In this document: positions 1-64,000 of the stretch, piece after piece
Layout: every line of letters begins with the position of its first letter
Numbering within the stretch: position 1 is the stretch's first letter
NCBI RefSeq assembly: GCF_039545795.1
Contig: NZ_CP154260.1
Span: 625,001 to 689,000 of the forward strand
Source of the DNA: Chitinophaga niabensis
GTDB taxonomy: Bacteria; Bacteroidota; Bacteroidia; Chitinophagales; Chitinophagaceae
DNA length: 64,000 nt
Direction of reading: 5' to 3'
Made by a program: the position numbers and the translations under genes
The notes under the pieces: generated by a model
Databases searched by the model: none
What the model was told of the DNA's origin: nothing
Seen by the model: only the letters and a program-made list of their open reading frames with translations

Positions 1-725
1 AGAAGAATTTTACCATCATTCCTGCCATTGATATCATTGGTGGAAAATGTGTACGCCTCACACAGGGAGATTACGAGCAGAAGAAAGTATACAACGAACA
101 TCCGCTGGAAGTAGCAAAGGAGTTTGAAGAAAGTGGTATCACCCGCCTGCACCTGGTAGACCTGGACGGCGCTAAAAAAGGAGCCGTTGTGAACTGGAAA
201 GTACTGGAAGCCATCGCCGGTAAAACCAGTATGATAGTGGATTTTGGCGGAGGCATCAAAAGTGATGCGGATGTAAGGATCGTATTTGAAGCAGGAGCTG
301 CTATGGCCACTATCGGAAGTGTGGCCGTGAAACAGCCGGAACTTTTCTTTAGCTGGCTGCAACAGTATGGCGCAGATAAAATGTTCCTGGGTGCAGATGT
401 GAAGGAAGAAAAAATTGCAGTAGGCGGCTGGCTGGAAACCACAGAGCTGAGTGTTTACGATTTCCTGAAAAGTAATATGGCAAGAGGCGTGCAGGAAATA
501 TTCTGTACAGATATTGCGAAGGATGGCCTGCTGCAAGGACCGTCCACTGAACTGTATAAAAAGATCATCAAAGAACTGCCCGGCATTCAACTGACTGCCA
601 GTGGCGGCGTAAGTAAGATAGAAGATGTATACGAACTGCAGGAAGCAGGGCTGGCCGGTGTGATCATCGGCAAAGCCATTTACGAAGGTTTGATCACACT
701 CGCTGAATTAAAGAAATTTTTATAA
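1..725 (+). CDS. hisA: Phosphoribosyl-formimino-AICAR ribotide isomerase HisA (5' end cut by window)
   Basis: Fourth step of histidine synthesis: cytoplasmic isomerisation of ProFAR to PRFAR by a TIM barrel. The reading frame is open from base 3 ([14 protein letters not shown]), so only one or two N-terminal residues are missing. The PAIDI strand carries the N-terminal catalytic Asp and [14 protein letters not shown] carries the second-half Asp; the C-terminal half has the phosphate-binding ASGGVSK and [11 protein letters not shown] loops. Its stop overlaps the hisF start by one base (TAATG), so the two are translationally coupled. About 240 visible residues, normal for the family. Confidence 0.96.
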
Positions 726-1480
726 TGCTTACAAAACGCATCATACCCTGCCTGGATATTAAAGACGGCCGCACTGTAAAAGGTGTGAACTTTGAAAACA
801 TCCGCGATGCAGGTGATCCCATTGAACTCGGCGCACTCTATGCCCAGCAGGGAGCAGACGAACTGGTGTTCCTGGATATTACGGCTACCAACGAAAGAAG
901 GAAAACCCTTTCTGAACTGGTTACCCGCATTGCCCGTCACGTAAACATTCCCTTCACGGTAGGTGGAGGTATTTCTTCTGTGGAAGATGTAAGCGTGCTG
1001 CTGAACGCCGGTGCAGACAAAGTATCCGTAAACACAGCCGCCTTCCGCAACCCGGAATTACTGAACGGCCTTTCCCGCGAGTTCGGCAGCCAGTGTATTG
1101 TATTGGCCATCGATACCCGTTTTGAGGAAGGAGACTGGTACGTATACCTCAATGGCGGCCGGGTAAAAACAGCAACAAAAACAACGGATTGGGCCAGGGA
1201 AGCCGTGGAACGCGGAGCAGGAGAGATACTGCTTACTTCCATGAATAACGATGGTACCAAACAGGGTTTTGCGCTGGATATCACATCCCGCTTATCGCAA
1301 AACCTGCATGTACCCGTAATTGCCTCCGGCGGCGCAGGTACCATGGAGCATTTTGCGGATGTATTTGAAAAAGCACAGGCAGATGCAGCCCTGGCAGCCA
1401 GTATTTTCCATTATAAGGAAATGGAGATACCGGACCTGAAAACGTACCTCTACAAAAGAGGTGTGCAAATACGATTTTAA
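725..1480 (+). CDS. hisF: Imidazole glycerol phosphate synthase cyclase subunit HisF
   Basis: Cyclase half of the HisH-HisF glutamine amidotransferase. It joins ammonia to PRFAR and releases imidazole glycerol phosphate and AICAR. The 251-residue TIM barrel is full length: it opens with [18 protein letters not shown] (catalytic Asp of the first half), has [11 protein letters not shown] and [13 protein letters not shown] phosphate loops, and keeps LAIDTRF with the second catalytic Asp. The start is fixed by the one-base overlap with hisA. HisH is not in the window and presumably lies upstream of hisA. Confidence 0.97.
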
Positions 1481-1515
1481 TTGATGAATATTTATTATAT
1501 TTAATTTTAATACCG

Positions 1516-2112
1516 ATGCAGGTAGATTTTTCAAAGTCACCGGACGGCCTGGTGCCAGCTATTATACAGGATGCCATTACGAATAAAGTATTGATGCTGG
1601 GGTACATGAACCAGGAGGCGCTGGATAAAACACTGGCCGAAGGGAAAGTGACCTTTTTCAGCCGTTCCAAAAACAGGCTGTGGACCAAAGGAGAAGAGAG
1701 CGGTAACTTCCTTCAGTTGAAACATGCGGCAATAGATTGCGATGCGGATACGTTACTACTGAAAGTTCATCCTGAAGGCCCTACCTGCCACACGGGAGCA
1801 GACACCTGCTGGAATGAGGTGAATAAAGATGCCACTTCTTTCCTGGGTAACCTGGAGCAGGTGATCAGGGACAGGAAGCAAAATCCGACTGATAAATCCT
1901 ACACCGCTTCCCTGTTTGCCAAAGGTATCAATAAGGTAGCGCAGAAAGTAGGAGAGGAGGCAGTAGAACTGGTAATAGAAGCAAAAGATAATAACGATCA
2001 CCTTTTTATAAACGAAGCAGCAGACCTGCTTTTTCACTACCTGATCCTGTTACAGGCCAAAGGCTTTACACTGGAAGATGTAGTGAACATTTTAAAAGAC
2101 CGTCATAAATGA
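1516..2112 (+). CDS. hisIE: Bifunctional phosphoribosyl-AMP cyclohydrolase / phosphoribosyl-ATP pyrophosphatase HisIE
   Basis: Catalyses steps 2 and 3 of histidine synthesis. The HisI domain (about residues 1-105) has MLGYMNQEAL, SRSKNRLWTKGEESGN and the zinc and magnesium ligands in DCDADTLLLKV and CHTGADTCW. The HisE domain (about 110-198) shows the alpha-helical KVGEEAVELVIEAK and EAADLLFHYLILL motifs of all-alpha NTP pyrophosphatases. At 198 residues it is a standard HisIE fusion. It lies 35 bases after hisF in an AT-rich gap and overlaps the next gene by 4 bases (ATGA), so the thioredoxin gene may be co-transcribed with the his genes. Confidence 0.96.
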   Translation: MQVDFSKSPDGLVPAIIQDAITNKVLMLGYMNQEALDKTLAEGKVTFFSRSKNRLWTKGEESGNFLQLKHAAIDCDADTLLLKVHPEGPTCHTGADTCWNEVNKDATSFLGNLEQVIRDRKQNPTDKSYTASLFAKGINKVAQKVGEEAVELVIEAKDNNDHLFINEAADLLFHYLILLQAKGFTLEDVVNILKDRHK

Positions 2113-3215
2113 AACGTATTTCATCCCTGATCATTTGTTTTGCAGCTATCACAACAGCTGCACATGCGCAGTTTAAAGTAAACGGAAAGATTGCCGGTAC
2201 AGAGGAAGGTACTAAACTCTTCTTTTTTAGTGAGGACGGACGTACGGCAGATTCCGCTGTTTTAACGAACGGGGAGTTTTCTTTCAGCACACCTCATAAA
2301 ACTACCAGTGAAGATATGTTTGCACTGATCCTGAAAGGGCATCCGTATCCCATGATCCTGGTGGCAGATAAACCGGAAGTAGCGATACAATCCGAGCAAA
2401 GCATTTTCCCTGTAGCCACTACTTTCAAAGGAGGGCAGCAGGCGCAATGGATGCAGGAATATCACCGTACTTTCAAACCTGTGATCAGCAAAGCTGCTGC
2501 GCTGAATGCAGAAGCTGCAGGCATCAGCGGAACGGATGAGGATGCAAAAGCCGCTTTCCGCGAAAAGGCGAAAGTATTTGAAGACGAAGTGCTGAAAACA
2601 GGAACGGATTTCATTAAAACCCATCCCAAAGCACAGGCCAGCCTGTTCCTGCTCATGGGAGAACTGCGGAGCCGCCTCTCGGAGGAAGATTTTGCAAAGC
2701 AGTTCAATTCCCTCGATGCAAGCGTAAAGAACACCAAATTTGGTAAAAAGATAGGAGAGCAAATTGCTGAAGTATCCGGTTCCGGTGGCAATGCTGCAAT
2801 GACCGGCATCAAGGCAAAGGACTTTGAGCAGGAAGACCCTAACGGTAAAATGGTAAAGCTCTCCTCTTTCCGTGGTAAATATGTACTGATCGATTTCTGG
2901 GCCAGCTGGTGCGGACCCTGCAGAGTAGAAAATCCGCACGTGGTAGCGGCCTACCATAAATTTAAAGACAAGAACTTCACCGTTTTAGGTGTTTCCCTTG
3001 ATAAGAACAAAAGAGAATGGCTGGATGCCATTGAAAAAGACAAACTCGTCTGGACCCAGGTATCTGACCTTCAGGGCTGGGGTAATGCGGCAGCCGCATT
3101 ATATGGCGTGAGGGGCATCCCGCAGAATTACCTCGTAGACCCTTCCGGCAACATTATCGCTAAAGATCTCCGTGGCGGCGCCCTGGAGAGAAAACTGGCA
3201 GAAGTATTGCAGTAA
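2109..3215 (+). CDS. Secreted TlpA-like thiol-disulfide oxidoreductase with DUF4369-type N-terminus (copy 1)
   Basis: Periplasmic thioredoxin-fold protein of 368 residues. A signal peptide ending AAHA-Q (residue 20) is followed by a DUF4369-like beta domain (about 20-110), a helical linker (110-215) and an AhpC/TSA-Redoxin domain (230-368) with active-site WCGPC at 267-271 and the cis-Pro loop in GIPQNYLVDPSG. Family members reduce or rearrange disulfides in exported proteins, for example in cytochrome c maturation or stress responses; the client here is unknown. It overlaps hisIE by 4 bases and is followed by a close paralogue, which suggests tandem duplication. Confidence 0.9.
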   Translation: MKRISSLIICFAAITTAAHAQFKVNGKIAGTEEGTKLFFFSEDGRTADSAVLTNGEFSFSTPHKTTSEDMFALILKGHPYPMILVADKPEVAIQSEQSIFPVATTFKGGQQAQWMQEYHRTFKPVISKAAALNAEAAGISGTDEDAKAAFREKAKVFEDEVLKTGTDFIKTHPKAQASLFLLMGELRSRLSEEDFAKQFNSLDASVKNTKFGKKIGEQIAEVSGSGGNAAMTGIKAKDFEQEDPNGKMVKLSSFRGKYVLIDFWASWCGPCRVENPHVVAAYHKFKDKNFTVLGVSLDKNKREWLDAIEKDKLVWTQVSDLQGWGNAAAALYGVRGIPQNYLVDPSGNIIAKDLRGGALERKLAEVLQ

Positions 3216-3294
3216 CCGCTTATCACTATGAATTTGCTATTCCGTAGCGGAATCAGCAATTTTGTTGTAATAAGATCAAAAACTGCTAGTTACT

Positions 3295-4437
3295 ATGAAG
3301 ATATTGATATTTACAGCTGTACTGTTATGTCCGGCTGTAATGCTGCTTGCGCAGGAGAGAGGGAGGAAAGAGAAAGTATATTCCTTCCAGGTGGAAGGGA
3401 ATATCGCTAAGCAGGACAAACCCACTAAGATCTATCTCCGTAGAAAAACAGAAGGGAAAATGATCATAGACAGTGTGATCACGCCGGATGGCAGATTCCT
3501 CTTCCTCGGTAATATCCCCGAACCGCAAACCGCTCAATTATTCACACAGGTAACACCCACACCGGAAAATCCCGTTGGCCGCAAAGAAGTGGTCATGTTA
3601 TTCCTGGGGCAGGGCGCTACCACCGTTGATATAAAAGATATTAACAGCCGCGGCACGGCCACCGGCACGCCGGAGCAGGAAGCTTTTAACCAGCTGAACA
3701 GTCTTACCTGGCCCTTCACCAAAGAAGCAGATGAGATATATGGCAAATACATGAAAGCTGCGAGGGCAAAAGATGATGCACTGGTCAGAAAATACGAGTC
3801 CCGCCTCGATGAATTAAATGCCAGCCGCCTGGCCGTAATGAGCAAATACCTGAAAGATAATCCGCATACCCCTATTGGTATGTATGTGATCAACCAGGTG
3901 GCAGGATATGAGCTGAATGCGGATGAATTCTATCCCGTTTTCAATACACTCTCTAAAACAGTACGTAATTATCCTTCCGGTAAACAGTTTGAATACCGCC
4001 TTGAACTGGCAAAGAAACTCACTGTTGGTAATCCGGCCATTGAGTTCAGCCAGAATGATGCAGCCGGTAAACCGGTGAGCCTGAGTTCTTTCAAAGGCAA
4101 ATATGTACTCGTTGATTTCTGGGCCAGCTGGTGTGGTCCCTGCCGTGCAGAGAACCCTAATGTGGTGAAAGCCTACCATAAGTATAAAGAGAAAGGATTC
4201 ACCATCCTCGGTGTTTCTTTTGATGAAAACAAAGAGAAATGGCTGCAGGCGGTGCAGGATGATCAACTGGCCTGGACGCAGGTATCTGACCTCAAAGGTT
4301 GGGGAAATGCAGTAGGCCAGTTATATGGTATCCGCGCTATCCCTCAAAACCTCCTGCTGGACCCCCAGGGGAAGATCATCGCTAAAAATCTCCGCGCTGA
4401 GGCTTTGGAAGCTAAGCTGGAAGAATTGCTGAAATAA
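3295..4437 (+). CDS. Secreted TlpA-like thiol-disulfide oxidoreductase with DUF4369-type N-terminus (copy 2)
   Basis: Paralogue of the preceding gene, 380 residues. The signal peptide ends near LLAQ (residue 20), a DUF4369-like N-terminal domain follows, and the thioredoxin domain has WCGPC at 279-283. The last 130 residues align almost without gaps with copy 1 (shared FWASWCGPCR, YHK.K.K.F..LGVS, AWTQVSDL.GWGNA), while the N-terminal halves have diverged. This fits a tandem duplication in which redox chemistry was kept and partner recognition changed. The gap to copy 1 is 79 bases. Its 3' flank holds the GGCCT minisatellite. Confidence 0.9.
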   Translation: MKILIFTAVLLCPAVMLLAQERGRKEKVYSFQVEGNIAKQDKPTKIYLRRKTEGKMIIDSVITPDGRFLFLGNIPEPQTAQLFTQVTPTPENPVGRKEVVMLFLGQGATTVDIKDINSRGTATGTPEQEAFNQLNSLTWPFTKEADEIYGKYMKAARAKDDALVRKYESRLDELNASRLAVMSKYLKDNPHTPIGMYVINQVAGYELNADEFYPVFNTLSKTVRNYPSGKQFEYRLELAKKLTVGNPAIEFSQNDAAGKPVSLSSFKGKYVLVDFWASWCGPCRAENPNVVKAYHKYKEKGFTILGVSFDENKEKWLQAVQDDQLAWTQVSDLKGWGNAVGQLYGIRAIPQNLLLDPQGKIIAKNLRAEALEAKLEELLK

Positions 4438-4447
4438 GTGGGATTAC

Positions 4448-4560
4448 GGCCTCGTACTGGCCTTTTTACGGCCTTGGATTGGCCTTGAATGGCCTCTAGT
4501 CGGCCTCTAACTGGCCTTTAATCGGCCTTGAGACGGCCTTTATCGGCCTTTAATCAGCCT
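4448..4560 (+). repeat. Degenerate 11-bp minisatellite, 11 copies with core GGCCT
   Basis: Eleven copies of a 10-11 base unit with invariant GCCT and near-invariant GGCCT (last copy AGCCT) start at 4448, 4459, 4470, 4481, 4491, 4502, 4513, 4524, 4535, 4545 and 4556. The spacings are 11,11,11,10,11,11,11,11,10,11. The six bases between cores vary but are pyrimidine/A-rich. The array begins 10 bases after the thioredoxin stop and ends about 42 bases before the promoter of the next operon. The unit is not a multiple of three and contains stops, so it is non-coding. Its role is unknown. Confidence 0.9.
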
Positions 4561-4601
4561 TCCCCCTTTTAACGGAAAAATATCCCCCGCCAAAAATAAA
4601 A

Positions 4602-4646
4602 TTTGGATTAGTTACGAACAGTTCGTAGATTTACGACAGACTCGTA
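4602..4646 (+). promoter_or_regulatory. Bacteroidota promoter overlapped by two BlaI-type operator dyads
   Basis: A -33-like TTTG (4602-4605) is separated by 20 bases from TAGATTTA (4626-4633), one mismatch from the Bacteroidota -7 consensus TAnnTTTG. Two dyads overlie it: perfect TACGAAC-A-GTTCGTA at 4613-4627 and TACGA-N5-TCGTA at 4632-4646. Their centres are 19 bases apart, about two helical turns. The second ends 3 bases before the ATG at 4650. BlaI/MecI/CopY dimers bind such short TACnnnnGTA-type dyads, and a BlaI homologue is the second gene of this operon, so autorepression is the likely reading. This is an inference from sequence only. Confidence 0.72.
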
Positions 4647-4649
4647 CTA

Positions 4650-5822
4650 ATGAAGATCGTATTGGCAACAATGGTGTTTTGCATAGGGTGGTTCAGTCCG
4701 GCAATAGCACAAACTTATAAGATCACCGGACAGGTGCAGGATGAAAAGGGAAAGCCTTTACCGTTTGCCAGCGCCTTTCTGAGCCAGACAACTTTGGGAG
4801 ACAGAACTACAGAAACCGGAGGGTTTACCATCAAGGGGGTACCACCGGGGAAATATGATCTCATCGTGTCTTATCTGGGATATGAGCCATTATTAGTACC
4901 AGTAACAGTAACGAATGACCTCGCAGGTGTGGTGGCCGTATTAAAGCCCAAAGCGGGCATCCTGAAGGAAGTAGTGGTAAGGAGGAATGCGGAGCGGGAC
5001 AGGTTGATGAATATCTTTAAATCAATCTGGGTAGGAAATAGCGGAAACGCAGAACAATGTACCATTCTGAATGATGAAGTGATAGACCTGGTGAACGATG
5101 AGAACAAAGGAATACTCAAAGCCACTTCGGACGATTTCATTGTATTAGAGAACAGGGCATTGGGTTACCGGGTGAAGTTCTTGCTCATGCATTTTGAATA
5201 CCAGCGTTACTCCGGTTATTCATTGTACTACGGCAATCCGCTGTTTGAACTGATGAAACCCCGTAATGCAAGGCAGCAAAGGAACTGGGAGAAGAAACGG
5301 ATAGAAGCGTACAATGGCTCTTCCATGCATTTTTACCGTAGCCTGGTCAATAAAACACTGAAGGAAGATGGGTTTTTAGTACAGAAGATGGTAAGGAAAG
5401 AAAAGAAGAGAGATTTTGTTGCGCCCACAGGCATAGACACAACAAAGGATATAAAGATCAAATCGGACGGCATGTTTTCAAAGTATGTGAATTATCTGTA
5501 CCCCGGCCAGGTACCATACGATAGCCTGATGAGGGACAGCAGCGGAATAAAGTCACTGATCTTTGGGAACTACCTGTTTATCACTTATACAAAGGAAAAG
5601 GAAGAAAGGAAATACATGGAATACAACAATTACCCGGCAAACGCAAAACCAGGCCCGCAGATCTCTTACCTGCGATTACTGGCGCCGGCAGTAAATGTAG
5701 ACGGGAATGGAAATGTGGAATCTCCCACGGACCTGATCGTAGAACAATACTGGGGATGGGAAAAAATGGCGGAAATGTTGCCACTCGATTTTAAAATTAT
5801 CAATACAAACTCAAAAAAATAA
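4650..5822 (+). CDS. Secreted protein with carboxypeptidase-like regulatory (Ig-like) domain, first gene of a BlaI/M56 operon
   Basis: A 390-residue exported protein. The signal peptide ends near AIAQ (residue 21) and a CarboxypepD_reg-like beta sandwich (about 22-105) follows, with ITGQVQDEKGKPLPFASAFL, FTIKGVPPGKYDL and SYLGY. The remaining 280 residues match no family I can name but resemble the conserved tail found after this domain in many Bacteroidota envelope proteins. A short LKEVVVRRNAE stretch at about 105 recalls the region before TonB plugs, but there is no barrel. It sits directly downstream of the operator pair and ends 1 base before the repressor gene, so it is probably the regulated output of the operon. 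Confidence 0.8.
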   Translation: MKIVLATMVFCIGWFSPAIAQTYKITGQVQDEKGKPLPFASAFLSQTTLGDRTTETGGFTIKGVPPGKYDLIVSYLGYEPLLVPVTVTNDLAGVVAVLKPKAGILKEVVVRRNAERDRLMNIFKSIWVGNSGNAEQCTILNDEVIDLVNDENKGILKATSDDFIVLENRALGYRVKFLLMHFEYQRYSGYSLYYGNPLFELMKPRNARQQRNWEKKRIEAYNGSSMHFYRSLVNKTLKEDGFLVQKMVRKEKKRDFVAPTGIDTTKDIKIKSDGMFSKYVNYLYPGQVPYDSLMRDSSGIKSLIFGNYLFITYTKEKEERKYMEYNNYPANAKPGPQISYLRLLAPAVNVDGNGNVESPTDLIVEQYWGWEKMAEMLPLDFKIINTNSKK

Positions 5823-5823
5823 A

Positions 5824-6180
5824 ATGGAAAAACTTACCAAACAAGAAGAAGCTGCGATGCAGGCTATCTGGAAAGTTGGAAAGGGCTTTGTAAAAGATTT
5901 TCTGGAAGCGCACATTGCACCTGTGCCTCCTTATACCACACTGGCTTCTACCATTAAGAACCTCGAGAAAAAAGGATATGTAGATGCCCGTAAAATGGGA
6001 AATGTATATGAGTATACACCAACCATTGAAGAAGGGGAGTATAAGAAGAAATTCATGAACGGATTTGTGAAAGATTATTTTGAAAACTCTTATAAAGAAC
6101 TGGTCACCTTCTTTGCAAAAGATAAGAAGATCAGCCCGGAAGAATTAAAAGAGATCATCAACATGATCGAAAAGAAATAA
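5824..6180 (+). CDS. BlaI/MecI/CopY family transcriptional repressor
   Basis: A 118-residue cytoplasmic repressor of the penicillinase-repressor family (PF03965). The winged helix spans about 1-70, with a recognition helix in YTTLASTIKNLEKKGYV and a wing in ARKMGNVYEYTP; the C-terminal helices (75-118) would dimerise and present the site normally cut by a BlaR1-type protease. Gene order (target, repressor, M56 protease) and the TACGA...TCGTA dyads upstream of 4650 support autoregulation. The family responds to beta-lactams or copper in known cases; here no penicillin-binding domain is present in the partner, so the inducer is unknown. Confidence 0.92.
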   Translation: MEKLTKQEEAAMQAIWKVGKGFVKDFLEAHIAPVPPYTTLASTIKNLEKKGYVDARKMGNVYEYTPTIEEGEYKKKFMNGFVKDYFENSYKELVTFFAKDKKISPEELKEIINMIEKK

Positions 6181-6244
6181 ACTTTTATAGATTCCACATT
6201 TATCGGTACCGGCTGCTATTTTATTTACGCTCAAACACAAAGGC

Positions 6245-8359
6245 ATGTCTGAACTGTTCATATACCTGATCAAAGCTAATATCGCATTGTGCCTGTTCTA
6301 CCTGGCATACAGGCTGGGACTGCGTAGACTAACGTTCTATACGCTCAACCGCTTTTTCCTTTTAACCGGCATTGTATTTTCATCCCTGTTTCCATTGGTG
6401 GATGTAAACGATTTCTTTAACCGCAATGAAAAACTGGCGCAGCAGGTGGTTACTTATGTACCGGATCTTGCAGCATGGAAACCTGCAGAGGCAGAGGTCT
6501 TTACAGTATGGACTTTCCTGGCCTGGGTGTTCTGGGCTGGTGTAGCTGTGATGTTCCTGCGTTTAGTGATACAATTGATATCCCTCTTTTTCCTGCACAG
6601 GAAAACAGGCACCGTTAATATCCAGGAGCGCCCTGTACGGGTGATGAATAAAGCCATGAACCCATTCTCCTTTTTCCGCCATATATACATTAACCCCAGC
6701 CTCCATTCACCGGAGGAATTGCAGGCTATCCTGCAGCATGAATCCATCCACGTAAAAGAGTGGCACTCCGCGGATGTATTGATGGGTGAAGTAAATAATA
6801 TCTTCTATTGGTTTAATCCCGGCGCATGGCTGATGAAAACGGCTATTAAGGAAAACCTTGAATTCCTGACAGACCGTAAAATGCTGCGCACAGGCGTGGA
6901 TAAGAAATCTTATCAATACAGCCTGGTGCAGGTGAATGCTGCTCAGTATGCAGCAGGGATTGCCAACAACTTCAATTTTTCTCACTTAAAAAACCGCATT
7001 AAAATGATGAATAAACAAAAATCATCCCGCCTGCATATCTACAGATATGCGCTATTGGGTTGCCTCACATGCGGAGTCCTTTTATCCCTAAACTTTACGA
7101 AAGCAGGTACCACTGTAATGCATAATGTAGTGAAAGAAGTGAAAGGTGTACTGATCGAAGAGCCGAAGGATACAGTTCCCGTTAAATCAGTGATCATAGA
7201 AAAAATAAAGAAGAAAAACACCAGCTCCGAGCCTGTGATCATCAGATTGGCAGAGAACGGGAAAGATTCTGTAGTGGAACGCACAGTAGTAGAAAGAGAT
7301 GCAAAAGCAGATACCGGAATTGCCAGGAAAATGTTGAAAGTGTACAACACGAAGACGGTAACAGGTTTTGCCATTTCCAGGGATACTACTGTACGCCTGC
7401 GTCTTGGCGGAAGGGACCGGTTCTCAACACCTCCTTTATTTATATTGGATGGCGAACCAATGAAACCTGCACCAGGCGAGAACGCGCTGCAGCATGTTAA
7501 TCCCAATGAGATCGAATCCATTTCTGTATTGAAAGATCAATCTGCTGCTGCCATTTATGGCCCTGCCGGAAATCATGGTGTGATCATTATCACTACCAAG
7601 AAAAAAGCAGCCCAGGTGAAAGAGATGAGGGCAGCATCAAAACCAGATCTGAATGAAGTCGTGGTAGTAGGCTATGGCACAAGGAGTCCGGATCCGGAAG
7701 GAGCACAAACGCTCAAAGGTCTTGTAGTAGTGGCGGATTCCACGCGGGTGAGCAAAGCGGGTGGAGGAAATACGGAAGAAGTAGTAGTTACCGGGTATGC
7801 AACTCCCCGTACCACAACAGGCAAAGTGGAAGAAGTAGTAGTTACCGGGTATGCAAGACCCCGTACCACAACAGGCAAAGTGGAAGAAGTAGTAGTTACC
7901 GGGTATGCAAGTCCCCGTGCCACAACAGGCAAAGTGGAAGAAGTAGTAGTGACAGGGTATGCAACTCCCCGTACCACAAGCAAAGTGGGTGGAGGAAATG
8001 TGGAAGAAGTAGTGGTTACCGGGTATGCAACTCCCCGTACCACAACAGGTAAAGTCAGCGGGCTCACGCTGAGCGCCACAAAGGGTAAAAATTACGAGAA
8101 CGATAATAACGGGGCTTCCGCAACGGTATCCCCTAATCCGGGTACTGGCATATTCAACCTGGCGTATACGCTTGCGAAAGAAGGAAAAGGATATATCGAA
8201 GTGAAGGATATGAGCGGCAGACCTGTTTACAATAAACAGATATCCGGCCCGGGGAGCTTTAATGAGAAAATAGATCTCAGCCGTTTCCCTGCCGGGGTGT
8301 ACATCCTTACGCTTTCCGCATCCGGCGTGAAAATAACTTCAAGGCTCTCTAAAACCTGA
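6245..8359 (+). CDS. BlaR1-like M56 metallopeptidase fused to a partial TonB plug, TonB-box-like repeats and a type IX sorting domain
   Basis: A 704-residue mosaic protein. The N-terminal M56 membrane peptidase (about 1-285) has hydrophobic segments near 5-22, 33-52, 85-118 and 267-285 and the zinc motif HESIH at 165-169. Residues about 395-455 match the second half of a SusC plug (ILDG...IESISVLKDQSAAAIYG...GVIIITTKK). LNEVVVVGYGT follows at 469-479, then five copies of EEVVVTGYATPRTTTGKV starting at 511, 529, 547, 565 and 587. Residues 625-704 resemble a type IX secretion type A sorting domain (NPGTGIFNL, DLSRFPAGVYILTL). No penicillin-binding sensor is seen. It lies 64 bases after the BlaI gene and probably cleaves that repressor on an envelope signal. 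How a membrane-anchored protease uses a sorting domain is unclear. Confidence 0.85.
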   Translation: MSELFIYLIKANIALCLFYLAYRLGLRRLTFYTLNRFFLLTGIVFSSLFPLVDVNDFFNRNEKLAQQVVTYVPDLAAWKPAEAEVFTVWTFLAWVFWAGVAVMFLRLVIQLISLFFLHRKTGTVNIQERPVRVMNKAMNPFSFFRHIYINPSLHSPEELQAILQHESIHVKEWHSADVLMGEVNNIFYWFNPGAWLMKTAIKENLEFLTDRKMLRTGVDKKSYQYSLVQVNAAQYAAGIANNFNFSHLKNRIKMMNKQKSSRLHIYRYALLGCLTCGVLLSLNFTKAGTTVMHNVVKEVKGVLIEEPKDTVPVKSVIIEKIKKKNTSSEPVIIRLAENGKDSVVERTVVERDAKADTGIARKMLKVYNTKTVTGFAISRDTTVRLRLGGRDRFSTPPLFILDGEPMKPAPGENALQHVNPNEIESISVLKDQSAAAIYGPAGNHGVIIITTKKKAAQVKEMRAASKPDLNEVVVVGYGTRSPDPEGAQTLKGLVVVADSTRVSKAGGGNTEEVVVTGYATPRTTTGKVEEVVVTGYARPRTTTGKVEEVVVTGYASPRATTGKVEEVVVTGYATPRTTSKVGGGNVEEVVVTGYATPRTTTGKVSGLTLSATKGKNYENDNNGASATVSPNPGTGIFNLAYTLAKEGKGYIEVKDMSGRPVYNKQISGPGSFNEKIDLSRFPAGVYILTLSASGVKITSRLSKT
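7775..8056 (+). repeat. In-frame 54-bp tandem repeat, five copies
   Basis: This array inside the M56 gene encodes five units of 18 residues; the fourth is 22 residues, with a VGGGNV insertion that also occurs just before the first unit (GGGNTEE). At DNA level units 1-3 differ by a few bases only, including synonymous and non-synonymous changes at the A-T/R/S-P position. That implies recent expansion by slippage or unequal recombination while the reading frame was kept. The open frame seen on the opposite strand across this block is a by-product of the repeat. Confidence 0.95.
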
Positions 8360-8368
8360 TAAAGTATA

Positions 8369-8422
8369 AAAATGAAAAGTAGATGGATAGCCGCTTCCCC
8401 TGCGCTATCCATTTTTCATTTT
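8369..8422. terminator. Bidirectional terminator between convergent M56 and FGE genes
   Basis: A perfect 9-bp stem ATGGATAGC (8383-8391) / GCTATCCAT (8404-8412) is extended by AAAATGAAAA on the left and TTTTTCATTTT on the right. It sits between the stop codons of the convergent genes and has T-rich flanks on both strands. Confidence 0.85.
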
Positions 8423-9467
8423 AGTAACGGAAAGTTCTTGCACAACGAAAACCAAGGTTGGATAATCCTGAACTGGGCGTAGTTTTCATCCTGGCTGATA
8501 CCCGGTAACCCCTGCAATATTCATCACTGCACATAAAAGAACCGCCGCGGATCACGCGTTTGGGAGATTGGGGGTCCATAGCGTCAAAAGGAGTATTAGG
8601 TCCCTGGGGGTTTACTGCATCCGGTTTCTCTTTCGTGTACCAGGAATTATCATACCAGTCTGCCGTCCATTCCCATACGTTGCCCGCCATGTCAAACAGC
8701 TGGTAGCCATTAGGTGCAAAGGATTTAACAGGCGCTATGTTATAGAAACCGTCTGTTTGTGTATTCTCATACGGGAAATGTCCGTTCCAGATATTGGCTT
8801 TGGCTTTCCCGGTTTGCGGTATTTCATCTCCCCAGGGGAAAGGTTTACCGGTCAGTTTGCCCCTGGCCGCCAGTTCCCATTCTGCTTCTGTAGGTAACCG
8901 TTTGCCGGCCCAGCTGGCAAATGCCTGTGCATCGTCCCAGGAAATATGTACTACAGGGTATTGGTCCTTCCCCTCAATATTACTTTCCGGCCCTTCAGGA
9001 TGTTTCCAGCTGGCGCCACGTTCAAAGCTCCACCACTGGGATACATCATTGAGGTCCACCGCTGCTTTGGTAGGTACAAACACCAGCGAGCCGGGAAGCA
9101 GCATGGCACTGTCCGGAGCCGGGGCGCCAGGCCCTGCCGCCTGCATGTATTCTTCTTTGGAAATGGGGATCTCGGCAGTGGTCACATACCCCGTTGCCTG
9201 TACAAAGGCTTTAAACTCCGCATTCGTTACTTCATGTTCATCTATCCAGAAAGAATCCACTTTTACCGGATGCAGCGGATATTCATCCGGCATGCCCGTA
9301 TCGTCATCCGCGCCCATTTTATAAGACGCGCCGGGAATGAGCACCATCGGGTTGAGCTTTTCCACTACTTCCGGTATTTTATGTTGCTCCTGTTTGGTAG
9401 TGGGGGTACTGCAGGCTGAGAGTAGAACAGCTGTAGTGATAATTGAATAGAAAGTATTCCGCTTCAT
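8421..9467 (-). CDS. Formylglycine-generating enzyme (SUMF1/EgtB superfamily) lipoprotein
   Basis: I place the start at 9467 because it gives a lipoprotein signal with lipobox LLSAC (Cys19); the frame stays open upstream but encodes nothing recognisable. The 348-residue product is an FGE-sulfatase domain (about 38-345) with LIPGASYKMG, FWIDEHEVTNAEF, WDDAQAFASWAGKRLPTEAEWE, GNVWEWTADWY and a C-terminal SNLGFRCA. The copper-binding catalytic pair of true FGEs is present as MCSDEYC (Cys313, Cys318), as in human SUMF1 MCHRSYC. It may therefore convert a sulfatase Cys/Ser to formylglycine in the periplasm, although many relatives are non-catalytic or gliding-related. No sulfatase of the usual CxPxR type is nearby. 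It diverges from the GH1 gene. Confidence 0.85.
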   Translation of the reverse strand: MKRNTFYSIITTAVLLSACSTPTTKQEQHKIPEVVEKLNPMVLIPGASYKMGADDDTGMPDEYPLHPVKVDSFWIDEHEVTNAEFKAFVQATGYVTTAEIPISKEEYMQAAGPGAPAPDSAMLLPGSLVFVPTKAAVDLNDVSQWWSFERGASWKHPEGPESNIEGKDQYPVVHISWDDAQAFASWAGKRLPTEAEWELAARGKLTGKPFPWGDEIPQTGKAKANIWNGHFPYENTQTDGFYNIAPVKSFAPNGYQLFDMAGNVWEWTADWYDNSWYTKEKPDAVNPQGPNTPFDAMDPQSPKRVIRGGSFMCSDEYCRGYRVSARMKTTPSSGLSNLGFRCARTFRY

Positions 9468-9474
9468 ACGGTTG

Positions 9475-9482
9475 CAAATGTA
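9475..9482 (-). promoter_or_regulatory. -7 promoter box of the FGE lipoprotein gene
   Basis: The minus strand reads TACATTTG, a perfect TAnnTTTG, ending 7 bases before the ATG at 9467. No convincing -33 TTTG was found at 19-21 bases. Transcription would begin almost at the start codon, giving a leaderless or near-leaderless mRNA. Confidence 0.5.
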
Positions 9483-9590
9483 CAACCCTGATTGTGAAAT
9501 TGTTAAATTGTTGGTAAAAGATGGAAATATCAAATACGAATTACATATTACAGCGAGCGTGCAATATTTATAAATTATAATCGGATCTAC

Positions 9591-10949
9591 ATGTCCATTA
9601 GTCGTGATGATTTCGGGGATGATTTCAAATGGGGAGTTGTGATCTCTGCCTTTCAGAATGAAGGAGCGCACGATGCCGATGGTAAAGGACTTTCCATCTG
9701 GGATACCTTCACCACCCGTAAAGGAAAGATCAGGGACAAAACGGATGCCCGCCATGCCTGCGATTTCTACAATCGCTACCGGGAGGATATCCTGCTGGCA
9801 AAACAAATGGGGTTTAACGTATTCCGGTTCTCGCTTGCCTGGCCGCGCATCATACCAGAGGGCACGGGAGCTGTGAACCGGGCGGGCATTGACTTCTACC
9901 ACCGGGTAATAGACTATTGCCTGGAGCTGGGTTTGGAACCTTATGTAACCCTTTATCACTGGGACCTTCCGCACGCCTTGGAACAAAAGGGGGGATGGTG
10001 CCACCGAGGTACGGTACATGCTTTTGAAAACTTTGCTACCATCTGCGCACAGGCATTTGGCCATAAAGTGAAGAACTGGATCATCCTCAACGAACCCTTT
10101 GGCTTTACGTCCCTGGGTTATATGCTGGGTGTACATGCACCCGGAAAATTCGGCCTTTCCTATTTTCTGCCCGCTGTACATCATGTGGCACTTGCCCAGG
10201 CAGAAGGAGCAAGGGTGATCAGAGCGGAAGTACCGAATGCCAGGATAGGCACCACTTATTCCTGCTCTCATATCATTCCCTATACACAGAGTGAACAGGA
10301 TGTACGTGCTGCTGCAAGAGCAGATGCATTGTTTAATCGCCTTTTTATAGAACCCGCCCTGGGTATGGGTTATCCTTCTGATGCTTTCCCGCTGCTTAAA
10401 AGGATTGAACGCCGTTACGCCCTCTGGCGTGATTGGGATAAACTGCCTTTTGATTTTGACTTTATAGGTATTCAGAACTACTTTCCTTTAGTAGTACGCT
10501 ATAATCCCTTTATGCCCTATGTGCAGGTATCTGAAGTGAAAGCCCGCTACCGCAGTGTGCCACTCACTTCCCTGGGTTGGGAGATCAGCGGAACAGGCAT
10601 GTACAATATTCTGAAACAGTTTGGTGCTTACGAAGGTGTAAAGGAACTCATGGTTACGGAAAGTGGTGCCGCTTTTGATGATAACCTGCTGGGGGGCAAT
10701 GTGGCAGATGAAAACCGCATCGCTTACTTTAAAGAATACCTGGAGGCGGTGTTGAAAGCAAAAAAAGAAGGGGTGCCCGTAACGGGTTATTTCGCCTGGA
10801 CCTTAACAGATAATTTTGAATGGGCTGAAGGATACAAAGCAAGGTTTGGCCTTGTGCATGTAGATTTTGCTACCCAGCAAAGAACAATAAAAGCTTCCGG
10901 CCACTGGTTCCGGCAATTGCTGCTGCAACCTGAAAGTGTCGGCAGATAA
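9591..10949 (+). CDS. Glycoside hydrolase family 1 beta-glycosidase
   Basis: A 452-residue GH1 retaining glycosidase with no signal peptide, so probably cytoplasmic and acting on imported oligosaccharides. The (beta/alpha)8 barrel shows the N-terminal DFKWGVVISAFQNEGA, substrate-binding FRFSLAWPRIIPEG and LYHWDLPHAL, the acid/base Glu168 in LNEPF, and the nucleophile Glu357 in VTESGAA, where the common motif is TENG. The C-terminal aglycone region FAWTLTDNFEWAEGY is present. Length is normal. Specificity (beta-glucoside, galactoside or fucoside) cannot be read from sequence. It is transcribed alone, divergently from the FGE gene. Confidence 0.94.
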   Translation: MSISRDDFGDDFKWGVVISAFQNEGAHDADGKGLSIWDTFTTRKGKIRDKTDARHACDFYNRYREDILLAKQMGFNVFRFSLAWPRIIPEGTGAVNRAGIDFYHRVIDYCLELGLEPYVTLYHWDLPHALEQKGGWCHRGTVHAFENFATICAQAFGHKVKNWIILNEPFGFTSLGYMLGVHAPGKFGLSYFLPAVHHVALAQAEGARVIRAEVPNARIGTTYSCSHIIPYTQSEQDVRAAARADALFNRLFIEPALGMGYPSDAFPLLKRIERRYALWRDWDKLPFDFDFIGIQNYFPLVVRYNPFMPYVQVSEVKARYRSVPLTSLGWEISGTGMYNILKQFGAYEGVKELMVTESGAAFDDNLLGGNVADENRIAYFKEYLEAVLKAKKEGVPVTGYFAWTLTDNFEWAEGYKARFGLVHVDFATQQRTIKASGHWFRQLLLQPESVGR

Positions 10950-10952
10950 GCG

Positions 10953-11035
10953 CCGGCGGGCAAAAGGGTCCTGGTTTTGGGGGAGAATGTATAAAGGTTT
11001 GCCGTATTTTCCAGGAGATGACTTTTACCCGCCGG
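10953..11035. terminator. Long-loop inverted repeat between convergent genes
   Basis: CCGGCGGG (10953-10960) plus AAAAG (10962-10966) is complementary to CTTTT (11022-11026) plus CCCGCCGG (11028-11035). The intervening 55 bases include no strong hairpin that I see. The location, between the stops of the convergent GH1 and outer-membrane genes, suggests a termination or mRNA-end structure. Confidence 0.5.
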
Positions 11036-11039
11036 GCCG

Positions 11040-12275
11040 TTAATATTCCCTGCGTTTGAAGAACCAGTTGTCCCGCATGGAAAGATGTAATACAAAATTG
11101 ACGTAATTCTCTTTTACCAGGCCCTGCAATGCTGTTCCGCGTTGCCCTGCTTCCACGCCTAAATAATAACGCAGGTGCCCTGTTTTACTGGGAAGGGAGC
11201 CGCCCAGGCTGAACCCCAGATCATTGATCTGCTGTCCTTTAATCTGCATATAGCCAGTATGATAATTAAAGCCTGCCTGCAGCGAAAGCCCCTCTACCCG
11301 TGAATCGAAGTAATATTTATAGAAAGAATATTCCACACCGGCCGCGTACCGCCGGGAGTTCACATATTTATAATCCTGAAGATTGGGATTAGAACCTTTC
11401 CAGTTCTGCTGGCGGTAATCTGCTACCCAGGTAATAGCCCCGTTCGTCAAAGAAAGCCCTGCACCGATCTGCTCAGGCAGCACATAATCGCTGGAGCTGC
11501 GTTTCTCTTCATACAGTACAGTGGCATCTTTGCTGTGAATAGAAAAATCGTCATCTGTTGAGAGGGTACTTTTAAAACGGTAAGTGGCTCCCAGGCCTAA
11601 TTGCCATTCCCCGATCTTGCCACTGTATTGTAAACCTGTGGTAAGATTAAAGCTGCGGTAGGCACGGCGTTGTTCAGAATAGATATCCTCATCTGATCCG
11701 CTGCTGCCAAGACTATCTGTAGTAGTGACCGGCCCGAACAGGAAAGCAGTGGACACCCCAACAGAGAAGTTCTTGCTGATCTGGAGCGCATTGGAAAGAT
11801 ACAAACGGTTAATACCGCCACTTCCTTCAACCGCATTGCGGATGCCGGTGTTGGTACCTTCAATGAACTTTGTGTTCAGCATTTTATAATCCACACGGCT
11901 GTAGGGCATCAATCCTATACCAACACCCCATATTTTGTGCGGTTTAAAACCCATGGCCACCCGTTTGAAATTAACATCGCCGGCCGGCTGGCTTTCTGTA
12001 GACGTGTTGTATTGCAAAGCCTTGGCTGCCAGGGATACTTCAAACAGGAACGTTTCCATAGGTATACGGCCATAGGAAGCAGGATTCAGTTCGTTCAGGA
12101 AACTGCCGGATGGACGAGCAATACCTGCACTGCCCATTCCAAAGCTCCGGCTGTAATCTTTCTCCTCCAGGTCGCCAATGCCAAAAGCAGAGTATAATGA
12201 ATTCACACCTTTCTGTGCCTGTACATGTTCTGCGGCCAGTAATAATAAACATCCCAGTATAATTTTTCGCATCAC
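11040..12275 (-). CDS. Outer-membrane beta-barrel protein
   Basis: A 411-residue protein with a signal peptide (GCLLLLAAEHVQA-Q) followed by alternating amphipathic strands rich in Tyr, Phe and Gly, such as VGIGLMPYSRVDY, WQLGLGATYRF and HLRYYLGVEAG. NELNPASYGRIPMETFLFEVS near residue 65 is typical of Bacteroidota FadL/PorP-like barrels. A second Met one residue in is an equally good start. It ends 5 bases after its upstream partner's stop region and is presumably co-transcribed with the DUF4270 lipoprotein. The substrate is unknown. Confidence 0.8.
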   Translation of the reverse strand: MMRKIILGCLLLLAAEHVQAQKGVNSLYSAFGIGDLEEKDYSRSFGMGSAGIARPSGSFLNELNPASYGRIPMETFLFEVSLAAKALQYNTSTESQPAGDVNFKRVAMGFKPHKIWGVGIGLMPYSRVDYKMLNTKFIEGTNTGIRNAVEGSGGINRLYLSNALQISKNFSVGVSTAFLFGPVTTTDSLGSSGSDEDIYSEQRRAYRSFNLTTGLQYSGKIGEWQLGLGATYRFKSTLSTDDDFSIHSKDATVLYEEKRSSSDYVLPEQIGAGLSLTNGAITWVADYRQQNWKGSNPNLQDYKYVNSRRYAAGVEYSFYKYYFDSRVEGLSLQAGFNYHTGYMQIKGQQINDLGFSLGGSLPSKTGHLRYYLGVEAGQRGTALQGLVKENYVNFVLHLSMRDNWFFKRREY

Positions 12276-12279
12276 GGTA

Positions 12280-13587
12280 TTATTGGTATAACAGATAATA
12301 GATCCTCAATTGTGCACGGTAGCTGGTGTTCTTTCCATCACCTATGATCAGGCGGTTGAATTGCGTCCGGTAATCCCCGGCTGTAGGTACCAGCAGTAAA
12401 CCTCTGTAGGAATATAGATCACTGGCTATTACTGCCTTGCAGTAAGCCGTAACATCATAAGTGTAATTGGTGTTTTCAGGATTGAGTTTGTCTACCACCA
12501 GGTCGCCATATTGGATGGCTGAATTGCTGTTGGGTACTGTGTCTCCCGGTGCAACCACATTTTTATAATCTGCTAGGCAGATCGTTATTTTAGGTGGCAG
12601 TGCATAATCTTTGAAAGTGCCATTCACAGGTTTAATGACCAGTTGTGCCCGCATGATCCTTCCGTAACGCCCTAGTTTCACCAGTTCCGGCAGGGAGAAG
12701 AAGTCCATGCGGATGGCAGTACCAGTAAGGCTTTGTAAAAATGCCTGCTTATCCGTATCACCGGTTAAAAGTCCGTTGGCACCACGTGGTAAAGCTGCGA
12801 GCGGAGTTCCCGTGCGGTCTTTCTTTATTCCGTTGAATTGCAGATCAGGTCTGCTCAGGAAGAAGTCGAAATACTTTTTCTCAATTTCTGTAGTGGTAAC
12901 ATGGTAATGCACACGAATGAAAAGAGAACTGTCTTTTGCCTGGAAGCCCAATGCGGCAGAATTATTACTGCCCCTGATGGCCAGTCCTTTCATGTATTCC
13001 AGGAAAAGGTCTTCCGAGGAAACCTCCTGTGCTTTTGTTTTGAGCAGGTCAAACATCTCACGGCCCTTCACATCATCCAGCCGGAACCTTACCAGTTTAC
13101 CGGAAGTAGGCAGGATCTCCAGTTGCTGATCACCAAGTGTTGCAGCTTTTACAGGGAAGGACTGATGTGCATAAAAAGCATTGAAATCATCCGGCAATTT
13201 AAGTTCCTGTGTAAGCTGATGAACCATGATGCGTTGCGGCTTTGTGGTATCGCCGTAATAATATCCCGTTGGTCTCATAATGATCTCAATGGAATCATAC
13301 ACTGCACGGTCCGGTACAGTTTTATCCATTGGTAATCCAACCCTGAAATAAGTGCCGGCATCTATCCTTCCGAAGAAAGGATCATTATATCCTCCTATCA
13401 GCGCAACGCCGGTACCGGAAGTGATAACAGAATCCATCTGCACGGTACGCATGGTGATGCTCACAGTATCCAGCAAGGTCTGTTGCAGATCACCGTCTTT
13501 AGGTACATCTTCATAACTGAAGCCGCTCTTTTCACAGGCGGAAAAGAACAACACCGCTATTACTCCAATAAATCTCGTCCTGAACAT
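12280..13587 (-). CDS. DUF4270 lipoprotein
   Basis: A 435-residue lipoprotein with lipobox FFSAC (Cys18), then the DUF4270 signature: a conserved GGYNDPFFGRIDAGTYFRVGLP near residue 70 and a C-terminal RAQLRIYYL strand. The function of DUF4270 is not known; members are large secreted lipoproteins restricted to Bacteroidota. The stop lies 4 bases before the start of the outer-membrane protein gene, so the two are an operon and may act together at the cell surface. The kelch lipoprotein gene is divergent from it, 282 bases away. Confidence 0.88.
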   Translation of the reverse strand: MFRTRFIGVIAVLFFSACEKSGFSYEDVPKDGDLQQTLLDTVSITMRTVQMDSVITSGTGVALIGGYNDPFFGRIDAGTYFRVGLPMDKTVPDRAVYDSIEIIMRPTGYYYGDTTKPQRIMVHQLTQELKLPDDFNAFYAHQSFPVKAATLGDQQLEILPTSGKLVRFRLDDVKGREMFDLLKTKAQEVSSEDLFLEYMKGLAIRGSNNSAALGFQAKDSSLFIRVHYHVTTTEIEKKYFDFFLSRPDLQFNGIKKDRTGTPLAALPRGANGLLTGDTDKQAFLQSLTGTAIRMDFFSLPELVKLGRYGRIMRAQLVIKPVNGTFKDYALPPKITICLADYKNVVAPGDTVPNSNSAIQYGDLVVDKLNPENTNYTYDVTAYCKAVIASDLYSYRGLLLVPTAGDYRTQFNRLIIGDGKNTSYRAQLRIYYLLYQ

Positions 13588-13839
13588 TAAGCAATGGTTT
13601 TAAACTAGCATAGATGCGCAATGATAATCAGGAAGCCTTGCCTGTTTTAAGGGTATTATGCCAATGACGGGTATTTATCGATGAGTAATTGCATCATGCC
13701 GTTAGTTGCCATTTTAAGGCCGTATAGGGCTGTTTTGTGCTGGTTGAGGGAAAGGGCCCATTGGCAGATAAAAATGGAATATTCGTCCGCTATTGCTCCG
13801 TATCCGTCTATTTTATATTACCTGTAACAGTTCCCCGGA

Positions 13840-13847
13840 TAATTTTG
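13840..13847 (+). promoter_or_regulatory. -7 promoter box of the kelch lipoprotein gene
   Basis: TAATTTTG is a perfect TAnnTTTG, 22 bases before the ATG at 13870. No clear TTTG lies at the -33 distance. The rest of the 282-base divergent gap (13588-13839) shows nothing further that I can name. Confidence 0.5.
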
Positions 13848-13869
13848 GCTTGATTAAAAAAATATCTGT

Positions 13870-14901
13870 ATGCGGAATGCAAAACACTTGTGCTGGATAC
13901 TGGCGGGCCTGCTGGCAGCATGTTCAAAGAATGATGACTCAGAAGATGAGAATAATGGTAACTGGGTAAGGATGGGCGAAATGTCCGGCAAGCCACGTTC
14001 AGAAGCGGTGTCCTTTACTATCGGGGATACTGTGTATATCGGAACAGGGTTAGGAAATGAAACAGAAGGAGAGTATAAGTATGATTTCTGGAAATACAGC
14101 CTTGGCCGTGGCTGGGAAAAGGCAGTGGACTTTCCTGCACTGGCTGTTGGGCGCATCAGTGCCACGGCATTTGTAGTGAATGGTGTTGCGTATGTAGGTA
14201 CCGGCTTTGACGGAAAAAGATACCTGGATGATTTTTGGTCTTATACACCAGCTACCGGTCAATGGAAAGAATGTGCCAAACTGAAAGGTACTGATCCTTC
14301 AGTGAGCCTCGCCCGCAGGGATGCGGTAAGCTTTGCGCTGAACGGCAAAGGTTATGTGGTTTCAGGATACGATGGCGGTGCATTAAATGATGTATGGGAA
14401 TATGATCCGGTAGCAAACAGCTGGTCGCCCAAACGCTCCTTCAGAGGAGAAAAACGCAGGGATGCGGTATCATTTGTGATCGGTGATAAAGCTTACGTGG
14501 TAACGGGTACTAATAACAGTGAGTTGAAAACAGACTTCTATATGTACGATGCACTTACAGATGAGTGGACGGCCAAACGTAAGATAGACAACTCCAACGA
14601 AGATGAGGATTATGATAATGACTATGCAGTGATACGCAGCAATGCCGTTGTGTTTGTAGCGGGTAACAAAGCATACCTGACCACAGGTTCCAAGCCAGGT
14701 CTTTCAACAGAGAACTGGGAGTACGATCCCATCACAGACCTGTGGGCCAAGAAACGCGATTTTGAAGGTGTTGCCCGGGAAGGTGCAGTAGCTTTTACAC
14801 TGGGAGGAAAAGGCTATGTATTGTCCGGCCGTTCAGCTGGACTGCAATTGGATAATATGTTCCAGTTCACACCTAACGCAACGTATAATAAGAACGATTA
14901 A
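13870..14901 (+). CDS. Kelch-repeat beta-propeller lipoprotein
   Basis: A 343-residue lipoprotein with lipobox LLAAC (Cys18) and an acidic linker (DDSEDENN). About six kelch blades follow, each with an 'R..AVSF..G...Y..TG' strand and a 'D.W.YDP....W' strand: EAVSFTIGDTVYIGTG, RISATAFVVNGVAYVGTG, RDAVSFALNGKGYVVSG, RDAVSFVIGDKAYVVTG, SNAVVFVAGNKAYLTTG and EGAVAFTLGGKGYVLSG. Such propellers are surface-binding proteins and no catalytic residues are evident. Divergence from the DUF4270/outer-membrane pair suggests, but does not prove, a shared role. Confidence 0.9.
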   Translation: MRNAKHLCWILAGLLAACSKNDDSEDENNGNWVRMGEMSGKPRSEAVSFTIGDTVYIGTGLGNETEGEYKYDFWKYSLGRGWEKAVDFPALAVGRISATAFVVNGVAYVGTGFDGKRYLDDFWSYTPATGQWKECAKLKGTDPSVSLARRDAVSFALNGKGYVVSGYDGGALNDVWEYDPVANSWSPKRSFRGEKRRDAVSFVIGDKAYVVTGTNNSELKTDFYMYDALTDEWTAKRKIDNSNEDEDYDNDYAVIRSNAVVFVAGNKAYLTTGSKPGLSTENWEYDPITDLWAKKRDFEGVAREGAVAFTLGGKGYVLSGRSAGLQLDNMFQFTPNATYNKND

Positions 14902-14931
14902 AGGCATTCCCGTCGCTTGAGGAATATGGAA

Positions 14932-15014
14932 GGCACTAACGGTGGATGTTCGGACTACTATCAGTTCATTGTCAGGATGAAATAAAGGTCTGTAACATTA
15001 CACTGGTTAGTGCC
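14932..15014. repeat. 9-bp inverted repeat flanking a 65-base spacer
   Basis: GGCACTAAC (14932-14940) and GTTAGTGCC (15006-15014) are exact inverted copies. The match extends weakly to GGAA...TTTCC on the outside. It lies between the kelch gene and the LytS operon. It could be the end structure of the kelch mRNA or a decayed small mobile element; no open frame or target-site duplication is visible. Confidence 0.4.
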
Positions 15015-15055
15015 GTTTCCTTTATAGAAGACAGGAAAAAAGGCTCACATTCAAC

Positions 15056-15109
15056 TTTAACACTTACTTAAGACTAAGACAATGTGTTTTAACACTTGCT
15101 TAAGAGTAA
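15056..15109 (+). promoter_or_regulatory. 22-nt direct repeat upstream of the LytS/LytTR operon
   Basis: TTTAACACTTACTTAAG... (15056-15077) and TTTAACACTTGCTTAAG... (15088-15109) match at 20 of 22 positions and start 32 bases apart, three helical turns. The second copy overlaps the expected -35 region of a -7-like TATGTTTA at 15117-15124, and the operon start codon is at 15141. Direct repeats in helical phase are the usual form of LytTR-domain binding sites, so autoregulation by the encoded regulator is plausible. Confidence 0.65.
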
Positions 15110-15140
15110 TGTGGTGTATGTTTAACCCGGATTAGCACCT

Positions 15141-16550
15141 ATGTTTAATTTAAGAAATATATTCAGGAATCGTCTCGTAATAATAGGTTTGCATCTCGCA
15201 GCCTGGTCATGCCTTTTCCTGTTCCCATTCTTTGTATATCGTATCAGGGTGCAGGATCATTCTTTTTACATTAAAGAGGCGATCAATACTTTATTCCTGA
15301 TAGGATTATTTTATCTGAATGTATACGTGCTGATCCCGAAGTTCTTTACTTTAAAAAAGATCGGGATCTATATCGGTTGTGTGGTACTGGTACTTGTTTT
15401 ACTGGCAGGGCAGCAGGCCCTGGTGGAATACAAGTTCATGTCGTACATGATGAGCCGGACGCCCGCGGGATTTTATGGTGTAACCATGCCTGCGAATACA
15501 TTGCATGCTGCGCCGGGCCCTGCGATAGCGATCAATACAGGGTATGGCGGCAGCATGGCAATAACCACCGCACCACAGAATGTAGCTTTTATAGCAGCAG
15601 ATTCTGTACCACATCCACATCATAGATATGGCAGAATGATCTTCAGGGACAGGATGTTTGATTCAGCAGATCAGCCTTCACTGGTGCCATGGCGAAAACG
15701 TTTATACACCAACTGGCATAACCAGCGCCCGAGGATAGTGGAATACAGAGATTCCTTTCCTTCAGCAGGCGTGGCCAGTCTTACAGCTGCGCGGCCTTTT
15801 GAAGATGGCATCTTTCTGCGGCATTTCTTTTTCCCGGAGGTGCTAAGGAAGTCCGCTACGTTTGCATTGCTGATGTTATTCATGAGCGGGTTTATAAAGA
15901 TTGCGCTGGAATGGTTTAAGAGTGAGAAACAAAAGGAGGCCCTGAAAGTGGCGAACCTGAATGCGGAACTAAAGTTCCTGAAGTCGCAGATCAATCCGCA
16001 TTTTTTGTTTAACAGCCTGAACACTATTTATTCACTGGCACACCGCCGCTCACCGGAAACCGAGCACGCATTGGTGAAACTGTCCACCATATTGCGTTAC
16101 ATGATCTACCAGAGTAATGGCGATAAAGTGATGCTGGAAAATGAGCTGCGGTATTTACAGGATTATATAGATATACAACGCCTCCGGATGGCACGCAATA
16201 TTCCGGTTGAATTTAAAGTGGAAGGTGATCCTTCCGGCCTTGAAATTGCACCGATGTTACTGATCCCTTTTGTGGAAAATGCTTTCAAACACGGGATCAG
16301 TTATACAGAGAGCGCTTTCATCAACATCAGCCTGGAGATAGGAAAGAACGGCACATTACACTTGATAGTGCGCAACAGTTTATTTAAGCAGCGCGTTTCA
16401 GAAAAGGGCGGCGTAGGATTGAACAATGTACTCAAACGTTTGAGTTTGTTATATACAGATGCACATACCATAACTGTCAGAGAGCATGGAGATGAATTTA
16501 TTGCTGACCTTAAAATTGCGCTGAAACATGATGAAGTGTTTAGCTCTTGA
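15141..16550 (+). CDS. LytS-type sensor histidine kinase (His_kinase, PF06580)
   Basis: A 469-residue membrane kinase. Hydrophobic segments lie near 12-33, 48-65, 73-91 and 236-254, then a coiled linker (258-278), the phospho-acceptor motif LKSQINPHFLFNSLNTIY with His287, and an HATPase_c-like domain with LLIPFVENAFKHG and GGVGLNNVLKRL. Between segments 3 and 4 is a loop of about 140 residues (95-235) rich in Ala, Pro, His and Arg; family members often have a short loop there, and it may be the sensory part. It overlaps the response regulator gene by 23 bases. Confidence 0.92.
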   Translation: MFNLRNIFRNRLVIIGLHLAAWSCLFLFPFFVYRIRVQDHSFYIKEAINTLFLIGLFYLNVYVLIPKFFTLKKIGIYIGCVVLVLVLLAGQQALVEYKFMSYMMSRTPAGFYGVTMPANTLHAAPGPAIAINTGYGGSMAITTAPQNVAFIAADSVPHPHHRYGRMIFRDRMFDSADQPSLVPWRKRLYTNWHNQRPRIVEYRDSFPSAGVASLTAARPFEDGIFLRHFFFPEVLRKSATFALLMLFMSGFIKIALEWFKSEKQKEALKVANLNAELKFLKSQINPHFLFNSLNTIYSLAHRRSPETEHALVKLSTILRYMIYQSNGDKVMLENELRYLQDYIDIQRLRMARNIPVEFKVEGDPSGLEIAPMLLIPFVENAFKHGISYTESAFINISLEIGKNGTLHLIVRNSLFKQRVSEKGGVGLNNVLKRLSLLYTDAHTITVREHGDEFIADLKIALKHDEVFSS

Positions 16551-17220
16551 TGATGAGCCATTGGCTCTGGAGATCATCGCAGATTTTGCCGCTAAGGCGC
16601 CGTTTCCCATGCAGGTAAAAACATTCGAAAACGCCGCACTGGCCCTTCGTTACATGCAGGAGGAACATGTAGACCTGATCTTCCTTGATATCAAAATGCC
16701 TGATATCACAGGCATACAATTCCTGAAAGCATTGAAGCATCCTCCCATGGTGATCTTCACTACCGCTTACCAGGAGTATGCCGTGGATGGATTCAACATG
16801 GATGTGGTGGATTATCTCCTGAAGCCCATTCCCTTTGAGCGGTTCATCAAAGCCGTTACCAAAGCGCAGGAATACCTGTCTAATTCCAGCCCTAAGAGCA
16901 TGGATAATGATTACATCTTCGTGAAAACAGAATACAAGATCATTAAGATCAATCTCGAAGACATTCTTTACATCGAAGCACTGAAAGACTATATAAAGAT
17001 TTATACTCCCAATCAACCGGTACTGACACTGAAAAGCCTGAAAGCTTTTGAAAGCAGGTTACCTAAAGACAAATTTATCCGCGTGCACCGCTCCTACCTG
17101 GTGGCCATGAATAAGATCAATTCAGTAGAACGGAATACCGTGATGATCGCCAACCAGCCGATACCCATCAGCGAAGGGTACAGGGATAAGTTCTATGATG
17201 TGATCACGAAATATTCTTAG
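16528..17220 (+). CDS. LytTR-family response regulator
   Basis: A 230-residue partner of the preceding kinase. The receiver domain (1-118) has acidic ALDDEP, phospho-acceptor Asp54 in IFLDIKMP, the Thr of IFTTAY and the Lys of LLKPI. A LytTR DNA-binding domain (about 132-230) follows with DYIFVKTEYKIIKI, LYIEALKDYIKIYT and FIRVHRSYLVAMNKI. Met2 at 16531 is an equally good start. The 22-nt direct repeat upstream of the operon is a candidate binding site. Targets outside this operon cannot be told from the window. Confidence 0.95.
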   Translation: MMKCLALDDEPLALEIIADFAAKAPFPMQVKTFENAALALRYMQEEHVDLIFLDIKMPDITGIQFLKALKHPPMVIFTTAYQEYAVDGFNMDVVDYLLKPIPFERFIKAVTKAQEYLSNSSPKSMDNDYIFVKTEYKIIKINLEDILYIEALKDYIKIYTPNQPVLTLKSLKAFESRLPKDKFIRVHRSYLVAMNKINSVERNTVMIANQPIPISEGYRDKFYDVITKYS

Positions 17221-17223
17221 CAT

Positions 17224-17254
17224 AAAAAAAAGCCGGTACAGCATGTACCGGCTT
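17224..17254 (-). terminator. Intrinsic terminator of the cysteine desulfurase gene
   Basis: An 11-bp perfect stem AAGCCGGTACA (17230-17240) / TGTACCGGCTT (17244-17254) has a 3-base loop. On the minus strand it is followed by a T tract (A run 17224-17230), so it terminates the minus-strand gene ending at 17260. It may also cap the LytTR mRNA from the other side. Confidence 0.92.
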
Positions 17255-17259
17255 AGCCA

Positions 17260-18387
17260 TTATATTAATTCCTTCAGTTTCTCCACCACTTTATCCACTT
17301 CTTCTTTTGTATTATCCCTGGAGAAAGAGAAACGTACTGCTACTTTATTCGGATCGTTATTGATGGAACGGATCACGTGAGAGCCTGCATCCGCTCCGGA
17401 TGTACAGGCACTTCCGCCAGATGCGCAGATGCCATTGATATCTAAATTGAAAAGCAGCATTTCACTCTTCTCAGATTTAGGGAACGATGCATTTAACACA
17501 GTATATAAACTACGGCCACGCAGATCGCCATTGAAACCTACGCCCGGAATATGTTTTTCCAGTTGATCTGCCATATACTGGCGGATGCTGTTGATGTAAT
17601 TGCTATGCTCTTCGTAATTAGCCGTTGCCAGTTCCAGTGCTTTGGCAAATCCTACGATGCCATACAGGTTTTCAGTACCCGCACGCATGTTACGTTCCTG
17701 GGACCCACCCTGTACAAAAGGTGTGATCTTCACATTTTCATTAATGTAGAGGATCCCCACGCCTTTAGGGCCATGGAATTTATGTGCCGCTCCGTTAATG
17801 AAATGTACCGGCGTGTTGCGGAGGTCGAAAGGATAGTGACCTACTGTTTGCACGGTATCAGAATGAAAGATGGCATCAAACTCCTTGCAGAGGTTACCTA
17901 CCGCATGCAGGTCCAGGAGGTTGCCTATTTCATTATTCGCATGCATCAGGCTCACCAGGCATCTTTCTTTTGATTCAGACAGCAGCCTGCGGAGATCTTC
18001 CATATCCACATGCCCATCCGGCTGCAGTTTCACCCAGGAGAGTTTGATATTCTCCTTAGCGTGTGCATGTTCTACGGTATGGAGGGTGGCATGGTGCTCA
18101 ATAGGGGAGCTGATGATGTGCCTGCAGCCCAGATCGTTGATAGCGGCATGAATAGCTGTATTGCTGCTTTCGGTACCGCCGGAAGTAAAGAAGATCTCTC
18201 CCGGATGTGCATTCAGGATCTTGGCTACGGTTTTGCGCGCACTTTCAATGCCCAGTCTGGATTCCCGGCCATATGAGTAAATAGACGAAGGGTTGCCGAA
18301 TTTATCGGTCATATAGGGCAGCATGGTATCCAATACTGCTTTGTCAAGCGGAGTGGTGGCCGCGTTGTCGAAATAAATTCTTTCCAA
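17260..18387 (-). CDS. Cysteine desulfurase (IscS/NifS class I)
   Basis: A PLP enzyme that removes sulfur from cysteine as an enzyme persulfide for Fe-S clusters and tRNA thiolation; cytoplasmic. The 375-residue sequence has YFDNAATTPLD at the N-terminus, FTSGGTESSN, the PLP-binding Lys203 in GAAHKFHGPKG, QERNMRAGTEN, and the catalytic Cys328 in SGGSACTSG on the mobile loop. It stands alone, without iscU or iscA beside it, and has its own terminator, so assignment to iscS rather than a dedicated nifS is not possible from context. Confidence 0.94.
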   Translation of the reverse strand: MERIYFDNAATTPLDKAVLDTMLPYMTDKFGNPSSIYSYGRESRLGIESARKTVAKILNAHPGEIFFTSGGTESSNTAIHAAINDLGCRHIISSPIEHHATLHTVEHAHAKENIKLSWVKLQPDGHVDMEDLRRLLSESKERCLVSLMHANNEIGNLLDLHAVGNLCKEFDAIFHSDTVQTVGHYPFDLRNTPVHFINGAAHKFHGPKGVGILYINENVKITPFVQGGSQERNMRAGTENLYGIVGFAKALELATANYEEHSNYINSIRQYMADQLEKHIPGVGFNGDLRGRSLYTVLNASFPKSEKSEMLLFNLDINGICASGGSACTSGADAGSHVIRSINNDPNKVAVRFSFSRDNTKEEVDKVVEKLKELI

Positions 18388-18440
18388 GGTGGTGGTGGTT
18401 TTTGATTAAAAGCGCCACAAATTTACGGAATTACCCTATA

Positions 18441-18474
18441 GAAAAACGGATGGCAGATCAAATCTGCCATCCGT
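18441..18474 (-). terminator. Intrinsic terminator of the phosphoglucosamine mutase gene
   Basis: A perfect 13-bp stem at 18446-18458 / 18462-18474 has a 3-base loop. On the minus strand it is followed by a short T run (18442-18446). It lies 22 bases past the stop of the minus-strand gene that ends at 18497. Confidence 0.92.
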
Positions 18475-18496
18475 TCATCCTTATTTTTATATGGAA

Positions 18497-19879
18497 TTAT
18501 ATGAATTCCTTGATATCCTGCATGATCTTACGGGCAATATTGTCCGCCGTTGTTTCGTTCTGGCTTTCTGCGTAGATGCGGATAATGGGTTCTGTGTTGG
18601 ATGTACGCAAATGCACCCAATCCTTGTCGAACTCTATCTTCAGGCCATCTTCCGTATTCAGGGGCTGGTTCTTATACTTGCCTTTGATCTTCTCAAAGAT
18701 CACCTTCACATCGATCCCTTTGTCCAGTTCTATCTTGTTTTTGGAGATGAAATAGTCGGGGTAGGAGTTACGGAGCGCCTTGATGGTCTTTTTGCTCTGT
18801 GCCAGGTGGCTCAGGAATAAACCGATACCGATTAGGGCATCCCGGCCATAATGCAGGTCCGGAACAATAATTCCGCCATTCCCTTCTCCGCCGATCACCG
18901 CATTTACGGCTTTCATTTTGGTCACTACGTTCACTTCTCCCACAGCAGATGGATGATATTCACCACCGTTCTTCAGGGTAATATCTTTCAGCGCCTGGGT
19001 AGAACTCATATTGGATACGGTATTGCCTTTCCGGTGTTTCAGCACGTAATCGGCCACAGCCACCAGGGTATATTCTTCCCCGAACATGCTGCCATCTTCG
19101 CAAACAAAGCAAAGCCTGTCTACATCCGGATCTACCGCGATACCCAGGTCTGCCTGGGATTTGTTCACTTCGTTGGAAAGTGCCGTCAGGTTTTCCGGTA
19201 ATGGCTCAGGGTTATGGGAAAACTTACCGTTCACTTCCCCGAAGAGTACGGTTACTTCTTCCACGCCCAGTGCTTTTAATAATGCAGGGATGTAAGTGGC
19301 GCCGGTGGAGTTTACGGCATCTACCACTATTTTAAAGTTAGCAGCCTTGATCGCCGGAACATCTACGAGGGGATAGTTCACAACCAGGTCCACATGTTTC
19401 TGCAGGTAAGAATCGTTCCTTTGGTAAGTACCCAGTTTGGATACATCCGCAAATACAAAATCTTCTTTCGCCGCAATGTCTAACAATTCTGCGCCATCTG
19501 CACCGGAGATGAACTCACCTTTTGCATTGAGCAGTTTGAGTGCATTCCATTCCCGGGGATTATGGCTGGCAGTAAGGATAATACCGCCTGCTGCATTTTC
19601 CATGGTAACAGCAAGCTCTACCGTTGGCGTAGTGCTCAGGTCCAGATCCACCACATCAATGCCTAAACCGTTCAATGTGGATACTACCAGGTTCCTGACC
19701 ATTTCTCCGGATATGCGTGCATCTCTGCCGATCACTACTTTCTTGTTTTCAGCGTTCTGTTTTAACAGCCATGTACCATAAGCAGCGGTGAATTTCACAA
19801 CATCCAGGGGAGAAAGTCCTTCCCCGGGCCTGCCGCCGATCGTTCCACGAATACCCGAAATTGATTTAATCAGTGCCAC
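18497..19879 (-). CDS. glmM: Phosphoglucosamine mutase (alpha-D-phosphohexomutase family)
   Basis: Converts glucosamine-6-phosphate to glucosamine-1-phosphate for UDP-GlcNAc, peptidoglycan and LPS. The 460 residues carry the N-terminal SGIRGTIGG, the phosphoserine loop TASHNPREWNALK, the metal loop DPDVDRL, the sugar-binding GGEGNGG and the phosphate-binding RTSNTEPIIRIYAE. Bacteroidota GlmM proteins of this length are often annotated as generic phosphoglucomutase/phosphomannomutase. The GEGNGG loop and the single gene copy here favour GlmM, but a phosphomannomutase role cannot be excluded. Confidence 0.88.
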   Translation of the reverse strand: MALIKSISGIRGTIGGRPGEGLSPLDVVKFTAAYGTWLLKQNAENKKVVIGRDARISGEMVRNLVVSTLNGLGIDVVDLDLSTTPTVELAVTMENAAGGIILTASHNPREWNALKLLNAKGEFISGADGAELLDIAAKEDFVFADVSKLGTYQRNDSYLQKHVDLVVNYPLVDVPAIKAANFKIVVDAVNSTGATYIPALLKALGVEEVTVLFGEVNGKFSHNPEPLPENLTALSNEVNKSQADLGIAVDPDVDRLCFVCEDGSMFGEEYTLVAVADYVLKHRKGNTVSNMSSTQALKDITLKNGGEYHPSAVGEVNVVTKMKAVNAVIGGEGNGGIIVPDLHYGRDALIGIGLFLSHLAQSKKTIKALRNSYPDYFISKNKIELDKGIDVKVIFEKIKGKYKNQPLNTEDGLKIEFDKDWVHLRTSNTEPIIRIYAESQNETTADNIARKIMQDIKEFI

Positions 19880-19902
19880 AATTGTTGATTTTTTTTGGAG
19901 TG

Positions 19903-19910
19903 CAAAGATA
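19903..19910 (-). promoter_or_regulatory. -7 promoter box of the glmM gene
   Basis: The minus strand reads TATCTTTG, a perfect TAnnTTTG, 23 bases upstream of the glmM start at 19879. A -33 TTTG is not evident. Confidence 0.5.
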
Positions 19911-19985
19911 ATCGATTAGAATTTTAATCTACCTGTTAATTTGGCTTGCCGGGAAGGATCAACGGAGAGATTATGTCAATTAGAC

Positions 19986-19993
19986 TATATTTG
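19986..19993 (+). promoter_or_regulatory. -7 promoter box of the LtaS-like operon
   Basis: TATATTTG is a perfect TAnnTTTG, 30 bases before the ATG at 20024. With the glmM box it makes this 144-base gap a divergent promoter region. Confidence 0.5.
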
Positions 19994-20023
19994 CAGCTAC
20001 GTATAAATTTTTAAGAGAATATA

Positions 20024-22042
20024 ATGATTCATATTTGGTCGCGCATTCCCAGATACATCCGGTATATTTTCATGCAAACCTTGTTCCTTTTTGGTTACCT
20101 GGTTGTATTTAGAGCGGTCTTCTACTTTTTCTTCTTTTCAAGCACTATAAAAGATGCTGGCATTATTGCCCGGGCCTGGCATCTGGGCCTGCGGTTCGAT
20201 ATGCGCCTGGCACTGATCCTGATGATCCCTGTTGGCCTCTTAGCCGTGATAGCAAAGGACCGGCTCTTTGGTACCGGGCTGCTCAGGAGGATCAATTTCG
20301 GCTATTTATTTCTTATCTATTTGTTATTGTCCATATTTTACGTGCTGGACCTGGGGCATTACAGTTACCTGGGCCTGCGCCTGGATCCTTCCGTTACCCG
20401 CTTCCTGGCCTATGGAGAAAAAGCTACTAACGCCAGGATGCTGTGGGAAAGTTACCCCGTTGTGTGGGGGCTGCTGGGAATGGTCCTGGTAATGATCCTC
20501 CTCCGTTATGGCTACCGTAAGATCTTCCGCAGGTATGCACAAAAAGAAGGTACGCCGGTACGGCCATGGGGTTATGCAGCTTATGTGGTAACGCTGGTGA
20601 TCCTTTTCGGAGCAGGCATTTATGGCAATTTGGCATATTTCCCTTTACGCTGGAGCCAGGCCATGTTCACAAGAGACAATGCCGTTACCAGCCTTGCCCT
20701 GAATCCCGTATTATACTTCGTTTCCAATTTCACCGTACAGAACGATACTTTCGATGACAGGGAAACCCATAAATACTTTCCCCTTATTGCGCAATATTTA
20801 GGGGTGGAAAAACCGGTACCCAATCAACTCAACTTTGTAAGAACAGATCCGGGAGATTCCTCCAAACCCAGGCAGAACGTGATCATTGTGATGATGGAAT
20901 CCGGCGGGGCGGCCATGACCAGCATGTTCAACAATCCCATGAAAGCAACGCCCAACCTGCAACAACTGGCAGATAATGGGGTGTTGTTCGAAAACTTTTA
21001 CGTGCCTGCCATGAGCACGGCCCGCTCCGTATTCGCCATCACTACAGGTTTGCCGGATGTGGTACGCTCCAAAACAGCCTCCCGGCATCCGGGTATTGTA
21101 GACCAGCGGGTGATAATGGACCAGTTTGCCGGATATGAAAAATATTACCTCCTGGGCGGAAACACCAACTGGGCTAATATCCGCGCGGTATTTACCAATA
21201 ATGTGGAAGGGATAGAGATCTTTGAGGAAGGTTATTTCAAATCCCCCAAAGCAGATGTATGGGGTGTTTCAGACTTTGACCTGATCACGGAATCTGATGA
21301 GATCTTCAAAAAGGCGCACGACAAAAAGCAGCCCTTCATCGCTTTCCTGCAAACGGCAGATAACCATGAACCCTATACCACTACAGCAGGTGCAGGTGAT
21401 TTTAAAAAACTAACGGCAAAGGATGTGGATATGAAGTTGTTCAAAACATCCGGCTTCGTAAACCTGGACCAGTTCAATGCCCTGCGTTACCTGGACTATA
21501 ATATAGGTCACCTGATGAAGCTGGCAAAAGCTTCCGGTTACCTGGACAATACCATTTTTGTTTTCTTCGGAGACCACAGCGCCAAACTGAACCCTTTCCA
21601 TTTTATGCCGATCCCTGAATACGAGATGTCCACCTACGTAGACCATGTACCCTGCATCATTTACAATCCCCGGCTGCTGCAACCGCAAAGGGTCAGCCAT
21701 GCCGGCAGCCTGTTGGATATATACCCCACCGTGGCTAAACTTACCGGTATACCATTTAAGAACTACACCCTGGGAATAGACCTGATGGATACTACCCGTG
21801 GTGCAGGAAGGTATGCTTTCATTCAGTACTCCAAAAACCTTAACTGGTGTATGGGTATGATCAATGGGCAATACCTCTATGAGATAGATACCAAAACAAA
21901 TGCTGCCAGTCTGTATGATCTGAAGGCCGATGCATTGAAGGATGTAAAGCAGCAAAACCCGCAACAAACGGGCGATCTGGATAAATTAACACGCGGGTTC
22001 TACGAAAGCACCCGATATTTGATGTTTAATAATAAGAAGTAG
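20024..22042 (+). CDS. LtaS-like membrane sulfatase-fold phosphotransferase
   Basis: A 672-residue inner-membrane protein with about five hydrophobic segments in residues 15-205, then a periplasmic alkaline-phosphatase/sulfatase-fold domain (about 280-640). The metal-binding Glu292 of VIIVMMESGG, the catalytic Thr332 of AMSTARSVFA and a GDHS motif match the LtaS/MdoB pattern of phosphoglycerol or phosphoethanolamine transferases. Gram-negative cells make no lipoteichoic acid, so the product is probably a head-group modification of a periplasmic or outer-membrane glycan. It precedes a methyltransferase and a PAP2 phosphatase, which could recycle lipid products. Confidence 0.88.
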   Translation: MIHIWSRIPRYIRYIFMQTLFLFGYLVVFRAVFYFFFFSSTIKDAGIIARAWHLGLRFDMRLALILMIPVGLLAVIAKDRLFGTGLLRRINFGYLFLIYLLLSIFYVLDLGHYSYLGLRLDPSVTRFLAYGEKATNARMLWESYPVVWGLLGMVLVMILLRYGYRKIFRRYAQKEGTPVRPWGYAAYVVTLVILFGAGIYGNLAYFPLRWSQAMFTRDNAVTSLALNPVLYFVSNFTVQNDTFDDRETHKYFPLIAQYLGVEKPVPNQLNFVRTDPGDSSKPRQNVIIVMMESGGAAMTSMFNNPMKATPNLQQLADNGVLFENFYVPAMSTARSVFAITTGLPDVVRSKTASRHPGIVDQRVIMDQFAGYEKYYLLGGNTNWANIRAVFTNNVEGIEIFEEGYFKSPKADVWGVSDFDLITESDEIFKKAHDKKQPFIAFLQTADNHEPYTTTAGAGDFKKLTAKDVDMKLFKTSGFVNLDQFNALRYLDYNIGHLMKLAKASGYLDNTIFVFFGDHSAKLNPFHFMPIPEYEMSTYVDHVPCIIYNPRLLQPQRVSHAGSLLDIYPTVAKLTGIPFKNYTLGIDLMDTTRGAGRYAFIQYSKNLNWCMGMINGQYLYEIDTKTNAASLYDLKADALKDVKQQNPQQTGDLDKLTRGFYESTRYLMFNNKK

Positions 22043-22064
22043 ATTTGTTTTACAAGCGTTGAGA

Positions 22065-22814
22065 ATGGAAGTAGCGAAACAATGGTTCAAAGACTGGTTT
22101 AATTCTCCTTATTATCATTTGCTATATAGCAACCGGGATGAGAGGGAGGCCGCTGCGTTTATAGACAAATTGGTGGAATACCTGCATCCTGCACCCAACG
22201 CACTGATGCTGGATGTGGCATGTGGCAGGGGCCGGCATGCCAAATACCTTGCAGATAAGGGCTTTAGTGTTACCGGCATTGATCTTTCAGGAGAAAGTAT
22301 TGCCATTGCACGAAAACTGGAGAACGAGCACCTCAGCTTCTTTCAGCATGATATGCGCCTGCCTTTCCGGGTCAACTACTTTAATGTCGTGTTCAATTTC
22401 TTTACCAGCTTTGGTTACTTTGAAACCCGTCATGAAAACGATAATGCACTCCGCACACTGGCCAATTCCCTCAGACCGGGCGGCCGCCTTGTACTGGATT
22501 ACCTCAACAGCACTTATGTGGAGAATCACCTGGTACATGATGAAGTGATAGAAAAAGACCAGGTGGTATTTGATATCCAGCGGGAGGTAAAGAACGGCAA
22601 GTTCCTGAAGCAGATCAATATCCTCGATAAAAAACAATTCCAGCGGGCATCCTACACAGAAAGCGTCAGCGCTTTCCACAAAAAGGATTTTGAAGAGATG
22701 TTTGCCCGGCAGCGCCTTGTTATTACAGATATTTTCGGAGATTATCATTTCAATATCTTTGACGAACAGCAATCTCCGCGGCTGATCATCATTGCTCAAA
22801 AACCAATCAGTTAA
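22065..22814 (+). CDS. Class I SAM-dependent methyltransferase
   Basis: About 249 residues. I take the ATG at 22065; a TTG two codons upstream (22059) also opens the frame. The Rossmann methyltransferase has motif I in LMLDVACGRGRHAKYLADKG, an acidic residue in VTGIDLS after strand 2, and a LRPGGRLVLDYLN motif. The substrate is unknown. The stop overlaps the PAP2 start by one base (TAATG), so it belongs to the LtaS-like operon. Confidence 0.88.
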   Translation: MEVAKQWFKDWFNSPYYHLLYSNRDEREAAAFIDKLVEYLHPAPNALMLDVACGRGRHAKYLADKGFSVTGIDLSGESIAIARKLENEHLSFFQHDMRLPFRVNYFNVVFNFFTSFGYFETRHENDNALRTLANSLRPGGRLVLDYLNSTYVENHLVHDEVIEKDQVVFDIQREVKNGKFLKQINILDKKQFQRASYTESVSAFHKKDFEEMFARQRLVITDIFGDYHFNIFDEQQSPRLIIIAQKPIS

Positions 22815-23389
22815 TGGAGAAACTGCTTACATGGGACCTGCGGCTTTTCTTTAAGATCAATGGTCAGTGGATCAATGGATTTCTGGACTTCCTGTTACCC
22901 TGGATGCGGGAGCCTTATTTGTGGGCGCCGCTGTATCTCTTCCTGGCAGTGTTCATCATTTATAATTATAAATGGCGCGGATTTTTCTGGATGGCTTTTT
23001 TCATCATCACCTTTGCTTTAACCGATCAGTGCAGCATGTTTATTAAGGATGCGGTGGACAGGTTACGGCCCTGCAGAGACCCGCTGATCTCGCAATATGT
23101 ACGTGTATTAGTGGTGTATTGCCCCTCAAGCGGTAGCTTCACTTCCTCTCATGCCGCCAACCATTTTGGCTTAGCGATGTTTTCTTTCTTAACTTTAAGG
23201 TCGCAGATCGGCAAATGGGCCTGGTTGTTCTTCTTATGGGCAGCTGTTATTGGTTATTCCCAGATCTATGTAGGCGTTCATTATCCCCTTGATATCCTGG
23301 GAGGCGCTTTACTGGGAATACTCGCCGGCACATTGAGTGGTGGATTTTTTCAAAGAAGGATAAGACTGGAACTGGAACAAACAACATGA
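22814..23389 (+). CDS. PAP2-family membrane phosphatase
   Basis: A 191-residue membrane protein with five or six hydrophobic helices and the three PAP2 signature motifs: KDAVDRLRP (C1), SGSFTSSHA (C2, in place of PSGH) and YSQIYVGVHYPLD (C3) with the catalytic His. Family members dephosphorylate undecaprenyl pyrophosphate, phosphatidic acid or lipid A at the periplasmic face. In this operon, recycling of lipid products from the LtaS-like transferase is a reasonable inference. It overlaps the ZIP gene by 4 bases (ATGA). Confidence 0.9.
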   Translation: MEKLLTWDLRLFFKINGQWINGFLDFLLPWMREPYLWAPLYLFLAVFIIYNYKWRGFFWMAFFIITFALTDQCSMFIKDAVDRLRPCRDPLISQYVRVLVVYCPSSGSFTSSHAANHFGLAMFSFLTLRSQIGKWAWLFFLWAAVIGYSQIYVGVHYPLDILGGALLGILAGTLSGGFFQRRIRLELEQTT

Positions 23390-24117
23390 ACTTAACATAC
23401 CTGATATTTATACTGGCTGCCACTATTGGCGGGGGCATGATTCCCATGTTATTTAAAAGGATTCATCCTAACCTGCCTATCTATTTGCTGGCATTTACCG
23501 GCGCTTTCCTTTTCGGCATCACCATCATGCACCTGCTTCCTGAAGTGTACCATGAACTGGGGCATTCCGCAGGTATCTATATAGTATTGGGATTTTTCAT
23601 CCAGGTGTTCCTGCAGCAACTGAGCCATGGAATGGAACACGGGCATACCCATCTGCCCGGTGCCGGCCATCATCATGTAGCTGTTTTCCCATTGCTGATA
23701 GGTTTATCCATCCATGCTTTCATGGAAGGTATCCCCTTGGGTTTTCATTATGAAGACCAGTCTGCCCTGCCATCCCTTATGCTGGGTGTGATGGCGCATA
23801 AAGTTCCGGAAGCACTTACTCTCATCACCGTAATGATGCATGCACACCAGGGGAAAGCCAAATTATGGCGCATCCTCATCATTTTCTCCCTGATCACGCC
23901 TTTATCTGCTATCCTGGCTGCACAGTTAGGGCAGGAGTTTGAAGTGGTCACTAATTCACTGGTTTACCTGGTTGCCCTTGTTGTGGGCGCCTTTTTACAT
24001 ATTTCCACCACCATTTTTTATGAGAGTGGCACTAAACATCATGAACTAAGCCGCCAGAAGGTGCTGGCCATTGCTGTTGGTATTGGTTTGGCATTTATTA
24101 CACTGATATTTGAATAA
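23386..24117 (+). CDS. ZIP-family divalent metal transporter
   Basis: A 243-residue inner-membrane transporter, probably for zinc or iron import. It has about eight hydrophobic helices, a cytoplasmic His-rich loop at 80-97 (HGMEHGHTHLPGAGHHH), and the metal-site helices LSIHAFMEGIPLG and MAHKVPEALTL, in which His, Glu and Pro are the ZIP ligands. It is coupled to the PAP2 gene by a 4-base overlap and followed 23 bases later by the CNNM/CorC gene, which also concerns metal balance. Confidence 0.92.
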   Translation: MNLTYLIFILAATIGGGMIPMLFKRIHPNLPIYLLAFTGAFLFGITIMHLLPEVYHELGHSAGIYIVLGFFIQVFLQQLSHGMEHGHTHLPGAGHHHVAVFPLLIGLSIHAFMEGIPLGFHYEDQSALPSLMLGVMAHKVPEALTLITVMMHAHQGKAKLWRILIIFSLITPLSAILAAQLGQEFEVVTNSLVYLVALVVGAFLHISTTIFYESGTKHHELSRQKVLAIAVGIGLAFITLIFE

Positions 24118-24140
24118 TTCTTTATTTTTAGGCTTATATT

Positions 24141-25427
24141 ATGGAAGTCGTCATTATCCTCGTCCTTATTTTGCTCAACGGTGTGTTTTCCATGGCGGAG
24201 ATTGCCCTGGTTTCTGCGCGCAAAGCACGTCTTGAAAACGCAGCGAAGCAAGGGGACGAAAAGGCCAAAGTAGCACTCAAACTGTCTAATAATCCGGATA
24301 CCTTTTTGTCTACCGTACAGATCGGCATCACACTCATAGGTATCTTAACCGGTTTGTACTCTGGTAAGAACCTGGAAGATGATATCCGGGTATATCTCAA
24401 TACTATTCCTTTTCTGGCACCCTACAGCAATGCATTGGCAACTACTATTATCGTAATTGGTGTTACCTACTTTACATTAGTACTCGGGGAATTGTTACCC
24501 AAAAGGATCGGCCTTGCCAATCCGGAGGTCATTGCGAAAGCCCTGGCCCAGCCCATGTATTTCATTTCCCGTGTCACTTTTCCTTTTATCTGGTTGCTCA
24601 GCCGCTCTACCGCTACCCTGGTAAAGCTTTTTGGTTTAAAACGCCGCTCAGATAATAATGTAACGGAAGAAGAAATAAAGGCCATTATCAGCGAAGGCAC
24701 CAGCTCCGGGGCCATTGAAGAAACAGAGCAGGAGATCATCGAAAGGGTTTTCCACCTCGGAGACCGGAATATCACCTCCCTTATGACCCACCGTACAGAC
24801 ATTATATGGCTGGACATTTCAGAGGAAGGAGAAAGTTACAAACGCAAGATCAGGCAGTCCCCGCACTCCGTTTACCCGGTTTGCGAGGAGCAGATAGACC
24901 ATATTAAAGGGATCATCACCATCAAAGACCTCTATGCCGCCGGTAACCTGGCCGTTCTGAAAGATGTAATGAAAAAGCCCCTTTTTATCCCGGATAACAA
25001 TTCTGCTTACCAGGTATTGGAGAAATTTAAGGAAACCCAGGTACATGCTGCGTTTATCGTAGATGAATATGGCACTTTCCTGGGAATGATCACCCTCAAC
25101 GACATCCTGGAAGCCATCGTGGGAGACATGCCGGAAGTGGGAGCAGATGATTATGATATGGTGAAAAGGGATGATGGCACTTATCTCATTGATGCCCAGA
25201 TCCCCTTTTACGATTTCCTCAGCGAGTTTGAAATGGAGGACCTGATGGCGGAATTTGAACAGGAATTCGATACCCTGGCCGGTTTTATACTCCATCACCT
25301 CGAACATATCCCCGTAACGGGCGAAAAGCTTACCTGGAAGCATTTTACTTTTGAAATTGTTGATATGGATGCCCACCGTATTGATAAAATATTGGTGACT
25401 CCCCCTGAAAATATTGAAGAAGATTAA
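24141..25427 (+). CDS. CNNM/CorC (HlyC) family transporter with CBS pair
   Basis: A 428-residue protein. The DUF21/CNNM membrane domain (about 1-180) has LILLNGVFSMAEIALVSARKAR and QIGITLIGILTGLYSG. A CBS pair spans about 205-325 (MTHRTDIIWLD, HAAFIVDEYGTFLGMITLNDILEAIVGD) and a CorC_HlyC domain about 340-425 binds ligand at the C-terminus. Family members export magnesium or cobalt; 'haemolysin' in older names is misleading. It is the last gene of the 20024-25427 operon. The 234 bases after it hold only the pigment-operon promoter. Confidence 0.92.
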   Translation: MEVVIILVLILLNGVFSMAEIALVSARKARLENAAKQGDEKAKVALKLSNNPDTFLSTVQIGITLIGILTGLYSGKNLEDDIRVYLNTIPFLAPYSNALATTIIVIGVTYFTLVLGELLPKRIGLANPEVIAKALAQPMYFISRVTFPFIWLLSRSTATLVKLFGLKRRSDNNVTEEEIKAIISEGTSSGAIEETEQEIIERVFHLGDRNITSLMTHRTDIIWLDISEEGESYKRKIRQSPHSVYPVCEEQIDHIKGIITIKDLYAAGNLAVLKDVMKKPLFIPDNNSAYQVLEKFKETQVHAAFIVDEYGTFLGMITLNDILEAIVGDMPEVGADDYDMVKRDDGTYLIDAQIPFYDFLSEFEMEDLMAEFEQEFDTLAGFILHHLEHIPVTGEKLTWKHFTFEIVDMDAHRIDKILVTPPENIEED

Positions 25428-25591
25428 TACATTTACATATTAAATTCGCAGGTGAGCGCACCATGCGGCATACCTATGTTAAAAGCTAACTATTTTCACG
25501 ACAGACCGGGAACCTATAACAGCAGAATGAACTAGTTGAATGCCAAGTGAGTATCTCTAAAACGTATGTTATAAAAATTTTATAAGGGATA

Positions 25592-25622
25592 TTTTAAGTG
25601 ATCCATCTTTATATTATTTTTG
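25592..25622 (+). promoter_or_regulatory. Main promoter of the flexirubin/aryl-polyene operon
   Basis: TATTTTTG (25615-25622) is a perfect TAnnTTTG. TTTT at 25592-25595 sits 19 bases upstream, at the -33 position (consensus TTTG). A start near 25629 would give a leader of about 33 bases before the ATG at 25662. The rest of the gap (25428-25591) shows no terminator or other element that I can support. Confidence 0.65.
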
Positions 25623-25661
25623 AGCACTTTTTTACATAAACAAATTATATAATCTAAAATA

Positions 25662-27236
25662 ATGGTCGTACTAGGAAGTAAGGTGCTTTCTTTGGAAGAG
25701 GTGCATAGGGTTTTGTTTGATGGGGAGGAGCTGGTTTTGGATAAAGCAGCCGTACAAAATGTGAATGACAACTTTGAATTTCTTAAAAAATTCTCCTCTA
25801 AAAAACTTATTTACGGTATCAACACGGGCTTTGGGCCCATGGCACAATACCGTATCAGTGAAGACGATACCCACCAACTGCAATATAACCTGATCCGCAG
25901 CCATAGCTCCGGAGCCGGCAAATGCCTGGCCCCTGTGCTCACCAAAAGCCTCATGATTGCCCGTTTGAGCAGTTTCATGCAGGGTTTTTCCGGCGTACAT
26001 ACAGATGCAGTTCACCTGCTGAAAGACCTGATCAATCATAATATCTACCCCTGCATTTACGAACATGGGGGAGTAGGAGCTTCCGGCGACCTCGTGCAAC
26101 TGGCTCACCTGGCCCATGCATTGATCGGCGAAGGCAATGTATTATATGAAGAAGAGATCCGCCCTGCGGCAGAAGTATACGCACAACTAGGTCTGAAACC
26201 GATTAATATACACGTGCGGGAAGGCCTGGCCATCATCAACGGCACCTCTGCCATGACGGGTATTGGCCTGGTGAACATCATCGAGGCACGCAAACTCCTC
26301 CTCTGGAGTTGCGCCCTGTCCGCCATGATCAATGAAGTGGTGGAAGCCTTTGACGATCACCTGAGTTATGAGCTGAACGTAGTGAAAAAACACGTAGGCC
26401 AGAACAAGATCGCGGAAATGATGCGCGGCATGCTTAAGGGTAGCAAGATGATCCGCCACAGGCCTGATCACCTGTATAAAGAACTGGAAGAAGAGATCTT
26501 TAAAGATAAAGTACAGGAATATTACTCGCTGAGATGTGTGCCCCAGATCCTGGGCCCCATCTACGATACCCTCACACATGCAGAAACGGTGGTGGTAGGA
26601 GAGCTGAATTCCGTGAGTGATAACCCTGTAGTGGACCATCGCCACCAGAATGTGTACCATGGCGGTAACTTCCACGGTGATTACATCTCCCTGGAAATGG
26701 ACAAAGTGAAGATTGCCATCACCAAACTGTCTATGCTCAGCGAACGCCAGCTGAACTATCTCCTGAACGATAAGCTGAACCACAAGTTTCCGCCGTTCAT
26801 GAACCTCGGCAAACTGGGCTTCAACTTTGGTATGCAGGGTGTACAGTTCACCGCCACTTCCACAGTTGCGGAGAACCAAACGCTGAGCTTCCCCATGTAT
26901 GTACACAGCATTCCGAATAATAACGACAACCAGGATATTGTGAGCATGGGTTGCAATGCTGCGCAGATGACCTACAAAGTGATCGAAAATACTTTCGAAG
27001 TACTCACCGTACAGGTGATGACCCTTTTGCAGGCAGTGGATTACCTGAATTGCCAGGACAGGCTGGGAGCTTTCTCTTCCCGGATCTACCAGGACATCAG
27101 GGCTATTTTCCCTAAATTTATTGAGGACGCTCCCCGTTATGCAGATGTACAACGCATCAAAGCATACCTGATGCGCAACGAACCCATGGTGGCCGTGGAA
27201 CCGGTAACAGAAAAAAGACATAAAACATCCGTGTAA
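25662..27236 (+). CDS. Tyrosine ammonia-lyase (aromatic amino acid lyase)
   Basis: Deaminates L-tyrosine to p-coumarate, the starter of flexirubin-type aryl polyenes. The 524-residue MIO enzyme has the Ala140-Ser141-Gly142 triad in HGGVGASGDLVQLAH, YGINTGFGP (catalytic Tyr) and GMQGVQFTATSTVAE. The selectivity loop reads NLIRSHSSG (Ser80-His81), as in the tyrosine-specific Flavobacterium johnsoniae enzyme; histidine lyases also have Ser-His there, so the call rests on overall resemblance plus context. It is the first gene of the pigment operon, and no hut genes are nearby. Confidence 0.88.
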   Translation: MVVLGSKVLSLEEVHRVLFDGEELVLDKAAVQNVNDNFEFLKKFSSKKLIYGINTGFGPMAQYRISEDDTHQLQYNLIRSHSSGAGKCLAPVLTKSLMIARLSSFMQGFSGVHTDAVHLLKDLINHNIYPCIYEHGGVGASGDLVQLAHLAHALIGEGNVLYEEEIRPAAEVYAQLGLKPINIHVREGLAIINGTSAMTGIGLVNIIEARKLLLWSCALSAMINEVVEAFDDHLSYELNVVKKHVGQNKIAEMMRGMLKGSKMIRHRPDHLYKELEEEIFKDKVQEYYSLRCVPQILGPIYDTLTHAETVVVGELNSVSDNPVVDHRHQNVYHGGNFHGDYISLEMDKVKIAITKLSMLSERQLNYLLNDKLNHKFPPFMNLGKLGFNFGMQGVQFTATSTVAENQTLSFPMYVHSIPNNNDNQDIVSMGCNAAQMTYKVIENTFEVLTVQVMTLLQAVDYLNCQDRLGAFSSRIYQDIRAIFPKFIEDAPRYADVQRIKAYLMRNEPMVAVEPVTEKRHKTSV

Positions 27237-27259
27237 GCCTAAACGAAAAGAATAATAAG

Positions 27260-27988
27260 ATGAAATTTGCTTTGATAACAGGAGGTTCCCGGGGTATAGG
27301 AAGAGCAGTATGTATTAAACTGGCGGAACAGGGATACAATATCCTGATCAATTATAAAGGTAACACAGCGGCGGCAGAAGAAACCCTCGCAGCTGTGAAA
27401 GCGAAAGGCGTGGAAGGAGAACTGCTGAAGTTCGATGTAGGGAATTTTGACGAAGTGCAAACCGTATTAGGCGGCTGGATAGAGAATAACAAGGAAAAAC
27501 AGATAGAAGTACTGGTAAATAATGCCGGTATCCGGGAAGACATGATGATGTTCCAGATGAGCAATGCCCAATGGAAAGGTGTACTGGATGCCAGTTTGGA
27601 CGGATTTTTCTATGTTACCAAACAAGTGCTCACCGGTATGCTGATCAAACGTTACGGCAGGATCATAAACATGGTATCCCTGTCTGGTTTGAAAGGAACA
27701 CCCGGCCAGGTGAACTACAGTGCTGCAAAAGCAGGCCTGATAGGAGCCACCAAAGCCCTGGCACAGGAGATCGCAAAAAGGAATGTAACCGTGAACGCCA
27801 TTGCACCCGGTTTCATTAAAACGGATATGACAGAGGGTTTGCCCGAGAAAGAGTTGTCTGCCATGGTGCCCATGCAACGTTTTGGCACAGCAGAAGAAGT
27901 AGCGGAAGCAGTGGCATTTTTTGCATCACGTGGCGCATCATATGTAACGGGAGAGGTCATGAACATTAACGGTGGCCTCTACTCCTGA
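27260..27988 (+). CDS. 3-oxoacyl-ACP reductase (FabG-like SDR)
   Basis: A ketoreductase of the polyene chain: NADPH-dependent reduction of 3-ketoacyl-ACP. The 242-residue classical SDR has TGGSRGIG (7-14) for cofactor, VNNAG, and the catalytic Tyr153-x3-Lys157 in YSAAKAG with a Ser in MVSLSGLKG. MNINGGLY closes the fold. It lies 23 bases after the lyase. It fills the ApeQ-like slot of aryl-polyene loci. Confidence 0.92.
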   Translation: MKFALITGGSRGIGRAVCIKLAEQGYNILINYKGNTAAAEETLAAVKAKGVEGELLKFDVGNFDEVQTVLGGWIENNKEKQIEVLVNNAGIREDMMMFQMSNAQWKGVLDASLDGFFYVTKQVLTGMLIKRYGRIINMVSLSGLKGTPGQVNYSAAKAGLIGATKALAQEIAKRNVTVNAIAPGFIKTDMTEGLPEKELSAMVPMQRFGTAEEVAEAVAFFASRGASYVTGEVMNINGGLYS

Positions 27989-28051
27989 TCATCTTAATAT
28001 CATAAATTACGTTGGCCCGCAGCAATTTGGCGGCTTTTAAGACTATAACGC

Positions 28052-29272
28052 ATGAACAGAGTCGTGATTACAGGTACAGGTATTTACTCCTGCATTGGTA
28101 AAAACCTGGAGGAAGTTCGGGAATCTTTATTCCACGGACGTTCCGGCATTGTGCTGGACGAAGAGCGCAAGCGTTTCGGATACCGTTCCGGCCTCACAGG
28201 TAATATGTCCCGTCCTGAATTAAAAAGTCTGCTGGACCGCAGGGCCCGGATGATGATGCCGGAGCAGGCGGAATATGCCTATATCTCTACCCGGGAAGCA
28301 TTAGCCCAGGCTGGTATGGACCAGGATTACCTGGATAAGAACGAGGTGGGCATCCTCTTCGGCAACGATAGTTCTGCCAAACCCATCATCGAAGCCACAG
28401 ATATTATGCGTGCAAAAGGAGATACCATGCTGGTAGGCTCCGGTTCTGTGTTTCAGACCATGAACTCCACAGTGAACATGAACCTGGCCACTATTTTCAA
28501 ATTAAAAGGGATCAACTTCAGTGTGAGCGCAGCCTGCGCCAGCGGCTCTCATGCTATTGGACTCGGCGCTATGTTCATCCGCAATGGCATGCAGGATGCC
28601 GTGATCTGTGGCGGCGCACAGGAAGTGAACTTATATGCCATGGGGAATTTTGATGCCATCGCTGCTTTTTCTGTAAGAGAAGACCAGCCGGCCAAAGCTT
28701 CCCGTCCGTTTGATCGTGACCGTGATGGGTTAGTGCCCAGCGGCGGAGCAGCCACTGTGATCCTGGAAAGCCTGGAATCTGCCAAACGCCGTGGTGCCAC
28801 CATCCTGGGTGAGATCCTGGGTTATGGCTTCTCCAGCAATGGTGCCCATATTTCCAATCCCAGCGTGGAAGGCCCTATGCGTTCCCTGGAAATGGCCCTC
28901 CGGGAATCCGGACTGATGGCTTCAGATATTGGCTATATCAACGCCCATGCTACTTCTACGCCGGCAGGAGATGCCAGTGAGGCCAAAGCCCTCGATGCGG
29001 TATTCGGCAGCTGCAGAACACCCATCAGCTCCACCAAAAGCATGACAGGTCATGAGTGCTGGATGGCAGGTGCCAGCGAGATCGTTTACTCTATGTTGAT
29101 GATGCAGAACGACTTCATTGCCCCAAATATCAATTTTGAGAACCCGGATGAGGATTCCGCCAAATTAAATATCGTTACGGATACAATTAATAAAAACTTT
29201 AATATATTTTTGTCTAATTCTTTTGGTTTTGGGGGCACCAACTCCTCTTTGGTTGTCAGGAAATGGCAATAA
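28052..29272 (+). CDS. Beta-ketoacyl-ACP synthase, FabF-like (KS1, complete active site)
   Basis: An elongating ketosynthase of 406 residues with a full Cys-His-His triad: Cys162 in VSAACASGSHAIG, His299 in NAHATSTPAGD and His334 in SMTGHECWMAG. GGAQEVNLYAMGNFDAIAAFS and the C-terminal NSFGFGGTNSS are typical of KAS I/II. It probably condenses malonyl units on the aryl starter, or is the KS partner of the Cys-less homologue encoded at 37628. The gap after it is 120 bases and contains an internal -7 box. Confidence 0.93.
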   Translation: MNRVVITGTGIYSCIGKNLEEVRESLFHGRSGIVLDEERKRFGYRSGLTGNMSRPELKSLLDRRARMMMPEQAEYAYISTREALAQAGMDQDYLDKNEVGILFGNDSSAKPIIEATDIMRAKGDTMLVGSGSVFQTMNSTVNMNLATIFKLKGINFSVSAACASGSHAIGLGAMFIRNGMQDAVICGGAQEVNLYAMGNFDAIAAFSVREDQPAKASRPFDRDRDGLVPSGGAATVILESLESAKRRGATILGEILGYGFSSNGAHISNPSVEGPMRSLEMALRESGLMASDIGYINAHATSTPAGDASEAKALDAVFGSCRTPISSTKSMTGHECWMAGASEIVYSMLMMQNDFIAPNINFENPDEDSAKLNIVTDTINKNFNIFLSNSFGFGGTNSSLVVRKWQ

Positions 29273-29306
29273 TTAACAAAGAAAGGGGTGGGAAAGGGAA
29301 TTTATC

Positions 29307-29314
29307 TAATTTTG
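29307..29314 (+). promoter_or_regulatory. Possible internal promoter (-7 box) before the first ACP gene
   Basis: TAATTTTG is a perfect TAnnTTTG in the largest gap of the pigment locus (29273-29392), 78 bases before the ACP start. No good -33 element is seen. It may give extra transcription of the ACP and the genes after it. Confidence 0.4.
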
Positions 29315-29392
29315 TAGAAGCTTCCCCACAAAAGAATATAACGGAACGCTGCTAGTATTGCCTAATCAACCTATATCTGGAACACAAGATTT

Positions 29393-29650
29393 ATGGAAAT
29401 TAACGAGATCATCACACAAACGAACGCTTTTTTAGTGGAGGAATTTGAAGTCGCTCCCGAAAGCATTACCCCCGAGGCTGATTTAAAAGCCACGTTGGAA
29501 TTGGACAGCCTGGACTACATAGACCTGGTAGTGGCCATTGAAAGCAACTTTGGATTTAAGGTTAAACCCGAAGACTTTCAGGGCATTGTTACCTTCCAGG
29601 ATTTCTATGATTACGTAGTAGCCCGTGTTAAACAAAAAGAACTGGTATAA
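29393..29650 (+). CDS. Acyl carrier protein (ACP1)
   Basis: An 85-residue acidic carrier with the phosphopantetheine Ser39 in LELDSLDYIDL and the usual four-helix pattern. It should hold the growing polyene and be activated by the AcpS encoded at 49210. The stop overlaps the acyltransferase start by one base (TAATG). A second ACP lies at 36170, as in aryl-polyene loci that have two ACPs. Confidence 0.94.
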   Translation: MEINEIITQTNAFLVEEFEVAPESITPEADLKATLELDSLDYIDLVVAIESNFGFKVKPEDFQGIVTFQDFYDYVVARVKQKELV

Positions 29651-30531
29651 TGCCTTCCTGGCAAGGTAAGTCCAAAGGAAATAAGCTGGGGTACAGGATC
29701 TTTATTGGTGTATTGCGTTATGGAGGAGTGCAGCCGGCTTATTTTCTCCTGAGATTTGTTGCATTTTACTACTGCTTGTTCTCCTACCGCTCTTCCCGAT
29801 CCATTTTTCAGTATTTTCACCGTAAAATTGGCTATGGCCGCTTCCGCGCCCTCATCAGTGTGTACCGGAATTATTATGTTTTCGGGCAAACGTTGCTGGA
29901 TAAGGTGGTGGTAATGGCAGAACTTCCAAACCCTTTCACATTTGAATTTGACGGGGAACCTCACTTGCATGATATCGTATCCGGCGGAAAGGGAGGAATT
30001 TTGCTAAGTGCCCATCTCGGGAACTGGGAGGTAGCAGGGCATTTGTTCAGCCGGTTGCAGACCCGCATCAATATTGTGATGTTCGATGGAGAGCACCAGC
30101 GGATCAAAAGCTACCTGGAAGGCATTACCGGGGGAAGAAATGTGAATGTCATTGTTTTAAAAGACGATTTATCGCATATTTACGCCATCCACGATGCGCT
30201 GAGCAAACAGGAGCTCGTATGTATGCATGCAGATCGTTTCCTGGAAGGGAACAAAACCATGGAAATGAACTTCCTGGGAGAGCCCGCACGCTTTCCCATT
30301 GGTCCATTCCTGTTAGCATGTACTTTCAGGGTACCTGTATCGCTGGTATTCGCATTTAAGGAAACCACTAACCACTACCACCTCTATGCCACGGAACCTA
30401 CGGTTTACCAGAGTGCAAGGCAGGGCGGAGTGGAAAAAGCTATTCAGGACTTTGTGCAGGTGATGGAAGAGAAAGTGAGAAAGTACCCGCTGCAATGGTT
30501 TAATTATTACGATTTTTGGTCCAAAGATTAA
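29650..30531 (+). CDS. LpxL/HtrB-family lauroyl-type acyltransferase
   Basis: A 293-residue membrane-associated acyltransferase of the lipid A biosynthesis family (PF03279). It has a hydrophobic N-terminal segment (28-46) and the HX4E catalytic motif in LSAHLGNWEVAGH (His122, Glu127), then HADRFLEGNKTMEMNFLGEPARFPIGPFLLA. In aryl-polyene loci this family is thought to move the ACP-bound polyene or a fatty acid onto a lipid acceptor. It is coupled to ACP1 by a one-base overlap, which supports an ACP donor. Confidence 0.88.
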   Translation: MPSWQGKSKGNKLGYRIFIGVLRYGGVQPAYFLLRFVAFYYCLFSYRSSRSIFQYFHRKIGYGRFRALISVYRNYYVFGQTLLDKVVVMAELPNPFTFEFDGEPHLHDIVSGGKGGILLSAHLGNWEVAGHLFSRLQTRINIVMFDGEHQRIKSYLEGITGGRNVNVIVLKDDLSHIYAIHDALSKQELVCMHADRFLEGNKTMEMNFLGEPARFPIGPFLLACTFRVPVSLVFAFKETTNHYHLYATEPTVYQSARQGGVEKAIQDFVQVMEEKVRKYPLQWFNYYDFWSKD

Positions 30532-30561
30532 TATTCCTTTAACCTGATAACAACCCGAACA

Positions 30562-30984
30562 TTGATCAATACTGGAGATATTACAGAATACATTCCGCAA
30601 CGTCCGCCGATCGTGATGATCAGCCGTTTGATGGAAGCTGGTGAAAAGAACATCCGCACAGAACTGGATATTGCGGTGGATAATGTATTTGTGGAAAATG
30701 GCCTGTTCATGGCACCCGGGTTGGTAGAGAATATTGCGCAGACTGCTGCCGCACGCATAGGATATCTGGCCAAAAAACATAATGTACCTGTTCCTTTAGG
30801 GTTTATAGGGGCTATTCAGAATTTACACGTTATAGAGTTACCCGCAGCCGGTACCACCGTGGAATCTGAAATAGTGATCGAACATGAAGTATTTAATGCC
30901 ACCGTCATAAAAGGCACTGTGAAACAGAACGGTAAACTGATGGCGGAATGCGATATGAAGATTTTTGTGTCCCAAAATAAATAA
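30562..30984 (+). CDS. Hotdog-fold 3-hydroxyacyl-ACP dehydratase-like protein (TTG start)
   Basis: A 140-residue FabA/FabZ-like hotdog protein. The start is TTG at 30562 (INTGDITEYIPQRPPIVMISRLME): the only ATGs in frame come after the conserved IPQRPPIVMI strand, and a stop lies at 30529. The central helix reads NGLFMAPGLVENIAQTAAARIGYLA, where APG replaces the usual PG turn and Glu/Gln occupy the catalytic region. It would dehydrate 3-hydroxyacyl-ACP to the trans-enoyl stage. It is 30 bases after the acyltransferase. Confidence 0.8.
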   Translation: MINTGDITEYIPQRPPIVMISRLMEAGEKNIRTELDIAVDNVFVENGLFMAPGLVENIAQTAAARIGYLAKKHNVPVPLGFIGAIQNLHVIELPAAGTTVESEIVIEHEVFNATVIKGTVKQNGKLMAECDMKIFVSQNK

Positions 30985-30989
30985 AACAA

Positions 30990-31634
30990 ATGAATATGAA
31001 GCAAGTAGTAATGCCCCTGCTGGCAATGGTTTTGAGCGTTTCGGCCGTAAATGCACAAACAGCGAAAGATGTGTTTGACAAAACCCAAAAGATCACCTAT
31101 CTGGGGATTGATTTTACCAAAACCAAACTGATCGGCGATGCTGCCGCTAAAACAGACCAGATCGTTGACCATAACCTGAAAAGTATTAATCAGAAAGTGG
31201 TGAACGAAAGCAAAAAGTTCGATATCGCCGGCGCTTTCAAGAGAGATGAAGTGTCTACTGATATCGGCCCTGTAAATAAACGTAACGATAAGATAGATCC
31301 TGATAAGATCCTGTCTGACAACTCAGACGATTACCAGGCCCTGAAACCGGAAGATGTAACTGCCCTGGTGAAAGGTTTTGACTTTGGTGGTAAAACCGGC
31401 ATTGGCCTCCTGTTCGTAATGGAAGGTGTGAACAAAACGAAGAAGGAAGTATCCATGTTCGTAACACTGATAGATATGAAAGCCAAAAAAGTATTGTTCA
31501 CAGACCGCGTAACTGGCCCTTTCAATAAGATCGCTTTCGGTTTTGAGAACACATGGCTGGGCGGTATTGCGAACGCCATTGACAACATAGAAAAGAAGAA
31601 ATATAAAGAGTGGAAGTCCTCCTACGGGGAATAA
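30990..31634 (+). CDS. Secreted hypothetical protein of the pigment locus
   Basis: A 214-residue exported protein with a signal peptide ending VNA-Q (residue 22). I do not recognise the family. The mature part is Lys/Asp-rich with predicted alpha/beta character, including LGIDFTKTKLIGD, a near-repeat of Lys/Asp turns around 85-110, and GIGLLFVMEGVNKTKKEVSMFVTLIDMKAKKVL, which looks like a beta meander. It is tightly packed between a dehydratase (5-base gap) and a thioesterase (24 bases), so a role in periplasmic handling of the pigment is likely but unproven. Confidence 0.75.
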   Translation: MNMKQVVMPLLAMVLSVSAVNAQTAKDVFDKTQKITYLGIDFTKTKLIGDAAAKTDQIVDHNLKSINQKVVNESKKFDIAGAFKRDEVSTDIGPVNKRNDKIDPDKILSDNSDDYQALKPEDVTALVKGFDFGGKTGIGLLFVMEGVNKTKKEVSMFVTLIDMKAKKVLFTDRVTGPFNKIAFGFENTWLGGIANAIDNIEKKKYKEWKSSYGE

Positions 31635-31658
31635 TTCATCATTAGTATAAAATTTTAC

Positions 31659-32084
31659 ATGCAACCTGTATTGAGCGAAAGTGCTGAAGTGCTGATCCGG
31701 TTTAATGAAGCAGATCCTTTGGGAATAGTATGGCACGGCCATTATATCCGGTATTTTGAAGACGGCAGAGAAGCCTTTGGCAGTAAATACAGGTTGCGTT
31801 ATCTCGATATTTTTGAACATGGGTACACCGTGCCCATTGTGAATGTGGAATGTAATTACAAACGCTCACTGCGTTACGGGGATACAGTAGTGATTGAAAC
31901 CCGCTACGTACCCTGCGAAGCTGCCAAGATGCGGTTTGAATATACCCTCTACAATGCTGCCACTAAAGAAGTAGTATGTACAGGTTCCTCTGTACAGGTT
32001 TTCCTCGATAAACAGGAGTCAGCGCTGCAATTAACAGTACCTTCCTTCTTTAATGAATGGAAAAAACAGTGGGGACTGATATGA
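31659..32084 (+). CDS. 4HBT-family (YbgC/FadM-like) acyl thioesterase
   Basis: A 141-residue hotdog thioesterase with the family motif NEADPLGIVWHGHYIRYFEDGREAF, in which the Asp is catalytic, and VECNYKRSLRYGDTVVIETRY. In aryl-polyene loci an ApeK-like thioesterase takes this position and releases or edits ACP-bound acyl chains. Its stop overlaps the next ketosynthase start by 4 bases (ATGA). Confidence 0.88.
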   Translation: MQPVLSESAEVLIRFNEADPLGIVWHGHYIRYFEDGREAFGSKYRLRYLDIFEHGYTVPIVNVECNYKRSLRYGDTVVIETRYVPCEAAKMRFEYTLYNAATKEVVCTGSSVQVFLDKQESALQLTVPSFFNEWKKQWGLI

Positions 32085-33193
32085 TGAACGTATTTGTAGC
32101 GGCAGATAATATCATTTCACCACTCGGTGCGGATTCGAAAACGAATTTTGATCGTTTGCTGAAAGGCGAGAGCGGCATCAGCCGTCAGCCGGAAGGTTAT
32201 TTTGCAGCTGCCATCCCCGTCGATCAGTTTCAACAACAGGGATATACGAAATTTGAACAGCTGCTCATCAGCAGCATAAAAGATGCTTTATCCAGAACAA
32301 AGATCAGTCTCCTGAATAACCGCACTGCTTTTATTGTTTCCACTACCAAAGGTAATATTGCTTTGATGGAACAGGGGCAGGCGGAAAAACTGCGGCCACT
32401 GCAATTATATGCTACGGCAGATAAAGTAGGAGAATATTTCTCTGCAATAAGCAGGCCGGTGGTAGTCAGCAATGCCTGCATTTCCGGATTACTGGCTTTG
32501 CTGATCGGTCAGAGAATGATCCGTTCAGGCCATTATGATCATGCAGTAGTATGCGGAGCGGATGAACTCACACAGTTTGTATTATCCGGCTTCCAGTCGT
32601 TCCAGGCAGTGAGCGATGCTCCCTGCAAACCCTTTGATGCCAACCGTAAAGGGATCACGTTAGGAGAGGGCGCAGCCACTGTAGTTTTAACAAAGGATAC
32701 ATCATTATTGCCGGAAGGTGAAGTTATTCGTTTAGGCGAAGGCGCCTCCAGCAATGATGCCAATCATATTTCAGGCCCTTCCCGTACAGGAGAAGAATTG
32801 TCCGGCGCCATTACAAAGGCTATCCGGCAAAGCGGCCTGCAACCGCAGGACATTGGTTTTGTTTCTGCACACGGTACCGCCACTTTGTATAACGATGAGA
32901 TGGAAGCGAAAGCATTCCATCTTTCCGGTTTACAGGATGTACCCGTGAACAGTCTGAAAGGTTATTACGGCCACACCTTAGGTGCGGCTGGTTTGATAGA
33001 AGCCATCATCGGCATGCACAGCATGCTGGCAGGCGTAGTGCTCCCCACCGCAGGATTTGAATCCTCCGGGGTAAGCGTGCCTTTGGTGTTGAGCAGTCAG
33101 TTAGCACAAAAGCCTATGACGCACTACCTGAAAACCACTTCCGGTTTTGGAGGTTGTAATGCCGCCATGGTGTTTAGTAAAGTGAAATTGTAA
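32081..33193 (+). CDS. Beta-ketoacyl-ACP synthase (KS2, complete active site)
   Basis: I start at 32081 (MMNVFVAADN), giving 370 residues and a 4-base ATGA overlap with the thioesterase; an earlier in-frame ATG at 32057 would extend into the thioesterase and adds no conserved sequence. The triad is present: Cys133 in VVSNACISGLLAL, His in VSAHGTATLYND and His in KGYYGHTLGAAG. It is shorter than KS1 and lacks the typical ACASG consensus, so its substrate probably differs; it may start chains on the aryl-CoA/ACP. Confidence 0.9.
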   Translation: MMNVFVAADNIISPLGADSKTNFDRLLKGESGISRQPEGYFAAAIPVDQFQQQGYTKFEQLLISSIKDALSRTKISLLNNRTAFIVSTTKGNIALMEQGQAEKLRPLQLYATADKVGEYFSAISRPVVVSNACISGLLALLIGQRMIRSGHYDHAVVCGADELTQFVLSGFQSFQAVSDAPCKPFDANRKGITLGEGAATVVLTKDTSLLPEGEVIRLGEGASSNDANHISGPSRTGEELSGAITKAIRQSGLQPQDIGFVSAHGTATLYNDEMEAKAFHLSGLQDVPVNSLKGYYGHTLGAAGLIEAIIGMHSMLAGVVLPTAGFESSGVSVPLVLSSQLAQKPMTHYLKTTSGFGGCNAAMVFSKVKL

Positions 33194-33215
33194 ATTTTTA
33201 AAAGCGAGATCAGCA

Positions 33216-34283
33216 ATGGATTTTTTTAACAAGGAAACGAAAACCGCATTACAGGCAAAAGAACAGGCACTGTGGCTTGCATTTGCACCCATCGCCTTCC
33301 AGGCATCTAAGGCCCTCCGCGACCTGGGTATACTGGATGTGGTGGACAAAAGTGGCCAGCAGGGCGTAACAATTGAAGAGATACTGGAAAAGGTAAAACT
33401 CTCCCGTTATTCTGCGAGAGTATTACTCGAAGCAGGTCTTGGACTGGAAATGCTGATCGTGAATGATAAAAAATACACCCTTACCAAAACAGGGTACTTC
33501 GTTTTGCACGATACGCTTACCCGTATAAATATGGACTTCTCGCATGATGTATGCTACAAAGCCATGTATCACCTGCAGGATAGTTTAACAGAAGGCAAAC
33601 CTGCCGGATTGAAAGAATTGGGTCCCTGGAACACCATTTACGAAGGGCTTTCCATTTTACCGGAACCCGCCGGTACCAGCTGGTTCAACTTTGACCATTA
33701 TTATTCAGACCTGGCTTTCCCTTCCGTATTACCCATCGTTTTTGAACAGCAGCCTAAAAACCTGCTGGATATTGGCGGCAACACCGGCAAATGGTCTATG
33801 GCCTGCGCCAAGTACAACCCGGATGTACATGTTACCATCATGGACCTTCCCGGCCAGGTAGGCTTAGCCAAAAAGAACATCACAGAAGCCGGCCTGAGCG
33901 ACCGCATCTCTTTCTTCGAAACAAATATCCTGGACGAAAGCCTGCCGTTTGCGAAAGGTTTTGACGTGATCTGGATGAGCCAGTTCCTGGATTGTTTCTC
34001 AGAAGCAGAGATCATCAGCATCCTGCGCCGTTGCAGGGAGGCATTGAATGATGGCGGCAGCATCTTTATCCTGGAACCTTTCTGGAATAAACAACAGTTT
34101 AAATCTGCTGCTTTCTGCCTGCAGCAAACCTCTCTCTACTTTACGGCGATAGCAAATGGTAACAGCCAGATGTATCATACCGATGATTTCTACAACTGTA
34201 TCCGCGCTGCAGGGCTGGATGTAGTGATGGAAAATCACAAAGTAGGCTTGAGTTATACCTTGTTAAGATGTACTAAAGCATAA
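33216..34283 (+). CDS. O-methyltransferase-like enzyme with winged-helix dimerisation domain
   Basis: A 355-residue methyltransferase of the type that acts on aromatic hydroxyls (Methyltransf_2). An N-terminal winged-helix domain (about 20-110: ALRDLGILDVVDKSG, LSRYSARVLLEAGLG) precedes a Rossmann domain with motif I LLDIGGNTGKWSMACAKY, VTIMDLPGQ and FDVIWMSQFLDCFS. Flexirubins carry ring methyl groups, so ring O- or C-methylation is the probable job. It lies between KS2 and the halogenase-like gene, with 22- and 23-base gaps. Confidence 0.86.
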   Translation: MDFFNKETKTALQAKEQALWLAFAPIAFQASKALRDLGILDVVDKSGQQGVTIEEILEKVKLSRYSARVLLEAGLGLEMLIVNDKKYTLTKTGYFVLHDTLTRINMDFSHDVCYKAMYHLQDSLTEGKPAGLKELGPWNTIYEGLSILPEPAGTSWFNFDHYYSDLAFPSVLPIVFEQQPKNLLDIGGNTGKWSMACAKYNPDVHVTIMDLPGQVGLAKKNITEAGLSDRISFFETNILDESLPFAKGFDVIWMSQFLDCFSEAEIISILRRCREALNDGGSIFILEPFWNKQQFKSAAFCLQQTSLYFTAIANGNSQMYHTDDFYNCIRAAGLDVVMENHKVGLSYTLLRCTKA

Positions 34284-34306
34284 AGAATAATTCAAAATCC
34301 CATAGT

Positions 34307-35557
34307 ATGCAAACTGAAAAAGTGGATGTGCTTGTAATCGGCGCTGGCCCTTCCGGATCTGTTGCCGCATCCATTATTAAAAAGGCGGGCTATTCTGTAA
34401 AAGTGGTGGAAAAACTGAAATTCCCCCGCTTTGTGATCGGCGAAAGCCTGTTGCCACGTTGTATGGATGCCCTTACGGAAGCCGGTTTCATCGATGCTAT
34501 TTCCGAAAGAGGTTTTCAGAAGAAGTTCGGTGCCAAGTTCGTAAAGAACGGCTCGGTGTGCGACTTCACTTTTGAAGAACAACATACACCAGGCTGGACC
34601 TGGACCTGGCAGGTACAACGAGCGGATTTTGATAAAACGCTGGCTGACACCGTAGAAAAAATGGGTGTTCCCGTAGAATACGAAACAACTGTAACTGATA
34701 TTAAATTTTCCGGATCTGATTCCGTAACAACGGTAGAAGATATCCATGGCAATAAAAAACAGATCGAAGCACGTTTTATTGTAGATGGAAGTGGTTATGG
34801 CAGAGTGATCCCCAAACTCTTTGGTTTGGATAAACCTTCCGTACTGCAATCCCGCAAAGCGTTGTTCGCGCATACGATGGACGTTCGCCGTTCCATGGCA
34901 GATGAACCCAACCGTATTACAGCTGTTGTGCATAAAAAAGGGGTATGGATCTGGATCATCCCATTCTCTACCGGCATCACCTCCGTAGGTTTTGTAGGAG
35001 AACATGGTTTCCATAATGAATACCCGGGCACAAATGAAGAACAGTTCCGCGCTATGCTGGAAGCTGAACCTCACACCCGTGAGCGTTTCAGGGATGTGGA
35101 TTTTGTGTTTGAACCAAGAGTGCTCGAAGCATGGTCTGCCACCACAGATAAATTCTATGGAGATGGATTTGTGCTCACCGGCAACGTAACAGAATTCCTG
35201 GACCCGATCTTTTCTTCCGGCGTAACTTTGGCTACAGTTTCCAGCCAGACGGCTGCTAAACTGGTGATCAAAAAATTACAGGGCGAAGAAGTGGATTGGG
35301 AGAAAGATTATATGGAACCCACTATGCAGGGCGTGAATGTATTCCGCTCCTACGTGATGGCATGGTATGAGGGTACGCTGGATACTATTTTCTTCAGCAA
35401 GAACCCTGATCCCGTGATCAAACAACAGATCTGTTCCGTACTGGCAGGTTACGTCTGGGACCAAAGCAACCCTTATGTGAAGAATCATGAGGAGGCGCTG
35501 AAAAGACTGGCCCGCCTGATTGAACTGACGGAGAAGCTAAATACATCCGGTGAGTAA
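34307..35557 (+). CDS. Flavin-dependent halogenase-like FAD oxidoreductase
   Basis: A 416-residue FAD enzyme. VDVLVIGAGPSGSVAAS binds the ADP part of FAD. WIWIIP (214-219) fits the halogenase signature WxWxIP, FLDPIFSSG (297-305) fits the FxxPxxSxG motif that closes over flavin in halogenases such as CmlS, and KKFGAKF (72-78) offers the active-site Lys. Chlorinated flexirubins are known, so chlorination of the phenol ring is a concrete prediction. However, related monooxygenases and geranylgeranyl-reductase-like proteins share most of the fold. It overlaps the next gene by 8 bases. Confidence 0.78.
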   Translation: MQTEKVDVLVIGAGPSGSVAASIIKKAGYSVKVVEKLKFPRFVIGESLLPRCMDALTEAGFIDAISERGFQKKFGAKFVKNGSVCDFTFEEQHTPGWTWTWQVQRADFDKTLADTVEKMGVPVEYETTVTDIKFSGSDSVTTVEDIHGNKKQIEARFIVDGSGYGRVIPKLFGLDKPSVLQSRKALFAHTMDVRRSMADEPNRITAVVHKKGVWIWIIPFSTGITSVGFVGEHGFHNEYPGTNEEQFRAMLEAEPHTRERFRDVDFVFEPRVLEAWSATTDKFYGDGFVLTGNVTEFLDPIFSSGVTLATVSSQTAAKLVIKKLQGEEVDWEKDYMEPTMQGVNVFRSYVMAWYEGTLDTIFFSKNPDPVIKQQICSVLAGYVWDQSNPYVKNHEEALKRLARLIELTEKLNTSGE

Positions 35558-36164
35558 CACAAACGCATATATCACCTCCAGTTGCATTATCCGTAACAAT
35601 ACGGTAGTGAAAAATGGTGCTGTGGTACTGGAAGAAACCGGTTCCGCATTGCCGGAATTCCTGCGCAGCGGGTACGACCGTTTCAGTGGCCAGTACCCGA
35701 AGTTTCACAAGATGGACCTGCTCAGCAAACTGGGCTGGGTTGCTACGGAAGTATTACTGCAGGATCTGCCCATGGATCAATACACCCCGGAAGATACCGG
35801 CGTGATCCTGGCAAATACCAGCAGCAGCCTGGATACAGACGAACGTTATTATGAAACCGTTCAGGAAATTGCTAGCCCTGCTTTGTTCGTATACACCCTC
35901 CCTAACATTGTGATAGGAGAGATCAGTATCCGGCATAAGCTGAAAGGGGAGAACGCATTTTTTATAACGGAGGAATTTGATATTGAATTTATAACAGGGT
36001 ACGTGCAGCAATTACTGGATACCGGCGCTATTAATGCCTGTATCTGCGGCTGGGTAGAACAATACCACACTGCATACGATGCTGCATTGTATCTCATTGA
36101 AAAGAACAGCCGTGGTATGGCAATGCCATTCACTGCGGAGAGCATTAGAAAATTGTACTTATAA
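35550..36164 (+). CDS. Half-length ketosynthase-like protein without active-site Cys (GTG start)
   Basis: A 204-residue protein starting with GTG at 35550, 8 bases inside the halogenase-like gene; no ATG precedes the conserved part. It resembles the N-terminal half of a thiolase-fold ketosynthase (YITSSCIIRNN, MDLLSKLGWVATEVLL, TGVILANTSSSLDTDERYYE). At the Cys position it reads YTLPNIVIGEISIRHKL, with no Cys, and it ends where the C-terminal half with both His residues should begin. It may be a structural partner of a full ketosynthase or an ACP-docking protein. The frame is intact and tightly packed, so decay is unlikely. Confidence 0.75.
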   Translation: MSNTNAYITSSCIIRNNTVVKNGAVVLEETGSALPEFLRSGYDRFSGQYPKFHKMDLLSKLGWVATEVLLQDLPMDQYTPEDTGVILANTSSSLDTDERYYETVQEIASPALFVYTLPNIVIGEISIRHKLKGENAFFITEEFDIEFITGYVQQLLDTGAINACICGWVEQYHTAYDAALYLIEKNSRGMAMPFTAESIRKLYL

Positions 36165-36169
36165 TTTAT

Positions 36170-36433
36170 ATGGAAAAGTTGATGGCAGATCTGAAAGCCC
36201 AGATCATTCAGCAATTGAATTTGCAGGAAGTAAAACCGGAAGATATCGGGAATGACCAGCCTTTGTTCAAAGAGGGACTGGGACTGGATTCGATTGATGC
36301 TTTGGAACTGATCGTGTTATTACAACAACACCATGGTATCCGTATCGCGAATCCTGAAGATGGTCCGAATATCTTTTATTCCGTGCGCACCATGGCAGAA
36401 TACATCACTGCTGAAAAAGCTAAGACCGCATGA
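36170..36433 (+). CDS. Acyl carrier protein (ACP2)
   Basis: An 87-residue ACP with the phosphopantetheine Ser41 in GLGLDSIDALELIVLL. Another Met at residue 5 could also be the start. It overlaps KS3 by 4 bases (ATGA), so it is probably made in stoichiometry with it. It differs clearly from ACP1, as expected if the two feed different ketosynthases or acyltransferases. Confidence 0.93.
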   Translation: MEKLMADLKAQIIQQLNLQEVKPEDIGNDQPLFKEGLGLDSIDALELIVLLQQHHGIRIANPEDGPNIFYSVRTMAEYITAEKAKTA

Positions 36434-37620
36434 GTAAAGGTGTATGGATAGCAGGCGGCGGCGTGATCTGTGGCATTGGGGAAAACCTCGGTGCCTGCCT
36501 GGATGCATTTGAAAAAATGCAACCGGGAATGGCCACTATGCAACACCTGCATTCTGTGCATGCCCAAACCTTCCCGGTAGTGGAAGTAAAGGCAAGCAAT
36601 GCCACCTTAGCTGAACGTGCTGGCATGCCTGCACATTGGAGCAGGACTGCATTGTTAAGCATGATCGCAGCAAAAGAAGCGCTTGAAGCTGCGGGTATCG
36701 GTGATCTGAAGCAATACCGTACAGGATTGGTTTCAGCCAATACCGTAGGGGGGATGGACAAAACGGAACACTTCATGGAAGCGTTCCTTACAGATCAAAG
36801 CAAGGGCCGTTTGAAAGAAGTGGTGCATCATGAATGTGGTAGCATCACAGAACTCGTAGCTGATGCTTTAGGTATCCGCCACCATGTATCCACTATCAGC
36901 ACAGCCTGTTCTTCCGGCGCCAATGCATTGATGTATGGCGCACGTATGATACGCAACGGTATGCTGGATGTAGTGATTGCCGGCGGTACGGATGCCCTCA
37001 CGCGTTTTACGCTCAATGGTTTCAATACTCTCATGATCCTGGACCAGCAGAAGTGCCGGCCTTTTGATGATACACGTACCGGTCTGAACCTTGGTGAAGG
37101 CGCAGGGTATGTGGTACTGGTATCTGATGCCATTGCAGAGAAAGTGAAACCCTGGTGTAAACTCAGTGGTTTCGCCAATGCCAACGATGCCTATCACCAA
37201 ACGGCTTCATCACCTGAAGGGATAGGGAATTACAAAGCCATGCAGGGAGCACTGCAAATGGCTGCACTGGAACCTGCGGATATTGATTACATCAACCTGC
37301 ATGGTACCGGTACACAGAATAATGATAGTTCGGAAGGACTGGCTATAGAACGGTTATTTGCACCGGCATTTCCTCCGCTAAGCTCTACCAAGAGTTTTAC
37401 AGGACATACACTTGGTGCAAGCGGTGGAATTGAAGCTGTGTTTGCAGCATTAGCTGTAAAAGAAGGCATTATTTATCCGAATGCACAGTTCACTACACAG
37501 ATGAAAGAACTGCCGTTTAAACCGGCTACTACTTTCTCCCGGGGTAATGCACTTACGCATGTGATGTCTAATTCATTCGGTTTTGGCGGGAATTGTTCCA
37601 GCCTTGTTTTTTCAAAGTAG
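36430..37620 (+). CDS. Beta-ketoacyl-ACP synthase (KS3, complete active site)
   Basis: A 396-residue FabF-like ketosynthase with the triad Cys160 (ISTACSSGANALMYG), His291 (INLHGTGTQNND) and His326 (KSFTGHTLGASGG), and the C-terminal NSFGFGGNCSSLVF. It lies between ACP2 and the Cys-less KS4, the standard place for the catalytic half of a KS/chain-length-factor pair. It probably does the main malonyl condensations of the polyene. Confidence 0.93.
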   Translation: MSKGVWIAGGGVICGIGENLGACLDAFEKMQPGMATMQHLHSVHAQTFPVVEVKASNATLAERAGMPAHWSRTALLSMIAAKEALEAAGIGDLKQYRTGLVSANTVGGMDKTEHFMEAFLTDQSKGRLKEVVHHECGSITELVADALGIRHHVSTISTACSSGANALMYGARMIRNGMLDVVIAGGTDALTRFTLNGFNTLMILDQQKCRPFDDTRTGLNLGEGAGYVVLVSDAIAEKVKPWCKLSGFANANDAYHQTASSPEGIGNYKAMQGALQMAALEPADIDYINLHGTGTQNNDSSEGLAIERLFAPAFPPLSSTKSFTGHTLGASGGIEAVFAALAVKEGIIYPNAQFTTQMKELPFKPATTFSRGNALTHVMSNSFGFGGNCSSLVFSK

Positions 37621-37627
37621 CGAACAA

Positions 37628-38635
37628 ATGAAAGCATATATACAGGGCACCGGTTGTGTATCCGCTCAGGATAGCAGCGTATTTCCGGAAACTATCCGGG
37701 AATATGAAGGAGACCGTTTGCCTGTAGCAGACCCTGATTATAAGCAATGGATCGATATCAAACAGATCCGCCGCATGGGCCGTGTGATTAAGATGGGCGT
37801 AGCTGCTTCGCATATCTCTTTGCAGGATGCGGAACTGAAAATGCCGGATGCCATTATCATGGGCACAGCTTATGGCTGCCTCGCGGATACAGGTGTATTC
37901 CTCAATAAGCTGGTCACACAGCAGGAGGATATGCTTACACCCACTGCCTTTATTCAAAGTACGCATAATACCGTTGGTGGCCAGATAGCTTTGCTGCTGG
38001 GCTGCCACGCTTATAATAATACTTTTGTGCATGGCGCTTTCTCTTTAGAGAATGCCCTGCAGGACAGCCTGCTCTTTCTGCAGGAAGATACTTCCCGCAA
38101 AGTACTGACAGGTGCTGTAGAAGAGATAACAGATTACAGTCATGCCATCCTTTCAAGGTTTGGTTTATATAAAAACGGTGTAGCCGCCGGAGAAGGTGCT
38201 GCATTTTTTGTGTTAAGTGCAGAGAAGGACGCCGCCTCACAGGCCGAATTAACAGCAGTTGAAATGTTGTATAAACCTGCTTCCAAAGAAGAAACAGGTT
38301 CACATATAGAGAAGTTCCTGAACAGGAATGGCCTGCAGCCTTCCGATATTGATCTGCTGATCACAGGAAGGAACGGAGGAGATGATAGTTATTATGAAGC
38401 GATAGAAGCCGATCTTTTTGCCACGCAACCTGTAGCTAAATTCAAACACCTCTTTGGAGAATTCCCTACTGCTGCCGCTTTTGCTTTATGGATGGCAACG
38501 GGGATCCTGAAAAAACAGGAAGTGCCGCAAGCTATTATGGTGAAAGGAGCTGCACCGGAGAAAGTAAAGAGGATATTGATCTGGAATCATCACAATACCA
38601 CCCATCATTCTTTAATACTGCTGAGCGCATGCTAA
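37628..38635 (+). CDS. Ketosynthase homologue lacking Cys and His (KS4, chain-length-factor-like)
   Basis: I start at the ATG at 37628 (MKAYIQGTGCVSAQ), giving 335 residues; the open frame extends upstream into KS3. The fold follows ketosynthases (TAFIQSTHNTVGGQIALLLG, GVAAGEGAAFFVLS), but the nucleophile region is AYNNTFVHGAFSLENAL, without Cys, and the first His region is ITGRNGGDDSYYEA, without His. It is therefore probably not a condensing enzyme itself but the chain-length partner of KS3, like ApeC. It overlaps the deacetylase gene by 7 bases. Confidence 0.85.
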   Translation: MKAYIQGTGCVSAQDSSVFPETIREYEGDRLPVADPDYKQWIDIKQIRRMGRVIKMGVAASHISLQDAELKMPDAIIMGTAYGCLADTGVFLNKLVTQQEDMLTPTAFIQSTHNTVGGQIALLLGCHAYNNTFVHGAFSLENALQDSLLFLQEDTSRKVLTGAVEEITDYSHAILSRFGLYKNGVAAGEGAAFFVLSAEKDAASQAELTAVEMLYKPASKEETGSHIEKFLNRNGLQPSDIDLLITGRNGGDDSYYEAIEADLFATQPVAKFKHLFGEFPTAAAFALWMATGILKKQEVPQAIMVKGAAPEKVKRILIWNHHNTTHHSLILLSAC

Positions 38636-39393
38636 AGTCGCGCGTCATATGGCCCATAAGCCTTGTGCTGATGATAGCAATGCTGCTTATCCCAGGCTTT
38701 CCGCTATGGCCGGTGTTCCTGACGCTGGCAGTATGTATTGGTTTTATGGCATGGGGTGCTTCGCAGGTGAGTTCCAATTTTTTTATTGATGTGATCTGTA
38801 AAGCACAAACAAAGGAAAAAATAGTAGCCCTGTCTTTTGACGATGGCCCTGCTGAAAATTATACCCCGCAGATATTAGAGATCCTGCAGCAGCACAAAGT
38901 GCCGGCTGCTTTTTTTTGCATTGGCCAACGCGTGGAAAAAACACCGGAGCTGCTTGTGAAAATACATGAGGCTGGCCACCTGATCGGCAATCACAGTTAT
39001 TCTCATTCCACCCTGTTTGATCTGAATACAACCCGGAATATGGAGAATGACCTGGATATGGCAGATATTACCATCGATGAAGCCATTGGATTAAAACCCC
39101 GTTTGTTCAGGCCGCCGTATGGTGTAACCAATCCCATGCTGGCAAAAGCCATTAAAAGAAAGAAATACATTCCCGTAGGCTGGAGTATCCGTTCCATGGA
39201 TACGGTAACGAAAGATGCAGATAAATTACTGGCAAAAGTGACGAAAGATGTGCAACCCGGAGATATCTTCCTCTTTCATGATACCTGTGCCGTTACCGTA
39301 AAAATACTGCCGGCATTAATAAAGCAATTGAAAGAAAAAGGTTTTGCCTTTAAACGGATTGATGAACTATTAAATGTACCCGCTTATGCGTAG
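38629..39393 (+). CDS. Membrane-anchored NodB-type polysaccharide deacetylase
   Basis: I take the ATG at 38629 (MLKSRVIWPISLVL), giving 254 residues; the frame is open further upstream but there it only shadows KS4. Two hydrophobic segments (7-22, 27-43) precede a NodB domain with the metal-binding Asp71-Asp72 of LSFDDGP, NHSYSH and RLFRPPYG. Family members remove acetyl groups from GlcNAc-type glycans or other amides/esters at the periplasmic face. Its presence inside the pigment operon suggests deacylation of a lipid or glycan acceptor, but the substrate is unknown. Confidence 0.85.
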   Translation: MLKSRVIWPISLVLMIAMLLIPGFPLWPVFLTLAVCIGFMAWGASQVSSNFFIDVICKAQTKEKIVALSFDDGPAENYTPQILEILQQHKVPAAFFCIGQRVEKTPELLVKIHEAGHLIGNHSYSHSTLFDLNTTRNMENDLDMADITIDEAIGLKPRLFRPPYGVTNPMLAKAIKRKKYIPVGWSIRSMDTVTKDADKLLAKVTKDVQPGDIFLFHDTCAVTVKILPALIKQLKEKGFAFKRIDELLNVPAYA

Positions 39394-40015
39394 TTGGATC
39401 TTGTTATGTTGCTGTTTTGTTGCGCTGAACACCAGTGCACAAACAGGCTTTAAGCCGGTTGCGAACTTAGAACTGTTCAAACAGCAGTTCATGAAAACTG
39501 CCCAGAGCACCAATACCATCAAGAGTGACTTTGTGCAGGAAAAGAATCTGAGCATGCTGTCTGAAAAGATTGTGAGCAAAGGAAAGTTCTGGTTCAAGAA
39601 AGAGAATAAAGTAAGGATGGAATATTCCGCACCCAGTTATTACCTGATGGTGATCAATGGCAAGTCTTTCCGCATCAAGGATGCGAAGACGGACAGGAAC
39701 ATATCCACCAGCGGCAGCAAACTCTTTGAACAGATCAGTAAAGTAACGGCGGACTGTGTGCAGGGAAACGTGCTGAACAATAAAGACTTTTCCACCAAAG
39801 TGCTGGAAAATGCCCAGTACTACCAGGTACAAATGACACCGGTAGCGAAAGGACTGAAGGACTTCTTCAATTCCATAGACCTGCTGGTGGAGAAAAAAGA
39901 CCTGGCGGTAGTGAAGATAGTTATGCATGAGCGTTCCGGAGACGATACCAATATTAGTTTCACCCAGCGTGAATTGAACGTACCCATATCAGATGAGATC
40001 TTTGCACTTAAATAG
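39386..40015 (+). CDS. LolA-like outer-membrane lipoprotein carrier protein
   Basis: About 209 residues from the ATG at 39386, which gives a clean signal peptide (LLCCCFVALNTSAQ); an ATG four codons upstream is also possible. The mature part has the LolA half-barrel pattern: FVQEKNLSMLSEKIVSKGKFWFKKENKVRMEYSAP and YYLMVINGKSFRI. ApeG-type LolA homologues are standard in aryl-polyene loci, where they are thought to shuttle the pigment lipid across the periplasm. It overlaps both neighbours (8 and 23 bases). Confidence 0.88.
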   Translation: MRSWILLCCCFVALNTSAQTGFKPVANLELFKQQFMKTAQSTNTIKSDFVQEKNLSMLSEKIVSKGKFWFKKENKVRMEYSAPSYYLMVINGKSFRIKDAKTDRNISTSGSKLFEQISKVTADCVQGNVLNNKDFSTKVLENAQYYQVQMTPVAKGLKDFFNSIDLLVEKKDLAVVKIVMHERSGDDTNISFTQRELNVPISDEIFALK

Positions 40016-40616
40016 CTTAATAGCGTGGTTGTTCTTTTGCAGCTGCAGTTCCGCCTACCGTTCCTTACAGCGAACAGAAGGAGATGCCGCCTGTATCAAA
40101 CGCTTTCAGCCGAAGACCAATCAAACGGTATTGTACAGCACACAGGTGGATATCTTACAGCATCACCTCAGCGGCCTGTTGTTATTCAAGCCAATGGAGG
40201 ACAGCAGTATGCGCGTGGTATTTGCCAGTGAAATGGGCCTGAAGTTCTTCGATTTCGAATTCGGGAAGGATGGCACTTTCACCAAACATTACATGCTGCC
40301 AAAGATGGATAAGAAAGCGGTAGTGAAAACATTGCGAAAGGATTTTGAAATGGTACTGATGCGGCAGGACCCGGCAACAGCAGAAGTGTTCACGAACGGG
40401 AATGAAAGGTATACTGCTTTCAAACTGAAGAAAGGAAAGATCTATTATATCACCAGCAAAGATTGTTCAGAACTGGTACGCGTGGAAAATGGCTCCCGCC
40501 GCAAACCGGTAGTGGAAGTGTTTTTAACGCATTATACCAATGGTGTACCGGATTCGATCTTTGTACAGCATAAGAAAGTAAAATTCAATATTTCATCACA
40601 ACGCGTGGAAAAATAA
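39993..40616 (+). CDS. Lipoprotein of the pigment locus
   Basis: A 207-residue probable lipoprotein: hydrophobic leader LIAWLFFCSC with Cys18 as the likely lipidated residue. The mature part is beta-rich (TVLYSTQVDILQHHLSGLLLFKPMEDSSMRVVFASEMGLKFFDFEF), a pattern like LolB or the ApeN-type lipoproteins of aryl-polyene loci, but I cannot assign a family with certainty. The start overlaps lolA by 23 bases and the stop overlaps the dehydratase start by one base (ATAATG), which ties it to pigment transport. Confidence 0.78.
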   Translation: MRSLHLNSLIAWLFFCSCSSAYRSLQRTEGDAACIKRFQPKTNQTVLYSTQVDILQHHLSGLLLFKPMEDSSMRVVFASEMGLKFFDFEFGKDGTFTKHYMLPKMDKKAVVKTLRKDFEMVLMRQDPATAEVFTNGNERYTAFKLKKGKIYYITSKDCSELVRVENGSRRKPVVEVFLTHYTNGVPDSIFVQHKKVKFNISSQRVEK

Positions 40617-40978
40617 TGTTAGCAGGAAAATTCTATACGATTGTTACGCAACAGCAGCCGGATGCACAATCCGTCAACACCACTATTGCCCTGAATGCGG
40701 CCCATCCTATTTTCGAAGGCCACTTCCCTGATCAACCCGTTGTGCCCGGTGTGTGCATGATGCAGATCATCCAGGAACTCGTTTCCGGCGTAGTGGGCAG
40801 GAAACTGCTGATCCAGAAAGCAGCGAACATGAAGTTCCTGAACATGATCGATCCCCAGCAGCAACCTCAGGTGAATGTGGACATCACTTATTCCACCGTG
40901 GAAGAAGGGGTGAAAGCAACCGCCATCATAAAACATGAAGCAATGGTTTTCCTGAAATTCCAGGGACTCTTTAAATAA
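40616..40978 (+). CDS. 3-hydroxyacyl-ACP dehydratase (FabZ-like hotdog)
   Basis: A 120-residue FabZ/FabA-like dehydratase with the catalytic His36 in FEGHFPDQPVVPGVCMMQII. It removes water from 3-hydroxyacyl-ACP to form each double bond of the polyene. This is the second dehydratase of the locus; unlike the one at 30562, it keeps the HFPDxPVxPG signature intact, so it is the better candidate for the main dehydration. Start and stop are packed against both neighbours (1-base overlap, 1-base gap). Confidence 0.9.
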   Translation: MLAGKFYTIVTQQQPDAQSVNTTIALNAAHPIFEGHFPDQPVVPGVCMMQIIQELVSGVVGRKLLIQKAANMKFLNMIDPQQQPQVNVDITYSTVEEGVKATAIIKHEAMVFLKFQGLFK

Positions 40979-40979
40979 A

Positions 40980-42179
40980 ATGGCACAGACTCCAACATAC
41001 GATCAACAATTCATCGCCAGAAAGATCTGTGTGATGATCCCTACGTATAACAATGCCGGTACGCTGGGCAAAGTGATTGCAGATGTGCTGACCTATACCA
41101 GCCACGTGATAGTGGTAAACGATGGATCAACAGATCAGACGCCACAGATCCTGGAGCAGTATCCCCAGATAGCTGTTGTGTCCTATGGCCCGAATAGAGG
41201 GAAAGGTATTGCCCTGCGCAGGGGTTTTAAATTTGCCATGGAGCAGGGGTATGATTATGTCATCACCATTGATGCAGATGGCCAGCATTTCCCCGATGAT
41301 CTTCCTGTATTCCTGCAAAAAGTGGAAGAAGAACCCAGGGCAATTATTATTGGCGCCAGGAACCTGCAGCAGGAGAACATGCCGGGTAAAAACACCTTTG
41401 CCAATAAGTTCTCCAACTTCTGGTTTTATGTGGAAACAGGTTTGAAACTACCTGATACCCAATCCGGTTACCGCCTGTATCCTTTGTATGCCATGAAGGG
41501 CATGCGATTTTTCTGCAACAAGTATGAGTTTGAAATAGAGGTAATGGTCCGCGCTTCCTGGAAAGGGATCAAAGTGTTGCCTGCACCCGTGAAAGTATAT
41601 TATCCGCCTGCGGAAGAAAGAGTGTCTCATTTCAGGCCATTCAAGGATTTCTCCCGCATTGGTGTGCTCAACACAGTACTCGTCACCATTGCACTGGCTT
41701 ATATCCACCCGCGTAATTTCCTCAAGTTCATTTTCACAAAGGGCAACTTTAAGAAAATGCTGCGGGAGCATTTATTCAATAAAGAAGAAAGCACCAGCCG
41801 TAAGGCACTGTCTATAGGCTTTGGGGTGTTCATGGGCATTGTACCCATCTGGGGTTTCCAGATGCTGGCAGCGCTGGCATTGGCCACGCTGTTCCGTTTA
41901 AACAGGGCATTGGTGATCGTGGCGGCTAATATCAGCATTCCGCCCTGCATCCCTGTAATTGTTTACCTGAGCTTTTTAATGGGCCGCTTTTGGGTAAAAG
42001 AAGATGCTACCTGGGTACTCTTTAAGAAAGACCTGAGCCTGGAAGACATTTATCTGAACCTCTATCAATATATTACCGGCAGTATTACGCTGGCTGTGGT
42101 GGCCGGGATACTTGCATGGGCTGTCACATATGGTTTATTGGCCGCAATCCGTAGAAAAAAGCGGCCTGCAGTAATTTAA
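40980..42179 (+). CDS. GT2 glycosyltransferase fused to a DUF2062 membrane domain
   Basis: A 399-residue fusion. The N-terminal GT2 domain (about 15-235) has VMIPTYNNAGTLGKVI, VIVVNDGSTDQT, the metal-binding DADGQH and SGYRLYP. A DUF2062 domain (about 255-395) with three or four hydrophobic helices follows (ALSIGFGVFMGIVPIWGFQM, NISIPPCIPVIVYLSFLMG). It would transfer a sugar from a nucleotide or polyprenyl donor at the inner membrane, perhaps to the lipid that anchors the pigment. Similar fusions are common in Bacteroidota aryl-polyene loci. Confidence 0.88.
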   Translation: MAQTPTYDQQFIARKICVMIPTYNNAGTLGKVIADVLTYTSHVIVVNDGSTDQTPQILEQYPQIAVVSYGPNRGKGIALRRGFKFAMEQGYDYVITIDADGQHFPDDLPVFLQKVEEEPRAIIIGARNLQQENMPGKNTFANKFSNFWFYVETGLKLPDTQSGYRLYPLYAMKGMRFFCNKYEFEIEVMVRASWKGIKVLPAPVKVYYPPAEERVSHFRPFKDFSRIGVLNTVLVTIALAYIHPRNFLKFIFTKGNFKKMLREHLFNKEESTSRKALSIGFGVFMGIVPIWGFQMLAALALATLFRLNRALVIVAANISIPPCIPVIVYLSFLMGRFWVKEDATWVLFKKDLSLEDIYLNLYQYITGSITLAVVAGILAWAVTYGLLAAIRRKKRPAVI

Positions 42180-42186
42180 AGCAGAG

Positions 42187-45100
42187 ATGGGAAGCATTTT
42201 TATATCTATCTACAATTTCTTTGACAGGCGTAAATGGCTGTTATGGCTTTTTATGCTCTGCACATTCCTCATTTCAGGTTTACTCGCCTCCCGTATTAAA
42301 CTGGAAGAAGACATTACCCGCATCCTGCCACAGGATAAAAAGATCGACCAGCTGCAGCAGTTCTTAATGAACGCCAAGTTTGCAGACAAACTGGTGATCA
42401 TGGTATCGCAGAAAGATACCACGCTTCCCGGCGATGCGGATAGTCTTGTTGCCACGGCGCAGGCATTCACCAATGGCCTGGAGCCTTTGCGCAGTGATAT
42501 CAAAACCATCCATGCGCAAACAGATGATGCCATGATGATGGGTTTCCTGCAAACCGTACAGCAGCATCTCCCCGTTTTTTTAGAAGAGAAAGACTATAAG
42601 ACCATCGATTCGCTGATAATGCCGGAGCGTTTGCAGCAAACCATGCAGTCTAATTACAATACCCTGATCTCCCCGGCTGGCCTTGTTTTCAAACAAATGA
42701 TCCAGGCAGACCCTGTGGGTATTTCCTGGTTGGGTGTGAAGAAACTGGAACGCCTGCAGGTAGATGATCAGTTTGAATTGTATGATGGTTATGTAATGAG
42801 TAAAGACCATCGTAACCTCATCCTCTTTATCACACCGGCACATCCGCCTAATGAAACCGGGAAGAACAAAGTGTTCCTCACTGGTTTGGATAAATTAATT
42901 GACAGCCTCCCGCAGAAAAATACAGAAATAAGCTATTTCGGTGCCACCGCAGTATCAGTAGGTAATGCAGAACAATTACGCCAGGATACTTATTTCACCC
43001 AGGGCGTAACAGTAATAATCCTCATTATCCTGATCGCTTTCTTCTTCCGGAAAAAGAGAGCGCCATTATTGGTGATGCTGCCTGTAATATTTGGTGCCCT
43101 GTTCTCTGTAGCCATGGTATACCTGCTCAAAGGCTCCATCTCTGTGATTGCACTGGGCGCAGGTTGTGTGGTATTGGGCATTGCCGTGAATTACTCCCTG
43201 CATGTTTTCAATCATTACCGGCATCTGCCGGATATCAGGCAGGTGATCAAAGACCTGGCTATGCCTATGACGGTAGGTAGCTTCACTACCGTGGGCGGTT
43301 TCCTTTGCCTGCAGTTTGTGAAATCTCCCATGTTGCAGGATATTGGGTTCTTTGCTGCTTTCTGCCTGATAGGTGCCGCGTTGTTTTCCCTGATCTTCCT
43401 GCCGCATTTCATTGTGCTGGGTAAACAACCAAATACAGCAACAGTACATCATAACTGGATAGACAAGTTATCCAACTATCGCCCTGAACGCAATAAATAC
43501 CTGGTATGGGGCATCGTGGCACTGACAATAGTATTCTTCTTCACGGCCCGCAGCGTAACCTTTGAAAGCGACATGATGCGCATGAACTTCATGACGGAAC
43601 GTTTGCAAAAGTCAGAGGCAAAGCTGAATAAATTATACGCCTACGCCGCACAATCCGTATACCTCGTATCAGAAGGGAAAACATTGAATGATGCATTGCG
43701 CAGCCGTGAGGAAACAGCGCCCGCGATACAATCGTTGATCGACAAAGGCGCCATAAAAAAAGTACTCTCCCCTGGCAGCTTATTATTTTCCAAGGCAGAA
43801 CAGGCAAAACGTATCGCCCGCTGGGAAGCTTACTGGACACAAGAGAAGAAAGTGCGGTTACTCACGCTGCTGTATAAAGAAGGAGAACTGTATAAGTTTA
43901 GATCCACGGCATTCAATCCATTCAACACGCTTGTTAATCAAAAATACGAGGTCATTTCACCGGAGCAATCAGAACTCCTGCAGGCCGATCTGATCAGCGA
44001 CTTTGTGACCATCAAAAAGGATAACGCCTCCGTGATCAGCTTATTGAAAGTGGAACATGAAAGGAAAAAAGAAGTATACGCCGCACTCGATGGCCGCGAA
44101 CATACGGTGATCTTTGATAAACAATACACCGCTAACCGTTTGGCAGAGATCATTAAAGAAGAGTTCAACACCATTGCCTGGATGACCTCCCTGCTGGTAT
44201 TTGCTGCCTTGCTGCTTTCTTACGGCCGCATTGAGCTGGCCCTGATCACTTTCATTCCCATGCTGATCAGCTGGGTATGGATCCTTGGTATCATGGGCCT
44301 GTTCGGTATCCCTTTCAATATCGTGAATATCATCCTGTCCACTTTCATATTCGGCCTGGGGGATGATTACAGCATATTCACCATGGATGGTTTGCAGCAG
44401 GAATATAAAACCGGCAGTAAACACCTTCCTTCGTTCAAGTCCTCTATTATCTTTTCTGCAGTCACCACCATATTAGGCCTGGGTGTACTCATTTTCGCGA
44501 AACATCCTTCCCTGCGTTCCATTGCGCTGATCGCCGTGATCGGTATCAGCTGTGTGGTGATCACCTCGCAGGTATTGATCCCTTTCCTCTTTAACTGGCT
44601 GATCACTAACCGGGTAAAGAAAGGCCAGCGCCCACCATGGACACTGAAAGGATGGAGCCTTTCCATGTTTGCATTTGCCTATTATACGGTAGGTGCTTTA
44701 TTGCTCACACCCATCGGCGTGATCCTTACAAGGATTAATTTTATCAATATTGAAAAAGGGAAGAAGATCTACCACAGGATCCTATCCACCTTTACCTGGA
44801 GCCTGTTGCACATCATGGGCAATATCAGGAAGAGAACGATCAATAAACACGGAGAAGACTTTAAGAAACCAGCGGTGATCATCAGTAACCACCAGTCTTT
44901 CCTGGATATCCTGATGTCCACTTCCATGCATCCGAACGTGATCCTGCTCACCAACCAATGGGTATATAACTCTCCTTTATTTGGTTATGTAGTGAGAATG
45001 GCGGATTACTACCCCGTAGCAGAAGGTGCGGAAGCCAGCATTGATAAATTGCAGGACAGGGTGAACAACGGTTATTCTATCGTAGTATATCCTGAAGGTA

Positions 45101-46047
45101 CCCGCTCTACAGATACCAGCATCAAAAGATTCCACAAAGGTGCTTTCTACTTAGCGGAAGAACTGGGACTGGATATCCTGCCCGCGGTGATCCATGGAAC
45201 GGCGTATACCATGTCCAAAGGAGACTTCCTGCTGAAGAATGGTATCCTCACCATGAAGTACCTGCCACGTATCAAACCGGATGATAAACGCTGGGGAGAT
45301 AACTACAGTACACGCACCAAACTTGTCAGCAAATACTTCAAGCAGGAGTATGAGCAGATGCGGAACGAAATAGAAGGGCCGGATTATTACAGGGAACAAC
45401 TGATTTATAACTATATCTATAAAGGCCCGGTACTGGAATGGTACATGCGCATTAAAACAAAACTGGAGAACAACTACGCACTCTTTCACGATCTGCTGCC
45501 TAAAGAAGGAAAGATCATGGACATCGGTTGCGGATATGGTTTTATGAGTTATATGCTTCATTTCCGCGCACCTAACCGTCAGATCCTGGGCGTAGATTAT
45601 GATGAAGATAAAATAGCCACGGCGCAGCATTGTTACATCCGCAACGAGAAGGTACAGTTTGAAGCCGCAGATATTACAAAGTATAAACTGCAGAACCAGG
45701 ATGCCTTTGTGATCCTGGACGTACTGCATTACCTGCAGCCTGCCGATCAGGAGCAGTTATTACAGCAATGCATCAGCAAACTCAACCCCGGTGGTGTGAT
45801 CATTGTACGGGATGGGGATGCGGACCTGGGTAAACGGCACGAAGGCACAAAGATGACTGAACTGTTCAGTACCCGTTTGCTGGGATTCAATAAAACAGGC
45901 AATCAGCCATTGTCTTTCTTCTCTTCTTCCACTATCCGCGACATTGTACAACGGAATGGTGCAACCATTGAGCAGATCGACAACACAAAGTATACATCGA
46001 ACGTTATTTTTATCATCAAACATTCATTAAGGGAGCATTATGCATAA
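42187..46047 (+). CDS. Tri-domain MMPL/RND exporter - PlsC acyltransferase - SAM methyltransferase
   Basis: A 1286-residue fusion. Residues about 1-850 are an MMPL/RND exporter with an N-terminal helix, a first large periplasmic loop (45-260), a helix bundle (TVGGFLCLQFVKSPMLQDIGFF), a second loop and a second bundle (FIFGLGDDYSIFTMDGL). Residues about 860-1090 are a PlsC-type acyltransferase with H(x4)D at His902-Asp907 (NHQSFLDIL) and PEGTRS at 969-974. Residues about 1100-1286 are a methyltransferase with MDIGCGYGF at 1111-1119. It probably exports the pigment or its lipid and acylates it at the membrane. Gene ends overlap the next by 8 bases. Confidence 0.9.
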   Translation: MGSIFISIYNFFDRRKWLLWLFMLCTFLISGLLASRIKLEEDITRILPQDKKIDQLQQFLMNAKFADKLVIMVSQKDTTLPGDADSLVATAQAFTNGLEPLRSDIKTIHAQTDDAMMMGFLQTVQQHLPVFLEEKDYKTIDSLIMPERLQQTMQSNYNTLISPAGLVFKQMIQADPVGISWLGVKKLERLQVDDQFELYDGYVMSKDHRNLILFITPAHPPNETGKNKVFLTGLDKLIDSLPQKNTEISYFGATAVSVGNAEQLRQDTYFTQGVTVIILIILIAFFFRKKRAPLLVMLPVIFGALFSVAMVYLLKGSISVIALGAGCVVLGIAVNYSLHVFNHYRHLPDIRQVIKDLAMPMTVGSFTTVGGFLCLQFVKSPMLQDIGFFAAFCLIGAALFSLIFLPHFIVLGKQPNTATVHHNWIDKLSNYRPERNKYLVWGIVALTIVFFFTARSVTFESDMMRMNFMTERLQKSEAKLNKLYAYAAQSVYLVSEGKTLNDALRSREETAPAIQSLIDKGAIKKVLSPGSLLFSKAEQAKRIARWEAYWTQEKKVRLLTLLYKEGELYKFRSTAFNPFNTLVNQKYEVISPEQSELLQADLISDFVTIKKDNASVISLLKVEHERKKEVYAALDGREHTVIFDKQYTANRLAEIIKEEFNTIAWMTSLLVFAALLLSYGRIELALITFIPMLISWVWILGIMGLFGIPFNIVNIILSTFIFGLGDDYSIFTMDGLQQEYKTGSKHLPSFKSSIIFSAVTTILGLGVLIFAKHPSLRSIALIAVIGISCVVITSQVLIPFLFNWLITNRVKKGQRPPWTLKGWSLSMFAFAYYTVGALLLTPIGVILTRINFINIEKGKKIYHRILSTFTWSLLHIMGNIRKRTINKHGEDFKKPAVIISNHQSFLDILMSTSMHPNVILLTNQWVYNSPLFGYVVRMADYYPVAEGAEASIDKLQDRVNNGYSIVVYPEGTRSTDTSIKRFHKGAFYLAEELGLDILPAVIHGTAYTMSKGDFLLKNGILTMKYLPRIKPDDKRWGDNYSTRTKLVSKYFKQEYEQMRNEIEGPDYYREQLIYNYIYKGPVLEWYMRIKTKLENNYALFHDLLPKEGKIMDIGCGYGFMSYMLHFRAPNRQILGVDYDEDKIATAQHCYIRNEKVQFEAADITKYKLQNQDAFVILDVLHYLQPADQEQLLQQCISKLNPGGVIIVRDGDADLGKRHEGTKMTELFSTRLLGFNKTGNQPLSFFSSSTIRDIVQRNGATIEQIDNTKYTSNVIFIIKHSLREHYA

Positions 46048-47548
46048 TTACGATGTAGTGATCATTGGTAGTGGCCTGGGCGGCTTGGTTTGCGGAGCGA
46101 TCCTGAGCAAGAACGGCTACAAGGTGTGTGTACTGGAAAAGAACAAACAGATAGGTGGCTGCCTGCAGACATTCAGCAGGGATAAAACTATTTTCGATTC
46201 CGGCGTGCACTATGTAGGAGGGCTTGAACCAGGCCAGAACCTGTACCAGATCTTCAAATACCTGGGCATCATGGATAAGCTGCACCTCAAGAAACTGGAT
46301 GCGGACTGCTTTGACCGTATTGCGTTTGATGGTGATCCGAAAGAGTATAAAATGGCGCAGGGGTATGAACCATTCATCCAGGGCTTATTGAAAGATTTCC
46401 CTGATGAAGAAAAAGCACTGCGCGAATACTGCAATACCTTACAGCATATCTGCAGCAAATTCCCTTTGTATAACCTGCGGAATGGAGGTTTTGACGAAAA
46501 AGAATCCGTGTTGAGCATCAACGCGGCGGATTACATCAGTAGCCTCAGCTCCAACAAAAAGCTCACATCAGTACTGGCAGGTAATAATCCCTTATATGCA
46601 GGTGTGGAAAGTAAAACGCCCATGTACGTGCATGCACTGGTACTGAACAGTTATATAGAAAGCTCCTGGAAATGTGTGAATGGCGGCTCCCAGATCGGAA
46701 AATGGCTGGCACGCGTGATCACAGATCACGGTGGTGTACTGCTGAAATACCAGGATGTAAAAAAGATCGTGGCAGAAGGCCATGAAGTGAAATATGTGGA
46801 AACAGCAGAAGGAAAACAGTATACGGCAACACATTATATTTCCAATGCACACCCATCCAATACTTTGGATATGCTGGAAAGTGATGTGATCCGCCAGGCT
46901 TACCGCAGCCGCATTCAGAACCTGGAGAACGGAGCATCCACTCTTATGGTGAATGCCGTGTTGAAACCCGGTATGTTCCCCCATATGAACTACAACTATT
47001 ACTATTACGGAATAGACAATGTGTGGGGCGGCCTGGAGTATACACATGAATCATGGCCTGCGGGTTATGCCATGTTCGTATCCCCGAATCCGAAAGACGA
47101 CCGCTTTGCGAATGGGCTCTCCATCATGGCTTACCTCAGTCTCAAAGATGTGGAGCAATGGAAAGATACCTTCAATACGGTATCAAAGGAAGGTGACCGC
47201 GGGCAGGACTATGAAGCCTACAAAACAGAAAGAGCAGAAAAACTGCTGGACCTGGTGGAGAAACGTTTCCCCGTATTGCGCCAGTGTATACAATCTTATT
47301 ATGTAGCTACACCACTTTCTTTCCGTGATTACATCGGAACGCACGATGGTTCCATGTACGGTGTATTGAAGGATTGCAATGATCCATTGCGTACCTTCAT
47401 ATCTGCGCGAACAAAATTGAAGAACCTGTTCCTGACCGGGCAGAACCTGAATATGCATGGTATCCTGGGTGTGAGCATGAGCTCCGTGGTAACCTGTTCA
47501 GAATTATTGGATATAGAGAAATTATTACACGAGATCAGGACGGCTTAA
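46040..47548 (+). CDS. Phytoene-desaturase/retinol-saturase-like FAD oxidoreductase
   Basis: A 502-residue FAD protein with the N-terminal dinucleotide fold VVIIGSGLGGLVCGAIL and the continuation VLEKNKQIGGCLQTFSRD typical of the CrtI/retinol saturase family. FDSGVHYVGG and the C-terminal NLFLTGQNLNMHGILGVSMSS match all-trans-retinol 13,14-reductase relatives. It could desaturate, saturate or isomerise the polyene. It starts 8 bases inside the exporter gene. Confidence 0.87.
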   Translation: MHNYDVVIIGSGLGGLVCGAILSKNGYKVCVLEKNKQIGGCLQTFSRDKTIFDSGVHYVGGLEPGQNLYQIFKYLGIMDKLHLKKLDADCFDRIAFDGDPKEYKMAQGYEPFIQGLLKDFPDEEKALREYCNTLQHICSKFPLYNLRNGGFDEKESVLSINAADYISSLSSNKKLTSVLAGNNPLYAGVESKTPMYVHALVLNSYIESSWKCVNGGSQIGKWLARVITDHGGVLLKYQDVKKIVAEGHEVKYVETAEGKQYTATHYISNAHPSNTLDMLESDVIRQAYRSRIQNLENGASTLMVNAVLKPGMFPHMNYNYYYYGIDNVWGGLEYTHESWPAGYAMFVSPNPKDDRFANGLSIMAYLSLKDVEQWKDTFNTVSKEGDRGQDYEAYKTERAEKLLDLVEKRFPVLRQCIQSYYVATPLSFRDYIGTHDGSMYGVLKDCNDPLRTFISARTKLKNLFLTGQNLNMHGILGVSMSSVVTCSELLDIEKLLHEIRTA

Positions 47549-47551
47549 TAT

Positions 47552-49222
47552 ATGACCAGAGGAAGAAAAATATGGAGAAGGATCTGGAAAGGCTTACTAT
47601 ACATTGTAGGCTTTTTCGTGTTGCTGATAATTGGAGTCTTCATCTATCTCTACAGCGTGGCCAGGATGTTCCCGCCGGAGATAACAGACAAAAGCAGTTT
47701 GCAATGGCAACGTACACAACTGGATTCCACTGCTTTCACTTTGAACAACAGCTGGTTCCGGAAGAGCCGCAGTGGTTTATATGAAATGTATGTGGAAGGA
47801 AAACCCTTTGAGCGGGGAGTTGTATATGGCAAACTTGCAGCAGAACTTGTACAGCGCCAGGAAGATCATTTTACGGAACAGATCGGTAAAATGATCCCTT
47901 CCAGAACATACCAGCACTTCCTCAAATACCTGATCGGCTGGTTCAACCGGAACATGGATAAAAATGTGCCGGAAGAATATAAAGAAGAGATCTACGGTGT
48001 ATCCTTCGCCGCTTCTGAAAAGTATGAATTCATCGGCTCTAACTATCAGCGCATCATGAACTATCATGCCGCACATGATATCGGGCATGCCCTGCAAAGT
48101 ATGGCCCTGGTGGGCTGTACCTCCTTCGGTACCTGGAACGACCGTTCGGAAGACAGCAGCCTGATCATTGGCCGCAACTTTGATTTTTATGTAGGAGATA
48201 AGTTCGCAGAAGATAAGATCGTAGCATTCTACAGGCCGGATAAAGGATACGGCTTTATGATGATCACCTGGGGAGGATTCACCGGGGTGGTATCCGGCAT
48301 GAATGAACAGGGGCTGACCGTTACCATTAATGCTGCCAAATCCAGCATCCCATCCGGTTCTGCTACACCCGTATCATTGGTGGCCAGGGAAATATTACAA
48401 TATGCAAAGAACATAGACGAAGCATACGCCATAGCACATAAAAGAAAAATGTTCGTATCGGAATCTTTCCTGATCGGCTCGGCGAATGATAACCGTGCGG
48501 CTATCATAGAGAAAACACCAACCGAGTTATCACTCTATGACCCCAAAGGCAATGAGATCTCCTGCGCCAATCACTTCCAGAGTAAAACACTGGGCGCTTC
48601 CGATCCCAATCAGCAGCAACTCGCAGAAAGCGCATCTCCATACAGGTATCAGCGTTTGCAGGAATTATTGCAACGCAACGGTAAGAACAGTGTGGCCAAA
48701 ACAGTAGCTATTCTGCGTGACCAGAAAGGTGTAAAAGATGCCGATATAGGCATGGGGAATGAAAAAGCAGTGAACCAGCTGATCGCGCATCACTCCATTG
48801 TATTTGAGCCTAAACAGCTGAAAGTATGGGTGTCCACCGCTCCCTGGCAATTGGGTGAATTTGTGGCCTATGACCTGAAAAAGGTACTGGCCATGAAAGG
48901 CCTGAAAGCGGATCAGGAGATCTGCGACAGTGCCCTGATCATTCCCGCAGATACTTTCCTGTTCACGGAAGATTACAAGCGGTTTGTGGACTTCAGAAGA
49001 TTGAAAGCCGCCTTCATGGATAAGCAGCCCATAGATGTGGAGCGCCTGGTAAAAGATAATCCTAAGTATTATCATACATACGTGATAGCCGGAGATTACC
49101 TGTTTAAAAAGAAAGATTACAAACAGGCGGAAAAATACTATCGTCAGGCATTAACACGCGAAATAGCCACAAAAGCCGAGAAAGATCATATTTTGCAACG
49201 TATTAAATTATGCGGGGAATAG
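47552..49222 (+). CDS. Membrane-anchored C45-type Ntn hydrolase/acyltransferase with TPR tail
   Basis: A 556-residue protein. An N-terminal anchor (14-36) precedes a C45/acyl-CoA:6-aminopenicillanate-acyltransferase-like Ntn domain with candidate nucleophile Cys189 in LVGCTSFGTWN and the RNFDFYVGD motif. The C-terminal part includes a TPR-like helix pair (YVIAGDYLFKKKDYKQAEKYYRQAL). In most C45 enzymes the Cys becomes N-terminal by self-cleavage; here about 188 residues precede it. It may form or cleave an amide or ester on the pigment lipid outside the membrane. It overlaps acpS by 13 bases. Confidence 0.83.
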   Translation: MTRGRKIWRRIWKGLLYIVGFFVLLIIGVFIYLYSVARMFPPEITDKSSLQWQRTQLDSTAFTLNNSWFRKSRSGLYEMYVEGKPFERGVVYGKLAAELVQRQEDHFTEQIGKMIPSRTYQHFLKYLIGWFNRNMDKNVPEEYKEEIYGVSFAASEKYEFIGSNYQRIMNYHAAHDIGHALQSMALVGCTSFGTWNDRSEDSSLIIGRNFDFYVGDKFAEDKIVAFYRPDKGYGFMMITWGGFTGVVSGMNEQGLTVTINAAKSSIPSGSATPVSLVAREILQYAKNIDEAYAIAHKRKMFVSESFLIGSANDNRAAIIEKTPTELSLYDPKGNEISCANHFQSKTLGASDPNQQQLAESASPYRYQRLQELLQRNGKNSVAKTVAILRDQKGVKDADIGMGNEKAVNQLIAHHSIVFEPKQLKVWVSTAPWQLGEFVAYDLKKVLAMKGLKADQEICDSALIIPADTFLFTEDYKRFVDFRRLKAAFMDKQPIDVERLVKDNPKYYHTYVIAGDYLFKKKDYKQAEKYYRQALTREIATKAEKDHILQRIKLCGE

Positions 49223-49581
49223 GAACAGATATCATTGAAGTAGACCGGATAACCTCCAAAATGGAAAAGGGGCAGGGATTCCGGGAGCTGGTGTTTTCAC
49301 CGCTGGAAATAGCCTATTGCGAAAAGCAGACCCATAAGTACGAAAGTTACGCCGCCCGCTTTGCCGCAAAAGAAGCTTTCCTGAAAGCGCTGGGAACAGG
49401 CTGGGGCGGAAGTGGCATTCATTTTAATGAAATAGAGATCAGGAACAATGAAGCCGGTAAACCAGACCTTTACCTGATCGGGAATGCTGCCAGCCAGTTG
49501 GCGGGATTGAATGTTCAACAGATCTTCGTTTCCTTATCACATGTAAAGTCAGTTGCCATGGCCACCGTGGTGATCCTGTAA
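49210..49581 (+). CDS. acpS: Holo-ACP synthase (AcpS)
   Basis: A 123-residue phosphopantetheinyl transferase that turns apo-ACP into holo-ACP using CoA. MRGIGTDIIEVDRI carries the Mg-binding Asp, and ARFAAKEAFLKALGTG carries the Glu/Lys of the signature; VSLSHVKSVAMATVVI is the C-terminal strand. Position inside the pigment operon, 13 bases overlapping the C45 gene, indicates that it serves ACP1 and ACP2. It may also be the cell's housekeeping AcpS; a second copy elsewhere cannot be judged here. Confidence 0.95.
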   Translation: MRGIGTDIIEVDRITSKMEKGQGFRELVFSPLEIAYCEKQTHKYESYAARFAAKEAFLKALGTGWGGSGIHFNEIEIRNNEAGKPDLYLIGNAASQLAGLNVQQIFVSLSHVKSVAMATVVIL

Positions 49582-49591
49582 TAAGATATTT

Positions 49592-50881
49592 ATGTACATA
49601 CCAGACATAGAATTGCAATCTGCCGCTTCGATCCGGCAATTCCAGGAAAAGGAGCTGCAACACCTGCTGGGATACCTGCGCCAGTTCTCTCCCTTTTATA
49701 AAGAATGGTTCTCCCTGCACAAAGTAAACACTGATAACATCCGGACCATTGCAGACCTGCGTAATATTCCCACTGTGAGCAAGGAAGACCTGCAACAACG
49801 TAACTGGGATTTCTTATGCGTGGATAAAGGCAAAATAGCAGAGTATACTACCACTTCCGGCACACTCGGTAAACCCGTGATCATTGCCCTCACAGAGAAA
49901 GACCTGCAAAGGCTGACCTATAATGAATACATTTCTTTCAGCTGTGCCGGTGGTACAGATGAAGATATCTACCAGCTGATGCTTACGCTGGACAGGCAAT
50001 TCATGGCTGGTATGGCCTACTATTCAGGTATCCGGAAATTAGGCGCAGGCGTATTGCGTGTAGGCCCTGGGGTACCTTCCCTGCAATGGGAGAATATTGC
50101 ACGCATACAACCTACCACCATCGTGGCGGTACCTTCTTTCATCTTAAAGCTGATCGCATTTGCAGAAGAACATGGCATTGATATCAATGTTTCTTCTGTT
50201 AAGAAAGCTGTATGCATTGGAGAGAACATCCGCAACGTTGACTTCTCCTATAATGTACTGGGCAAAAAGATCACGGATAAATGGAACATCCAGCTCTTTT
50301 CCACCTATGCTTCCACAGAAATGCAAACTGCTTTTACAGAATGTAAAGCAGGGCAGGGGGGGCATCATCATCCTGAACTACTCATTGTTGAATTGCTGGA
50401 TGAACAGGACCAGCCTGTGCCTCCCGGCACTCCCGGTGAAGTAACTATAACAACATTAGGCGTGGAAGCCATGCCCCTGCTGCGTTACAAAACAGGAGAT
50501 ATCTGCCAGTATTATGAAGAGCCCTGCAAATGTGGCCGGCAGACTGTACGTTTATCTCCTGTGATCGGCCGCCGCAAACAAATGATCAAATACAAAGGCA
50601 CTACCTTATACCCACCTGCACTATACGACCTCCTGAGTGAAATGGAAGATGTGAAGGAATTTATTGTGGAAGTGTTCTCCAACGAGATCGGGACAGACGA
50701 GATCTTACTCCATCTCAGCCCTTCTGAGGAGTCTGAGGAGATTGACCGGAAGATTAAGTCATACCTGCAGGCCAAACTCAGGGTGATCCCACAGGTAAAA
50801 TACGCCACCATGCAGGATATCCTTAAAATGCAATTCCCCGAAGGCAGCCGGAAACCGGTGAAATTTATGGATAACCGGTAA
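49592..50881 (+). CDS. PaaK-like adenylate-forming ligase (aryl starter activation)
   Basis: A 429-residue adenylating enzyme of the phenylacetate-CoA ligase type. The P-loop YTTTSGTLGKP (85-95), the STEMQTAFTEC motif, EVTITTLGVEAMPLLRYKTGDIC and the C-terminal GRRKQMIKYKG are typical. It should activate p-coumarate from the lyase at 25662 and load it onto an ACP or CoA, which gives the pair that starts flexirubin synthesis in Chitinophaga pinensis. It is the last gene of the pigment operon; 39 bases separate it from the hydrolase. Confidence 0.9.
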   Translation: MYIPDIELQSAASIRQFQEKELQHLLGYLRQFSPFYKEWFSLHKVNTDNIRTIADLRNIPTVSKEDLQQRNWDFLCVDKGKIAEYTTTSGTLGKPVIIALTEKDLQRLTYNEYISFSCAGGTDEDIYQLMLTLDRQFMAGMAYYSGIRKLGAGVLRVGPGVPSLQWENIARIQPTTIVAVPSFILKLIAFAEEHGIDINVSSVKKAVCIGENIRNVDFSYNVLGKKITDKWNIQLFSTYASTEMQTAFTECKAGQGGHHHPELLIVELLDEQDQPVPPGTPGEVTITTLGVEAMPLLRYKTGDICQYYEEPCKCGRQTVRLSPVIGRRKQMIKYKGTTLYPPALYDLLSEMEDVKEFIVEVFSNEIGTDEILLHLSPSEESEEIDRKIKSYLQAKLRVIPQVKYATMQDILKMQFPEGSRKPVKFMDNR

Positions 50882-50920
50882 AATTACGGTAACGTACACA
50901 ATTTTCATATATTAGCGTAT

Positions 50921-51916
50921 ATGAAAAAGCTCCTTATTGCCTTTTTACTACTCTCCGGCATCACTAAAGCACAGGTGCTTCAGAAAATGGAACTGGTCAT
51001 GGGCCCTTTGCCAGACCGTACCCATCTGCCGGATATGAACGTAACAATCGTAGATAGTCTTGTTGAAGAAGACCATACCCGTTACGATATCCGCTTCACT
51101 GTAGCGGAAAACGAGATTCTGCCTGCATTACTCTACATCCCGCATAAGAAAGGCAAACTCCCCGCTATGCTGGCCTTACATGGCACAGATCCTTTAGGTA
51201 GAAAAGCCATCAGCGGCGAAAACAAGAAGCCTAACAGGGCCTACGCCAAAGAATTAGCGCAGAGAGGATATGTAGTGATAGCACCTGATTATCCCAGCTT
51301 TGGAGATATGAAGGACTATGATTTTGAAAAGGACAGATACGCATCCGGCACCATGAAAGCCATCTTCGATCATATCCGCTGTATTGATCTGCTGCAATCA
51401 AGAAAGGAAGTAGATCCCGAACGCATTGGTGTAATAGGCCATTCCCTCGGAGGCCACAATGCTATTTTCGTGGCAGCATTTGATCCCCGCATCAAAGTGA
51501 TCGTGGCCAGTTGCAGCTGGACGCTGATGGATTATTACAACATTGGTGAAGCTGCATCTAAGAAATTTGGCGGCAGGCTGGGTCCATGGGCACAGACACG
51601 TTACATGCCTTTGATCAAAGATAAATACCAACTGGAAAAAGTACCCTGGGATTTTGATGAAGTTATCAGTTCTCTGGCTCCAAGGCCGTTTTTCAACAAT
51701 TCACCTGTTGGAGATGCTAACTTTGATGTGAAAGGAGTGGAGAAGGGAATGGTAACGATCACAAAGGCATATAAGCAGCTTAAAGCAGAAAAGAACCTGC
51801 AGGTAAGATATCCGGATGCAGCACATGATTTTCCGCCTGCAGTGAGATTAGAGGCTTATCAATTTATTGATAAGGTGCTGCACTATAAAGGTATTAATAA
51901 GCCAATGTTATTTTAA
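50921..51916 (+). CDS. Secreted alpha/beta hydrolase (dienelactone hydrolase-like)
   Basis: A 331-residue exported hydrolase with a signal peptide (LLIAFLLLSGITKAQ). The alpha/beta fold shows the nucleophile Ser175 in VIGHSLGGHNA, LALHGTDPLG for the oxyanion hole, and the catalytic His302 in DAAHDFPP; Asp265 is the likely acid. It resembles acetyl-xylan-esterase or dienelactone-hydrolase-like periplasmic enzymes. It is on the pigment strand but lacks obvious pigment logic, so it is probably a separate unit. The gap before it (50882-50920) shows no clear promoter. Confidence 0.86.
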   Translation: MKKLLIAFLLLSGITKAQVLQKMELVMGPLPDRTHLPDMNVTIVDSLVEEDHTRYDIRFTVAENEILPALLYIPHKKGKLPAMLALHGTDPLGRKAISGENKKPNRAYAKELAQRGYVVIAPDYPSFGDMKDYDFEKDRYASGTMKAIFDHIRCIDLLQSRKEVDPERIGVIGHSLGGHNAIFVAAFDPRIKVIVASCSWTLMDYYNIGEAASKKFGGRLGPWAQTRYMPLIKDKYQLEKVPWDFDEVISSLAPRPFFNNSPVGDANFDVKGVEKGMVTITKAYKQLKAEKNLQVRYPDAAHDFPPAVRLEAYQFIDKVLHYKGINKPMLF

Positions 51917-51932
51917 TTCTATATTTATAGAA
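51917..51932. repeat. 16-bp palindrome before the fibre-like gene
   Basis: TTCTATA-TT-TATAGAA is a near-perfect dyad 11 bases before the ATG at 51943 and 1 base after the hydrolase stop. It could be an operator or a weak mRNA end; no T tract follows. Confidence 0.5.
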
Positions 51933-51942
51933 AAATAACCCA

Positions 51943-53124
51943 ATGCCTGTAAAATTCTTTAAGTTATTATACGCCGCTATTTTATTACTGAGTGTTACAA
52001 CCCAAGCTCAGAACAAACTTGATTCAACCGGGAATGCGGGGATCGGTACTCTAACGCCTTCAGAGAAACTGACGATATACAATGGGAATCAGTTGTTCAG
52101 AAAGCAGTTTGGAACAGGTGCTGATTATGATTGGTTGACCATTGGGTCACATGAACAAGGAGAGAAGGAAATAACTGGCGTGTTTACTGGTATTTTTGGC
52201 ACTAATATTAATCCTGTTCTTGATGCTAATGGGAAACCAACTTCCAGGAATATACAACCTACCAATGCTTATCGTCAATCATGGGCGCTCACATTTGGAA
52301 GTGGGGATACGTACAATAATTTCTCTATCTGGGGAGGACGTGCTGCAACTGCCAATGTGCCTCTAAACCCGATTTTCAATATATCTTCCTCCGGGAATAT
52401 TGGTATTGGCATTTCAAACCCGGTAGTTCCGCTGGACGTGACCGGTTCTATTAGATACAGCGGAATGATGATAAATGATGTGAGTGCGGAAAACACCACC
52501 GTCAGGCTCAAACCAGGAGCATCCAATACAGCAACCATCTCCGGTATATTTGAGGCATATGAAAAAGCAGATCTTGGTAATTCAGCATCAGCATTGTTTG
52601 GGATAGCTAATTCCAGCTGGGCTGCACCAGTCCCTTCGGTTGCCTTAATGTCTACCCAGCAAGGTACCGGTGTTACAAAAGATATCATGATCTGGGCACA
52701 TGATAGCCCCAGCGCCACTAATACTGCACTTTGCATTAAAGCCAATACTAACAATATCGGGATTGGAACAACAACGCCGGGAACCTATAAATTAGCTGTG
52801 GAAGGTACGATCGGTGCCAGGAAAGTAAAAGTAATGGCACAGGAGATGCCCTGGGCCGACTTTGTATTTGATCCTGCATATGCTTTACCCACTTTGGAGA
52901 AAGTAGAGGTACACATCAGGTCTAAAAAACATCTTCCGGGCATACCTTCTGCGAAAGAAATAAAAGAAAATGGCCTGGACCTTGGCGAAATGCAGCAACT
53001 GCAAATGCAGAAAATAGAAGAACTAACACTATACCTGATAGAGGTCAATAAAAAACTTGCTGCGCAGCAGGCAATAATTGCAGAACAGCAAAAGGAAATA
53101 AGTGAGTTGAAAAAGAGCCGTTAA
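51943..53124 (+). CDS. Secreted fibre-like protein with C-terminal coiled coil
   Basis: A 393-residue exported protein (signal LLYAAILLLSVTTQAQ). Motifs of the GIGTLTPSEKLTIYNGN, GNIGIGISNPVVPLDVTGSIRYSG and NNIGIGTTTPGTYKLAVEG type recur three times, as in tail-fibre and adhesin-like Bacteroidota proteins. The last 110 residues are the conserved WADFVFDPAYALPTLEKVE module followed by a coiled coil (about 345-392, Gln/Glu/Lys-rich). The gene is visibly more AT-rich and less codon-biased than the pigment genes. It overlaps the convergent DUF6702 gene by 4 bases. Confidence 0.83.
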   Translation: MPVKFFKLLYAAILLLSVTTQAQNKLDSTGNAGIGTLTPSEKLTIYNGNQLFRKQFGTGADYDWLTIGSHEQGEKEITGVFTGIFGTNINPVLDANGKPTSRNIQPTNAYRQSWALTFGSGDTYNNFSIWGGRAATANVPLNPIFNISSSGNIGIGISNPVVPLDVTGSIRYSGMMINDVSAENTTVRLKPGASNTATISGIFEAYEKADLGNSASALFGIANSSWAAPVPSVALMSTQQGTGVTKDIMIWAHDSPSATNTALCIKANTNNIGIGTTTPGTYKLAVEGTIGARKVKVMAQEMPWADFVFDPAYALPTLEKVEVHIRSKKHLPGIPSAKEIKENGLDLGEMQQLQMQKIEELTLYLIEVNKKLAAQQAIIAEQQKEISELKKSR

Positions 53125-53594
53125 AACACAAAACTCGCCGCACTCTTCGGATTATCCAGCTTCGTACTCTGCCGCTTATCATTCACGATCACATGGATCA
53201 TGTGGCTTTGTGATTCGTGTGCCTCATAAAGTATATCATCCTTTAATTCCAGCTTTTTTACATTGGCTACTCCGGAAACCTCCAGGAAACACCAGGCCGC
53301 ATCTTCCTCTATCTTATAACCAAGGTAACGGGGCGCCACCATATGACCATCCACGGAGATCTGCAGATGCTGCCGGATATACCTTGCTATCAAAGTATCC
53401 ACGATCACACGATTCTGTGGTTTGATGATATCAAAGGTGGTATTAGACTGTTTTTTGAGTGTATTCTCCAGGTCGTCCGCAAAGATCCTGCAGCTGATTT
53501 CCAGTGATTTATGAGCCGGATTGTGCCTGATCTCCGTCACACTCAGGTAGAACGGATGCAGAAAAAATAACCATTTGCATAATAATAGCCCCAT
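53121..53594 (-). CDS. DUF6702-like protein
   Basis: I take the ATG at 53594 (MGLLLCKWLFFLHPFYLSV), giving 157 residues; a TTG three codons earlier (53603) is the only other choice. A hydrophobic leader precedes HPFYLSVTEIRHNPAHKSLEISCRIFADDLENTL, the hallmark of DUF6702 proteins, which in Bacteroidota accompany HupE and M1-type peptidase genes as they do here on the divergent side. The function is unknown. The 3' end overlaps the convergent fibre gene by 4 bases. Confidence 0.85.
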   Translation of the reverse strand: MGLLLCKWLFFLHPFYLSVTEIRHNPAHKSLEISCRIFADDLENTLKKQSNTTFDIIKPQNRVIVDTLIARYIRQHLQISVDGHMVAPRYLGYKIEEDAAWCFLEVSGVANVKKLELKDDILYEAHESQSHMIHVIVNDKRQSTKLDNPKSAASFVF

Positions 53595-53661
53595 TTGCCC
53601 CAAATATTTCGTTTTTTAATGTAGCATCCTTATCATTACGAAGTTACAAAAATCTAAATCC

Positions 53662-54249
53662 ATGCAGGAGTTCAGCTTGTATTTTCAGGAAGGCTGGCAA
53701 CATATCGTCGATTTGAGCGGATACGATCATATTTTATTTGTGATGGCATTATGTGCCGTCTACCTGATGAAGGACTGGAAAAAGGTACTCATACTGGTCA
53801 CTGCATTCACAATAGGCCATTCCATCACCCTCGCATTAAGCGTATTGAGCATCGTAAAAGTAAATACGGCCCTGATAGAATTCCTGATCCCGGTGACCAT
53901 TGTGATCACTGCATTAAGTAATGTATTCAGAAAAACAGAAGAAACAGGCGCTGTACAGCTGAACTATTTCTTTGCCCTGTTCTTCGGCCTTATTCACGGT
54001 ATGGGTTTTTCCAATTACCTGAAAAGTATGCTAGGCTCGCAGACCGATATCGTACAGCCTTTACTGGCATTTAACCTGGGCCTGGAAGCAGGTCAGCTGA
54101 TCATTGTATTGGTGGTCCTGCTGCTGGCACAGATCATTGTAAATTTATCCGGCGCAAAAAGAAGGGATTGGACGATGTTCATTTCCGCAGCTATTTTCGG
54201 AATAGCCTTTATGATGAGCCTGGAACGTTTAGGAACTTTAATGAAGTAG
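53662..54249 (+). CDS. HupE/UreJ-family membrane protein
   Basis: A 195-residue membrane protein with about six helices and the family pattern GYDHILFVMALCAVYL, FTIGHSITLALSVL and FGLIHGMGFSNYLKSM, in which the conserved His residues may bind a metal such as nickel or iron. Family members are proposed metal permeases linked to hydrogenase or urease in some bacteria; neither is in the window. It precedes the M1 peptidase by 3 bases and diverges from the DUF6702 gene. Confidence 0.88.
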   Translation: MQEFSLYFQEGWQHIVDLSGYDHILFVMALCAVYLMKDWKKVLILVTAFTIGHSITLALSVLSIVKVNTALIEFLIPVTIVITALSNVFRKTEETGAVQLNYFFALFFGLIHGMGFSNYLKSMLGSQTDIVQPLLAFNLGLEAGQLIIVLVVLLLAQIIVNLSGAKRRDWTMFISAAIFGIAFMMSLERLGTLMK

Positions 54250-54252
54250 TAT

Positions 54253-56571
54253 ATGATGAAGCAAAAACTATTCCTCTGCTTGTTTGCAATAGCGCCTATG
54301 CTGTTACATGCACAGAACCCTGGCTCTAACCATGGGAACCGGTTTGAGCAGTTAGGATACCTGTTGGCAGACCCGAATATGTATCGCTCTGCATCCGGCA
54401 TACCAGGACCAAAATACTGGCAGCAACGTGCGGACTATGAGATAGCGGCAGAGATTGATGAACCACAGCAACGCCTCAATGGTTCAGAAACCATCACTTA
54501 TTTCAATAATTCTCCTGACCCGCTTACATACCTCTGGCTCCAGCTGGATGAAAATGAACACGATCCTAAAAGCGATAACAACAGCTTTAACGGAAGTAAG
54601 ATGACGGACAGGATGAGCTCCCGTGCCATCAATGGCATTATGGGAATGGAACCTGGTCATGGTGTGAACATCCTCAAAGTAACAGATGCCACAGGCAAAG
54701 CGCTCACCTATACCATCAACCAAACAATGATGCGGATAGAGCTGCCTAAAACATTACAGCCCGGTGAAAAATTCCGCTTTAATGTGGATTGGTGGTATAA
54801 GATCCCCAACCGTATGACCCTTGGCGGCCGCGGTGGTTATGAATACTTCCCTGAAGATCAGAACAGCCTCTATACCATGGCACAATGGTATCCGCGCCTT
54901 GCTGTGTATTCAGACTTCCAGGGCTGGCAGAACAAACAGTTCACCGGCAGGGGAGAGTTTGCCCTCACCTTTGGCAATTTTAAAGTGAAGATGACCGTGC
55001 CGGCAGATCATGTGGTAGGCGCAACCGGCGAATGCCGTAACTATAAAGAAATGCTCACGCCTGCACAATTCCAGCGCTGGCAGCAGGCACAGTCTGCAGA
55101 CCAGCCCATGGAAATAGTGACCCTGGCAGAAGCACAGCAGGCGATAAAAAGTAAATCCACCAATAAGAAAACATGGATCTACGAAGCGGAGAATGTACGT
55201 GATTTTGCATGGACTTCTTCCCGCCGCCTGGTATGGGATGCGCAGGCCACCAATGTAGAAGGAAAGAAAGTAATGGCCATGAGCTATTATGGCCCGGAAG
55301 CTTATCCTCTTTATCGCAGGTATTCAACCAAAGCTGTTGCACATACCCTGAAAGTATATTCTAAACATACCATTGCTTATCCTTACCCGGTAGCTATTTC
55401 CGTAGAAGCTTCCAACGGGATGGAATACCCGATGATCTGTTTCAACCATGGCCGTGCAGAAAAGGATGGCACCTATTCCGAATCTACCAAGTACGGTATG
55501 ATCAGTGTGATCATTCACGAAGTAGGGCATAACTTCTTCCCCATGATCGTGAATTCAGACGAACGCCAGTGGTCATGGATGGATGAAGGGCTGAACACCT
55601 TCTGCCAGTTCCTCGCAGAGCAGGAATGGGATAACAATTATCCTTCCCAGCGTGGCCCAGCACAGCGCATCACAGATTACATGAAACTGCCTAAAGATCA
55701 GCTGGAACCGGTGATGAGCAATTCAGAGAACATTGTGTTGTTTGGCCCGAATGCTTACGCAAAGCCTGCCACCGCATTGAATATCCTGCGTGAAACCGTG
55801 ATGGGCCGCGAGCTGTTTGATTATGCATTCAAAGAGTATGCACGCCGCTGGGAATTCAAACATCCTACGCCTACTGACTTCTTCCGCACTATGGAAGATG
55901 CTTCCGCAGTAGACCTGGATTGGTTCTGGCGCGGATGGTTCTTTGGTATTGAACCGGTAGATATTTCCCTGGATAGCGTGAAATGGTACCGCATGGATTC
56001 AAAGAATCCTGCTATTGAAAACAAACTCACGGAAAGCGAAGCACAACAGAAACAAAAACATATCGCTCAAACCCGCAACCGCGCACAAGGTGTTAAGTTT
56101 GCAGTAGAGCAGGATACCAGTCTGCAGGACTTCTATAATAAATGGGAACGTTACGCCGTAACACCGGATCAAACAGAAGCTTACAGTCAGATGCAGGCTT
56201 CCCTCACACCGGATGAAAAACGGTTGTATGAAAGCAAAAAGAATTTCTACGAACTCTCTTTCAGCAACCAGGGTGGTAACGTAATGCCTATTATTATTGA
56301 ATGGACCTTTGCAGATGGCAGCAAAGAAGTAGATCGTATTTCCGCTTATATCTGGCGGCTCGATGAATATAAAGTAACCAAGGTTTTCGCAAAAGACAAG
56401 CAGGTAGTATCTGTGCGCTTAGACCCCTACCGGGAAACCGCAGATATTGAAGAAACCAATAACTACTGGCCACGCCAGGCTGTTCCTTCTAAATTTGAAT
56501 TGTTTAAAGGGGAAAGGCCGGCACGGGGGACCCGGAATGACGGGAACCCTATGCAAAGGGCCAGGCAATAA
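54253..56571 (+). CDS. Secreted M1-family zinc metallopeptidase
   Basis: A 772-residue exported gluzincin with signal MMKQKLFLCLFAIAPMLLHAQ. An N-terminal beta domain (about 50-250) precedes a catalytic domain with the zinc motif HEVGH at 422-426 and the third ligand Glu445 (WMDEGL), spaced as in M1. VEASNGMEYPM is a variant of the usual GAMEN exopeptidase loop (here GMEYP), which suggests that terminal-amine binding may differ from classical aminopeptidases. It is the second gene of the HupE operon and is followed by a strong terminator. Confidence 0.92.
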   Translation: MMKQKLFLCLFAIAPMLLHAQNPGSNHGNRFEQLGYLLADPNMYRSASGIPGPKYWQQRADYEIAAEIDEPQQRLNGSETITYFNNSPDPLTYLWLQLDENEHDPKSDNNSFNGSKMTDRMSSRAINGIMGMEPGHGVNILKVTDATGKALTYTINQTMMRIELPKTLQPGEKFRFNVDWWYKIPNRMTLGGRGGYEYFPEDQNSLYTMAQWYPRLAVYSDFQGWQNKQFTGRGEFALTFGNFKVKMTVPADHVVGATGECRNYKEMLTPAQFQRWQQAQSADQPMEIVTLAEAQQAIKSKSTNKKTWIYEAENVRDFAWTSSRRLVWDAQATNVEGKKVMAMSYYGPEAYPLYRRYSTKAVAHTLKVYSKHTIAYPYPVAISVEASNGMEYPMICFNHGRAEKDGTYSESTKYGMISVIIHEVGHNFFPMIVNSDERQWSWMDEGLNTFCQFLAEQEWDNNYPSQRGPAQRITDYMKLPKDQLEPVMSNSENIVLFGPNAYAKPATALNILRETVMGRELFDYAFKEYARRWEFKHPTPTDFFRTMEDASAVDLDWFWRGWFFGIEPVDISLDSVKWYRMDSKNPAIENKLTESEAQQKQKHIAQTRNRAQGVKFAVEQDTSLQDFYNKWERYAVTPDQTEAYSQMQASLTPDEKRLYESKKNFYELSFSNQGGNVMPIIIEWTFADGSKEVDRISAYIWRLDEYKVTKVFAKDKQVVSVRLDPYRETADIEETNNYWPRQAVPSKFELFKGERPARGTRNDGNPMQRARQ

Positions 56572-56584
56572 GAAAAGCAGTTGG

Positions 56585-56612
56585 GGCGTCTCGCAGGAGA
56601 CGCCTTTTTTTT
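56585..56612 (+). terminator. Rho-independent terminator after the M1 peptidase gene
   Basis: GGCGTCTC (56585-56592) / GAGACGCC (56597-56604), loop GCAG, followed by eight T residues (56605-56612). It lies 13 bases after the stop and only 15 bases before the metallo-beta-lactamase start codon. Confidence 0.97.
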
Positions 56613-56626
56613 ATCTTTACAATACC

Positions 56627-57466
56627 ATGCTAAAGAAACTATTTCAGATCACATTGCTGCTGTTAACCAGCTTCTGCGCAAATGCGCAAAACCCGGATTG
56701 GACAAGGGATTATAAACCCTTCAGGATTGCCGGTAATCTGTATTACGTGGGTACGTACGACCTGGCCTGTTATCTTATTACCACTCAACAGGGCCATATA
56801 CTTATCAACACCGGCACAACAGGATCGGCTCCCATGATCCGTTCACATGTGGAAGCCTTAGGCTTTAAATTTACCGATATCAGGATATTATTGACAACGC
56901 ATGCGCATGTTGATCATGTAGGCGCAATGGCAGCCATAAAGAAAACAACAGGTGCAAAAATGATGATCAATGAAAAGGATGCACTGGTGCTGGCTGATGG
57001 CGGGAAGTCCGATTATGTGCTTGGACCGGAATTCAGGTTCGACCCTGTGAAGGCAGATCGCCTGCTGCATAAACAGGATACCATTACTCTCGGTGGCATG
57101 CAGATCATAGAGTTGCATCACCCGGGTCATACAAAAGGCGCCAATAGTTTTATGTTTACGGTGAAAGATTCCAGCCGCTCATATCGTGTATTGATCGCCA
57201 ATATGCCCTCCATCCTGGATGAAACCAATCTTGCCGGCATGCCCAAATATCCGGAGGTGGCCAAAGATTATGCTTATACATTGGGAGCAATGAAAAAGCT
57301 GCAGTTCGATCTCTGGCTTTCTTCTCATGCCAGCCAGTTTGAGCTGCACGAAAAACACAAACCCAACGATGCTTATAACCCGGCTGTATTTGCAGACCGA
57401 AAAGGATATGATACTTACCTAAACGATCTTCAGAATGCTTATTTAAAAAAATTGAAAGGAAAATAA
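56627..57466 (+). CDS. Subclass B3-type metallo-beta-lactamase
   Basis: I place the start at 56627, which gives a signal peptide (ITLLLLTSFCANAQ) and 279 residues; the open frame upstream only crosses the terminator and the peptidase end. All six B3 zinc ligands are visible: His92, His94 and His168 (Zn1) and Asp96, His97 and His234 (Zn2), in TTHAHVDHVGA, HHPGHTKGANS and SSHASQF. The product would be periplasmic and may hydrolyse penicillins, cephalosporins or carbapenems; environmental Bacteroidota often carry such genes. Other MBL-fold hydrolases share the HxHxDH motif, but the His168/His234 spacing favours B3. Confidence 0.88.
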   Translation: MLKKLFQITLLLLTSFCANAQNPDWTRDYKPFRIAGNLYYVGTYDLACYLITTQQGHILINTGTTGSAPMIRSHVEALGFKFTDIRILLTTHAHVDHVGAMAAIKKTTGAKMMINEKDALVLADGGKSDYVLGPEFRFDPVKADRLLHKQDTITLGGMQIIELHHPGHTKGANSFMFTVKDSSRSYRVLIANMPSILDETNLAGMPKYPEVAKDYAYTLGAMKKLQFDLWLSSHASQFELHEKHKPNDAYNPAVFADRKGYDTYLNDLQNAYLKKLKGK

Positions 57467-57507
57467 TCCCTGTCGGTTTTGTTCTATTTTCCAGGTGTGG
57501 CTCATCC

Positions 57508-57515
57508 TAATTTTG
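57508..57515 (+). promoter_or_regulatory. -7 promoter box of the NmrA-type gene
   Basis: TAATTTTG is a perfect TAnnTTTG, 20 bases before the ATG at 57536. A TTTG at 57478-57481 is 26 bases upstream, farther than the usual 19-21. Confidence 0.45.
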
Positions 57516-57535
57516 GTAAAAAATAACCAAACTAT

Positions 57536-58369
57536 ATGAACACACAAACAACAACCCTCGTATTAGGCGGCACCGGCAAAACAGGTAGCAGAGTAGCAGA
57601 ACAACTAAAAGCAAAAGGTTGGCCCGTAAGGATCGGCTCGCGTTCCGCAACCCCTTCTTTCGACTGGGAAGATGCAGCAACATGGAAACCCGCATTGAAA
57701 GACATTGATGCTGTTTACATCAGTTATCACCCGGATCTGGCCATACCCGGCGCCGTTAAAAAAGTAGGCGCATTTACCAAACTGGCCGTGGAAAATGGTG
57801 TAAAGAAATTGGTATTACTCTCCGGCCGCGGAGAAAAAGAAGCACAGGATTGCGAGGAGCTCATCATGCAGGCAGGTGTGGATTGGACGATTGTAAGATG
57901 TGCCTGGTTCAATCAGAACTTCAGCGAAGGATATATGCTGGATCCTATTATTGAAGGTCATGTAGCACTACTCGCAGGAGATGTACGTGAACCATTTGTA
58001 GATGTGGACGATATTGCTGATGTAGCCGTAGCTGCATTAACAGAAGAAGGCCACAACGGTCAGTTATACGAATTAACAGGTGCCCGTCTGATCTCTTTTC
58101 GTGAAGCTATTGCAGAGATCTCTAAAGCCACCGGCAGGAAGATTAAATATGAACAGGTTTCTGAAAAGCAATACAGGTCCATGCTTGAGGAATATAGTGT
58201 TCCTGAAGAATTTATCTGGCTGGTCATCTACTTATTTTCAGAAGTGCTGGACGGAAGGAATGAAAGCCTGGCCGATGGTGTACAACGCGCTTTGGGCAGA
58301 GCACCACGGGATTTTTCAGATTACGTTAAAAGAACGGCGGCAACAGGTATCTGGAATGCACGCAACTAA
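57536..58369 (+). CDS. NmrA/NAD(P)H-binding oxidoreductase-like protein
   Basis: A 277-residue atypical SDR with the N-terminal nucleotide motif LVLGGTGKTGSRVAEQLKAKG and the loop VLLSGRGEKEAQDCEELI, followed by WTIVRCAWFNQNF, which is characteristic of NmrA-like/NAD(P)H quinone-sensor proteins. It has no signal peptide, so it is cytoplasmic. The substrate is unknown; family members sense the NADPH/NADP balance or reduce quinones. It is transcribed alone. Confidence 0.87.
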   Translation: MNTQTTTLVLGGTGKTGSRVAEQLKAKGWPVRIGSRSATPSFDWEDAATWKPALKDIDAVYISYHPDLAIPGAVKKVGAFTKLAVENGVKKLVLLSGRGEKEAQDCEELIMQAGVDWTIVRCAWFNQNFSEGYMLDPIIEGHVALLAGDVREPFVDVDDIADVAVAALTEEGHNGQLYELTGARLISFREAIAEISKATGRKIKYEQVSEKQYRSMLEEYSVPEEFIWLVIYLFSEVLDGRNESLADGVQRALGRAPRDFSDYVKRTAATGIWNARN

Positions 58370-58378
58370 AATCATCTA

Positions 58379-58410
58379 AAGGGTTCGCAGTGAAGAAGCT
58401 GTGGGCCCTT
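58379..58410. terminator. Hairpin between convergent NmrA and small-lipoprotein genes
   Basis: AAGGGTTCGCAG (58379-58390) and CTGTGGGCCCTT (58399-58410) form a 12-bp stem with three G-U pairs on the plus strand and an 8-base loop. It lies exactly between the two convergent stop codons. No strong T tract follows. Confidence 0.55.
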
Positions 58411-58415
58411 AATAT

Positions 58416-58817
58416 TTACCGGACAAGCGTGTATACGTTGTAGCAACCTTCTATACAAGCCGGGTCAATGGGATAAAGGATCAATAACTCTTTTCCAATA
58501 ACATACTTAAGAACATGGGCTGTTGGGCGCGAGGTACTGGTTAAGGAGATCCTGTTACTATCAATTCTATAATGATCATTCCCGTTGGCCACAGCAGGCG
58601 AAGCGCTAAACTGGCCATCGCTTTTGAATTCAATATAAACAGGATTATTCGGATCAGCAGGTCTGATCTCCAGTGGCCCGCCAGTGCTGATAGCTGATTG
58701 CTTAAGTTTCCATTTACCAACAAGCCAATGGTATTCTACCGGTTCTTTGCCCTTGTCTCTATTTTTCTTGCAGGCAAATAGTAAAAAAAGCATACAGGTG
58801 TAGAGTAGATATTTCAT
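58416..58817 (-). CDS. Small lipoprotein, lipocalin-like
   Basis: A 133-residue lipoprotein with lipobox LLFAC (Cys16). The mature part reads LVGKWKLKQSAI...YIEFKSDGQFSASP...RISLTSTS, the pattern of Bacteroidota 'lipocalin-like' small lipoproteins. The ligand is unknown. It is transcribed alone, opposite the NmrA-type gene, with the ECF sigma gene divergent upstream. Confidence 0.8.
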   Translation of the reverse strand: MKYLLYTCMLFLLFACKKNRDKGKEPVEYHWLVGKWKLKQSAISTGGPLEIRPADPNNPVYIEFKSDGQFSASPAVANGNDHYRIDSNRISLTSTSRPTAHVLKYVIGKELLILYPIDPACIEGCYNVYTLVR

Positions 58818-58935
58818 GTCGTGGTGTTTAATGGTGAAACGGCAAAAAGACGGGAAAGGTTACACAGCATGGGAGCCAAAAGGAAATTTCGTCCAATTGG
58901 ATAAAATTCCTTACTTTTTCGCCACTAGATAAGTC

Positions 58936-59496
58936 ATGGGTTCAAACCTAACACAACACGTCGACAGTTGGTATGCCAAGTTTCATGCGCACCTGATCTA
59001 TATCGCCACCCGTTGGGGATATGGGGAGGAAGAGAGCAGAGACCAGGTACAGCAATTCTTCCTGGAACTGCTGCAAAAGAACCTCGAGCCTGCTGATATT
59101 CAACATCCCAAAGCTTACCTCACCCGGGCTTTCGGCCGTAAGCTGATAGATGACTACCGCCGTTCGAAGCAACAGCAGCCCAAAGCAGAATTGACAGAAA
59201 ATACGGCCTACGAACCCTCCGTGCTGGAAAACCTGGTCCGCCTTCAATCTAATGAAGAACTCCTGGCCTCTATCAGAGCTGCATTCAAACGTCTCCCTGC
59301 CCGCTGCCAGAACGTGATCCACCTCAAATACTATGAGGGCCTCACCACAGAGCAGATCGCAGAACGAACAGGCCTCAATACCCGCTCCGTATACAACAAC
59401 CTCTACGAAGGCATTAAAGCCCTCCGTGAGGAGCTGAGGAATTCCAATCCAAGGTTGAAGTTTGCCGCCATTTTCTCCCTGCTGCCAGCGCTTTAA
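58936..59496 (+). CDS. ECF RNA polymerase sigma factor
   Basis: A 186-residue ECF sigma factor: region 2 (about 18-85) with ATRWGYGEEESRDQVQQFFLELLQ and HPKAYLTRAFGRKLIDDYRR, and region 4 (about 118-172) with AFKRLPARCQNVIHLKYYEGLTTEQIAERTGLNTRSVYNNLYEGIKAL as its helix-turn-helix. It stands before a FecR anti-sigma gene and an STN-containing SusC receptor, the classical cell-surface signalling triad, so it most likely drives the SusC unit. Its last seven codons are copied downstream by a 32-bp duplication. Confidence 0.94.
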   Translation: MGSNLTQHVDSWYAKFHAHLIYIATRWGYGEEESRDQVQQFFLELLQKNLEPADIQHPKAYLTRAFGRKLIDDYRRSKQQQPKAELTENTAYEPSVLENLVRLQSNEELLASIRAAFKRLPARCQNVIHLKYYEGLTTEQIAERTGLNTRSVYNNLYEGIKALREELRNSNPRLKFAAIFSLLPAL

Positions 59497-59553
59497 GCAA
59501 CCCCCGGCAAATAAATCACCATTCTCCCTGCTGCCAGCGCTTTAAGCAACCCC
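59473..59553 (+). repeat. 32-bp exact direct duplication of the sigma-factor 3' end
   Basis: The segment 59473-59504, covering the last seven codons and stop of the sigma gene plus CCCC, is repeated exactly at 59522-59553, period 49. The copy is non-coding. The 17-base stretch between the copies contains CGGCAAATAAATCACCA. This looks like a recent slippage duplication. Confidence 0.97.
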
Positions 59554-59622
59554 TCAAAAAAAACTTCCCCAAAAGTTGGTAAAAGAAACCTCTCCCTCCG
59601 TCTATAGAGGAAACAGGTACAT

Positions 59623-60666
59623 ATGCCGGACCGTTATGAAATCGAGGAACTCGTCATAAACGACAGTTTTATCAACTATTGCTTTAACAGGAACCCATCA
59701 GATACTACCCACTGGAAAAACTACCTCACCGAACATCCGGAAGAGGCAGCCACCATCGCTGAGGCCCGGGAACTGGTACTCGGCATCTCCCTCATGTTAA
59801 TAGAAACAAAGGAAGAAGAAACCGTTGTGATCCCCATGCATAGCAGGAGAAAAAACCTCCAAACCCTCTTCGCCGCAGCCGCCATCGCAGCCGTGATCGC
59901 TGTTTCCACGTTTTTCCTCTTCAGAAATAAGCCAGAGGTATCAGTGGCGCCGCAATTATATGCATTCACCACCGCCCTCGCAGAAAAGCGCACGATCAAA
60001 TTGCCTGACAGCTCTACCGTGATCCTCAACGCCGGATCGGAATTGCTGCTGGACAAGGATTTTGGCAGAGAAAACCGCACCGTAAGCCTGAAAGGAGAAG
60101 CTTTGTTTGAAGTACAGCACGATGCGGAAAAACCTTTCATCGTAGGTGTAGAAGGGTATGATGTTAAAGTATTGGGTACGGTATTCAATGTAAAAGCATA
60201 TCCCGGAGACAAAAAAAGCGAAACCTCCCTGATCAGCGGAAAGGTAGAGATCTACCTGAAACATACGGCCGCAGCTTATAAAACCCTGCTGCCAAAAGAG
60301 AAGTTTGTGATCGTAAAAGACCTGGAGGCGTTGCCGGCATCATCCGCACCCGCAGATATAAAGCCGCGTTCCACTGCAATTATGCCGCTGTCTTACAACC
60401 GCAACCTGGTGAACGTGGAAACCGCATGGTCACAGAACCGCCTGGTGTTTGAAAATGAAACCTTCAGCGATATCCGGCAAAAGCTGGAACGCTGGTTCAA
60501 CGTACAGATCATCTTTGAAGATAAAATAGTAGAGCAGTATACATTCACCGCCACTTTTGAAAAGGAAGATATCAACCAGGTTATGAAAGCCCTGCAGGCT
60601 TCTTATGGATTCAAGTATAACATTAAAGGAAAAGAGATCAAGATCAGTCACCAAAATCGGAGATAA
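59623..60666 (+). CDS. FecR-type anti-sigma factor with DUF4974 domain
   Basis: A 347-residue inner-membrane regulator. The cytoplasmic N-terminal part (about 1-75) should bind the sigma factor; one hydrophobic helix lies at about 80-99. Then come a periplasmic FecR domain (about 110-215: KRTIKLPDSSTVILNAGSEL, FIVGVEGYDVKVLGTVFNVKAY) and a C-terminal DUF4974 domain (about 265-343). It would receive the signal from the STN domain of the SusC receptor and release the sigma factor. Confidence 0.95.
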   Translation: MPDRYEIEELVINDSFINYCFNRNPSDTTHWKNYLTEHPEEAATIAEARELVLGISLMLIETKEEETVVIPMHSRRKNLQTLFAAAAIAAVIAVSTFFLFRNKPEVSVAPQLYAFTTALAEKRTIKLPDSSTVILNAGSELLLDKDFGRENRTVSLKGEALFEVQHDAEKPFIVGVEGYDVKVLGTVFNVKAYPGDKKSETSLISGKVEIYLKHTAAAYKTLLPKEKFVIVKDLEALPASSAPADIKPRSTAIMPLSYNRNLVNVETAWSQNRLVFENETFSDIRQKLERWFNVQIIFEDKIVEQYTFTATFEKEDINQVMKALQASYGFKYNIKGKEIKISHQNRR

Positions 60667-60709
60667 CGTTTTTTACATATAGCAATCACAATTCCCATTT
60701 AAAAAAGGA

Positions 60710-60738
60710 GGGGAGCACAGCTGGTACCTGTTCTCCCC
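60710..60738 (+). promoter_or_regulatory. Leader hairpin before the SusC gene
   Basis: GGGGAG-C-ACAG (60710-60720) pairs with CTGT-T-CTCCCC (60728-60738), ten pairs with one mismatch and a 7-base loop. No T tract follows directly; ATTTTTAAC lies 32 bases on. A second small dyad (GCAGCA-TTGCTGC region, 60753-60765) follows. The element may act as an mRNA stabiliser or attenuator between fecR and susC. Confidence 0.5.
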
Positions 60739-60800
60739 TGGCTAAAAACAAGGGCAGCATTGCTGCGCCGCATTTTTAACATTTAAACCTCCTCTAAGGT

Positions 60801-63800
60801 ATGAAAAACACCTGTATTAAACTGCCCTCCCGGAGGGCGTTTAAAAAGATTCTACTTATGAAACTGACAACGGCATTGTTGCTGCTTACCACATTGCAGG
60901 TGACGGCATATGAAGGAAACTCGCAGAATAAGGTCAGTGTGGATTTTCGTAACACACAACTCACCCGCGCACTGAAGGAAGTGGAACGCAAAACGGATTA
61001 CCGCTTCGTGTTCAGCAACCTTGTATTGAATGAGGGTGTGAAAGTGACGGTGGACGCCAGGAACGTCCCCGTTTTAGACCTGCTCTCACAAATGCTCAAC
61101 GGCACCGGCCTCGTTTTTGATAAACTTGGCGAAAACCTGGTGGTCATCAAAAAAGAAGAAACGCCGCTGGGAGAGATCACCGTAAAAGGAAAGGTCACAG
61201 ACCGCACGGGTTTGCCCCTTCCGGGTGTTAGCATTGTATCCGGCCCCGGAAAAGGCACGATATCAAATGAACAGGGAGAATACTCCATCCGCATAGATGA
61301 AAAAGGCACGCTCACATTCAGCTTTATCGGATACGCCCCACAAGCCATCCCCATAAACGGCCGGACGTCCATTAACGTTACCCTGCTGGAAAGTAAGGAT
61401 ACGGAGCTGAACGAAGTGGTGGTAGTTGGTTATGGTACCATGAACAAACGCGACCTCACGGGCGCCGTTACAAAACTGGGCCAGGAAGATCTGATCGCAG
61501 GCTCCGTATCCCCGCTGATGGCTATCCAGGGAAAAGTACCCGGCCTTACAGTGATCTCCACCAATGGAACCGATCCCAATGCAGGGGTATCATTACAACT
61601 GCGTGGTGTGAATTCCATCAATGCCGCACAGGGTCCCTTGGTGGTAATTGATGGTATCCCCGGTGGTAACATCAACACGGTAGTAAAAGAAGATATTGAA
61701 TCCATCAGCGTATTACGCGATGCATCTGCCGGCGCCATCTATGGTACCAGGGCTTCCGGCGGCGTGATCCTGATCACCACTAAAAAAGCAAAGGCCGGCA
61801 TGCTCCGCGCCACCTTTACCAGCGAATTATTCCTGGAATCTATCCGCAGAAGACCGGAATCCCTTACCGCAGAAGAATTTGTAGCTAATAAAGTGGGTAC
61901 AGACCTGGGGCATAAAACAGACTGGTACAAAGAAGTGACCAACAAATCTCCCTTTAGCCAGCGTTACGTATTGAACGTAAATGGTGGAACGGAAAATGCA
62001 CAGGTATACGCTTCCTTCATGACGCGTAATGCAACGGGCATGGCCATAGAATCCAAAAGAAAGGAATACAGCGGCCGCATCAATACCCATTTCACTTTTT
62101 TCAATGGTGTAGCAGAACTCAGTACCAACGTCAGCTACATCCAGGCCAATGCCACCTTTAGTGATAATGGTATTTTCAACATGGCACTCACCATGAACCC
62201 CACGGAAACACCTTATAACGCAAATGATGTAACCGGTTATAATATTCCTCTTGGTGGCTTTGATTATTTTAACCCCATCGCAGAGGTAAAACTGAGAAAG
62301 GACCTGGGCCAATATAAAAACCTGCTGGCCAGTTCCACACTCCGGCTCAATATCACCAAAGACTTTTATGCTTCAGGTATGATAGCATTAAAGAATGATA
62401 CGGAACATAAGAACTACTACCGCTCAGCACAGCACCGCATTTCCAGGAATGATAATGTTGACGGGAATGCCAGCCAGTCCTATTCCCGCTGGGACGATCG
62501 CACACTGGAACTAACCTTGAATTACAACAAGAATATCGGCCACCATTACATCAATGCCGTAGGTGGTTATACCTACCAGGATTTTAATGGCCAGGGCTTC
62601 AGTGCCAATAACTCCAACTTTCCGGTAGATGGTATTCAGGACAATGATATGGGTACCGGTACCTGGCTGGCAGACGGCCGCGCAGGTATTGGATCCTGGA
62701 AGAGCAATACCGTAAAACTGATCGCGTTCTTCGCGAGAGTGAACTACTCTTTCAGGGATCGTTATATCCTCACTGCTTCACTGCGGCATGAAGGATCTTC
62801 CAAATTCGCACCCGGTAACCAATGGGGTGATTTCCCGGGTATCTCAGCCGCATGGCGTATTTCAGAAGAGACCTTCCTGAAAAACTCCAACCTGGTGAGC
62901 AACCTGAAACTCCGTGGCGGTTATGGCGCTACCGGTAACGAAGGATTCAACGCCAATGTATCTACCCGTGTTTATGGAGCAGACACCTGGTGGCTGGCAG
63001 ATGGAGAATGGATGCGTACATATGGTGTGCTGCACAACCAGAATAAAAACATCCGCTGGGAAGTAAAAAAAGAAGTGAACGTAGGTCTTGATTTCGGTTT
63101 GTTTAACGACAGGCTGAATGGTCGTGTTGACTTTTACCAACGCCGTGTTGATGATATGATCTACGATGTGAGCGTCTCCCAGCCACCCGCTATTCATGAC
63201 AAAACCAGTGTGAATGTTGGTAACATGGATAATAAAGGATATGAAATTGAACTTAACTGGGTAGCCATAAAAAATGCAGACTGGAATTATACCACCGGCA
63301 TCATAGCTTCAGGTAACCGCAGTACATTGACCACATTGAACGGCGGGCAAACTTTTGCAGACCGTAAAAGTTTCCCTGCCCCCGGTAATCCCGGAACTGC
63401 CGTGAGGCTCTATCCCGGAGAAGATATCGGCCGTTTCTTTATCTGGCGTTTTGCCGGATTTACAGATGCCGGTAACTGGATGCTCTATGATAAAACAGGT
63501 AAACCATTTGATGTGAAGGCACAGGCGAAAAAGAATGAAGACAAAGTGTTCATCGGTAATGCCATCCCTAAAGTAATGTTGTCCTGGAATCATAGCCTTA
63601 GCTGGAAGAACTTTGATGCGGGCCTCTATATGCGTAGCTGGATAGGCCACGATGTATTCAATATGATCAACATGTACTACGGCCTTCCGACTGTAAAGGG
63701 GCAGAATGTACTACGTGATGCATTCGATAAGAACAAGAACGTAAAAGGTGAAAAAGAACTGACCGATTACTGGCTGGAAAAAGGCACCTTCCTGAAACTT

Positions 63801-64000
63801 GATGCATTCAACATCGGATACACCTTCCCTGCACAAACAGTGAAACCATTGAAGGGCCTGCGCCTGTATGTAACTGCGCGCGACCTCTTTGTACTCACCA
63901 ATTATAGTGGTCTGGACCCTGAAGTGAACATCAACGGGCTGGAACCTGGTTTTGAAGAACGGAATGTATATCCGAAAACACGCACGTTCATGTTCGGCCT
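60801..64000 (+). CDS. SusC/RagA-family TonB-dependent receptor with STN signalling domain (3' end cut by window)
   Basis: An outer-membrane receptor open from 60801 to the window end. The last visible residues are RNVYPKTRTFMFG, the conserved terminus of SusC proteins, so only a few residues are missing. The order is a long signal region (ending near TLQVTA), an STN domain (about 45-110), a CarboxypepD_reg-like domain (about 130-200), the LNEVVVVGYGT TonB-box-like motif at 203-213, a plug with IDGIPGGN and DIESISVLRDASAGAIYGTRASGG, then the barrel. The STN domain should signal through the FecR protein encoded just before it. Glycan specificity is unknown and a SusD partner would lie beyond the window. 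Confidence 0.96.
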   Translation, partial: MKNTCIKLPSRRAFKKILLMKLTTALLLLTTLQVTAYEGNSQNKVSVDFRNTQLTRALKEVERKTDYRFVFSNLVLNEGVKVTVDARNVPVLDLLSQMLNGTGLVFDKLGENLVVIKKEETPLGEITVKGKVTDRTGLPLPGVSIVSGPGKGTISNEQGEYSIRIDEKGTLTFSFIGYAPQAIPINGRTSINVTLLESKDTELNEVVVVGYGTMNKRDLTGAVTKLGQEDLIAGSVSPLMAIQGKVPGLTVISTNGTDPNAGVSLQLRGVNSINAAQGPLVVIDGIPGGNINTVVKEDIESISVLRDASAGAIYGTRASGGVILITTKKAKAGMLRATFTSELFLESIRRRPESLTAEEFVANKVGTDLGHKTDWYKEVTNKSPFSQRYVLNVNGGTENAQVYASFMTRNATGMAIESKRKEYSGRINTHFTFFNGVAELSTNVSYIQANATFSDNGIFNMALTMNPTETPYNANDVTGYNIPLGGFDYFNPIAEVKLRKDLGQYKNLLASSTLRLNITKDFYASGMIALKNDTEHKNYYRSAQHRISRNDNVDGNASQSYSRWDDRTLELTLNYNKNIGHHYINAVGGYTYQDFNGQGFSANNSNFPVDGIQDNDMGTGTWLADGRAGIGSWKSNTVKLIAFFARVNYSFRDRYILTASLRHEGSSKFAPGNQWGDFPGISAAWRISEETFLKNSNLVSNLKLRGGYGATGNEGFNANVSTRVYGADTWWLADGEWMRTYGVLHNQNKNIRWEVKKEVNVGLDFGLFNDRLNGRVDFYQRRVDDMIYDVSVSQPPAIHDKTSVNVGNMDNKGYEIELNWVAIKNADWNYTTGIIASGNRSTLTTLNGGQTFADRKSFPAPGNPGTAVRLYPGEDIGRFFIWRFAGFTDAGNWMLYDKTGKPFDVKAQAKKNEDKVFIGNAIPKVMLSWNHSLSWKNFDAGLYMRSWIGHDVFNMINMYYGLPTVKGQNVLRDAFDKNKNVKGEKELTDYWLEKGTFLKLDAFNIGYTFPAQTVKPLKGLRLYVTARDLFVLTNYSGLDPEVNINGLEPGFEERNVYPKTRTFMFG

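Follow-up and report, generated by a model that had tools for sequence, protein, structure and literature searches.

Why does a BlaR1-type protease end in a tail resembling part of an outer-membrane nutrient receptor, and which genes would such a protease control? The question is raised by the gene at 6245-8359 of a 64,000-nucleotide stretch of the Chitinophaga niabensis genome (contig NZ_CP154260.1, positions 625,001 to 689,000), referred to here as the window. The Ton box is the short tag that docks outer-membrane nutrient receptors to the energy-supplying protein TonB. A sequence-only reading of this DNA had proposed that the protease may bind TonB, or compete for it, through an array of six such boxes, so that gene control could follow TonB/receptor traffic rather than beta-lactams.

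Domains and Ton boxes of the protease

The gene is an uninterrupted reading frame in which the following features were located.

6245-8359, + strand: third gene of the operon, an M56 (BlaR1-type) membrane protease with a Ton-box tail, 704 aa
6737-6751, + strand: zinc motif HESIH (HExxH), residues 165-169, predicted cytosolic
7031-7096, + strand: last membrane helix, residues 263-284, placed by the structure model, loop charge and BlaR1 topology
7424-7603, + strand: SusC plug fragment, residues 394-453, placed by TIGR04056, TIGR04057 and PF07715, by Bt1763 and by the model
7649-7681, + strand: first Ton box, LNEVVVVGYGT, residues 469-479
7775-8056, + strand: array of five EEVVVTGYxxPRxTTGKV units, residues 511-604
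8126-8353, + strand: T9SS type-A C-terminal sorting domain, residues 628-703, matched by PF18962 and TIGR04183

Profile matches exceeded their cut-offs for the M56 zinc protease (PF05569, 43.9 bits against 31), the SusC plug (PF07715, 27.3 against 23.9) and the SusC/RagA signature (TIGR04057, 54.3 against 46.2), bearing out the earlier description of a BlaR1-like protease with a partial SusC plug and six motifs. TIGR04056 scored 67.3 bits against a cut-off of 368.25 and covered only profile positions 151-205 of 981; neither an outer-membrane beta-barrel nor a full-length TIGR04056 match was found in the protein. Pfam profiles also gave no carboxypeptidase-like domain and no TonB_C domain (PF03544) in it, and the BlaR1 equivalog model NF000326 reached 25.2 bits against a cut-off of 400. 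A BlaR1 for beta-lactams was ruled out because Pfam and NCBIfam searches found no beta-lactam-binding C-terminal sensor domain.

PF05569 was matched in all 46 rows of an alignment of orthologues (A2), across which H165, E166 and H169 are invariant. Foldseek placed structures of S. aureus BlaR1 (8exq, 8exp, 8ext and 8exs) at ranks 1-4 for the protease model, with E-values of 1.6e-5 to 3e-4 and TM-scores that are low (0.22-0.32) for the whole, partly disordered chain. The model predicts four membrane helices, and residues beyond 284 are predicted to lie on the periplasmic side; a simple hydropathy scan flagged three other segments and missed helix 263-284. The plug region is ordered in the model at about 391-460. 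A frameshift or assembly artefact was rejected on the strength of the open frame, of orthologues present in 24 of 24 same-genus genomes in the first search, and of the synonymous differences between array units.

The first Ton box is identical, letter for letter, to residues 203-213 of the SusC ORF at 60801, as had been noticed from the sequence. The array units, whose EEVVVTGYA stretches start at residues 511, 529, 547, 565 and 587, equal the Bt1763 Ton box DEVVVTG save for D/E and stand in a tail predicted to be periplasmic, both of which agree with the earlier view that the motifs are TonB-box-like. Bt1763 (5t3r_D) was the best PDB sequence match of the protease; its plug aligned at 37.6 bits, and VEEVVVTGYATPR aligned weakly on VDEVVVTGYTTQR of Bt1763 (6.1 bits, i-Evalue 25). 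Deleting the Bt1763 Ton box, or substituting it with alanines, produced growth defects like those of SusD loss, according to excerpts of PMC7782687. The tail of the protease carries a Ton-box sequence near-identical to this experimentally tested box, and a docking function is predicted for it.

As DNA, the array repeats in tandem with a period of 54 nt (94% matches, score 370); unit 4 falls short of the others by 3 nt and has a GGGN spacer behind it. The pattern GARGTNRTNGTNNNNGGNTAY has 34 matches on both strands of the 7.2-Mb genome, and 6 of them fall within the protease gene; the backward-read control gave 0. The array is therefore not a chance occurrence. Between units of the array, all differences in the box codons are synonymous and all those in the five codons after each box nonsynonymous, with few events in either class. 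Model confidence is low in the array region, with short strands at the boxes.

The operon, its repressor and a likely second target

The protease gene is the last of an operon that begins with a SusC-NTE-like protein, followed by BlaI. The adjoining upstream BlaI gene, the operators before the operon and the T9SS domain had all gone unnoticed in the sequence-only reading.

4613-4627, unstranded: BlaI-type operator dyad 1, TACGAACAGTTCGTA, TACGA-N5-TCGTA
4632-4646, unstranded: operator dyad 2, TACGACAGACTCGTA, 19 bp from dyad 1
4650-5822, + strand: operon gene 1, predicted secreted protein, PF13715 at 63.8 bits
5824-6180, + strand: operon gene 2, BlaI/MecI-family repressor, PF03965 at 90.7 bits

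Gene 1 encodes, in this order, a carboxypeptidase-like domain similar to the N-terminal extension of SusC, LKEVVVRR and a mostly beta domain; the model of this protein has a pLDDT of 84. Foldseek returned the extension of SusCdex (9hfj) at rank 3 with an E-value of 8.7e-7; beyond the NTE-like domain it gave no convincing fold match, the two top rows being teneurins with low TM-scores. Ton-box-like stretches, such as LKEVVVRR in gene 1, are also seen behind carboxypeptidase-like domains of proteins for which no TonB binding is known. An STN domain was sought in the three operon proteins and gave no match; the partner of the protease is BlaI.

This arrangement is conserved. In 78 of 80 named loci (the best 80 of 279) the M56 orthologue is preceded by a BlaI match; in the same best 80, TACGA-N5-TCGTA stands upstream of the operon in 77, and the pair of dyads 19 bp apart in 64. 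The two loci without a BlaI match are L094, which starts at a contig end, and L090, a short contig whose upstream ORF weakly matches a thioredoxin-like gene. Several single dyads precede other genes. Genome-wide, a loose dyad occurred 8 times in this genome against 13 for its backward control, and a tighter one 39 times in 20 genomes against 25, so single dyads outside the conserved places may be chance. The conserved dyads, judged by their sequence, are probably bound by BlaI.

One conserved dyad stands apart from the operon, directly before a gene whose product combines an outer-membrane beta-barrel with a carboxypeptidase-like domain. Among the matches listed, it is present at 19 of 19 orthologue loci (at least 44% identity) and at 0 of 11 paralogue loci. 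At 15 of the 19 it begins 39-45 bp ahead of the predicted start, at one 20 bp ahead of it and at two inside an over-long predicted start; in the broken-frame locus L164 it ends 28 bp before the N-terminal ATG. The Plug match of the barrel protein is below cut-off (18.9 against 23.9 bits), and a PDB sequence search with it found nothing; the gene likely encodes a TonB-dependent receptor. Taken at the sequence level, these placements support a predicted regulon made up of the operon and the barrel gene. The proposal that gene control follows receptor traffic fits this picture, since likely BlaI sites precede both the operon and an outer-membrane receptor-like gene.

Recurrence of the motif and other readings of the tail

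The repeats might have been absent from all related M56 proteins; instead, Ton-box-like motifs recur in orthologue tails. We counted a loose box motif, [VI]x[VI]xG[YFH], in the tails of M56 orthologues and compared the counts with those expected from shuffles. It occurs 26 times in 12 array-clade proteins (0.61 expected), 13 times in 45 others (0.90 expected) and 17 times in 22 Sphingobacteriaceae plus Hymenobacter (0.71 expected). The 45 are nearly all Chitinophagaceae and include one Anseongella row (L094). None of 1000 shuffles reached the observed count in any of the three groups. The broken-frame rows L061 and L097 were left out of these counts; L090 and L094 were additionally left out of the tree and of the comparison of tails with neighbors. 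In that comparison, which excludes the window protein and uses mechanically called neighboring ORFs, the motif preceded by D, E or N occurs 26 times in 20,724 aa of 76 tails, once in 157,480 aa of 384 neighboring ORFs, and not at all in 76 cores. The loose motif is about seven times as dense in tails as in neighboring ORFs (2.413 versus 0.356 per 1000 aa).

The box follows the plug in 14 proteins, precedes it in 11 and occupies mixed positions in 5, and 6 proteins have boxes where no plug was detected. Because its position shifts relative to the plug, it behaves as a short linear motif would. The idea that it is the last strand of a carboxypeptidase-like domain was rejected, this protein having no such domain match and boxes occurring also where no plug was detected.

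A motif of this kind might serve a partner other than TonB. The boxes would then be strand ligands for TonB_C domains on other regulators, or for gene 1, and the tail would build a signaling complex rather than read the Ton motor, which we consider unlikely. The genome does encode an M56 protein bearing a pair of TonB_C domains (PF03544, 125.4 bits). It also encodes a protein that combines Plug, CarbopepD_reg_2 and TonB_C, and whose relatives have KLEEVVVTGYGRSRKK or LNDVVVVGYG immediately ahead of the TonB_C region. That M56 paralogue, or single-chain proteins of the plug, carboxypeptidase, Ton-box-like and TonB_C type, would be the candidate partners, each an improbable one; the TonB_C genes lie at about 4.49 and 6.42 Mb, distant from the operon at 0.63 Mb.

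The near-identical five-unit array, by comparison with the single motif, is not widespread. Among 79 genus genomes (own included) the array was found in this one only; five other matches were inspected. The nearest relative, G056, has one EEVVVTGY unit and one EVVVVGYGT, and most orthologues carry none to four boxes per protein, against six here. The array, near-identical as DNA, is young, and we rejected it as a conserved feature. Found in one genome only, it cannot make multivalency the core of the mechanism, and the earlier proposal is not sustained on this point. The array might even be neutral repeat growth in a disordered linker, starting from one pre-existing stretch that arrived with the SusC plug, its copy number meaningless. 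The near-identical 54-nt copies, the single unit in the nearest relative, the freely varying linker residues and the low model confidence across the region all suit that explanation, but it is improbable as an account of the boxes, which recur in orthologue tails far above shuffles, shift relative to the plug and vary synonymously only (few events).

The distribution of boxes on the tree bears on what they are needed for. The label "two or more boxes" changed at least six times. The clade of the window protein has boxes in 14 of its 15 members and the sister clade in 10 of 40, and a loose-motif box is absent from 40 of 79 rows, so the basic BlaI/M56 circuit does not need one. For 14 of the 15 window-clade rows the genome also has a barrel orthologue (coordinates matched by eye, among the matches listed). 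As box, sorting domain and barrel gene co-occur in one clade (99/75 support), phylogeny confounds the link between them.

The sorting domain offers a competing reading of the tail. It scored above both cut-offs (PF18962, 37.2 bits against 27; TIGR04183, 39.1 against 23), is modeled confidently (pLDDT 81-96 by blocks of ten), and matched 8qb1, a mirolase C-terminal domain, and 8glk, a T9SS substrate complex, in Foldseek. It might engage the translocon with the protein still held in the inner membrane, boxes and linkers serving mainly as spacer; the protease would then monitor secretion traffic or lose its tail by shedding. We regard this as the least probable reading, in both its parts: the domain occurs in 14 of the 46 A2 orthologues, yet BlaI and the dyads are kept in nearly all named loci despite the 32 without a match; a four-helix membrane protein whose N-terminus is the first of those predicted helices is not ordinary T9SS cargo; and the keeping of Ton boxes would go unexplained. 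The TonB-docking model, for its part, leaves the T9SS domain unexplained.

Proposed mechanism and known systems

The reading we favor, though tentatively, is that the protease acts as antirepressor and reads the signal for an autoregulated BlaI/M56 system, its TonB-docking tail tuning the receptor-like gene. In place of the beta-lactam sensor of BlaR1 there would be a periplasmic tail mimicking the end of a SusC receptor that faces TonB, made up of a plug fragment and Ton boxes on disordered linkers. BlaI would sit on the dyads that precede the operon and the receptor-like gene. A Ton box of the tail may pair with the C-terminal domain of TonB, and either this binding or the pull of the energized Ton motor would shift the last membrane helix, freeing the cytosolic zinc protease to cut BlaI, whose cleavage would derepress the operon and the receptor-like gene. 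Since tail and receptors would share one TonB supply, the circuit would signal spare or energized TonB and adjust an outer-membrane receptor to it. Additional boxes would do no more than make docking likelier. A stronger version, in which the antirepressor is gated by force or occupancy, strikes us as rather doubtful: TonB itself would be the signal, the Ton motor would grip a Ton box of the protease and open it by pulling, leftover energized TonB would set receptor-gene transcription, and the six-box protein would be a high-gain form.

This circuit is a concrete, genetically testable candidate sensor of TonB supply, with control of the receptor-like gene likely. In Bacteroides, TonB-dependent transporters far outnumber TonB and ExbB-ExbD proteins, as stated in excerpts of PMC11658791. 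If the favored reading is correct, it would show that the Ton box is a short motif transferable to regulators in the inner membrane, and that proteases of the BlaR1 type are able to sense more than antibiotics. We did not find the arrangement described in a search, covering few subscription papers, of the literature on M56/BlaR1 proteins with TonB, plug or Ton-box features.

With the BlaR1/MecR1-BlaI/MecI systems of S. aureus and B. licheniformis, the locus has in common a polytopic M56 zinc protease, an adjacent BlaI-family repressor, dyads before the operon and a predicted extracytoplasmic C-terminal sensor. Unlike them, it has no penicillin-binding or class-D beta-lactamase-like sensor; the protease ends in a tail derived from SusC that includes Ton boxes and a T9SS domain, and the predicted targets are envelope genes. 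The plug signature and Ton box are shared with SusC/RagA receptors such as the Bt1763 levan transporter, whereas the protease has neither barrel nor N-terminal extension, is anchored in the inner membrane, and carries boxes that are repeated and, in this protein, placed after the plug. Cell-surface signaling pairs an outer-membrane receptor bearing an STN domain with an anti-sigma factor and an ECF sigma factor. Like it, the circuit would couple transcription, across the periplasm, to a receptor system of the outer membrane, with regulated proteolysis as the switch; unlike it, the link would run through a BlaI-type repressor and an M56 protease rather than a sigma/anti-sigma pair, with no STN domain in the operon proteins. 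Such a proteolytic switch is described for cell-surface signaling (PMC7593790, in excerpts). The closest parallel in the same genome is the M56 paralogue with TonB_C domains (L042), a protease of the same type with a Ton-related tail; it carries the TonB side of the contact, and the protein at 6245-8359 carries the Ton-box side.

Architecture of the protease and its tail

The 704-aa M56 (BlaR1-type) protease occupies one open frame at window positions 6245-8359, and profile searches placed an M56 protease domain, a SusC plug, a SusC/RagA signature and a T9SS type-A sorting domain in it, all above curated cut-offs. In a structure model made from an alignment of 46 sequences (mean pLDDT 66.8), the membrane-protease part and the sorting domain are ordered, a plug-like mini-domain spans residues 391-460 or so, and residues 465-620 lie mostly below a pLDDT of 50, with short strands at the Ton boxes. 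Foldseek searches with this model ranked S. aureus BlaR1 at 1-4, and the mirolase C-terminal domain and a T9SS substrate complex at 5-6. From loop charge and the BlaR1 topology described in PMC7593790, the tail beyond residue 285 is predicted to be periplasmic. The sorting domain (residues 628-703) is carried by a polytopic inner-membrane protease, as it is in 13 of the 45 other orthologue rows.

The sequence-only reading had described a BlaR1-like protease with six TonB-box-like motifs. Both protease and array are real, and the system extends further than it reported, to a sorting domain, a BlaI partner and putative operator dyads. The first box, LNEVVVVGYGT (residues 469-479), is indeed identical to residues 203-213 of the SusC receptor (ORF at 60801), and is followed by five EEVVVTGY units encoded by a 54-nt tandem repeat. 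Genome-wide, the box pattern matched 34 times, six of them inside the protease gene, against none for the backward control. The top PDB sequence match, the SusC/RagA receptor Bt1763, shares both plug (37.6 bits, strong) and Ton box (6.1 bits, weak) with the protease. According to PMC7782687, the Bt1763 Ton box is 82-DEVVVTG-88, and deletion or alanine substitution of residues 81-86 gave levan growth defects resembling SusD loss, which its authors read as loss of function; the units therefore resemble a mutationally tested Ton box, not a consensus alone.

Among 79 genus genomes, a search with the tail region matched six, the window's own included. The other tails hold one EEVVVTGY plus EVVVVGYGT (G056), three boxes (G055 and G042), five diverged boxes (G003), or one EVTVVGYG plus weaker forms (G021). 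Diverged multi-box tails also occur in Mucilaginibacter glaciei (L113) and a Chitinophaga niabensis MAG (L053). A loose box motif exceeded shuffles in all three tail groups; its density was 2.413 per 1000 aa in tails versus 0.356 in 384 neighbouring ORFs (about 7-fold), and 1.255 versus 0.006 (about 200-fold; 26 versus 1 occurrences) when preceded by D, E or N. Box position varies, falling before the plug, after it, or in tails lacking one. Domain scans of 46 orthologues found M56 in all, Plug in 35 and the sorting domain in 14. In a phylogeny of 79 M56 cores, possession of two or more boxes (11 rows) required at least six changes. The window's clade (support 99/75, short of the tool's star) has a box in 14 of its 15 rows, its sister clade in 10 of 40. 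The motif itself recurs throughout the family; its multiplication into an array is recent.

The operon and its putative targets

Features of the unit and of a second putative target:
4613 and 4632, dyads (TACGA-N5-TCGTA), directly ahead of gene 4650
4650-5822, plus strand, gene 4650, SusC-NTE-like predicted secreted protein
5824-6180, plus strand, BlaI
6245-8359, plus strand, M56 protease
G000:C1:769909-772734 (window's genome), minus strand, barrel gene, 942-aa product

Since the dyads sit just before gene 4650, the unit is 4650-BlaI-M56. A named-genome scan, of which we analyzed the best 80 of 279 loci (mostly Chitinophaga, next Mucilaginibacter, Pedobacter and others), found a BlaI match upstream of the protease in 78, dyads upstream in 77 and a dyad pair 19 bp apart in 64. 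The 1.9-kb upstream stretches held 146 dyads, compared with 4 across the other 736 kb. The modelled N-terminal domain of gene 4650 resembles the SusC N-terminal extension by Foldseek; 21 of 79 genus genomes contain a match to the gene of at least 45% identity, and 7 contain a weaker match. Separately, about ten irregular [CT]GGCCT repeats occupy the intergenic stretch ahead of the dyads (4444-4561), a density found in none of six relatives checked, G056 included. Among the same best 80 loci, 53 contain a match to the thioredoxin-like gene at 3295-4437, in most cases located upstream of BlaI.

The loose dyad gave 8 sites in the whole genome versus 13 for the backward control, and so says little by itself. 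Two of the 8 lie before the operon. One stands 28 bp ahead of the beta-barrel gene and another 25 bp ahead of a thioredoxin-like gene; the remaining four are intragenic or over 100 bp from any start. The tighter pattern TACGAANNNTTCGTA occurred two or three times in each of six relatives and never in the control, with one site each lying 27-28 bp ahead of the orthologous barrel gene; in G012 the distance is 6 bp, perhaps because the start there is predicted too far upstream. The barrel protein combines a carboxypeptidase-like domain with an OMP_b-brl_3 barrel; TonB_dep_Rec_b-barrel is barely above cut-off (27.4 vs 27) and Plug below it. Across 30 barrel-family loci, a single site stood just before the gene in 19 of 19 orthologues and 0 of 11 paralogues. 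Among the matches listed, barrel orthologues (at least 44% identity) occur in at least 20 of 79 genus genomes, gene 4650 is present in 19 of the 20 listed, and two genomes (G072, G001) have gene 4650 without a barrel orthologue. By coordinate matching, 14 of 15 window-clade tree rows fall in barrel-orthologue genomes, the exception being C. skermanii.

In 20 genomes, some shared with the genus set, the tighter dyad gave 39 sites versus 25 in the control; individual sites may therefore be fortuitous. Among 19 dyad-bearing regions inspected, two again showed the barrel orthologue (L200, L201), and in C. skermanii (L199) and M. myungsuensis (L209, carboxypeptidase and Plug matches below cut-off) the site precedes another carboxypeptidase-barrel gene. 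In the Mucilaginibacter group (L208, L214, L216) it precedes what we take to be a GLPGLI-like gene (PF09697 match in L208), then a carboxypeptidase-like-domain protein (match below cut-off in L208, barely above in L214 and L216); the sequence pieces examined there held no barrel match. These dyads suggest that another family has an envelope target of a similar kind. Other sites precede thioredoxin-like or unknown genes, or BlaI itself (L215), and two regions (L204, L205) showed no clear target after the dyad. Thioredoxin/AhpC-TSA-type genes lie shortly downstream of dyads in several genomes (L135, L142, L202, L203, L198); periplasmic redox proteins may belong to the regulon, or chance may account for some of the sites.

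A possible link to TonB

The sequence-only reading proposed that a multivalent array lets the protease bind TonB, or compete for it, so that gene control follows receptor traffic. Recurrence of the motif in family tails and the outer-membrane receptor-like putative target support this idea in part; the array itself, as a young amplification variable in copy number, counts against it. In the favored mechanism, the periplasmic tail would do for the protease what the sensor domain does for BlaR1; the recognizable ligands there are Ton boxes and the sorting domain. TonB, according to PMC12204202, is anchored in the inner membrane, in the same compartment, and its C-terminal domain binds its target via strand addition. 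We infer that when TonB docks or pulls, the protease would open, leading to BlaI cleavage and increased expression of the operon and receptor-like gene; the sign could be reversed. About half of the orthologues lack a box by the motif used, so the circuit works without one. Clade structure confounds the link of boxes, sorting domain and barrel gene, and the sorting domain needs an explanation of its own.

The tail may possibly have a partner other than motor TonB, as this genome shows shuffling of Ton-related modules: it encodes both an M56 protease that bears two TonB_C domains and a chain joining plug, carboxypeptidase, Ton-box-like motif and TonB_C. The former (L042/L045, G000:C1 about 4493797-4495473) is a paralogue whose tail ends in the two domains, supplying the other half of a Ton contact. 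The latter is L050/L176 (G000:C1:6418277-6419911). It and its relatives, L177-L181 among them, unite a carboxypeptidase domain, a TonB_C domain and a Ton-box-like motif (LNETVVVGY, KLEEVVVTGY) on a single chain with, by eye, one membrane helix; L050 adds a plug signature. In such proteins the box possibly pairs with TonB_C of the same chain.

In the literature searched, which took in few subscription journals, we found no earlier description of a BlaR1/BlaI system with a Ton-box tail. The Chitinophaga system is a BlaR1/BlaI variant, distinguished from BlaR1/BlaI itself by that tail and by a putative outer-membrane receptor-like target.
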